Assembly (NCBI GenBank): GCA_016199545.1
Contig: JACQGN010000189.1
Span: 1 to 35,052, forward strand
Direction: 5' to 3'
DNA: 35,052 nt
Source of the DNA: Betaproteobacteria bacterium
Lineage (GTDB): Bacteria; Pseudomonadota; Gammaproteobacteria; Burkholderiales; SG8-41
The notes under the pieces are model-generated. The model did not search any database, was not told the origin of the DNA, and saw only the letters and a list, made by a program, of their open reading frames with translations. A program made the translations under genes and the position numbers. Below, one piece after another: positions 1-35,052 of this stretch (within the stretch, counting starts at the first letter, position 1; every line of letters begins with the position of its first letter).

Positions 1-658
1 AGAGGATGTTGAGCAGCACCGGCCGGCCGTATTCGGCTTCGAGCAGCGGCACGGCGTGCATGGCGTGCCACAGACCGCCCGGCATCAGCACCGCCTGGGC
101 TTCGGGCGTCTCGCGCAGGGCCTTGCCGCCGAGTTCGAGCGCGAGCAGGTGGTCCGCGTTCGGGTCGGCGGTCTTGTGCTGCGCGAAGGCAGTCCCGCGC
201 GAATGGTTGGCGATGACTTCGATGCCCGCGTCGGCGAGGTAGCGCGTCAGTGGAATCGTCGTGGTCTCGTGCCAGCGTGTTGCCAGCGCAATCCGCGTCG
301 CGCCCAGGTGCTTCAACACCGCGATGTGCGCTTCGAGATCCGTATCGCATGGCAGCCCGCTGCGCTCCTCGGCTTGCGCAAGGGTCTCCAGCATGCGTTT
401 GCGTCCAAGGAACGTCGCGACCGGGACGCCGGAGAGCGCGATGCGGTCGACTTTCTTCTTCGCGAGGAGATCGACGCGCTGCCAGTACGTCGGCAGCTCG
501 TTCTCGGCGGCCTCAACGCTGTGACCCTGAAAATTGAGCCCCGTCGTCACCAGCATCATGCCCTCGGGGGCGACGCGGTAGAACTGGTAGGCGTCCATGT
601 CGGTATAGGCGTGCGGAATGATGTAGCCGAGCTGGTACCACGGGCTGATGATGCTCAT
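1..658 (-). CDS. Asp/Glu racemase-superfamily protein (arylmalonate decarboxylase / maleate isomerase-like), 3' end outside the window
   Basis: The reading frame starts with ATG at 658 on the minus strand and stays open for 219 codons to the window edge, so the C-terminus is missing. The N-terminus (GYIIPHAYTDMDAYQFYRVAP), a central VDRIALSGVP strand-turn near residues 70-79 and MPGGLWHAMHAVPLLE near 192-207 resemble arylmalonate decarboxylases and maleate cis-trans isomerases. These share two pseudo-symmetric Rossmann-like domains and normally use one or two Cys between them. Here the second-site Cys-Gly-Gly motif reads Pro193-Gly-Gly, and the first site reads Ser76-Gly-Val-Pro. The usual acid/base cysteines therefore appear to be absent, and the reaction cannot be named. 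It is followed on its upstream side by another minus-strand gene ending 36 bases away, so the two may be co-transcribed. Family assignment is fairly secure; substrate unknown. Confidence 0.75.
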   Translation of the reverse strand, partial: MSIISPWYQLGYIIPHAYTDMDAYQFYRVAPEGMMLVTTGLNFQGHSVEAAENELPTYWQRVDLLAKKKVDRIALSGVPVATFLGRKRMLETLAQAEERSGLPCDTDLEAHIAVLKHLGATRIALATRWHETTTIPLTRYLADAGIEVIANHSRGTAFAQHKTADPNADHLLALELGGKALRETPEAQAVLMPGGLWHAMHAVPLLEAEYGRPVLLNIL

Positions 659-694
659 GTCGGGACGATCCTTGGCGGCTTGCGCCGAGGGGGG

Positions 695-1624
695 TCAGAG
701 GCGGAGAGTGTAACTTTTTTCGAGGACGGCCGAATAAAGGCCCGCAGGAACACCGGGGTCGTCGGCGTCCGTCACCAGCAGCAGCCGGATGACATCGCCA
801 TCGACTCGCGCATCGACGCCTTCGATCTTGTGCGGCCGATCGAGCCGGTGCAGGCAGCGCCGATTTCCCTCCCGGTCCGCGACTCCGACCGCAGCTCCCG
901 CGCAGGGCCCGTCCTGGTACGCGTCCGGCGTGTCCTCGGCGACTGCCGTAAACACGATGTCGCCGTTCGGCAAAGCCGCCCCGTCGGTGAAACAGAGCGG
1001 AATGCCGTTAACGCTTCCGAGTTCGAATGCCTGCATCGCGACCGGCGCGACGGGTGCGCCCGAAAGGAGGGCATCGAGCACCGCGGAAAGACGAAATCGG
1101 ACGATCGCATTCTGCACCACGCGCCGGTTGCCGCGCTGAAGCAGGCACAGATCGGCACCGCTCACCACGGCGCCCTCGATGTTGGGTGAGGTGAGTCTTT
1201 CATCCAGTGCTGTGAACAGGTTCGACAAGTCGCAGATGCGCGCAGCGCCGCTTGCTTCACCGTGTTCGTCGAGCGCAAGCAGCGCGCCCCGGCGGCGCTC
1301 GCGCGTCGAGCCCGAGCCGAACGCGAACAACGCGCCGTGAGGGTATCCCGCGACTGGCGGCAGCAGCGTCAACGCCTCGAGGTCGGGCTTGCGCGCCTTG
1401 CGTGCCACCGGGGACGCCGGCAGTTTTCCGGCAAAAAGCCTCAGCAGATGCCCCGCTCGCGCACCCGTCGCGTGAAACACGCCGAGGTGCCGTTCATCGT
1501 CGGCGACCACGTAGAGATGCGCCCCCGCGCGCACCAGCCCGCTGGCAGCGCTCAGGTGGGACGGCCGTCCCGGGCCGGGCGGCCCCGAGAGGTCCAGCTC
1601 GCGGATTTTGTGGAGCGTTATCAT
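695..1624 (-). CDS. DUF6929-like protein of unknown function
   Basis: The protein has 309 residues from ATG at 1624. The frame is open further upstream, but that part lies inside the divergent receptor gene, so 1624 is preferred; no clear ribosome-binding site precedes it. Visible features are an early LYVVADDERHLGVF segment, FAFGSGSTRERRRG near the first third, and repeated short strand-like blocks rich in Gly and Asp, ending GLYSAVLEKSYTLRL. This looks like the cytoplasmic DUF6929 family, probably a beta-propeller-type fold. No signal peptide or catalytic motif is evident. It is head-to-head with the Bug receptor gene at 1683, leaving only 58 bases for both promoters. The family label comes from memory of the FGSGS motif pattern and is moderately sure; function is unknown. 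Confidence 0.7.
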   Translation of the reverse strand: MITLHKIRELDLSGPPGPGRPSHLSAASGLVRAGAHLYVVADDERHLGVFHATGARAGHLLRLFAGKLPASPVARKARKPDLEALTLLPPVAGYPHGALFAFGSGSTRERRRGALLALDEHGEASGAARICDLSNLFTALDERLTSPNIEGAVVSGADLCLLQRGNRRVVQNAIVRFRLSAVLDALLSGAPVAPVAMQAFELGSVNGIPLCFTDGAALPNGDIVFTAVAEDTPDAYQDGPCAGAAVGVADREGNRRCLHRLDRPHKIEGVDARVDGDVIRLLLVTDADDPGVPAGLYSAVLEKSYTLRL

Positions 1625-1682
1625 CAGCCGGAAAGAGATAGTATATTCGTGGCCGAGAACGCCACTCGCGAGGGGAGAACGT

Positions 1683-2711
1683 ATGAGTATGGATCGTGAT
1701 ATTACGCTGCGCCGCCGTCCCGGAAAACCATGTGTATTGACGGGAAGCGCGAGGACCAGACCGCTGCTGCTGGCCGCGCTCGCCCTGTTTCCCGCCGCCT
1801 CGCCCGCGCAGGACGCGGGCGCCCTGCCCAAGCAGATGCGCATCATCGTGGCGAGCGTGGGCGGCACCGGTCCCGACTTCATTGCGCGGCTCATCGCGCC
1901 CAAGCTCGGTGACGGCTCGCGCCAGAGCGTCATCGTTGACAACCGGCCCGGCACGAACGGCATCGTCGCCGCGCAATACACCGCGCGCGCGCGCGCGGAC
2001 GGATCGGTGATCATGATGGGCAACGCCGGCACTCATGCAGTCAATGCGGCCCTGTACAAGAAGCTGGTCTACGATCCGGTCGCCGACTTCGCCCCCATCA
2101 GCGAGATCGCTTCGGTGCCGCTCGCGCTGGTCATACACCCTGTGGTGCCGGCGAAGTCGCTCAAGGAATTGATCGCGCTTGCGCGGAAATCACCGGGCAA
2201 GCTGAATATCGCGATCGCGGGGGCAGCGGGAGAGCTGACGGGCAATGCGCTCAAGCTCCAGGCGAAGATCGACATGAAGAACATCCACTACAAGGGTGGT
2301 GCGGCGGCGGCAATTGCGGTGATGGCGGGCGAAGTGGACATGGTGTTTACCACCTACGTGGTCATCTCGGCCCACGTGGACGCCGGCAGGTTGCGGGTGC
2401 TCGGCGTCAGCAGCGAGCAGCGCATGCCGCAGCTTTCCAATGTGCCGACGATCGCCGAAAGCGGGCTGCCCGGGTTCGAGCACGAACAGTGGTACGCGCT
2501 GTTCGCGCCCGCGAAGACCCCCGCCCCGGTCGTGCAGACCCTGCACCGGGAAGTCACGCGCATCATCAATAGCGCCGACGTGAAGGAGCGCCTGCTCGCC
2601 ACGGGGCACCGCATCATCGCGGGCACGCCGCAGGAGCTTTCCGACAAGGTGCGGCGCGAGATCGACAAGACCCGCAAGATCATGACCGAGTCCGGCATGC
2701 CGCAGCAGTGA
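1683..2711 (+). CDS. Bug/TctC-family tripartite tricarboxylate transporter substrate-binding protein (copy 1)
   Basis: The product has 342 residues. The ATG at 1683 is preceded by AGGGGAGAAC, a good ribosome-binding site. A basic N-terminal stretch and the hydrophobic core LLLAALALFPAASPAQ form a signal peptide after an unusually long n-region (about 28 residues). The mature part shows family landmarks: MRIIVASVGGTGPDFIARLIAPKL, VIVDNRPGTNGIVAA, KKLVYDPVADFAPIS, HYKGGAAAAIAVMAGEVDM, and a C-terminal domain with AESGLPGFEHEQWYALFAPAKTP. Such proteins are periplasmic Venus-flytrap receptors for carboxylates or related small molecules. No TctA or TctB permease is nearby, which is normal for the orphan Bug receptors of Burkholderiales. 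The ligand cannot be read from sequence. It may be co-transcribed with the protease-like gene starting 34 bases downstream. Confidence 0.93.
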   Translation: MSMDRDITLRRRPGKPCVLTGSARTRPLLLAALALFPAASPAQDAGALPKQMRIIVASVGGTGPDFIARLIAPKLGDGSRQSVIVDNRPGTNGIVAAQYTARARADGSVIMMGNAGTHAVNAALYKKLVYDPVADFAPISEIASVPLALVIHPVVPAKSLKELIALARKSPGKLNIAIAGAAGELTGNALKLQAKIDMKNIHYKGGAAAAIAVMAGEVDMVFTTYVVISAHVDAGRLRVLGVSSEQRMPQLSNVPTIAESGLPGFEHEQWYALFAPAKTPAPVVQTLHREVTRIINSADVKERLLATGHRIIAGTPQELSDKVRREIDKTRKIMTESGMPQQ

Positions 2712-2744
2712 GCGGCCGGTGGCTGCCGAGCCGGGGAAGCGATC

Positions 2745-3896
2745 ATGGCGATTTCCGGATATCTGCTGAACGCGAATGCAGGCCAGGTGAGAGCCTTCAA
2801 CCTGGCGGTCATCGACCAGGCGGGTATTCGTTTCGGGCTCGCCCTGCAGCCGACATCTTCACACCGCGCCTACATTTCGATCGATCTCTTCAAGCAGATC
2901 CGGGCTGCCCTCGGCGAGGATGCCTTCGCGAAGCTGCAGAAGAAGACGCGGATCTCGATCGCCGCCGTGATCGAGGAGGCGGATGCCAAGAGCCTGATCG
3001 AAACCCGCGATCCAGCGGATCTCGGCGAGCGTCCGGACCTCGAGCAACCGCCGCGCGCCGCGCCCGGGACCGGTCAGATGCTCGACTGGCACCTTATCGA
3101 GACCCGGATCTTCGCAGCCTGGCAAGCGCTGGGCGGCGCGGACAATATACAGTGGGGAGATGTCGCCATCGGGCATATCGATACCGGCTTCACGACTCAC
3201 CCGGCGCTCGGGTTCACGGACAGCACGCCGGATTCGCCGTGGATCGATACGGCGCGGGACCGCAACTTCTTTGAAAGGGAACTCAATCCGCCTGACGGTG
3301 CGCCGGTGTTCGCCGCTTTCGATTCCGCGCTGGACCCCCTTGGCGGGTTCAGCGGCGGCCACGGCACGCGCACCCTGAGCGTCCTGTGCGGGTTCGATGA
3401 ATCGGCGGCGGCGCAGGACGGCGGTTCCTATGCGGGCTACTACGGCACGGCGCCCAGGGCGCCGGTGGTGCCGGTGCGCATCGAAGACACGATCTGGCTA
3501 CAGAATGCGCTCGCCGACGCGCTGCCCGCGGCCATCGACTATCTGGTGAACGAAGCCGGCGTCAGCGTCATCTCGCTCAGCATGGGATCCCCGAAATTCG
3601 CGCTTGGCATGCACGGCATCCCAGGAACGCTGCGCGACGCCATCGACGACGCGTACGAAAAAGGCGTCATCCTCTGTTGCGCGGCCGGCAACAACGTGCC
3701 CGACGAAAAGGTGGTCTTCCCCGCACGTTGTCCGCGCACGGTCGCGGTCGGCGGCAGCGCGCCCGGGATGACGCCGTGGGCAGGTAGCAGCCACGGCATC
3801 CAGGTCGATATCAGCGCGCCGGCATTTCCGATCCGGCGGGCCAACACCCGTCGCGGCACACGAATGAGAGTTGTTGCAGATGTACGTGGTAACTGA
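2745..3896 (+). pseudogene. Truncated S8 (subtilisin-like) serine peptidase lacking the catalytic Ser region
   Basis: ATG at 2745 follows GGGGAAG by a normal spacing and opens 383 codons. An N-terminal domain of about 135 residues precedes the peptidase core. The catalytic Asp is in GHIDTGFTTHP (Asp146), the His in GGHGTRTLSV (His206) and the oxyanion Asn in AAGNN (Asn316). The homology ends at DISAPAFPIRRANTRR (about residue 369), just before the GTS-A nucleophile block expected some 10-20 residues later. A 14-residue tail without family character follows and then a TGA. The remaining C-terminal part of an S8 domain (Ser helix onward) is not found downstream, where the next receptor gene starts 72 bases later. 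The protein cannot be a working peptidase as it stands. No signal peptide is seen. A 3' deletion is the simplest explanation; an assembly error is possible. Confidence 0.8.
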
Positions 3897-3968
3897 AATA
3901 ATCGGGGCCGCCATGTTCTGCGCGCCACGGCGCGCGATGAGACGGTGGCCGACTGCGATGGAGGCGTA

Positions 3969-4937
3969 ATGAAGAGTCTGATTGCGGGTGTAGTGCTGCT
4001 GGCATCGTTTCCAGTCACCGCATGGGCGCAGGCGTTCCAACCCAGCCGCCCGGTCGAGATCATCGTGCACAACGCGCCCGGAGGCGGCTCCGATCTCCTC
4101 GCCCGGTTCATCAGCACGCTGCTCGAAAAGGAGAAGCTCTTGCCGGTGCGAACACAGGTGAACAACCGCCCGGGCGGCGGCAGCGCGCTGGCAATGGCAT
4201 ACATGGCCGAAAAGCGCGGAGACCCGCACACCATCGCTCTCTTTACTTCCGCCTGGATGATGACGCCGATCCTGTCCGCCGAGGCGAAAGCGGGCTTCTA
4301 CGACATGACGCCGATCGCGCGCCTCGTGCTCGAATCCTCGCTCGTCGTGGTCAAGGCCGATTCACCGTACCGCACGCTGCAGGATTTCATCGAGGCGGCG
4401 AAGAAGGAACCGGGAAAACTCAAGCAGTCGGGTGGATCGGTGCAGACCCGCGGCAACTTCGTGCGCCTGATCCTGCAACGTTCGACCGGCGCGCGCTGGT
4501 CGTATATTTCTTTCCCGGGCGGCGGCGAGCGCATCGCGGCGCTGCTCGGCGGACACGTGGAGATTCTGATGGCGGAGCCGCAGGAACTGGGCGAGTACAT
4601 CCGCAATGGACAGTTGCGTGCCGTCGCGCAGATCACCGAAAAACGCCTGGCACGATTTCCTGACGTGCCGACGCTGCGCGAGGCCGGATTCAACGTCCAC
4701 AGCGATCCCACCATCCGCGGGGCGGTCGCTCCGCCGAGAACGGCAAAGCACGTCGTGGCGTACTGGGAAGAAGTGTTCGCGCGAATGGTGAAGACCGAGG
4801 GATGGCGCAAGTACCTGGAGGACAATCAGTTCGAAGACGGTTTCCAGCGCGGCGATGAACTGCTGAAATCGTCGAAAGAGTTCGTCGCGCGCATGCGCGA
4901 GATGCTCAAGGACGCGGGACTCAAGGTTTACCGTTAG
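3969..4937 (+). CDS. Bug/TctC-family tripartite tricarboxylate transporter substrate-binding protein (copy 2)
   Basis: The protein has 322 residues. The frame also has an upstream start at 3945, but ATG at 3969 has GGAGG seven bases before it and opens directly into a signal peptide (MKSLIAGVVLLASFPVTAWAQ). The mature protein shows VEIIVHNAPGGGSDLLARF, VNNRPGGGSALAMAY and ISFPGGGERIAALLGGHVEI. The C-terminal part has DVPTLREAGFNVHSDPTIRGAVAPPRTAK. The NAPGGGSD variant and the short LKVYR ending set it apart from the other copies here, so it belongs to a different receptor subgroup. It would deliver a small anionic or carboxylated ligand to a permease encoded elsewhere. It converges with the minus-strand Asp-box gene, whose stop lies 9 bases away. 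Confidence 0.93.
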   Translation: MKSLIAGVVLLASFPVTAWAQAFQPSRPVEIIVHNAPGGGSDLLARFISTLLEKEKLLPVRTQVNNRPGGGSALAMAYMAEKRGDPHTIALFTSAWMMTPILSAEAKAGFYDMTPIARLVLESSLVVVKADSPYRTLQDFIEAAKKEPGKLKQSGGSVQTRGNFVRLILQRSTGARWSYISFPGGGERIAALLGGHVEILMAEPQELGEYIRNGQLRAVAQITEKRLARFPDVPTLREAGFNVHSDPTIRGAVAPPRTAKHVVAYWEEVFARMVKTEGWRKYLEDNQFEDGFQRGDELLKSSKEFVARMREMLKDAGLKVYR

Positions 4938-4946
4938 CGCCGTGCC

Positions 4947-6020
4947 TCAGGCGCAGGCGACGGCGTAGACGTCTTCCACTCCGGCGGGCAGCGGGTACTC
5001 GCGCCAGGTTACCCCGGTGTCCTCGGTGCCGAACACCTGGCCGCAGCGCGAGGCGCAGTAGACGCGCGCCGGCTCGCGCGGGTGCGCGGCGACGGCCATC
5101 ATGGTGCCGCGCGCCGTAACACCGTGATCGAAGCGGCGCCACGTGTTCCCCAGGTCATCGCTGCGGTAGAGCGAACCGTTGTTGCCGCGGGCAGCGACCG
5201 ACAGGCACGCGTACATGATGCGCCCATCGTGCGGCGCGACGATCACGTCGCGACAGTAGGTCAGGGGCGAAAAGCGCCCGATTTCGACATCACGCCAGGA
5301 CCCACCCCGGTCATCGCTGCGGAACAGCCCCATGCGCACGGCAAGGAAAGCCGTGCCGGGGGCTGCCGCGCTCACGGCGAAGGCGTGCGAGTCGAGCATG
5401 CCCTCCGCGTCGATGTCGCTGCCGATGCAGCTTTTCAGGTGTGGCGCGTCGGCGAGCCGGATGAGCGGCGCGGAGAGGTCCGTCCACGTTTCGCCGCCAT
5501 CGTCGCTGCGGATGACGCCGCTCACCTCGAGCGCCGCATACACGTCATCGGGCCGCCCCGGATCGGCGACGATGCGCGTCACCCGCGCGGGAAACCCCAT
5601 TTCACAGTGGCCGGGCGACCTGGCTCCGGGGAGCCGGCACCAGGTGTCGCCGCCGTCTTCGCTGCGATAAATGCCGATGGGCGCGACGCCGGCATACATG
5701 ACTTCCGGCCGCGTGGGATGAAATGCGAGCGACCACACCACGGCGCCGCGCTCAGGAAATCCGAGCCGCTCCCACCGCGCGCCGCCATCGGTCGTGCGGT
5801 AGGGACCGTCCTGCGTTCCCACGTACAACACATCGTGCTCGCGCGGATGCACGGCGAACGCACGCGCCTCGACATTCTCCGGCAAGCCGGCGGTGAGCGG
5901 CTCCCATTGCCCACCATCGGGAGCGCGGCGGAACAGTCCGCCTGGATGGCGCGCGCCGCTGCCGGATACCCAATGCCCCGCTCCCGCGAAAATACGGGTT
6001 GCGCGGCGCGTGGCATTCAC
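4947..6020 (-). CDS. Asp-box (BNR) repeat beta-propeller protein
   Basis: A GTG at 6020 overlaps the stop of the upstream YciI gene as GTGA, so translational coupling is likely; this start gives 357 residues. Six Asp-box repeats of the S/T-x-D-x-G-x-T/S-W type are visible: YRTTDGGARWERL, YRSEDGGDTWCRL, IRSDDGGETWTDL, FRSDDRGGSWRDV, YRSDDLGNTWRRF and FGTEDTGVTWREY. They are spaced as in the sialidase, VPS10 and Ycf48-type propellers. There is no obvious signal peptide and no sialidase Arg triad or FRIP motif, so a glycosidase call is not supported. It may be a scaffold or ligand-binding propeller. Annotation pipelines tend to call such proteins exo-alpha-sialidase or WD40/YVTN/BNR-like. It appears to be the last gene of a minus-strand run with the OsmC-like and YciI genes. 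Confidence 0.85.
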   Translation of the reverse strand: MNATRRATRIFAGAGHWVSGSGARHPGGLFRRAPDGGQWEPLTAGLPENVEARAFAVHPREHDVLYVGTQDGPYRTTDGGARWERLGFPERGAVVWSLAFHPTRPEVMYAGVAPIGIYRSEDGGDTWCRLPGARSPGHCEMGFPARVTRIVADPGRPDDVYAALEVSGVIRSDDGGETWTDLSAPLIRLADAPHLKSCIGSDIDAEGMLDSHAFAVSAAAPGTAFLAVRMGLFRSDDRGGSWRDVEIGRFSPLTYCRDVIVAPHDGRIMYACLSVAARGNNGSLYRSDDLGNTWRRFDHGVTARGTMMAVAAHPREPARVYCASRCGQVFGTEDTGVTWREYPLPAGVEDVYAVACA

Positions 6021-6319
6021 GCGCCCTCCGCCGCCGCGGGATTCCACTGGCCCTTGCGCATGCGCGTAACCGTGATATTGGCGAACACGCCGGCCTTGGT
6101 GAAGGGATCGCCGTCGGAGAACGCTTTGGCCTCGGCCCGGCTTCCCACGTTGACGATGAAGAGGCTGCCGATCGCTTCCGTGCCGCCGTCGTTCTGCGTC
6201 GCGCCCGCGAGCACCAGGATACCCTTCTGGCTTTGCAGGTAATCGCGGTGCGGCTGCAGGTTGCCAGCACGGATCGCGGCGGTGTTCGGCTTGTCAATGC
6301 AGGAAATGGCCCAAAGCAT
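6017..6319 (-). CDS. YciI-like protein (ferredoxin-like alpha/beta fold)
   Basis: The product has 100 residues starting at MLWAISCIDKP. The core matches the YciI/YCII domain: an N-terminal strand, HRDYLQSQKG with the conserved His24-x-Asp pair, GILVLAGATQNDGG, then GSLFIVNVGSRAEAKAFSDGDPF and VFANITVTRMRKGQWN. YciI-type proteins are small dimeric ferredoxin-fold proteins. The fold is shared with muconolactone isomerase, and the His-Asp pair has been proposed as catalytic, but no general reaction is established. The stop codon overlaps the start of the Asp-box gene. The OsmC-like gene ends about 105 bases upstream on the same strand, so all three may be one transcript. Confidence 0.88.
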   Translation of the reverse strand: MLWAISCIDKPNTAAIRAGNLQPHRDYLQSQKGILVLAGATQNDGGTEAIGSLFIVNVGSRAEAKAFSDGDPFTKAGVFANITVTRMRKGQWNPAAAEGA

Positions 6320-6424
6320 GTTCTGTCTCCCGTGGATTTGGTTGGTGTGATGTGTCACGCGCGGCGCAGCGCATATCGGACCCATGATAACGGCTCCGCT
6401 GCGCTCCGGGAGTCCGCACTCCGG

Positions 6425-6988
6425 TCAGGGCTCCCGCGTCACGCCTTCGATATGGAATGGCTTGCCGTTTACCTCGACCGTGCTGTTGAGGGGAACGGAC
6501 TGGACGATCAGACCCTCCGCAAAGCAGCCGTTCTTGGCGTTGCGTATGAGGTGCGCCAGCCGGTCGGCCGGTGCGTCACTCTCGATGGAAAGATGAGTGT
6601 CGACTCCGTCCCAGCGGTTATACACGGTTCCCTTGAGCACGGAGCCGCCGAGGAACTTCCTGAAACGCACCTTGGAGCTCGCCTTCGTCACCGTGATCTT
6701 CATCATGTGCGCGTACCGCGCAACCTGGGTGAGCAGTCAGAACCCGGTGCCCATCGCCATGTAGGACATCGGCGACGGGTACTTGTCGGTGCCGCCGATG
6801 CGCGCCGCTTCGTCGCTGAACACCTCGAACTTGCCGATCGTGCCGCGCTTCAGGTGCATCTCGCCCGCGACCACCTCGGTGTAGACCTCGGAATCGGTGG
6901 ACACACCCTGCGGCGGAAGTTCGGGTTTGTCGATGATGCGCTGGCCGATTTCGCTGGGGAGATTCATGCCGTCGACGGGTTTCTCCAT
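6425..6988 (-). CDS. OsmC-like peroxiredoxin-type protein, probable selenoprotein with in-frame TGA (Sec84)
   Basis: Read through one TGA (6737-6739), a single frame runs from ATG 6988, after the ribosome-binding site GAGGAAG, to a stop at 6425: 187 residues. The N-terminal half ends in KYPSPMSYMAMGTGF, and the frame continues LLTQVARYAHMMKITVTKA. In OsmC/YhfA-type proteins this segment carries the peroxidatic Cys, in the pattern P-S-P...G-x-G-F-C-x-x-T. The TGA sits exactly at that Cys. The second family Cys is kept (NAKNGC-FAEG, Cys155), and the rest (GVDTHLSIESDAPADRLAHLI) is normal and free of stops. Conventional gene finding would split this into an 83-residue and a 93-residue piece. OsmC proteins reduce organic hydroperoxides; Sec would replace the attacking thiol. 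A TGC-to-TGA nonsense mutation remains possible. Sec machinery is not in this window. Confidence 0.8.
6707..6724 (-). promoter_or_regulatory. Bacterial SECIS-like stem-loop just downstream of the in-frame TGA
   Basis: In the RNA sense the UGA is followed by 19 nucleotides and then a compact hairpin. G6721-C-G-C-G6717 pairs with C6713-G-C-G-C6709 around the triloop GUA; opening the top pair gives a GGUAC loop. U6722 is bulged, and U6723-G6724 pair with A6708-C6707 below it. The bulged U, the GGU at the apex and the spacing resemble the E. coli fdhF SECIS, in which a GGUUGC stem carries a bulged U and a GGUCU loop about 18 nucleotides after UGA. The element lies inside the coding sequence, as expected for bacteria. 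The stem codons encode conserved-looking residues, so part of the pairing could be coincidental in GC-rich DNA. Confidence 0.6.
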
Positions 6989-7044
6989 GTCGCTTCCTCG
7001 ATTGTGAATGGTGCAGCAGCAATACTACCGTACCCATTCACCCA

Positions 7045-7079
7045 AGGAGCTTGTCGCATCTCAAGTCCGACAAGTTCCT
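7045..7079. repeat. Degenerate REP-like palindrome (TGTCG family)
   Basis: AGGAGCTTGTCG (7045-7056) pairs with CGACAAGTTCCT (7068-7079) with one mismatch. The loop and right arm carry TCAAGTCCGACA, which recurs exactly in the palindrome at 9710-9747. The element abuts the stop codon of the M24 gene and may act as a transcription or mRNA-end structure there. Confidence 0.6.
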
Positions 7080-8508
7080 AGGGATGCCGCTTCTTCGGGG
7101 GTTTGGCCGCCGCGGGTTTCTTTCCGGCAGGTTTCGGGCCAGCAGGCTTCTTCGCGGTCGAAGCTTTCGCTGCAAGCTTCTCTGCCGGTGGCTGGCGAAC
7201 AGCGGTGGCAGGGGGCGGCACCCTCTTCGCCCCACCCGCGACGATGATGTCGTCGATCGGGTACGGCGTCAATTCCATTCTTCCCGTCTCGGTGATCGCG
7301 AACGAGCGCGCGAAGAACATACCGAACGTGCCGTCGAGATTGACCGGCGTGATCTCGATACTGTAGGTCGCGCCCGGCTGCATCACCATGTCGTAGTTCT
7401 GGCCCTTCACCTCGTCGACCGAAATGAACGGCACCGAAGTGATGAGGTCGAGCCCGTGCATGCAGATCGGGCGCGACTGCGCCCCGCGATCGCGAAAGGC
7501 GCGCGCAGCGACCTCGCGCACCGCCTCGAGCGTCGTCCCCGGCTTCAACGTATCCCGAATCGCCCTGAAGCCGCCCACCAGCACGTTCCTGAAAAAATCC
7601 CGGTACCGTTTCGTCGGCGGACCGACGCTGACGGGATGCCCGATCTTCGCGGAATACCCCAGGTAGGACATCGCCAGCTCGCACAGGATGATGTCGCCCT
7701 CGGCGAGCACCCGGGCGGACGGGTTGGGATTGGGAAAGATGAGCCGCGGATCGTTCATCGAAGTCGATGCCAGCATCAGCAGATGCACCCGCCCGCCGCC
7801 GTTCATCACGGCATACGTCGCCGCGGCTTCGAGCTGGTAGTCGCGCACGCCGGGGCGCGCCGCCGCCGCGATCGCTTCGAGCGCCTTGATTGCGAGCGCC
7901 CCCGCCTTCTCCATCGCGCGCAATTCCTCGGGACTCTTGCGGTGGGCCAGCTCGTGCAGGAGCAGCGGCAGGAACATGAACATCGCCTGGGGCAGGTAAC
8001 GGCGCAGCTCGTTGTAGGCGTTCATGCCCATGAATTCCGGCCCGGTGCGATCCGCCGCCGCAATCGCGATGCGGCCGTTCCGCAGCCCGAGTTCGATCAG
8101 ACGATCGGCGACCACCTTGCCGTAGTGGCCGTGTTCGCCCCCGCGCACGTCCTTGATCGACACCATCCTGCGCGCAGCCTCGATGTGGCAACCCGGGTGG
8201 GGATAGACGAGCGTCGGCTCGCCCGCGCGGGGCAACACCAGGTACTGGCACATGCCGCGCAGATCGAAGAGACCCGAAGCCCAGGTGACGCCGGCGCCGT
8301 GGCTGTAGATGTTGGGGCTGCCGGTGAATACGATCGCATCGTAGCCGTCGCGCGCCATGATGGCCCGCGCCACGGCGTAGCGGCGTTCGTACTCCCGGGC
8401 CGAAAACTTATCATAGACCGCGTCGGTGTACCACGGCGAATTGCAGATGGCGTCAAAGTGTTCGGAATCATCGAGCTGGTATCGGATGTCGTTCCAGTCA
8501 TTCGCCAT
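7078..8508 (-). CDS. M24-family (creatinase / Xaa-Pro peptidase-like) protein with Lys/Ala/Pro-rich tail
   Basis: ATG at 8508 follows GGGAGCAG with good spacing and gives 476 residues. Residues 1-190 form a creatinase-type N-terminal domain (MARDGYDAIVFTGSPNIYSHGAG), and 191-425 the pita-bread domain. The metal-site positions are altered. Where peptidases have two Asp residues, this protein has Glu277 (GDIILCELAMSYLGYS) and Lys288 (AKIGHP); His351, Glu385 and possibly Glu407 are present. A metal-free creatinase-like hydrolase is therefore more likely than an aminopeptidase. Residues 444-476 are a Lys-Ala-Pro-rich histone-H1-like tail (KKPAGPKPAGKKP), unusual for the family and perhaps for nucleic acid binding. 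The gene is divergent from the SDR gene. It lies upstream of the OsmC-like gene on the same strand, separated by 89 bases including a palindrome. Confidence 0.85.
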   Translation of the reverse strand: MANDWNDIRYQLDDSEHFDAICNSPWYTDAVYDKFSAREYERRYAVARAIMARDGYDAIVFTGSPNIYSHGAGVTWASGLFDLRGMCQYLVLPRAGEPTLVYPHPGCHIEAARRMVSIKDVRGGEHGHYGKVVADRLIELGLRNGRIAIAAADRTGPEFMGMNAYNELRRYLPQAMFMFLPLLLHELAHRKSPEELRAMEKAGALAIKALEAIAAAARPGVRDYQLEAAATYAVMNGGGRVHLLMLASTSMNDPRLIFPNPNPSARVLAEGDIILCELAMSYLGYSAKIGHPVSVGPPTKRYRDFFRNVLVGGFRAIRDTLKPGTTLEAVREVAARAFRDRGAQSRPICMHGLDLITSVPFISVDEVKGQNYDMVMQPGATYSIEITPVNLDGTFGMFFARSFAITETGRMELTPYPIDDIIVAGGAKRVPPPATAVRQPPAEKLAAKASTAKKPAGPKPAGKKPAAAKPPKKRHP

Positions 8509-8701
8509 GGTCTGCTCCCGTTTGCGGCGCGGCATCTGCGTTTGAGATCACCGCCTGCTGCGCCGAAATGGTGACAGAAGCGGCGCGCGCATACAATCCC
8601 CGCCAGCCGCGCTCGACGGCACGCAATTGACCGGTCACCCGCGCTGCGCTAACTTCGGCGCTTTGCGCGCGCGTGCCGCGACACAACCGGAAAGGAAGTC
8701 C

Positions 8702-9466
8702 ATGCCCATCTATCCAGAATTCAATGGCCGCGCCGTCGTCGTCACCGGCGCATCGCACGGCATCGGCGCCGTTACCGCACGGGCTTTCGCCGAGCAGAAA
8801 GCGCGCGTCGCCCTCATCGATATCGACGAAGCGGGCGCGAAGAAGATCGAGAGCGAGATCGCCGCCGCCGGCGGCACGGCGATCACCGTGCGCACCGACG
8901 TGACCGACGAGCAGTCGGTCGCCGCGGCCGTCGCAAGCGTCGCGTCGGCGTTCGGCGGGATGGACGTGCTCATCAACTCCGCCGGCGGCTACGGACGGCT
9001 CGCCACCGTCGAAGATATTTCGGCCGAAGAGTGGGACCGCACCGTCGCGCTGAATCTCCGCAGCGTGTTTCTCGTGTGCCGCGCGGCGATTCCGCACCTC
9101 AAGCAATCGAAGGCGGGGCGGATCATCAACGTGGCCTCGATCTCGGGCCGCACCATCTCCTCGACCACCTCTCCCGCCTACAGCGCTTCCAAAGCAGGCG
9201 TCATCCAGTTCACGCGCTTCCTCGCCTTCCAGCTCGGCCAGTTCAACATCACCTCGAATGCCATCGCGCCGATCACGACGCTGACGGCGCGCGTGGTGGC
9301 GCTGCGCAGCGAGGCGGAGATCGAGAAGATCGCCTCCCAGGTGCCGCTGAAGCGCCTCGCCACCCCCGAGGATCACGCCCAAGCGATGCTGTTCATCGCC
9401 TCCGACGCGGCGTCCTACATCAACGGCGTCGCGTTGGACGTGAACGGTGGCCGCATCATGATGTGA
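8702..9466 (+). CDS. SDR-family NAD(P)-dependent oxidoreductase
   Basis: The 254-residue classical SDR starts at ATG 8702 after GGAAAGGAAG. The cofactor motif TGASHGIG is at 15-22, and Asp40 at the end of strand 2 (ALIDIDE) favours NAD(H). NSAG follows at 92-95, Asn118 is in ALNLRSVF, and the catalytic Ser is in IINVASISG. The active pair is Tyr160 and Lys164 (YSASK). The C-terminus PLKRLATPEDHAQAMLFIASDAASYINGVALDVNGG is typical of 3-oxoacyl-reductase-like or glucose-dehydrogenase-like SDRs. Substrate cannot be assigned. It is divergent from the M24 gene and followed by a palindromic element, so it is probably monocistronic. Confidence 0.93.
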   Translation: MPIYPEFNGRAVVVTGASHGIGAVTARAFAEQKARVALIDIDEAGAKKIESEIAAAGGTAITVRTDVTDEQSVAAAVASVASAFGGMDVLINSAGGYGRLATVEDISAEEWDRTVALNLRSVFLVCRAAIPHLKQSKAGRIINVASISGRTISSTTSPAYSASKAGVIQFTRFLAFQLGQFNITSNAIAPITTLTARVVALRSEAEIEKIASQVPLKRLATPEDHAQAMLFIASDAASYINGVALDVNGGRIMM

Positions 9467-9540
9467 TTGCGCCCTGCCGACCCTTGGGCTAGACTGGCAT
9501 CTACCCGGGGACTTCGCAGGCTCCCCGTTCAAGACGCCGC

Positions 9541-9747
9541 AGGAGTGTGTCGGAAGTTATTCCGACACACTCCTTACGCAAAACCGCCCGCAGACAAACG
9601 GCACAATTGAATTCGAAATACGTGAAGTCGCGCCCCTCGTGTCCGTATTGATGGCCAAGAAAGGCCTTTACACCCCGCTTTGTTACAAGTCTGCGGGCGG
9701 TATTGCATTTAGCAGCCTGTCGGAGCGTCAAGTCCGACAGGCTGCTA
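9541..9747. repeat. MITE-like nested inverted-repeat element
   Basis: Three nested or adjacent palindromes fill the 334-base gap between the SDR and ChrB-type genes. A perfect 15-bp hairpin spans 9541-9574 (arm GGAGTGTGTCGGAA, loop GTTA). Two 18-base arms at 9578-9595 and 9689-9706 (GCAAAACCGCCCGCAGAC, one mismatch) enclose 93 bases. A perfect 15-bp hairpin spans 9710-9747 (arm TAGCAGCCTGTCGGA). The outer hairpins share TGTCGGA and the right one recurs at 28795. A 93-codon frame crosses it on the minus strand but runs through both hairpins and has no credible family, so it is not called as a gene. A miniature non-autonomous mobile element or a composite REP unit is the likeliest identity. Confidence 0.65.
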
Positions 9748-9799
9748 GCGTCCAAGTTCTGCTCCATCCATGTCCGGCGCACGCCGGGGGAGGTGTAGC

Positions 9800-10597
9800 T
9801 TGGCCGCAGCCGTAACTTTCCCGGAACTCCAGTCCGCGCTTCACAGCGCGCAACCGCCGCTCGTGATCGACGTGCGGCGCCGTCCGGCCTTCAAGACCGC
9901 GACGGAAATGATCTCAGGCGCGCTCACGCGCGATCCCGAAGCCGTCGTGGCATGGGCGAAGACTTTGCCCAGCGCGAGCACCGTTGTGGTCTATTGCGTG
10001 CACGGCCACGAAGTGAGCCAGGGTGTCGCGCGCGCATTGAGCGAAGGCGGCATCGCGGCACGCTTTCTTGAAGGAGGCATCGAAGAAGGCTGGAAGGCCG
10101 GCGGCGGTGCGCTCGATGCGAAGCCCGCGGGCGCCGGCACGCGCTGGGTGACGCGCGAACGGCCGAAGATCGACCGCATCGCCTGCCCGTGGCTCGTGTC
10201 GCGCTTCGTCGACAAGGACGCGGAGTTTCTCTACGTGCCTACGGCGAAAGTGCGCGATGCGGCGAAGGAACGCAATGCGACCCCCTACGACATTCCCGAC
10301 GTCGCGTTCTCCCACGATGGCGAGCTGTGCAGCTTCGACGCGTTCCTCAAGCACTATCGCCTGACGGATCCGGCACTCTCGCAGCTTGCGGTGATCGTGC
10401 GCGGTGCGGACACGGATCGCCTCGGCCTCGCGCCGCAGGCCGCGGGGCTGGCGGCGATCTCCCTTGGACTGTCACGCAACTTCACCGATGGCCACGAGAT
10501 GTTGCGTCACGGCATGGTGATGTACGACGCGCTCTATACTTGGTGCAAGAGCGGCCAGGACGAAGTGCACACCTGGAATCCGGCGGCGTATCGCTGA
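9800..10597 (+). CDS. Rhodanese-ChrB fusion protein (chromate resistance ChrB-domain protein)
   Basis: Two starts are possible: ATG 9770 (275 residues), or TTG 9800 (265 residues), which has a very strong GGGGGAGG six bases before it and is preferred. The first 100 residues form a rhodanese domain (PPLVIDVRRRPAF, active-site loop VVYCVHGHEVSQ with Cys66, GGIEEGWKAGG). Then comes the ChrB C-terminal domain, marked by RPKIDRIACPWLVSRFVDKDAEF, FSHDGELCSFDAFLKHY, IVRGADTDRLGLAPQAAGL and DALYTWCKSGQ. ChrB-domain proteins accompany chromate transporters as regulators or accessory factors. No chrA is visible here, so a direct chromate role is not shown. A sulfurtransferase or thiol-redox function is also possible. 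Confidence 0.88.
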   Translation: MAAAVTFPELQSALHSAQPPLVIDVRRRPAFKTATEMISGALTRDPEAVVAWAKTLPSASTVVVYCVHGHEVSQGVARALSEGGIAARFLEGGIEEGWKAGGGALDAKPAGAGTRWVTRERPKIDRIACPWLVSRFVDKDAEFLYVPTAKVRDAAKERNATPYDIPDVAFSHDGELCSFDAFLKHYRLTDPALSQLAVIVRGADTDRLGLAPQAAGLAAISLGLSRNFTDGHEMLRHGMVMYDALYTWCKSGQDEVHTWNPAAYR

Positions 10598-10640
10598 CAT
10601 GCCGCGCCATGCGCCGGCGCTTCCCGGCAGACTCAACCTG

Positions 10641-11618
10641 TTAGCCGGCCTTCGCGCCGGACACTTCGATCACCTTCCTCCACTTCACGGTCTCGCTCCG
10701 CACGAACGCGGCCAGCTCTTCGGGCGTGCCGGGCGAGGGAACCGCGCCTTGCGACAGCAGCCAGGCCTCGGCGGTGGGCGCGCGCAGAATCTCCACCATA
10801 TCGCGGTTGAGCTTTTCGATAAGCGCATTTGACGTGCGTGCCGGGGCAAACATTCCGAACCACGCCGTCGATTCGAACCCGCGCAGCCCCGCTTCGTCCG
10901 CCGTTGGAATTTCCGGCGCTCCCGAAAAACGCTGCCTGCTCGTGATCGCGTACGCTTTGACCTTGCCGGCCTTCACCTGCGGCAAGGCATTGGGCACTAC
11001 GATCGCAGATACCGGTACCTCGCCACTCACCAGCGCCATGGTCGCCGCGCCGGAACCCTTGTAAGGGATATGCAAGAGCTTGATGCCGGCAGTGTAAACC
11101 AGCATCTCCATCGTCAGATGACTTCCCGTGCCGTTGCTGGCCGAGGAATAGCTGATCGCGCCCGGCCGTTTCTTCGCGTAATCGATGAACTCGCGCAGGC
11201 TCGCCGCCGGCAGCGACGGATGGGCGATGAATATCAGGGGCACGTCGGCGAAGCGCGTGATCGGCGCGAAGTCCTTGACCGGATCGTACGACAGTTTCGT
11301 ATAGAGGCTCACGGCAGCCGCGAACGAGGCGAGCTGTCCGATGTGCAGCGTGTAGCCGTCGGGCGCCGCCTTGGCGGCGACATCAGCGGCGATCGTGGCG
11401 CCAGCACCCGAGCGGTTGTCCACAATGAGCTGCACGCCCCAGCGCACGTTGAGCTGTTGCGCGAGGTAGCGCGCAAGCAGGTCTCCGGTCGTACCCGCCG
11501 TCGCGGCAACGATGCGAACCGGCTTCACCGGAAAGTTTTGCGCGTATGCGGCCATGCCGATCAACATCACGCCGCTCCCGATAACGCAACAAAGTGCTGC
11601 AGAAAACCATCGCTTCAT
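10641..11618 (-). CDS. Bug/TctC-family tripartite tricarboxylate transporter substrate-binding protein (copy 3)
   Basis: The protein has 325 residues from ATG 11618, which is preceded by GGGAGGG. The signal peptide is MKRWFSAALCCVIGSGVMLI followed by GMAAYAQ. Family landmarks are VRIVAATAGTTGDLLARYLAQ, LIVDNRSGAGATIAADVAA, APDGYTLHIGQLAS, LSYDPVKDFAPI, SSASNGTGSHLTMEML and IPYKGSGAATMALVSGEV. The end of the second domain reads ADEAGLRGFESTAWFGMFAPART. It is the downstream member of a minus-strand pair with copy 4; the 68-base gap has no clear terminator, so they are probably one transcript. Its stop faces the ChrB-type gene, making the two convergent. Ligand unknown. Confidence 0.94.
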   Translation of the reverse strand: MKRWFSAALCCVIGSGVMLIGMAAYAQNFPVKPVRIVAATAGTTGDLLARYLAQQLNVRWGVQLIVDNRSGAGATIAADVAAKAAPDGYTLHIGQLASFAAAVSLYTKLSYDPVKDFAPITRFADVPLIFIAHPSLPAASLREFIDYAKKRPGAISYSSASNGTGSHLTMEMLVYTAGIKLLHIPYKGSGAATMALVSGEVPVSAIVVPNALPQVKAGKVKAYAITSRQRFSGAPEIPTADEAGLRGFESTAWFGMFAPARTSNALIEKLNRDMVEILRAPTAEAWLLSQGAVPSPGTPEELAAFVRSETVKWRKVIEVSGAKAG

Positions 11619-11686
11619 GATTCGCCCTCCCAGTGTTTGAGACGCAATTTCGGTCGCTCCTCGCCCCGTTTCCCGTCGCGACGCCA

Positions 11687-12688
11687 TCAGTCAATCTTCA
11701 CCCCCGCGCGCTTCACGACATCGGCCCACTTTGCGGCTTCCTTCCTGATGTGTTCGGTAAACTGCTCGGGCGTGCCGCCAAAAAGCTCGTAGCCCAGTGC
11801 GGTGAGTTTCCCGCCGACTGCGGGAGATGCAAGCGCCTTGTTGATCTCCGCGTTGAGCCGGTTAACGATGGCCTTCGGCGTCCTGGCCGGCGCGATGATG
11901 CCTGCCCACGCGATGACCTCGAAGCCCGGCAGGCCCGCCTCGGAGACCGTCGGCAGCTCGGGAAAGGCGACCGAGCGCTTGCGGCTCGTCACCGCAAGGC
12001 CCCGCAGCCGGCCCGCTCTCACGTGCGGCTCGATCGACGCGACGCTGTTGAACATCAGGTGCACGCGCCCCGCGATCATGTCCGTCATCGCGAGCTGCAC
12101 TGCCTTGAACGGCACGTGCACCATCTGCGTGCCGCTCATCAACTTGAACAGCTCGCCGCCGAGGTGGAACGTAGTGCCGTTGCCGCTCGACGCGAAAAGC
12201 AGCGCCCCCGGGTGCTTCTTCGCGTGATCGATCAAGCCGCGCACCGACTTCACCGGAAGTGACGGCGTGACCGCCAGCAGGTTGGGCGTGAAGTAAAACG
12301 GCGCGATCGCTTGAAAGTCCTTGGCCGAATCGTAGGGAATCTTCGGCACGAGGCTGCGCATGATCGCCAGCGCGGGCGTGAGGCCCTGGCCGATGGTGTA
12401 ACCATCGGGCGCGGCCTTGGCAATCAGGTCGGTGCCGATGATGCCGCTCGCCCCGACGCGATTATCGACCACGAATTGCTGCCCCATCTGCCGGCTGAGT
12501 TCCGCGGTCAGGATGCGCGCGGTGATGTCCGGCGAGCCCGCGGGGGCGGACGGCACGATGTAGCGCACGGGACGTATGGGATATTCGGCTGCCGCGGAGG
12601 CCGCAACAGGCCACGCGATGAAAGTGAGACAGGCGGCGCAATACGCTGCGCTATTGCGCCCTACGAGCTGCGTGCGTAGCTGGAACAT
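11687..12688 (-). CDS. Bug/TctC-family tripartite tricarboxylate transporter substrate-binding protein (copy 4)
   Basis: The frame is open to 12775. ATG at 12688 starts just before a plausible signal region (RNSAAYCAACLTFIAWPVAASAAA), giving 333 residues; no strong ribosome-binding site is seen, so the start is uncertain. The mature protein has VRYIVPSAPAGSPDITARIL, FVVDNRVGASGIIGTDLIAKA, APDGYTIGQGLTPALAI, SSGNGTTFHLGGELFKL and VPFKAVQLAMTDMIAGRV. The second domain contains SEAGLPGFEVIAWAGIIAPART. It is divergent from the VOC gene, with about 140 bases between them, and followed by copy 3. Two adjacent receptors without permeases may serve a shared transporter elsewhere. Confidence 0.93.
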   Translation of the reverse strand: MFQLRTQLVGRNSAAYCAACLTFIAWPVAASAAAEYPIRPVRYIVPSAPAGSPDITARILTAELSRQMGQQFVVDNRVGASGIIGTDLIAKAAPDGYTIGQGLTPALAIMRSLVPKIPYDSAKDFQAIAPFYFTPNLLAVTPSLPVKSVRGLIDHAKKHPGALLFASSGNGTTFHLGGELFKLMSGTQMVHVPFKAVQLAMTDMIAGRVHLMFNSVASIEPHVRAGRLRGLAVTSRKRSVAFPELPTVSEAGLPGFEVIAWAGIIAPARTPKAIVNRLNAEINKALASPAVGGKLTALGYELFGGTPEQFTEHIRKEAAKWADVVKRAGVKID

Positions 12689-12829
12689 GGGTTCGATACA
12701 TGCTAGGACAATGCACGCAACGTGTCGAGCACGAATAAGAACGTGCACGACTTCCTGACCGGCAAAACGCGGCACGCCCTCGCACGCGGGAGCGCAATGC
12801 TAAAATTCGCCTCCCGATCCGGAGGAAGC

Positions 12830-13276
12830 ATGCCCATCGGCAAACTCGACCATTATTCCATCCGCACGCTCGACGTCGAGGCCTCGCGCCGGTTTTATAC
12901 CGAAGTGATGGGCTTCGAGGTCGGCTTCCGCCCTCCGTTCAACTTTCCCGGTCTGTGGCTCTACAACGGCGCGCCGTACCCCGCGTCGTGCGGCGTCGTG
13001 CACATCGTCGGGGTCGATCTCAACAACCCGCAGGGACTCAAGGACTACCTCGGCGACCGCGAACTTGGTGCGCTGGATGGAACCGGCACGGTCGATCACA
13101 TGGCGTTCGCCGCCACCGGCCTCGCTGACATGCGGACACGGCTGAAGCGCCACAGTATCGAGTATCGCGAGCGCACGGTCCCCTCGCTCGGCCTGCACCA
13201 GGTGTTTTTCGAGGACCCGAGCCGCGTGACCATCGAGCTCAATTACCCCGCCGCCGAAGCGCAGCAGGCCGCGTAA
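12830..13276 (+). CDS. VOC-superfamily (glyoxalase/bleomycin-resistance-like) protein
   Basis: ATG at 12830 follows GGAGGAAG, giving 148 residues; upstream in-frame starts are less likely. One complete VOC module pair is visible: LDHYSIRTLDVEASRRFYTEVMGFEVGFRP, then VDHMAFAATGLADMRTRLK and QVFFEDPSRVTIELNYP. Candidate metal ligands are His8, His58 or His90, and Glu136. The family includes glyoxalase I, extradiol dioxygenases, fosfomycin-resistance proteins and epimerases; no subfamily can be chosen. The FAD monooxygenase-like gene starts 25 bases downstream, so the two may be co-transcribed. TAAAAT at about 12801 could be a -10 element, but no convincing -35 was found. Confidence 0.9.
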   Translation: MPIGKLDHYSIRTLDVEASRRFYTEVMGFEVGFRPPFNFPGLWLYNGAPYPASCGVVHIVGVDLNNPQGLKDYLGDRELGALDGTGTVDHMAFAATGLADMRTRLKRHSIEYRERTVPSLGLHQVFFEDPSRVTIELNYPAAEAQQAA

Positions 13277-13301
13277 CGGCCGCGGCGCATTCCCACGCTT
13301 C

Positions 13302-14204
13302 ATGCCGCCCCCGTCGCGCCGGCCCCGCGCCCTGGTGATCGGCGGCTCGCTCGCCGGGCTCAGCGCGGCAAACCTCCTGCTGCGACAGGGCTGGGACGTG
13401 GAGGTGTTCGAGCAATCTACGGAGAAGCTCGAAGGGCGCGGAGCGGGGATCATCACGCACCCCGGATTGTTCGATGTCATCCGTGTGATCGGAATTCCCG
13501 TGGATGATACGATCGGCGTCGCGATCGAAGGCCGCATCGTCATCGATCGCAGCGGCGCGCTCATCGGGAAGTTCCCGCTCCCGCAGGTGGTCAGCACGTG
13601 GGGGAGGCTCTACTTGCCGCTCAAGGCGGCGTTTCCCTCGGAACACTATCACCTGGGATATTCGTTCGACCGCGTCTCGCAGGCCGCCGACGGCATTGTT
13701 GCGCATTTCGCGAATGGCGAGTCCGCCCGCGGCGATCTGTTGATCGGCGCCGACGGCCTGCGCTCGGCGGTGCGCGGATGCCTGCTGCCCGAAGCACAGC
13801 CGGTTTACGCCGGTTATGTCGCCTGGCGCGGATTGGTGGACGAGAATGCGCTGTCGGCGGCAACGCACCGCGATCTCATTCTCGAATCGCCGCGCATCGC
13901 GTTTGACCGCGTCGCGCTGATCGGCGATGCCGCTTTCGTCGCGCGGCCCCACTGCGGCATGGGCACCACCAAGGCGGCGTGCGATGCGATGTGCCTCGCG
14001 CAGGCGCTGCGGGATGCGAATGACGACGTGCCCGTGGCGCTGGCGCGCTATCAGGCCGGGCGCGCCCGCTACGGCGCGGGGGTCGTCGCTCATGGACGCG
14101 AGTTGGAAGCGCACCTGCAGGGCATCGATACGCCGGAAGCAACCCGCCATCACACGCCCGAGGCGGTGATGCGCAAGATCGCGATCACCCGTGACTACCC
14201 CTGA
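13302..14204 (+). pseudogene. FAD-dependent monooxygenase (aromatic hydroxylase-like) with large in-frame internal deletion
   Basis: The 300-residue product resembles 2,6-dihydroxypyridine 3-monooxygenase-like flavoproteins, which are usually near 390 residues. The N-terminal FAD motif is GGSLAGLSAANLL (14-26), the DG motif is GADGLRSAVR (149-158) and the GD motif is ALIGDAAFVARPHCGMG (205-221). GYVAWRGLVDENALSAATHRD (171-191) joins directly to ILESPRIAFDRVALIGD. In relatives roughly 90-100 residues of the substrate-binding sheet lie between these blocks. The loss is in frame, so a shortened FAD-binding protein could still be made, but the substrate pocket should be incomplete. It was probably an oxygenase acting with the upstream VOC protein in aromatic or N-heterocycle degradation. 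No clear ribosome-binding site is seen at ATG 13302. Confidence 0.72.
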
Positions 14205-14271
14205 GGGGGCATCGGGCACAGGACGCCTCGGACTCCTCGCACAGAGTCCCGCGCCCGGAAAAAGCCGGCGA

Positions 14272-14478
14272 TCAGAGCGTCTTCAGGTTGTCGGCCGAGG
14301 TCTTGCCATCCCTGCCGCGCGCGAGTTCATACTGGATCTTCTGGCCTTCGGCGAGCGTGTCGAGACCGGCGCGATCCACCGCCGAAATATGCACGAACAC
14401 GTCCTTTGAGCCGTCATCCGGTTGAATGAAACCGAAGCCTTTGGTCTTGTTGAACCACTTCACCGTTCCACTTGGCAT
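14272..14478 (-). CDS. Cold-shock-domain protein (CspA family)
   Basis: The protein has 68 residues, the standard CspA length. ATG 14478 lies seven bases after GAGGAG; an ATG at 14484 is too close to that site. The single OB-fold carries RNP1 KGFGFIQ (13-19) and RNP2 VFVHIS (27-32), with TVKWFNKTKG at the front. Such proteins bind single-stranded RNA or DNA and melt secondary structure in the cytoplasm. It is the last gene of a minus-strand trio with a zinc-ribbon and an RRM protein, suggesting a shared RNA-chaperone role. Confidence 0.96.
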   Translation of the reverse strand: MPSGTVKWFNKTKGFGFIQPDDGSKDVFVHISAVDRAGLDTLAEGQKIQYELARGRDGKTSADNLKTL

Positions 14479-14528
14479 GAACATCTCCTCTTGAGAATCA
14501 GATCGAAACCGGGACGCGGACGCACCCG

Positions 14529-14708
14529 TCACCGGTTCCCCGGCGGGTGCGCAAGCTTGGTTACCCGATAGTTGATGGCACCGGAACCATGATGGCCGGC
14601 ACTGGTGAACTTGTGCGAGCCCCGGCAATGGGGACAACGGCGTATGAACTCATTCCCCTTGCCCGCCGTGCTCACGACGAAGATCTTGCCGCAGAACTGG
14701 CATCTCAC
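14529..14708 (-). CDS. Small zinc-ribbon protein (59 residues)
   Basis: A GTG at 14708, preceded by GAGAGGG at a suitable distance, opens a 59-residue frame. It begins MRCQFCGKIFVVST and contains FIRRCPHCRGSHKFTSAG, ending at a TGA at 14529. Two CxxC knuckles (Cys3/Cys6 and Cys25/Cys28) form a one-zinc ribbon of the kind found in small nucleic-acid-binding or rubredoxin-like proteins. It sits 35 bases after the RRM gene and 50 bases before the cold-shock gene, all in the same direction, which supports its reality despite its size. There is no known family I can name with certainty. A role in RNA binding or as an accessory to the cold-shock protein is inferred from context only. Confidence 0.72.
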   Translation of the reverse strand: MRCQFCGKIFVVSTAGKGNEFIRRCPHCRGSHKFTSAGHHGSGAINYRVTKLAHPPGNR

Positions 14709-14743
14709 GAAGACACCCTCTCTTTCCGCGCGCGCCCGTCCGG

Positions 14744-15010
14744 CTAGCGCCGGTGGCGGCCACGCTCCGGCCGCGGCCGCGCTTCGTTCACTTTCAACGG
14801 GCGTCCCACCAGATCCTTGCCGTTGAGTCCGTTGATCGCCGCCAGCGAGTGCGCCTTGCCCGGCATCTCGACAAAGCCGAAGCCCCGCGGCACGCCGGTG
14901 AAAAGCTCGCGCATGAGCTGCACTGATTTGACCTCGCCGTAAGTCTTGAACAGCTCCGCAAGTTGCGCCTCGGTCACCTCGGGCGAGAGATTACCCACAA
15001 AAATATTCAT
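14744..15010 (-). CDS. RRM-domain RNA-binding protein (bacterial Rbp/glycine-rich type)
   Basis: The 88-residue protein is a single RRM. RNP2 is IFVGNLS (3-9) and RNP1 is RGFGFVEM (42-49), with EAQLAELFKTYGEVKSVQLM between them and GRPLKVNEARPRP closing the fold. A short basic RGRHRR tail follows. ATG 15010 is preceded by CAGGAG. Bacterial single-RRM proteins of this size are common in betaproteobacteria and cyanobacteria and are often cold-regulated. It heads the trio with the zinc-ribbon and cold-shock genes. Confidence 0.95.
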   Translation of the reverse strand: MNIFVGNLSPEVTEAQLAELFKTYGEVKSVQLMRELFTGVPRGFGFVEMPGKAHSLAAINGLNGKDLVGRPLKVNEARPRPERGRHRR

Positions 15011-15060
15011 CCTGGCTCCTGACAGCGGCTTGCTGGTTCATGGTCGGGTAGGCCCGCCTC

Positions 15061-15741
15061 GTGCTGGAGCCAGGGGGAAACAGGCTGGCCGGGAGAGCGA
15101 ATGGGTTTGAGTCGCGCATCATACACGGATTTGCCCGAAAAGTCGCGCTGATCGAGGCCGCGGGGCTTGCGCGGGGCGGCCTGCCGCATCTCTACTACAT
15201 CTCATCCGGGCCGCAGGATGGGTCCAGTCCTTGCGTGCCGCGACAGAATCTGTCGGGACGCAATATCACGCGTGGCGACGTGATCAACATCGAAGTGAGC
15301 GTGAGCTACTGGGGTTACTCGGGCCAGGCCCACCGGCCGATCTTCGTGCAAAGTGAACCGATCGAACTCTATCGCCGCCTGTGCGAGTGCTCGCTCGAAG
15401 CCTACCACCGGGGAATCGGGAAGTTACGCGCCGGCGCCACCAGCGAAGACCTGCTCGATGCCTCTGATATCATCGCCGCGCGCGGCTTCACCATCAACGA
15501 CGGCTACCTGCACGGCTTCGGCATTGGCCTCCTGCCGCCCTCGGTCGGCACGCGCCAGAGCGGGCTCGGCATCCCGACCCCCCCGTTCGTTCTGGAGGAA
15601 AACATGTGCGTCGTGCTGCAGCCCAACGTCGTAACAAACGACGAGCGCGCCGGCGTGCAACTCGGAAACCTGTTGCGGATCACCCGGGACGGAACCGAAT
15701 GCCTGCACGGCCTGCCGCTCCAGTATTTCGTGACAGCCTGA
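15061..15741 (+). pseudogene. C-terminal fragment of an M24 creatinase-like protein
   Basis: The homologous part is the catalytic-type half only: GLARGGLPHLYYISSGPQ, GDVINIEVSVSYWGYSGQAHRPI, LRAGATSEDLLDAS, GYLHGFGIGLLPPSVGTR and ENMCVVLQPNVVT. The N-terminal domain of about 180 residues is missing, and the reading frame begins within a helix without a convincing ribosome-binding site. It shows the same kind of metal-site change as the intact M24 gene at 7078-8508 (Glu where Asp is usual in GDVINIEV), so both belong to one subfamily. The frame itself is undamaged, hence a recent 5' truncation. The flanking RRM gene promoter region now abuts it. Confidence 0.75.
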
Positions 15742-15814
15742 TGGCCGCGGGCCGATACTCCTCTCCCGAAGCAAACATGGAAAATAAGTCCGGCACGCAA
15801 CCCCGCGCGGCGGT

Positions 15815-15934
15815 ATGGCGCAGTGGCGCGAGCGTCTCTTTGCAACGATGGCGCGCAACGCCGGCAGCGCCGCCGCCTACTTCAACCTGCCCACCAACCG
15901 CGTGATCGAGCTGGGCACGCAGGTGGAAATCTGA
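15815..15934 (+). pseudogene. Remnant of the C-terminus of a Kup-type potassium transporter
   Basis: A 39-codon stretch ends in a natural TGA and contains [28 protein letters not shown] and IELGTQVEI. This is the hallmark C-terminal end of Kup/KUP low-affinity K+ transporters (pattern W-x-E-x-L-F-x-x-M-x-R-N-A ... F[16 protein letters not shown]). The preceding 12 membrane segments are absent: the DNA upstream is the M24 fragment. It is therefore a 3' stub left by deletion or rearrangement. The rest of the gap 15742-16054 shows nothing else recognisable. Confidence 0.82.
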
Positions 15935-16054
15935 CGCGCACCAGTCGGGACGGTACGGGCTGCGGCAAACGTCCGCCGTGGCGTAGCGCACCGCACGCAC
16001 CTTGCACGGAAGGCGGAATCGTCATCTGGGGCGGGAGGGATGGCCCGAAGCGTG

Positions 16055-16083
16055 GTATTGCAATATGTCTCATACTGTAATAC
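16055..16083. promoter_or_regulatory. Imperfect inverted repeat, candidate operator of the toxin-antitoxin pair
   Basis: GTATTGCAATA (16055-16065) and TACTGTAATAC (16073-16083) are inverted copies with two mismatches around a 7-base spacer, ending 10 bases before the antitoxin ATG. Ribbon-helix-helix antitoxins usually repress their own promoter through such palindromes. The AT-rich halves could also contain the promoter, but no well-spaced -35/-10 pair is clear. Confidence 0.5.
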
Positions 16084-16093
16084 GATCGCGGCC

Positions 16094-16372
16094 ATGGAAG
16101 GAATCTCGGTCAAACTGCCGCCGTCCCTGGGCAACGCGCTTGCCGCCGAAGCGCGGCGGCGGAACGTGACGCAGTCGACGATCGTGCGTGAAGCGCTCGA
16201 GCATCGCCTGCTCGACCGTCCCGACCGGGACGGCGGGCCGAGTTGCGCTGATCTCGTTCAGGATCTCGCCGGCTCGGTCAAGAGCGGCCGGCGTGATCTC
16301 GCCACCAACAAGGCGCTCCTCCGGGCCGCCGTGAGGGCGGATGCCCGACGTGGACGCAAGCGTCCTCGTTGA
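16094..16372 (+). CDS. Ribbon-helix-helix (CopG-like) antitoxin
   Basis: The 92-residue protein starts at MEGISVKLPPSLGNALAAEA; longer in-frame starts exist but run through the palindrome. The N-terminal 45 residues show the RHH pattern: a short beta strand (ISVKLPP), a helix (LGNALAAEARRRN) and a second helix after VTQSTIVREALEHRLL. The rest is charged and basic, as expected for the toxin-binding tail. It overlaps the PIN toxin gene by 32 bases, the common VapBC-like arrangement with coupled translation. No strong ribosome-binding site is visible. Confidence 0.85.
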   Translation: MEGISVKLPPSLGNALAAEARRRNVTQSTIVREALEHRLLDRPDRDGGPSCADLVQDLAGSVKSGRRDLATNKALLRAAVRADARRGRKRPR

Positions 16373-16763
16373 TACCGGCCCGATCGTGGCCATGCTCGAT
16401 GCGGACGAGGCGAATCACGATTGGGTGATGTCTCAGGTCGAGCGGTTGCGGCCGCCGCTGGTAACGTGCGAAGCGGTCCTGACCGAGGCCGCGTTCCTGG
16501 TGTCCAGAACGGGCTTCCGTTCGAACATCGTCCCGCAGCTCGTCACACGGGGATTCGTTACGGTGGCGAAGCTGTTCGACGACGATGCCACCGAGATCGC
16601 GAGGCTGATGGCCCGCTATCGAAACGTTCCGATGTCGCTGACCGACGCGTGTCTGGTCAGGCTCGTTGAGCGCACGCCGAACGCCACGCTCTTCACGCTG
16701 GATTCCGACTTCGGCATCTATCGCCAGAAGGGCCGACGCCTCATCCCGCTGCTGGCGCCCTGA
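16341..16763 (+). CDS. PIN-domain toxin (VapC-like ribonuclease)
   Basis: The 140-residue protein has a complete PIN acidic set: Asp11 in VLVDTGPIVAML, Glu49 in CEAVLTEAAFLV, Asp102 in SLTDACLVRL, and Asp121 or Asp123 in LFTLDSDFGIYR. VapC toxins are Mg2+-dependent endoribonucleases that cleave tRNA or rRNA; this copy appears catalytically intact. It overlaps the upstream RHH antitoxin, which should bind and neutralise it. The pair lies between degraded genes, a typical place for addiction modules or their insertion. Confidence 0.93.
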   Translation: MPDVDASVLVDTGPIVAMLDADEANHDWVMSQVERLRPPLVTCEAVLTEAAFLVSRTGFRSNIVPQLVTRGFVTVAKLFDDDATEIARLMARYRNVPMSLTDACLVRLVERTPNATLFTLDSDFGIYRQKGRRLIPLLAP

Positions 16764-16859
16764 CGTACGCCACCGGGGCTTTCCCCCGCTCCCTTCCCCC
16801 TACGCCTCCCGCCTCGCGACTCTTTCGTGAGTTCCTCGGCCGTCGTCTTCAGCATTCAC

Positions 16860-17377
16860 TTACTGCAGCTTGATCCCCGCGTCCTTGATCACCTTGGTCC
16901 ACTTGGTGATCTCGCTCTTCACGTAGGCGCCAAACTCTTCCGGGGTGGTCGGAACCGCCTCCGCGCCGAAATCGACCGGTGCGCCACCAGCACGATCGCG
17001 GAGGCGACGAGGTTGGTGATGGGCTCGAAGTCGCGGATCGGATCGTAGGCGAGATTCCTGTAGAGGCTCTGAGGGCTGACGTGCGTGCCGATGTGGCCGA
17101 TGAGCAGCGTCTGCCCGTCCGGCGACGCCCGCGATGCGATCTCGGCGCTGACGATGCCGCCGGCGGCTGCGCGGTTGTCCACGACCACCTGGCGGCGCCA
17201 GGCATCGGTCAGCTTCTGCGCGATGAAGCGCGCGCTCAGGTCCGAAGTGCTGCCCGGGGAGCCCGCGATAACGCGCACCGGACGGCTCGGGTAGTTCTTG
17301 GCGGGATCTGCACCCTGTGCCAGCACCATCAACGGCGCCGACATCACCGCCGCTGAAATCCAAAAACAAGCTCTCAT
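16860..17377 (-). pseudogene. Decayed Bug/TctC-family receptor gene (internal deletion and frameshift)
   Basis: ATG 17377 after GGGAGGAC opens a normal receptor: signal peptide MRACFWISAAVMSAPLMVLA, VRVIAGSPGSTSDLSARFIAQ, VVVDNRAAAGGIVSAEI, GHIGTHVSPQSLYRNLAYDP and ITNLVASAIVLVAHRS. At about 16970-16990 it jumps to another frame encoding only the last 40 residues (TPEEFGAYVKSEITKWTKVIKDAGIKLQ). About 150 residues of the usual 320 are missing. The junction is flanked by short GC-rich direct or inverted matches (CGCCTCCGCG and CGCGGAGGCG), which could have promoted the deletion. It cannot make a functional receptor. Confidence 0.85.
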
Positions 17378-17429
17378 ACTGCCGTCCTCCCGTTTCGAGG
17401 CCGACCCAGCGGCCCGCGCCGTTGCGATT

Positions 17430-20400
17430 CTACCTTGGGTCTCCCGCCGCTGGACTCCACTCGCGCCAGCCGCCGAGCAGCGGGAAATACAGCCCGAGGC
17501 GGATCGGGCGGCCGTCAATCCGGCTCATGAGCGTGGCATAGCGCTCGAGCTGGGGCCGGTAACGCTCCAGTTCGCGGTCGAGAAATGCTTCGATGTCTCC
17601 GCCCTCGTGCCCGCCTGTTTTGTAATCCACGATCCAGCGCGTGCCGGCCTCGTCGGTAAATGTGCGGTCCATCGCGACGCTCGCGAGTTCGCCGCCGATC
17701 ATCCCGGTGAGCTTCAGTTCGGAGCGGGCGTTCTCCCGGGCGCCGAGCACCCAGCGGCCGCGCGGATCGTCCAGCGTCTGCTGCAGTGCGATCGCCACCC
17801 GCCCGGTGGCGTCGTCCATGACCTCGGCTGACACGCCACGTGCCACGAGTTCATCCCGGAAAATTTTCCTCAGCGCGCCAACCCGCCCGGCGTCCCACGC
17901 TTCGAGCCCGTCTACCGCGATACGCTGCAGCCAGCGGTGCACGATGCTGCCGGTGTGCCGCGCAGTCTCGCCCACCCACGAGAACTCGATCTCCTCTCTC
18001 TCGCGCGCGGCATCCGGGGGCGGCGCCCATCCGACGCGGGGCGGGGGCGAAGGCGGCTGCCAGCCGGCAGCGATGCGGCGCAAGGATTGATCGACCTCCT
18101 TCCCGGCCGCGCCTGCTTGCACGAGAGCGGGCGAAGATTCGACCCACCGCCCCGCCGCTTCGGCGTACACGGACTCGACCATGGGCCAGAGCTCACCGAG
18201 CAGCGTTCTCGCGCCCGGCGGCTTCAGCGCGGGCACGCCGTCGTCACCGACCGCCAGGCGCGCGTCACCGAGCAAGTGCAGGCGCTGCCGTGCCCGCGTA
18301 GCGGCCACGTAGAGCAGGCGCCCGCTTTCGAGGCGCTGCTTTTCGGCCTCGATCTTCTGCAGCCAGCGGTAAATCGGATCGTCGTCGACACCGGTCTCCT
18401 GGATCGGCGCGAGCAGCAGATCGGTGGTGCCGTCGCTGTCCCGGCGCGGCTGCTCCATCCACAGGAACAGCCTGCTGTCGTCGCCGCGCGGCGCACGGCC
18501 CAGGCCGGGCACGATCACCGTGTCGAATTCGAGGCCTTTCGCCTTGTGGATGGTCATGATCTGGAGCCGCTCGTCCGCCTGCAGGTCCGGCAGCGCGTAG
18601 AGATCGGCGAGCCCTTCCTCGAATGCCGCCGGATCGGCGATTTCGCCCGCCTCCTCGTGTGACTCGAGATAGTCGAAGTAGATCTCGGCGTCCTCGAGGT
18701 CCGTCGTATCCTCGACGCACGCCGGCCCGGAGAGCGCGAACCAAGCCCCGACGGTGCGGCTGCGCAGCGAGCCGCGGCAGCGATGATCGAGGCACGCCCG
18801 CAAGACGGCGCACACCCGCTGCAGCCGCGCGCGGCCATCGGCGGACAGCGCCGCGACGCGCACGCCGTCATTCATCAGTTCCCACACCGTGCGCTTCGCA
18901 TCGGCGCCAGCAAGCTCGCTGAGATCGGCGAGCGTCAATCCGCACCACGGCGCGCGCAGCAGAGCGAGCCATGCGAGCCGGTCGGCCGGATGCGAAAGCG
19001 CGCGCGTCAGCGCCAGCAGATCCTGCACGACCGGGCGGTGGCCCAGCTCCTCGATCTCGATCGCGCGAAAGCGCAGCCCGGCATCCTTGAGCTGCGGCAC
19101 GATCTCGCGCAGATGGCCGCGGTTGCGCACCAGGATCGCGATTCCCGCTTCCGCGTCCTCGCGCCGCGCCTGAGCGACGATCTCGACCACTCTTGCGGCT
19201 TCTCGCGCGCGATCCCCGTTGAAGAACGGGTGCACCCTGACCGCAGTACCCGGCAGCGCCGCACGCGTCGCGACCGATAGCGTGTACGGCACCGAGCCGG
19301 TGGCGATGTCCTCCCGCTCCGGCATCACCCGCGCGAACGCCGCGTTGACCCACTCGACGATGCCGGCCTGCGAGCGGAAATTGGCAGCCAGGCCGATGGC
19401 ATGGAGCTCGATGCCCGCGATGCCCGCCGCGCGCGCGCGCAGGAAGAGCCCGACTTCGGCCTCGCGGAAGCGATAGATCGACTGCATCGGATCGCCGACC
19501 GCGAACACCGTGCGCCCGTCGCCAGGCTCCCAGCCGGCGGTGAGCCGCGCGACCAATTCGTACTGGCTGATCGAGGTGTCCTGGAATTCGTCCACCAGCA
19601 GATGGCGGATGCGGTAATCGAGCGCGAGCGCGAGGTCGCTCGGTCCCTCCACCCCGCCGAGCGCCCGCAAAGCGCCCTGGGCGACCTCGGTGAAATCGAC
19701 GCAGCCGCGCCCCTGGAACATGAGTTTCAACTGCGCGGTCGCGTTGGGCAGCAGCCGCATGATGGCGCCCAGCACCTCCCACTGACCTTCACTGTACCTT
19801 TCCGGGGGAAGCCGCCGCATATCGGCGAGCGCGGCACGGAACACATCGTGCTCTTCCAGTCCGGCAAACAGCGCCAGCGCGCGCTCCTTCCAGAGCTGCG
19901 CCGGCTTGCCCGCGGGAAACCCCTGATTTTTCGTGAGGCTCCGCCGCCACTGATCCACTTCGGTCAGGAACAGGCGGGCAAGCTCACCCCAGTCTTCAAC
20001 GCTGTCCCCGAATGCCCCGCGCCCGAGATTGCGAAGAACGTAGCCGGCTATCGACTTCCACTCCGCCTCCACCTCCGGCGGAAGCAGCTCGCGCATGCGC
20101 GCGACCGCGTTGCGTCTCACGTCTTGCAGGGCGGCCTCCAGTTCCGCGCGCTCCCTGCCATGCACGTGGCGCAGCCAGTGATCACGGCGGCTCAACATGT
20201 CGGCGAGCAGCGTCTCGATGCGCGCGACATCGTTGTCGAGGTGCGTGAGCAAACGCTCGACGTCCCGCGCGACCGCCGCGTCGCTTTCGACCAGCCCGAT
20301 GGTCGCGCGCGCTGCCTCGAGGTACAGTTCGGCCGCGTCCTCGATGCTCTCCGGCTGCGAGCCGAAACGGGACATCACCGGCATCTGGCGCGTGAGACCC

Positions 20401-20777
20401 GAGCACAGCGAGTCGATGGTCTGAATGCGCAGGCGCGCCGGGTTCTCGGCAAGGCCCCACCCGGCCCCGGTGTCGCGCGCGAGAGCGGCGGAGGCGAGTT
20501 CGAGCGTCGCCCGCTCGTGCTCGCTCGCAGGGGTCTTGCCGGCGCGCGCGTCTTCGAGTGCGCCCAGGACGCGCTCGCGCATCTCGCCGGCGGCCTTGCG
20601 GGTGAAGGTGATGGCGACGATTTCCTCGGGATGATCGACACGCGCCAGCAACAGGAGGTAGCGCTGGATCAGGAGCTCGGTCTTGCCCGATCCCGCGGGC
20701 GCCTGCACGATGAACGAGCGCGCGGGGTCGAGCGCGCGGCGGCGCGCGGCAAGATCGGGAACGCCGCCGGCGCTCAT
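17430..20777 (-). CDS. UvrD/Rep-family helicase-nuclease (AddA/RecB-like)
   Basis: The 1115-residue protein starts at ATG 20777, overlapping the upstream stop as ATGA. Superfamily 1A motifs are complete: Walker A QAPAGSGKTELL (25-36), AITFTRKAAGEMRER (55-69), DEFQDT (396-401), VGDPMQSIYRFREAE (427-441), AIGLAANFRS (460-469), MTIHKAKGLEFDTVIVPG (741-758) and LYVAATRARQRL (822-833). A PD-(D/E)xK nuclease domain lies at the C-terminus with GSIVHRWLQ and VDYKTGG (about 1050). Such proteins unwind and resect double-strand ends to feed RecA. With the AddB-like partner just upstream this is an AddAB-type pair for recombinational repair. Confidence 0.95.
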   Translation of the reverse strand: MSAGGVPDLAARRRALDPARSFIVQAPAGSGKTELLIQRYLLLLARVDHPEEIVAITFTRKAAGEMRERVLGALEDARAGKTPASEHERATLELASAALARDTGAGWGLAENPARLRIQTIDSLCSGLTRQMPVMSRFGSQPESIEDAAELYLEAARATIGLVESDAAVARDVERLLTHLDNDVARIETLLADMLSRRDHWLRHVHGRERAELEAALQDVRRNAVARMRELLPPEVEAEWKSIAGYVLRNLGRGAFGDSVEDWGELARLFLTEVDQWRRSLTKNQGFPAGKPAQLWKERALALFAGLEEHDVFRAALADMRRLPPERYSEGQWEVLGAIMRLLPNATAQLKLMFQGRGCVDFTEVAQGALRALGGVEGPSDLALALDYRIRHLLVDEFQDTSISQYELVARLTAGWEPGDGRTVFAVGDPMQSIYRFREAEVGLFLRARAAGIAGIELHAIGLAANFRSQAGIVEWVNAAFARVMPEREDIATGSVPYTLSVATRAALPGTAVRVHPFFNGDRAREAARVVEIVAQARREDAEAGIAILVRNRGHLREIVPQLKDAGLRFRAIEIEELGHRPVVQDLLALTRALSHPADRLAWLALLRAPWCGLTLADLSELAGADAKRTVWELMNDGVRVAALSADGRARLQRVCAVLRACLDHRCRGSLRSRTVGAWFALSGPACVEDTTDLEDAEIYFDYLESHEEAGEIADPAAFEEGLADLYALPDLQADERLQIMTIHKAKGLEFDTVIVPGLGRAPRGDDSRLFLWMEQPRRDSDGTTDLLLAPIQETGVDDDPIYRWLQKIEAEKQRLESGRLLYVAATRARQRLHLLGDARLAVGDDGVPALKPPGARTLLGELWPMVESVYAEAAGRWVESSPALVQAGAAGKEVDQSLRRIAAGWQPPSPPPRVGWAPPPDAAREREEIEFSWVGETARHTGSIVHRWLQRIAVDGLEAWDAGRVGALRKIFRDELVARGVSAEVMDDATGRVAIALQQTLDDPRGRWVLGARENARSELKLTGMIGGELASVAMDRTFTDEAGTRWIVDYKTGGHEGGDIEAFLDRELERYRPQLERYATLMSRIDGRPIRLGLYFPLLGGWREWSPAAGDPR

Positions 20778-23449
20778 GCCGCATCCTCGTCGAGCGCGTT
20801 CTCGATCCGCTCGTAGATGCGGCAGAATGGTTTCACGTCGCAGTAGCGGCAGGTATCCGGGTACTGCTTTGGATCGACGCTGGCGTCTCCCGCCACAAAA
20901 CCGGCGGCTATGCGCGCCAGGTCTGAGCGCCAGGCTCCAACCACTTCCCGCCAGGAGCCGTAGCGGCCACGGTAGCGAGATTCCGAGAGCGCTTTCGTAT
21001 CCGGCAGCAGATCGCCATCGCGTGCGAGCGCGGCAAAGCGCATCTCGCCCGTCCTCACTTGGGCGAACGCCACCGCGGCGGCGTCCGGCTCGCCGCTGAC
21101 CAGATAGAGCGGCAACTGCGGTTCGTCCGGGCGCTCGCCGAGCATGGCGCCCGGCGATGCCTTGCCGGTCTTGTAGTCGATCACGATACGGCGCCCGTCG
21201 TCGGTCTGGTCGACGCGATCGAGACGCGCGTTCAAGGCGAGCCCGCCGATCTCGATGCGGCGCTTGTCCTCGGTGGCGAGGACCGTAAAGCCGCCGCGCT
21301 TCTTCTCGACTTCGAGCCATGCGCGCGTGAGCCGCGCGAGACGCTGTTTCTCGATTTCAGCGAAGCGGCCCGACAGCACGGTTGGCCGTTCGCGCCGGAT
21401 CCGGGCAACCGCGTCTTCCGCCGCCTGCCGGAGCAGCGTGTCGAGATCGGCCTCCCCGATTCCGTCGAGCGCGCTGCGCGTCCTGAGGTGCGCCCACGCC
21501 TGCGCCAGTACGCGGTGCACCAGCGTGCCGCGCTCCATCGCGTCAAGACCGGCGTGCGGCTCCTCCAGGCCTTCGGCTCCCAGCCGGTGGCGCGCGAATG
21601 CGCGAAATGGGCACGCCGCATGATCCCGGATGACCGCAGTGCCGCCACCCACGGCGGCCGGCTCGGCGAGCGGCGGCGCCCTGTCATCCTCGCCGCGCTC
21701 GATCCTGCGCAGGGCATGGACCGCGTCGCGATAGCTCGCGTAGACCGGCAGGGACAATCCCTGCTCCGGCACGGCGACGATGAGCGGGCTCGGCTTGAAA
21801 TCGCGGTCGTCCTCGCGCTGCGGGTAGCTCAACACGACTTCGCCGGCGCTGCACAGCCACTCGCCCGTCAGCCGGCGCGCGAGCTCGAGCGACCCGGCAG
21901 CCGATCCTTGCGGCAATCCCGCCGCGCGCTGCAATTCGATCGGCAGAAATGGATTCGGGCGCGGCCCGCGCGGCCAGGTTTCGTCCGACAGGCCCATGAC
22001 CCACAGGTGATCAAACTGCATGCCGGTCGCTTCGAGCTCGCCGAGGATCTGGATCGGCACGTCGGGCGTCTCCGGCTGGAACAGCACATCCGCCGCCATC
22101 CGCCGCAGGCGCGACACCGCGTCGCCGTAGCCGGCGCGTGGCAAGACGCGGTCGAGCGCGGCAAAATCGGCGAGGACCTCGTGCCATTTCGCCAGCGTCT
22201 GGTATTCAGCCGAATCGAGGCTGCGCTCCCCGGCGAACCCTACGAGCGCGAGCGCATCCGAGATCGCTCGCGCCCACGCGGAGGGCGGCTGCCCGCCAAA
22301 CAGGCGAGCCCTGCGGAACTCGGCGAGCGTCGCCAGGCGCTGAGCGAGAACCGGACAGCCCGTATCCTGATGCGCGATCAACACCAGCATGCGGTCCAGA
22401 GTGATGACCGGTTCGGCGTGCTTTCTCAACCATGCGTCGAATCGCGCGCGCGGCGCGAGCTCGGAATCCGCACCGGCGAGAAAAGGGGAGCGGATCAGCC
22501 GGCTGGCGCGCTTGAAGTCGATCTCCCGTCCCGCCAGTTCGAGGACCAGGAACGCGGCGTCGACGAGCGGATACGAAAACAGCGCTTCGCCGAGAGAAAT
22601 ATTAAAGGGAAACGCCGGGTGCCGGCTGCCCGGCAGCGCGTAATCCGGTTCCATGACAGAACTGAAGATTCTCTGAATCGTCGCGCGGTGCTCGGCCAAA
22701 TCGGGCACGATGATGCCGATGCGCGCCGCACCACTGGCCTCGAGGCGCGCGCGCGCCCATGCCGCAGCGCGGCGTATCTCGTCCCCGCTGTCTGCGCAAG
22801 CCACGCGCAGGCACTCGCTGCTGCGCGGCGCGGGGCCGGCGCCCGTCACTTCGCACCCGACAGCCGCCAGCGCCTCGAAGAACGCGGCCTGCTGCGGCAT
22901 GACCCGGTCGAAGCCGTAATGGACCAGGGATTTCGGCTTGCGGATCTCCGGCCGTGGCAGCAACGATGCAGTCACGTCAGCAAGACGTGCGTCATCGGTG
23001 TGCCGCTCGCGCCGGCTGAGGTTCTCGTAACGCTGCGCCCATTGGTGAAACGCCCTGCCGTCGTCATTGAGCGGAACGCGCCCGAGCTGCGGCATGAGGC
23101 GCCAGATGTGTGCGAGTTGCCACGCCTCGCGCGCGAGCGCGGCCGTCTCCGGAATCGCAAGCAATGCCCGGCCCGCTTCCGAATCGCGGATGATGCCTTC
23201 CCAGAGCGCCTGGTCCTGGGCAGGGGTAAGCAAAACCGGAAGCTCGGTTGCGCTTTGCGAATAGCGCGCGTCTTCATAAGCACGCTCGACGAACGCGGAC
23301 AACGGCAGGATATCCGCGGTCGGCCAGGCCGACTTGCCGGCAGCGGCCTGCCGCTCATCGTGCTGGTGCTTGAGGTGTGCCGCGAGCCTGCGGTTCGGGG
23401 TGACGACCGCGCACCCGGCATCGATCCGTTGCGCGAGGTCGGCTCGCAT
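20774..23449 (-). CDS. AddB-like PD-(D/E)XK nuclease, probable DNA repair protein (TIGR03623 type)
   Basis: The product has 891 residues from ATG 23449 (MRADLAQRIDAG). The helicase-like part lacks a working Walker A (VVTPNRRLAAHLK instead), as in AddB. It retains IGIIVPDLAEHR and LWVMGLSDETWPRG. The C-terminal third is a nuclease with GTLVHRVLAQAW and VIDYKTGKASPGA. Cysteines suit an AddB-type iron-sulfur clamp: one in HAACPFRAFARH, then Cys867, Cys870 and Cys876 (C-x2-C-x5-C) after the nuclease motif. It would act with the AddA-like protein encoded next, coupled by a 4-base overlap. A long antisense open frame over this gene is a GC-rich shadow. Confidence 0.9.
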   Translation of the reverse strand: MRADLAQRIDAGCAVVTPNRRLAAHLKHQHDERQAAAGKSAWPTADILPLSAFVERAYEDARYSQSATELPVLLTPAQDQALWEGIIRDSEAGRALLAIPETAALAREAWQLAHIWRLMPQLGRVPLNDDGRAFHQWAQRYENLSRRERHTDDARLADVTASLLPRPEIRKPKSLVHYGFDRVMPQQAAFFEALAAVGCEVTGAGPAPRSSECLRVACADSGDEIRRAAAWARARLEASGAARIGIIVPDLAEHRATIQRIFSSVMEPDYALPGSRHPAFPFNISLGEALFSYPLVDAAFLVLELAGREIDFKRASRLIRSPFLAGADSELAPRARFDAWLRKHAEPVITLDRMLVLIAHQDTGCPVLAQRLATLAEFRRARLFGGQPPSAWARAISDALALVGFAGERSLDSAEYQTLAKWHEVLADFAALDRVLPRAGYGDAVSRLRRMAADVLFQPETPDVPIQILGELEATGMQFDHLWVMGLSDETWPRGPRPNPFLPIELQRAAGLPQGSAAGSLELARRLTGEWLCSAGEVVLSYPQREDDRDFKPSPLIVAVPEQGLSLPVYASYRDAVHALRRIERGEDDRAPPLAEPAAVGGGTAVIRDHAACPFRAFARHRLGAEGLEEPHAGLDAMERGTLVHRVLAQAWAHLRTRSALDGIGEADLDTLLRQAAEDAVARIRRERPTVLSGRFAEIEKQRLARLTRAWLEVEKKRGGFTVLATEDKRRIEIGGLALNARLDRVDQTDDGRRIVIDYKTGKASPGAMLGERPDEPQLPLYLVSGEPDAAAVAFAQVRTGEMRFAALARDGDLLPDTKALSESRYRGRYGSWREVVGAWRSDLARIAAGFVAGDASVDPKQYPDTCRYCDVKPFCRIYERIENALDEDAA

Positions 23450-23483
23450 CTGGCTACATGTAAATGCTGCTTGCCGGCAGCGG

Positions 23484-24526
23484 CTACCGGCCGAAGATGC
23501 CGCGCAGGATGTCCATGCCATCCTTCACCGGGTCGGGCCCGGCGGCGGGTTTTTGCGCCGGCTCGGCGCTTTGTTCTCCACCCGCCTCGCTCGGAGCTTG
23601 AGTGCGCGCGGGACGGCGCCCGCCGCCGGCGGCATCGCCAAGGAGCGTGGAGGCGGTGGACTTGAAGCGCACCTTTACCGTCCATAGCGGCGCCCACGGC
23701 TGCCTCGGGTCCTGCGGGCGCGGCGGCTGCGCGAAGTTCGCTTCCGGACCGTAGGTGATGAAGTTCAGGAACGGCGTGCCGCCCGCGCGTTTCACCACCT
23801 CGACGGGCACTGTGCACTTGGTGACGGAGGGCGCGAGCACGACCTTTTCGCGGATGAGCCGCGCGACTTCCGCCGGCGGCACGAAGTTCATCAGCCTGCC
23901 GCCCATCTCCTGCACCTCGCTGGAAGTCCACATCACGGTGTCGGTGCCGTCGGAGCCGAACACAGTCGCGTCGAGTCCTGCTGGTTGGGCCAGTCGCCGT
24001 AGGTCTTCGCGCGCGAGGGCGACGGCGGGTTCGGGATCGAGACGCGGCGCGAAACCATGTTGGGCGGCGTCTGCCCCTGGGAGAGCGCGGCAAAATCGAC
24101 GATGACCGGTTGACCCGGGCGCGTGTTTTCGCCGCAGCCCCAGTAGATCAGCATGCGGCCCTTGGGCTGCTCCATGCCCTGGGGAATGTTGCGTTCGACG
24201 GGTTCGGCGCGCGGCGCCTGTCGGGGCGTGACGAGCGGAAGCGATGGTCCCATTTCCATGCCGGACGGGATCATGTGGTCGGCGCGCGGGCCGTCCGCCG
24301 ACGGGCGCTGCGATCCGAGTTGCAGCACCATGCGGCGGCCGCTCTGGCCCGGACCGCCCATCATGCCGGCCATGACGCCCCCCATGCCGCCCATGCCCGG
24401 GATGGTCATGCCGGCGGCGGTGTCGACGCTCACCCAGTAGTTCGCGACCGGCGGCTTGACAACCTGCTGCTGCGCGAGCGCGACAGCGGGCAGCGCGGCA
24501 AGGATTGCGGCAACGATCAGTCGCAT
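23484..24526 (-). pseudogene. Exported hypothetical protein split by one frameshift
   Basis: The first part (ATG 24526; a TTG at 24538 is the alternative) begins with a signal peptide, MRLIVAAILAALPAVALA. It carries a Gly/Met-rich run (IPGMGGMGGVMAGMMGG) and RMLIYWGCGENTRPGQPVIV, reaching KTYGDWPNQQDS near 23975. From there the sensible sequence continues in another frame: ATVFGSDGTDTVMWTSSEVQEMGGRLMNFVPP through to DPVKDGMDILRGIFGR. One extra or lost base near 23965 explains this, either a real mutation or a sequence error. Read as one, it would be about 347 residues with a Pro/Ala/Gln-rich tail. I do not recognise the family; an envelope protein is suggested by the signal peptide. It ends 34 bases upstream of the AddB-like gene. 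Confidence 0.7.
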
Positions 24527-24683
24527 GTCATGACTCAACCAGCTTTCCCCTTTGTTGCCTTAAACTTTGCCCACTCGGACGCGTGGACGTGCTACGGGCG
24601 GAACAGGGGCCCCATGTTTCTCATGGGGATGTGACCCCGTAGTGCGTCCCGGATGCGGATTCGGAGCGGGGCCGGTGGCACCG

Positions 24684-25007
24684 TCACCGTTCCAGCAAGT
24701 GTCCCTTCTGCTTCAGTTTCGCCCATTCATCCGCATCCGCCGGCGCAGCCTTCTTCTCGATGATCGGTTTCCACACCTTGGCCAGTTCGGCGTTCAAGGG
24801 AGTCCACTTGCGTTGATCATCCGGCACGTCGTCTTCTGCGAATATCGCCTCGACCGGGCACTCGGCAACACACAGCGTGCAGTCGATGCACTCGTCCGGA
24901 TCGATCACCAGCATGTTGGGGCCTTCCCGGAAGCAATCCACCGGACACACGTCAACACAATCGGTGTATTTGCACTTGATGCAGGACTCAACCACAACGT
25001 AAGTCAT
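24684..25007 (-). CDS. fdxA: 7Fe ferredoxin FdxA
   Basis: The 107-residue protein starts at [17 protein letters not shown]. Cys9, Cys17, Cys21 and Cys50 match the ligands of the [3Fe-4S] cluster; Cys25, Cys40, Cys43 and Cys46 match the [4Fe-4S] cluster. They sit one residue later than in Azotobacter ferredoxin I. The extra Cys12 and the C-terminal extension ([20 protein letters not shown]) are also typical of the FdxA family. It is a low-potential cytoplasmic electron carrier. It is divergent from trxA with about 200 bases between the two starts; TAAAAT on the minus strand around 25060 could be its -10 box. Confidence 0.96.
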
Positions 25008-25209
25008 AGTATTCTTTCGGAAAAAGCGCGCGAAACTTGAATTCGCCGGAAAAGTCCGCATTTTATCAGAAACTTGGCGTTGCCCCCGCACCGCAGCATC
25101 GCCGGGCGCGCTTCCCAAGGCGCAAGAATTTGGTTAGGATGAGTTCCGCGAGTTCCCGCTGCCACGCATTCTGTGGCCTATTCCATCCCAATCATTCAAG
25201 GCATGACCC

Positions 25210-25536
25210 ATGAGCGAGCATATTCATTATGTGACCGACGACACGTTCGACCCGGAAGTCCTGCAGTCGTCCACCCCCGTGCTGGTGGATTACTGGGCCG
25301 AGTGGTGCGGCCCCTGCAAGATGATCGCACCCATCCTCGACGAAGTGGCGAAGGAGTACTCGGGCAAGCTCAAGGTCGCCAAGCTCAACATCGATGAAAA
25401 CCAGGGTACGCCGCCGAAGTACGGCATACGCGGCATCCCGACGCTCATGATCTTCAAGAACGGGGCCGTCGAAGCGACCAAGGTCGGCGCCCTGTCCAAG
25501 TCCCAACTGACCGCATTCATTGACAGCCATATCTAA
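25210..25536 (+). CDS. trxA: Thioredoxin 1
   Basis: The 108-residue protein has the WCGPC active site (Cys33 and Cys36), buried Asp27 in LVDYWAEW, the cis-Pro loop RGIPTLMIF and the GALSKSQL helix. Length and pattern match E. coli TrxA. It reduces protein disulfides in the cytoplasm using electrons from thioredoxin reductase. Position just upstream of rho is conserved in beta- and gammaproteobacteria and supports the assignment. Confidence 0.98.
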
Positions 25537-25572
25537 ACCCGGTAGTCTGACCCGGCGCGCCTGAACTCGAAT

Positions 25573-25600
25573 AGCCCGCACTGGAGTGACGGGCTTCTTC
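25573..25600 (+). terminator. Hairpin between trxA and rho, terminator or rho leader structure
   Basis: AGCCCG (25573-25578) pairs with CGGGCT (25590-25595), extended by CAC/GTG around the loop TGGA with one bulged A. It is followed by TCTTC rather than a full U-tract. It may end trxA transcription or belong to the autoregulated rho leader. Confidence 0.5.
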
Positions 25601-25660
25601 GGGCGCGCCGTTCCTCCCGTCCCCTTCCCTGGCTTTACCCGTATGTAGCGGCATCCCCAT

Positions 25661-26920
<1,260 letters not shown>

Positions 26921-27455
26921 CGGACATCGACAGGCCGCGCCTTACCCAACGCTCTGGAACGAAAAAATCCCGCGTGTCTCCAGGGTGCGGCTGCGACTCG
27001 TTTGCCGAAGGCCCGTTTGCGGGAGCAGACGCGGAAGCGCCCCGTTCGGCTTTGGTGAACGCAGCCTTGTGCGCCCCTCCCCGCACCACTCTTCGAGAGA
27101 CCGAGTCCGGGGCGCATCCCCACAGAAGTGGGGCCCCTGCTCAACCTTCCGACCCGCTACTTCTTCGACTCGATAAATGACAACAGGGGGCCCCTGCTCC
27201 GCCCTCCTGCGTGCAACTTCTTCGATTCGATGAAGCGCTATTCGCACGCGCTCTGGAACCAAGAGGTCCCTTTTCAACCGGCAGTTGCATCCGAAATCGC
27301 CAGGCTGTCGTATTCCGGTCCGGGGTGTCCGGCCGGCTTCTGCGCGCATCGCGGGCGAAGACGGCCTCAGTCGTCCCCATATTGACTGTGTGGATTCACC
27401 CGCCGCAAAGTACGTTACGGGCCGAACGATTCAAGGACCGTGAAAGGAGGCCGTC
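26921..27455. other. 535-base gap between rho and the lipoprotein gene, filled with diverged repeats
   Basis: No gene is supported here. Besides the 57-base tandem repeat at 27130-27243, CGCTCTGGAAC occurs twice, at about 26950 and 27249. Each follows a rho-end-like TTCGATTC-ATGAAGCG segment and is followed by an A-rich then TCCC stretch. The gap therefore looks like two or three degenerate copies of the rho 3' region. Open frames on both strands reflect this repetition and do not match a family. Confidence 0.55.
27130..27243. repeat. 57-base tandem repeat, two diverged copies resembling the rho 3' end
   Basis: Copies at 27130-27186 and 27187-27243 both begin GGGGCCCCTGCTC and contain ACTTCTTCGA-TCGAT-AA near their ends. 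The period is a multiple of three, so in one frame it reads as a 19-residue repeat with the block GPLL...FFDS. The second copy encodes FFDSMKR, identical to the C-terminal residues of Rho. A weaker third copy may precede it. Confidence 0.65.
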
Positions 27456-27875
27456 ATGTTGCGTTTTCTGTTGATACCGATGTTCGTGCTTATCGCAGGC
27501 TGCACGCAGTTACCGCCCTCGCCTCAGGAGACACAGGCCAAAAAATTCGAGCCCGTGCCAGGAAAGGCCGTGATCTACATCGTGCGGGGTTACCCCGACT
27601 TTTACGACGGGCATGGATCACTCGCCCTCGACGATTCGATCATGGTCACAATGTTCGCAGGAAATTTCTACCGCTGGGAAGTTGCCCCGGGCACGCACCT
27701 GATCGCTGGGATGGCCCAGGATATGAGCCGGGTGACCCTTAACGCCGAAGCGGGCAAAATCTATTTCGTCCAGCACAGGGTGACCGGATTCCGCGGTTCA
27801 ACATGGGGAGGATACCTGGAGATCTTGCCCGAGCGGGATGGCCGGATGCTGGTGCGTCGCGCAACGCTGCTGTAG
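27456..27875 (+). CDS. DUF2846-type lipoprotein (copy 1)
   Basis: ATG 27456 follows AAAGGAGG. The 139-residue product has a lipoprotein signal MLRFLLIPMFVLIAGC, with the lipid-attached Cys16 in an LIAGC box. The mature part reads KAVIYIVRGYPDFYDG, then SLALDDSIMVTMFAGNFYRWEVAPGTHLIAG, GKIYFVQHRVTG and LEILPERDG. The order of strand blocks (ala-IYIVR, surface loop, PGTH, GKIYFV) matches small DUF2846-like envelope lipoproteins. Their function is unknown. The next gene encodes a second lipoprotein of the same kind, suggesting a duplicated, possibly interacting pair. Confidence 0.85.
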   Translation: MLRFLLIPMFVLIAGCTQLPPSPQETQAKKFEPVPGKAVIYIVRGYPDFYDGHGSLALDDSIMVTMFAGNFYRWEVAPGTHLIAGMAQDMSRVTLNAEAGKIYFVQHRVTGFRGSTWGGYLEILPERDGRMLVRRATLL

Positions 27876-27992
27876 CGGGTGAACCGCAGCAGGAGCTGAC
27901 GCGGGCGCCAGGCGCTCCCGCGGGGAATTGGCTTCGCTATGCCGCGCGCGCGTCGTGATCGTTCCAGGTCGTTCGAATGGCACAATACCAAC

Positions 27993-28469
27993 ATGCGGGA
28001 TTCTGAGCGACGGCTCGCGCCGGTCCGCCCGGCGCTGTTGGTTGCGCTGGGACTGTTGGCCGGCTGCGCGTCGACGCCGCAAGGCACACGCGAGCGGGAT
28101 GCCGAGGCAAAGGAATTCGTCACCCACCCGGCAACGGCTGCAATCTACGTTTACCGCAGCCCTCTGGATCAACCCGGTGCTGACACGGTGTTATACGTCG
28201 ACCACCGCCTCATAGGCTCGACCCTTCCCGGAGGATTCTTCCGGGTCGACGCGAACCCGGGTAAGCGGCGGCTTCACGGCATCGCTCACGATCAGGGGGT
28301 ACTCGAGATCGAAGTCCGCCCCGGCGACATCTACTTTGTCGCGCTCACCGTGCTCGACGGCACCTCCCACTACGTCGCAAGGCCGGCGGCCATCGGCCGC
28401 GCGGAACTCCTCGACTGCTGCGTGTTGCTGGAGAACTGGGCGCCCGGGCAGCGGCCCTTGCTTCGTTAG
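27993..28469 (+). CDS. DUF2846-type lipoprotein (copy 2)
   Basis: The protein has 158 residues from MRDSERRLAPVRPALL. The signal ends in the lipobox LLAGC (Cys25). The mature part follows the same plan as its neighbour: TAAIYVYRSPLDQPG, VLYVDHRLIGSTLPGGFFRVDANPGKRRLHGIA, GDIYFVALTVLDG and RAELLDCCVL. ATG 27993 is preferred over 27939 because it starts directly before the hydrophobic segment; the ribosome-binding site is poor. An outer-membrane or periplasmic-face location is expected. The two genes are probably ancient tandem duplicates, well diverged. Confidence 0.82.
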   Translation: MRDSERRLAPVRPALLVALGLLAGCASTPQGTRERDAEAKEFVTHPATAAIYVYRSPLDQPGADTVLYVDHRLIGSTLPGGFFRVDANPGKRRLHGIAHDQGVLEIEVRPGDIYFVALTVLDGTSHYVARPAAIGRAELLDCCVLLENWAPGQRPLLR

Positions 28470-28534
28470 CGAAAATCGTTGATAATGCGCGCCTTTCTTT
28501 CCGGTTGCCGCCCCGGCGGTGAAGGGAAAATCCG

Positions 28535-28765
28535 ATGAAAACGAAGATCCATCCACAGTATCGAGAAATCGCCGTGACCTGCAGTTGCGGCAACACGTGG
28601 ACCACGCGCTCGACCCTGGGCAAGGCACTCCACGTCGAGGTCTGTTCGGCCTGCCACCCGTTCTACACCGGCAAGCAGAAGATCGTCGACACCGCCGGCC
28701 GGGTCGAGCGTTTCCGCCAGAAATACGCAGGCAAATCCACACCCAAGCCGCGGGCCACGGCGTAA
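28535..28765 (+). CDS. rpmE: 50S ribosomal protein L31 (zinc-binding form)
   Basis: The 76-residue protein begins [22 protein letters not shown] and contains [28 protein letters not shown]. Cys16, Cys18, Cys37 and Cys40 form the zinc site that defines the C+ form. L31 bridges the ribosomal subunits. ATG 28535 follows GAAGGGAAA. Closeness to rho is common in proteobacteria. A strong palindrome lies 30 bases after the stop. Confidence 0.97.
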
Positions 28766-28794
28766 CGCGCCGCGCGCGCGCGCCAAGGGCAGCC

Positions 28795-28832
28795 TAGCAG
28801 CCTGTCGGACTTACCGGTCCGACAGGCTGCTA
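28795..28832. repeat. Perfect 16-bp REP-like palindrome after rpmE
   Basis: TAGCAGCCTGTCGGAC (28795-28810) and its exact complement (28817-28832) surround the loop TTACCG. The first 15 bases equal the arm of the palindrome at 9710-9747. An outer pair, AAGGGCAGC and GCTGCCCTT (about 28785-28793 and 28836-28844), extends the structure and is followed by TTGTATTTG. It may serve as the rpmE terminator as well as being a dispersed repeat. Confidence 0.75.
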
Positions 28833-28895
28833 AACGCTGCCCTTTGTATTTGTGCCATCCGCCACCGCACGACATCTGATCCCAGGAGCGTCTCC

Positions 28896-29954
28896 ATGAA
28901 GAAATTCCGTATCGCCGTCATCGCGGGTGACGGCATCGGGAAGGAAGTGATGCCCGAAGGCCTGCGCGCCCTGGAGGCTGCCGGCCGCAGGTTCGGCATC
29001 GAGTGGACGTTCGAGGAGTTCGACTGGAGCTGCGACTACTACGCCAAACACGGTCGCATGATGCCGGAGGATGGTCTCGAGCGCCTGAAAAAGCACGATG
29101 CGGTCTACTTCGGCGCGGCAGGCTGGCCGGCGACGGTGCCCGATCACATCTCGCTATGGGGTCTCTTGATCCCGTTCCGGCGCGGCTACGACCAGTACGT
29201 GAACCTGCGCCCGGTGCGGCTCATGCCCGGCATGAAGTGCCCGCTCGCCGACCGCAAACCCGGCGACATCGACTTCTGGGTGGTGCGCGAGAACAGCGAG
29301 GGCGAGTATTCCTCCGTCGGCGGCCGCATGTACGCCGGCACCGAACGCGAGTTCGTGACGCAGCAGTCGGTGTTTTCGCGGCAGGGCGTGGACCGCATCC
29401 TCAAGTACGCGTACGAGCTGGCGATGACGCGGCCGAAGAAGCACCTCACGTCGGCCACCAAGTCCAACGGCATCTCGATCTCGATGCCGTACTGGGACGA
29501 GCGCGTGAAGGAAATGGCGGCGAAATACCCGCAAGTGAGGACCGACTGGTACCACATCGACATCCTGTGCGCGCATTTCATCATGAATCCCGACCGCTTC
29601 GACGTCGTGGTCGGCTCCAATCTCTTCGGCGACATCCTCTCCGACCTGGGACCGGCTGCCACCGGCACCATCGGTATCGCGCCGTCGGCCAACATGAATC
29701 CCGAGCGCGTGTATCCATCGTTGTTCGAGCCGGTGCACGGCTCGGCGCCCGACATCTACGGCAGGAAGATCGCCAATCCCGTCGGCATGGTGTGGGCTGG
29801 GGCCATGATGCTTGATCACCTCGGTTGCCCCGAAGCGGGCGCAGCCGTGGTCAAGGCGATCGAGCGCGTGCTGCAGGAAGGTCCCAAGACCCCGGACCTC
29901 GGCGGCAAGGCCGGCACCGAGGATCTCGGCAAGGCCGTCGCCGCAGCGATCTGA
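28896..29954 (+). CDS. ttuC: Tartrate dehydrogenase/decarboxylase-type beta-decarboxylating dehydrogenase
   Basis: The 352-residue protein has a clear site CAGGAGCG before ATG 28896. It belongs to the isocitrate/isopropylmalate dehydrogenase family. It shows IAVIAGDGIGKEVMPE, the substrate loop NLRPVRLMPG, VVRENSEGEYSSVGG, the catalytic Lys region (TSATKSNGI), GSNLFGDILSDLGPAATG with the metal Asp residues, and the NAD loop EPVHGSAPDIYG. The SLWGLLIPFRR segment and the WVVRENSEGEYSSVGGR stretch fit tartrate dehydrogenase or D-malate dehydrogenase better than LeuB. It would oxidise tartrate or D-malate with NAD+ and Mn2+. The exact substrate is inferred. Confidence 0.88.
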   Translation: MKKFRIAVIAGDGIGKEVMPEGLRALEAAGRRFGIEWTFEEFDWSCDYYAKHGRMMPEDGLERLKKHDAVYFGAAGWPATVPDHISLWGLLIPFRRGYDQYVNLRPVRLMPGMKCPLADRKPGDIDFWVVRENSEGEYSSVGGRMYAGTEREFVTQQSVFSRQGVDRILKYAYELAMTRPKKHLTSATKSNGISISMPYWDERVKEMAAKYPQVRTDWYHIDILCAHFIMNPDRFDVVVGSNLFGDILSDLGPAATGTIGIAPSANMNPERVYPSLFEPVHGSAPDIYGRKIANPVGMVWAGAMMLDHLGCPEAGAAVVKAIERVLQEGPKTPDLGGKAGTEDLGKAVAAAI

Positions 29955-30002
29955 GCACGTCCCGCTAATGGGGTCTCCCGCAAGTAACTTGCTGAATCTG
30001 CC

Positions 30003-30102
30003 CTGTCGTTGCGAGGAGCAACGTTTCGCGACGAAGCAACCTCGCGGCAGGCGCGATGACGTTGCCAGCAACGAGATTGCTTCGCGTTGCTCGCAATGAC
30101 AG
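30003..30102. repeat. Dispersed MITE/REP-like repeat with terminal inverted arms
   Basis: CTGTCGTTGCGAG (30003-30015) and CTCGCAATGACAG (30090-30102) are inverted with one mismatch. GAAGCAACCTCGCG and GAGATTGCTTCGCG-type segments lie between them. The TTGCGAGGAGC...GAAGCAAT...GCTCGCAATGAC pattern is a widespread betaproteobacterial intergenic repeat. No coding content. Confidence 0.7.
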
Positions 30103-30119
30103 ATGCCCGCCTCCCGTAG

Positions 30120-30146
30120 GTCGGGGTACGCGTAGCGTTCCCCGAC
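30120..30146. repeat. Hairpin between ttuC and the GGT-like gene
   Basis: GTCGGGGTACGC (30120-30131) pairs with GCGTTCCCCGAC (30135-30146) with one mismatch and a 3-base loop. It lies directly before the GGT-like stop codon and could be a bidirectional terminator between the two converging genes. No U-tract is evident. Confidence 0.5.
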
Positions 30147-30147
30147 A

Positions 30148-31749
30148 CTAAAAGGCGGCCACCGTGCCGTCGCTGCGCGGGTCGGCGCCGCCCTCGATGA
30201 CGCCGTTCGGATGCCGGATGATGCAGCCGGCGTGGCCAACGGCCTCGTCGAACGGCTGCAGAATCTCGATGTCGTGGCCCCATTCGCCGAGCGCCTTGAG
30301 AATGCCGCCTTCGAAGCGTGATTCGAGCTTCAGCGTGTCGGTCTTCTGTCCCCAGGTGCGGCCCAGCAGCCAGCGCGGCGCGGATACTGCGGCCTGCGGA
30401 TCCATGCCGAAAACCGCCACGCGCGTGAACACCGCCGCCTGCGTCTGCGGCTGGCCGTCACCACCCATAGTCCCGTACACCATCACCCGCCCGTCCTTGA
30501 AACGCGCAAGTGCAGGGTTCAGTGTGTGGAACGGTTTGCGGCCCGGCGCAAGCGCATGCAGGGCCCGCGCATCGAGCGAAAAGCTCGAGCCGCGGTTCTG
30601 CCAGGCGATACCCGACTCGCCGAGTACGATCCCCGCTCCGAATTCGTGGTAGAGGCTCTGGATGAAGGAGACCGCACAACCGCGGCCATCGATCACTCCC
30701 ATCCACACGGTATCCGCCGGTGGACGACCTGCTCCCCACGGCGCTGCCTTGTAACGCGCGATGCCTTCGGCAAGTCTGCTCACGTTATCCGGCCGCAGCA
30801 GCGTGCGAGGATCGACCTTCATGTACGCCGGATCGGTTACGTGGCGATCGCGCACGCGAAACGCCTGCTTCGTCGCTTCCACGCAGAGGTGCACGTAGTC
30901 GGGCGTTCCCGAGCCGACCTTGCCGATGTCGAGCGCGTCGAGTATGCCCAGGATAAGCAGCGACACCACGCCTTGCGTCGGCGGCGGCAGGTTGTGTATT
31001 TCGCCGAGACTGTGACGCAGCGTGAGCGGGTCGCACAGGCGCGCACGATGCGCAGTGAAGTCATCCATCGTCAACGGGCTGCCTGTCTGCTCGAGGTCGC
31101 GCACAATGGAGCGCGCCAGATCGCCGCGGTAGAAATCCGCCGCACCCGCGCGCGCGATGCGGCGCAACGTTGCGCCCAGTCGTTTCTGCACGAACAGGCT
31201 GCCGGGCGCCGGAGGCGTGCCGTTTACCAGGTACGTCTCCTCGAAGCCGGGCTGCGGCGCGAGTTCCGTCGCCTTCGCCACGGTGCTCGCAGCCTGGCTC
31301 GTGGTCACTGCAACCCCGCGCTCCGCGTAGTGAATGGCGTCCTCCAGCAGCCGCGCGAACGGCAGGCGCCCGCGCAACGCGCGCCGCGACAACCGATGGG
31401 CGGCCTCCCACCCGGAAACCGTGCCTGCCACGGTGTTGGCGGCGAGCCCGCCGCGAAATGGAATGGCCGCTTCGGCGCCGCGGCTGCGATACCAGTCGAT
31501 CGATGCGGCGGCAGCGGCAGCCCCGCACGCATCGATCGCTCCCGGCGCTTCTCCCGGCACGTGCAACAGCCAGAAACTGTCGCCGCCGATCGAATTCATG
31601 TGCGGATAGACGACGGCGCTGGTCGCCGCCGCGGCAATCATGGCTTCGATCGCGTTGCCGCCTTCGCGCAGAATGGCGAGCGCGGACTGCGCCGCGAGCG
31701 CGTGCGGCGCGACGGCCATGCCGCGCATGCCGCGTGTCGAGTGATTCAT
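30148..31749 (-). CDS. Gamma-glutamyltransferase-family protein
   Basis: The protein has 533 residues from MNHSTRGMRGM, within the normal size range of the family. It has the N-terminal GGNAIEAMIAAA and MNSIGGDSFWLL blocks of the large subunit. The autoprocessing site is Thr347 in PADTVWMGVIDGRGCAVSFIQS, aligning with the nucleophile of the E. coli enzyme, so a 187-residue small subunit would result. GTMGGDGQPQTQAAVFTRV near the C-terminus is also characteristic. There is no signal peptide, unlike secreted glutathione-cleaving enzymes. Cytoplasmic GGT-like hydrolases act on amides such as oxamate or gamma-glutamyl compounds. It lies 96 bases after the TRAP permease gene, so it probably processes what that transporter brings in. 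Confidence 0.9.
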   Translation of the reverse strand: MNHSTRGMRGMAVAPHALAAQSALAILREGGNAIEAMIAAAATSAVVYPHMNSIGGDSFWLLHVPGEAPGAIDACGAAAAAASIDWYRSRGAEAAIPFRGGLAANTVAGTVSGWEAAHRLSRRALRGRLPFARLLEDAIHYAERGVAVTTSQAASTVAKATELAPQPGFEETYLVNGTPPAPGSLFVQKRLGATLRRIARAGAADFYRGDLARSIVRDLEQTGSPLTMDDFTAHRARLCDPLTLRHSLGEIHNLPPPTQGVVSLLILGILDALDIGKVGSGTPDYVHLCVEATKQAFRVRDRHVTDPAYMKVDPRTLLRPDNVSRLAEGIARYKAAPWGAGRPPADTVWMGVIDGRGCAVSFIQSLYHEFGAGIVLGESGIAWQNRGSSFSLDARALHALAPGRKPFHTLNPALARFKDGRVMVYGTMGGDGQPQTQAAVFTRVAVFGMDPQAAVSAPRWLLGRTWGQKTDTLKLESRFEGGILKALGEWGHDIEILQPFDEAVGHAGCIIRHPNGVIEGGADPRSDGTVAAF

Positions 31750-31845
31750 GCTTGGACCGCCGAACGGAAAATGTGATTCTACGCTCCGCGGCACGCGCGC
31801 CGACGACGCTGTGTTCCCGTCAGGCCCGCGCGTCGCGCGACGATC

Positions 31846-33171
31846 TCACCAGCCGATTGCCTTGGGCAACCACAACGCGAGTTGCGGGAAGAAGAACATG
31901 AGGGCGACGGCGATTACTTGCATGAGCACGAAAGGGATTACGCCAAGGTACATGTGGCGGGTGGTGATCTCCGGCGGAGCCACGCCGCGCAGAAAGAACA
32001 GTGCCCAGCCAAACGGGGGAGTGAGAAACGAGGTTTGCAGATTGACGCAAATCAGCATGGCGAGCCACACCAAATCCACGTTCTGGGCGATGAACACCGG
32101 CAGGAACAGCGGCACCGCGATGTAGCTGATCTCGATCCACTCGATGAAGAATCCGAGCACGAAGATCAGCAGCATCAGGAACCAGATGTCGGCCGCCACA
32201 CCCCCCGGCAGGAATTCGAACAGGCCTTTGATGAGATCTTCCCCGTGCAGCCCACGGAATGCGAGCGCAAAGACCTGGGCGCAAATCAGGATGAACATCA
32301 CCATGGCGGTGATCTTGGTCGTGGTCTGCAGCGTTTCCTTCAGCACCCTGAACGACATGCGCCCGGCAGACGCGGTGACCAGAATCGCGCCCAGCGCGCC
32401 CATTGAGGCCGCCTCGGTGGGCGCGGCGACCCCGCCGATGATCGAGCCGAGCACCGACAACACGAGGAGCAGCGGCGGCAATACGACCTTGAAAAACTTC
32501 AGCCACAGTTCCGCCCGCGGCATCGCATCGCGCTCGTCCTGCGGCACGGCGGGCACCATCTCCGGGCGCATCATCCCCAGCATCACGATGTAGACGCAAT
32601 AGAGCGCCGCGAGCAACATGCCTGGCATCACGGCTGCGGCGAAGAGCGTGCCGACCGAGAGCTGGAGGATGTCGGAGAGCAGGATCAGGATCAGGCTCGG
32701 CGGGATGATCTGGCCCAGCGTGCCCGACGCGCAGATAGCGCCGCACGCGACACCCGGGTCGTAACCGCGCCGCAGCAGCGTCGGCAGCGTCAGGAGGCCA
32801 AGCGTGATGACCGTGGCCCCTACGATGCCGGTGGTGGCGCCCATCAACACGCCCACGCCGATGATGCCGAGCGCCATGCCGCCCTTCAAGCCGCCTGCGA
32901 GGTGTCCCACCACGTCGAGCAGATCTTCGGCCAGGCGGGATTTCTCCAGCATCACCCCCATGAAAACGAAAAGCGGAATCGCGAGCCACTGGTAGTTGCT
33001 CACGACGCCGTAGATGCGCGCGGGCAGCAGGTTGAAAAGCCCTGTCCCGAAGCCAAGGAAGCCGAACACGAAGCCCGTGGTGGCGAGCGTGAATGCAACC
33101 GGCACCCCGGCCATCAGCAACCCGAAGAACGCCACCAGCATCAGGATGGCGAGGATCTCGGTGCCGCTCAT
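31846..33171 (-). CDS. TRAP transporter large permease (DctM type)
   Basis: The 441-residue protein is almost entirely membrane segments. Landmarks include LMAGVPVAFTLATTGFVFGF, WLAIPLFVFMGVMLEKS, MALGIIGVGVLMGATTGIVGATVI, GTLGQIIPPSLILILLSDIL, GGVAAPTEAASMGALGAI and LICVNLQTSFLTPPFGWALF. These match the DctM ion-transporter fold, which moves substrate from the receptor across the inner membrane using a Na+ gradient. The start ATG overlaps the small permease stop as ATGA. Length suits the mannitol/chloroaromatic subclass. Substrate unknown. Confidence 0.96.
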   Translation of the reverse strand: MSGTEILAILMLVAFFGLLMAGVPVAFTLATTGFVFGFLGFGTGLFNLLPARIYGVVSNYQWLAIPLFVFMGVMLEKSRLAEDLLDVVGHLAGGLKGGMALGIIGVGVLMGATTGIVGATVITLGLLTLPTLLRRGYDPGVACGAICASGTLGQIIPPSLILILLSDILQLSVGTLFAAAVMPGMLLAALYCVYIVMLGMMRPEMVPAVPQDERDAMPRAELWLKFFKVVLPPLLLVLSVLGSIIGGVAAPTEAASMGALGAILVTASAGRMSFRVLKETLQTTTKITAMVMFILICAQVFALAFRGLHGEDLIKGLFEFLPGGVAADIWFLMLLIFVLGFFIEWIEISYIAVPLFLPVFIAQNVDLVWLAMLICVNLQTSFLTPPFGWALFFLRGVAPPEITTRHMYLGVIPFVLMQVIAVALMFFFPQLALWLPKAIGW

Positions 33172-33698
33172 GAGCGGGAACTGCGCAACTTCTCGATGCT
33201 GCCCAGCGCGATCGCGATGCTTTGGAGCAGCAGCAGCGCAAAGCCGATCGGTATCAGCGCCTTCAGCAGATAACGGTGCGGCAATCCGCCCGGATCGGGC
33301 GAGCCTTCGTCGATGACGTAGGACTGCTGGACGTAATGGAGCGAAAACCAGATGAAGAGCGCCGAGATTGCAATCGCAAGAATCGCGGACGCGAGATCAA
33401 CGATCGTCTTGTTACGCTCGGAAAACCGGCCGTAGATGATGTCCACGCGCACGTGCGCGCCGTGGCGCAAGGCGTACGACGAGCCGAACAATATGAGCGG
33501 CACCAGCAGGTGCCATTCGAGCTCCTGCGCCCACACCGACCCGGTGCTGAAGAAATAGCGCAGCAGCACGTTGATCGCCATGAGCACGACGATGACGAGG
33601 GCGAGCCAGGAAGTCCACTCGCCCACGATATCGACAAAGCGCTCGATGCGGGCGCGCACGCTCCCCGCCACGCGCGTGCGCGCCGCCGGCTCAGGCAC
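33168..33698 (-). CDS. TRAP transporter small permease (DctQ type)
   Basis: The 176-residue protein starts with a GTG at 33698, eight bases inside the receptor gene, so it is translationally coupled. Four membrane segments are seen: WTSWLALVIVVLMAINVLL, LLVPLILFGSSYAL, ASAILAIAISALFIWFSL and LLKALIPIGFALLLLQSIAIAL. QELEWHLLVPLILFGSSYALRHGAHVRVD and the WAQEL motif are typical of DctQ. It pairs with DctM to form the permease. Expected regulation is with the rest of the operon. Confidence 0.93.
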   Translation of the reverse strand: MPEPAARTRVAGSVRARIERFVDIVGEWTSWLALVIVVLMAINVLLRYFFSTGSVWAQELEWHLLVPLILFGSSYALRHGAHVRVDIIYGRFSERNKTIVDLASAILAIAISALFIWFSLHYVQQSYVIDEGSPDPGGLPHRYLLKALIPIGFALLLLQSIAIALGSIEKLRSSRS

Positions 33699-34788
33699 CG
33701 CGGATCTTGCCGTGGTAGACCGCCTCGCTGTAGCCGGCCCAGCTATCGTACTTGGCCTTGAACGCCATGTAGGACGTGTGAACTTTCCTGGTCACCGGAT
33801 CCTTGGCGACCGCTTCGTCGAGCACCTTTTTCGTCGCCTCGCGCAACGCTTTGACCACTGAATCGGGCAGCGGCTTGGCAGTCACGCCCTGGTTCTTGAT
33901 CAGATCCTCCATCGCCTCGGCATTGGTGCGCTGACACCACGCTTCGCTGATGACGTTACACGCGGCGCAGGCGTTTTCGACGATCGCCTGTAGATCCTTT
34001 GGCAGCTTCCCCCACGCAGCCTTGTTGACGAGAAGTTCGGACACGGTGGCGGTCTCGTGCCAGCCGGTGGTGTGGTAGAACTTCGCGGCCTTCTGCAGTC
34101 CCAGCCGGCGATCCTGGTACGGGCCGACGAACTCGGCGGCATCGATGACGCCGCGTTCCAGCGCCGGGAAGATTTCGCCCCCGGGCAAGAGTTTCACGTC
34201 CACCCCGAGCGTCGCGTACACCTTGCCCGCGAGTCCCGGAATGCGCATCTTCAGGCCCTTGAAATCGGCGACCGATCTGATTTCCTTCCGGAACCAGCCC
34301 GTCATCTGAACACCGGTATTCCCGCAGGGAAAGGCGACCATCCCGAAGGGCGCATAGACCTCGTGCCACAGCGGGATGCCGCCGCCGTCGTAGAGCCACC
34401 CGTTCATGCCCTGAAAATTCAGGCCAAACGGAACGGCGGTGAAGTACTGCGCAGCGAAGGTCTTGCCGGTCCAGAAGTAGCTGTTGGCGTGATTCATTTC
34501 GACCGTCCCGGCGCGCACCGCATCGAAGCCTTCGAGGGCGGGGATCAGCTCGCCCGCGCCGTAGACCTGGATCTTGAGCCTTCCGTTGGACATCGCCTCG
34601 ATGCGCCTGGCGAGGTCGGTGGCGCTGCCGGGTCCGTCCATGTAAAACGGCGCGCCCTTGGGATAGGCGCTCGTCATCTTCCAGCTGAAGGTCTGCTGCG
34701 CGCGCGCGATCATCGGAAAACCGGCGATCGCCGCTCCTGTGGTTGCGATGGCTCCACCCTTGAGGAATTTTCTCCGGTCGTTACGCAT
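33691..34788 (-). CDS. TRAP transporter solute receptor (DctP type), probable Tat or Sec export
   Basis: ATG 34788 follows AGGGAGAAC; the 365-residue product starts MRNDRRKFLKGGAIATTGAAI. A twin-arginine motif (RRKFLK) with a weakly hydrophobic stretch and IARAQ cleavage site suggests Tat export. The mature part shows WKMTSAYPKGAPFYMDGPG, VYGAGELIPALEGFDAVRAGTVEMNHANSYFWTGK, the conserved receptor Arg in FKGLKMRIPGLAGK, and LPGGEIFPALERGVIDAAEFVGPYQDR. This is the DctP/TakP-like group that binds 2-oxoacids or related carboxylates. It is first in the operon, followed by DctQ, DctM and the GGT-like gene. Confidence 0.95.
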   Translation of the reverse strand: MRNDRRKFLKGGAIATTGAAIAGFPMIARAQQTFSWKMTSAYPKGAPFYMDGPGSATDLARRIEAMSNGRLKIQVYGAGELIPALEGFDAVRAGTVEMNHANSYFWTGKTFAAQYFTAVPFGLNFQGMNGWLYDGGGIPLWHEVYAPFGMVAFPCGNTGVQMTGWFRKEIRSVADFKGLKMRIPGLAGKVYATLGVDVKLLPGGEIFPALERGVIDAAEFVGPYQDRRLGLQKAAKFYHTTGWHETATVSELLVNKAAWGKLPKDLQAIVENACAACNVISEAWCQRTNAEAMEDLIKNQGVTAKPLPDSVVKALREATKKVLDEAVAKDPVTRKVHTSYMAFKAKYDSWAGYSEAVYHGKIRGA

Positions 34789-35052
34789 GCGAGTTCTCCC
34801 TTGTCGATTGATGAAGAGGAACGCCGGCCACCTTAACTCCAAACGGGGGCACGACGCAATGACCGCGCGCGCATGGCGGCACAACACTCACCGCGGTGCA
34901 CCGCAGCACGAGCGCAGGATGAAGCTCGACGAGGCCGTCGCTTCGATCCCGCACAGTTAAATGACCCCCGGCAAAGCCGGGGGCTTATTGGGTTAGCGCC
35001 TCAAAGGCGCTCGCACCCCGTGAGCCGCCTGAAGGCGGCGTAATAATCGGCT
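34789..35052. other. Right-edge intergenic region
   Basis: After the TRAP promoter side, 264 bases hold no supported gene. A very short frame (MKLDEAVASIPHS, about 34920-34961) has a possible GCGCAGG before it but is too short to call. The last 90 bases contain a terminator-like hairpin at 34965 and two more hairpins: AGCGCC/GGCGCT at 34995-35011 and GCCGCC/GGCGGC at 35024-35039. Confidence 0.4.
34965..34989 (+). terminator. Rho-independent-terminator-like hairpin
   Basis: CCCCCGGC (34965-34972) and GCCGGGGG (34976-34983) form a perfect 8-bp stem with an AAA loop, followed by CTTATT. It would end a plus-strand transcript, but no plus-strand gene in the window feeds it, so it may close a short or uncalled unit. 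Confidence 0.5.

Follow-up and report, generated by a model that had tools for sequence, protein, structure and literature searches.

PMC5962072 describes Ohr and OsmC as thiol peroxidases and states that peroxide reduction by Ohr needs an arginine and a glutamate around the first cysteine; in the X. fastidiosa Ohr the relevant residues are Arg19, Glu51, Cys61 and the resolving Cys125, with the glutamate lying ten positions before the first cysteine. OsmC-like proteins with selenocysteine (Sec) have been reported from marine metagenomes: the 2005 Sargasso Sea survey gives three, one of which is included in its SECIS figure (PMC1088965), and the GOS survey gives five with a UxxT motif (PMC2398784). 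The family is listed in a 2022 review (PMC9312934) and a 2026 review (PMC13188914), the latter treating differing Sec positions as separate subfamilies, and the word OsmC has no occurrence in PMC12013277 or PMC5029168. Here we analyze an OsmC-like gene in a 35,052-nucleotide stretch of betaproteobacterial DNA (hereafter the window). Based on comparative sequence evidence we propose, with a probability of about 0.94, that it codes for a full-length, 187-residue OsmC-fold selenoprotein in which UGA 84 would be decoded as Sec in a hairpin-dependent manner and in which U84 and C155 would constitute a redox cycle.

An in-frame TGA at the first redox position

The gene is a single frame with one in-frame TGA (Table 1). 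When the frame is read through this codon the motif surrounding it is G80-T-G-F-U84-L-L-T87, and the Pfam OsmC domain (PF02566; 41.9 bits against a cut-off of 27.5) covers residues 66-168 with the TGA inside it. Upon alignment with the E. coli OsmC, U84 corresponds to C59, while C155, which sits in AKNGCFAE opposite AKAGCPVS, corresponds to C125. The UxxT motif (U84-L-L-T87) with its flanking residues (GFULLTQ) and C155 are invariant in 34/34 aligned sequences, comprising the window gene and 33 relatives with the fragment L041 left out. Thus, an earlier sequence-only reading of this DNA correctly recognized the single frame with its lone TGA, the placement of that TGA at the catalytic cysteine between two OsmC-like flanks, and the retention of the second cysteine. 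Its expectation that standard annotation would break the gene need not hold, as a dedicated NCBIfam model, NF041052 ("OsmC-related (seleno)protein"), matches the window protein at 169 bits, far over its cut-off of 95. Based on this model and the UxxT motif the gene is a member of the previously predicted selenoprotein family and not of a new one; the link to the published OsmC-like selenoproteins is drawn from these two features. The window genome has one copy of the window-type gene, and the AlphaFold model of its product is of moderate quality (pLDDT 72, pTM 0.62).

Table 1. Positions of the OsmC-like gene, its key codons and nearby genes in the window
Feature	Position	Strand	Remark
OsmC-like selenoprotein gene (predicted), 187 codons	6425..6988	-	ATG at 6988; terminal TGA at 6425-6427
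In-frame TGA, codon 84, at OsmC first redox Cys position, UxxT motif	6737..6739	-	
T87 of UxxT motif	6728-6730	-	
Codon 155, Cys, second redox position	6524..6526	-	aligned with OsmC resolving Cys
Codon 74, Met, at place of Ohr catalytic Glu (Cys minus 10)	6767..6769	-	
GAGGAAG, Shine-Dalgarno-like, 5' of ATG	6993..6999	-	read from sequence
SECIS-like hairpin	6707..6724	-	synonymous freeze, folding, pair counts, resampling
YciI-domain gene (Pfam)	6017-6340	-	directly 3' of OsmC-like gene
Genes presumed to be tripartite-tricarboxylate-receptor-like	1668-2711, 3945-4937, 10641-11687, 11687-12775		

When the translated protein was searched against genome contigs, 34 relatives with 50-90% identity were recovered; in an agreement that goes beyond chance, all of them, counting the fragment L041 which begins one residue before the Sec site, have TGA at the position of codon 84, and none has another internal stop. 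Since the peptide patterns serving as search seeds exclude the TGA site, this uniformity is not a selection effect, and no Cys form is found among the 34. In an order-level sample of 399 genomes, which partly overlaps with the genomes of the 34 relatives and gives counts that are not independent of theirs, we obtained 22 matches in 12 genomes (the window genome included), of which 19 have the TGA; the remaining three are a fragment starting past the site and two weak matches (62-66 bits). The further stop seen within the match in three of the 19 (L071, L072, L074) is the gene's own end. Cysteine takes the Sec position in L078, L079 and L080 and in the structure PDB 3cje. Five of the 398 genomes in a phylum-level sample exceed the NF041052 cut-off, namely that of the window, which has the TGA, and four others in which the frame has no stop; the three of these four that were extracted all have Cys at the site.

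In principle, one base change in a TGC or TGT codon could give a lone in-frame stop at a Cys position, either as a sequencing error or in a young pseudogene, but the recurrence of the same TGA throughout the relatives and the purifying selection on both halves of the gene render this extremely improbable. The dN/dS values are 0.08-0.15 on the 3' side of the TGA as against 0.13-0.27 on the 5' side, being lower on the 3' side in 7/7 relatives compared; the low values downstream argue that this part is translated. The frame would likewise stay open if TGA stood genome-wide for Trp or another ordinary amino acid (code 4 or similar). However, the window gene and 16/34 relatives use TGA as their terminal stop, indicating that it still works as such here, the inspected Cys-form homologues have Cys and not Trp at the site, and the genome has a complete Sec pathway (see below); hence, we see virtually no chance of such a recoding.

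Two or more paralogues of the Sec-type OsmC-like gene occur together in certain assemblies (L013/L036, L023/L037, L025/L039 and L035/L040), and one genome of the order sample (G131) has four matches to the window-type gene. L071, L072 and L076 belong to a more diverged paralogue clade (GS/GA-ULLTQVSRY) in which the TGA is present and the hairpin discussed below is kept via compensatory changes. L075 (G169:C98:9258-9512) is a paralogue fragment that matches only from residue 94, past the Sec site, and is possibly a remnant.

The SECIS-like hairpin and the Sec machinery

Directly 3' of the TGA we identified a hairpin formed by bases 16-33, with the T of the TGA taken as base 1. G16 pairs with C33, U17 is unpaired, and a stem of bases 18-22/28-32 (UGCGC/GCGCA, with the pairs U18-A32, G19-C31, C20-G30, G21-C29 and C22-G28) bears the loop GGUAC, which places G/GU in the apical loop; RNAfold closes an additional G-C within this loop, leaving GUA. 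Across the 34 aligned genes codons 90-92 have a codon identity of 1.00 and codons 89, 93 and 94 one of 0.88-0.94, while the mean over codons 85-95 is 0.81 against 0.52 at 167 other codons. Among 23 distinct sequences the pair 18-32 is U-A in 17, G-C in four, C-G in one and unpaired in one, and the pair 19-31 is G-C in 18, U-A in three and G-U in two; moreover, two diverged paralogue clades differ in their amino acids while retaining the hairpin pairs. The double-sided changes in eight cells and the covariation score of 0.234 were each matched by 0/500 shuffles and by no slid register, the cells being non-independent because clades share changes. Two of the five pair measures in all do not go beyond chance in the shuffles, namely the count of doubly changed pairs (2, equalled in 129/500) and the number of further pair types (5, equalled in 97/500). 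L030 breaks two of the pairs, and its stretch folds in an alternative pairing with a z-score of -2.61.

The folding energy of the window gene is unexceptional both for the first 50 bases (z +0.47, with 137/200 shuffles equally good) and for the 29-base core (z -0.86, 40/200 shuffles). As the minimum free energy is not significant, the case for a SECIS rests on the pair changes and the synonymous constraint. Upon synonymous resampling 88/20000 recoded versions match the observed 5-bp stem with a GGT loop; by the same stem rule 34/35 genes score 5 and L030 scores 4, which is also the score of the E. coli fdhF element used as a yardstick. Under a looser rule that allows any G in the loop, 358/20000 versions match the observed score of 6 for the window gene. 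In an Rfam scan of positions 6400-7000 no family fits the hairpin, and the one chance match, which lies elsewhere, scores 14.8 bits where the gathering score is 40.

These observations also bear on a reading in which the TGA is a true stop that yields an N-terminal protein of 83 residues, while translation of the frame 3' of it starts internally at ATG 6706. An ORF (6425-6706) indeed opens with an ATG past the TGA. Nevertheless, the OsmC domain extends over the TGA, the residues on either side of it are invariant, and a synonymous freeze coincides with a covarying hairpin at the place expected of a SECIS, all of which make such a split arrangement very unlikely.

The window assembly (4.41 Mb in 349 contigs, 78.7% complete) contains all the Sec genes that the sequence-only reading had proposed to look for. 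Genes for SelA and SelB are adjacent on contig C258, both above curated cut-offs; the tRNA-Sec gene (selC) with the anticodon TCA is on C314, above its curated cut-off and confirmed by ARAGORN; and selD is on C89 (G000:C89:3105-4031, L050), again above the curated cut-off and itself with a TGA in GGGUGCK. The selD gene has a strong GGU-loop hairpin 3' of its TGA, at nearly the same distance as in the window gene; under the looser resampling rule it is matched by 206/20000 versions. Among the order genomes, selA (detected at E 1e-40) is found in 9/10 of those with the TGA form as against 109/399 overall, with the exception, G144, being 84% complete; the Fisher value for this association is 5e-5 with relatedness ignored.

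By sequence comparison, then, we find that the TGA is conserved, that the hairpin is kept through compensatory changes, that the Sec machinery is present and that two redox positions align. The TGA at codon 84 is very probably a Sec codon, in agreement with the earlier suggestion of a selenoprotein that was drawn from the letters of the window, and every computational check put forward with that suggestion speaks for it. Specifically, we posit that SelB and Sec-tRNA(Sec) would read UGA 84 as Sec once the ribosome meets the hairpin about 15 bases downstream.

A second OsmC-family selenoprotein candidate

A Pfam OsmC search of the window genome gave four matches, among them a second gene with a single in-frame TGA (G000:C169:33684-34127; also represented as locus L111 1375-1821 and L113 1501-1944), which codes for 148 residues and scores 36 bits against the cut-off of 27.5. 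Here the TGA is codon 127, in R-U-PLYGSV, and the alignment sets it opposite C155 of the window protein and opposite the Cys that is resolving in OsmC, while the first Cys is retained as C59, identical in 10/10 aligned sequences. The protein occurs in 10/399 order genomes, i.e., that of the window, eight others at 63-73% identity and one with a remote form. TGA is present at the Sec codon in 8/8 close homologues (9/9 with the window genome), whereas the remote form (34% identity) has Cys, encoded by TGC. All nine genomes with the TGA-bearing second type have selA, and six genomes of the order sample, including that of the window, have both OsmC types. In a phylum-level sample of 397 the only match beyond the window genome is 29% identical and has no stop.

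A 7-bp hairpin is found 3' of the second TGA in 9/9 genes, with the form GCGUCGC-RGUY-GCGACGC in eight and a U-A variant in L114. Its covariation is weak, consisting of one compensatory pair (C-G to U-A) that is reached in 48/500 shuffles, and under the looser resampling rule it is matched by 1433/20000 versions (7%), which is not significant alone. The second protein scores 33 bits with NF041052, below the cut-off. In a phylogenetic tree, which carries long-branch warnings, the five second-type rows group together (96/97) and are split from the first type by a 99/100 branch; the first type appears as a single group with support of only 43/85.

Within an open-licence library, the second type is absent from the selenoprotein tables that we searched, and further paper searches there listed no such protein. 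The accessible part of the 2026 review (PMC13188914) mentions OsmC and PF02566 once, as UxxT, with Ohr, hydroperoxide and COG1765 absent from that part. It seems likely from the aligned genes that both redox cysteines of one fold have turned into Sec within one cell, with the second gene representing a subfamily outside the searched inventories. This second selenoprotein candidate looks new and is the more novel result relative to the window gene. If it is real, the pair would permit selenium to be compared directly between the attacking and the resolving position of one and the same two-residue redox site.

Gene neighborhood, proposed redox chemistry and known systems

We also examined the neighborhood of the gene by tblastn of nine window neighbors against the 34 loci, in which no partner gene could be named. 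The YciI-domain gene has homologues within 5 kb in L011, where it is adjacent, and in L012-L016 at varying distances, lying just upstream in L014 and L015. An M24 peptidase and a BNR-like gene are near the OsmC-like gene only in L011, a syntenic relative, among the 34 loci. Receptor genes of the tripartite-tricarboxylate type are near it in 30/34 loci; as the window alone has several receptor-like genes, we take this proximity as background.

With respect to chemistry, we infer from the aligned redox positions a likely two-residue selenol/thiol cycle and a role in redox reactions or in the reduction of electrophiles. The nucleophile would be the selenolate of U84 in the UxxT motif, C155 might then resolve it as a selenenylsulfide, and a cellular thiol would reduce the latter. 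The sequence-only reading went further in calling the enzyme peroxide-reducing. Certain features are consistent with a reductase of organic hydroperoxides like Ohr and OsmC: the common fold family, the alignment of both redox positions with the two cysteines of OsmC, and the thiol peroxidase activity known for Ohr and OsmC (PMC5962072). Against this, the Ohr glutamate at Cys minus 10 is replaced by an invariant Met74 (34/34), the position after it is never Glu (24 sequences), and NF041052 is the sole NCBIfam model to match up to E 1, with no Ohr or OsmC peroxidase model among the matches. The Ohr glutamate is also absent from the inspected Cys relatives (L078-L080) and PDB 3cje. K47 and R48 are possible candidates for the catalytic arginine, in a stretch of the model (residues 41-51) with pLDDT below 50. 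The second Cys and the Glu site were assessed via sequence alignment and not model geometry. Hence, we hold the specific assignment as an Ohr/OsmC-type reductase to be a tentative one that is somewhat doubtful on the aligned residues, and the protein should not be taken for a peroxidase. An organic hydroperoxide would be only one substrate candidate for the proposed selenoenzyme, because the catalytic Glu of Ohr is missing.

In comparison to known systems, the window protein has the fold family in common with E. coli OsmC and X. fastidiosa Ohr, but its gene has TGA for Cys and Met for the Ohr Glu, and it has about 25 residues more than OsmC ahead of the redox site. The closest solved structure by both sequence and fold is PDB 3cje, an OsmC-like protein from Jannaschia, which has CxxT at the Sec position, no preceding Glu and its second Cys in AAKKGCF; it differs in being a Cys form, with 18% identity in the fold comparison. 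When the model is compared with the PDB this structure ranks first (E 5e-7) but with an rmsd of 15.1, for which reason we used it for the fold only. With the OsmC-like selenoproteins (NF041052/PF02566) the window gene shares the family model, the UxxT motif and a SECIS-like hairpin directly downstream. The two primary reports of that family considered here concern marine metagenomes (Sargasso and GOS), whereas the window gene belongs to a betaproteobacterial lineage with several paralogues in some genomes. Relative to these two surveys, the family is thus extended by a betaproteobacterial branch and gains a hairpin that is backed by compensatory changes.
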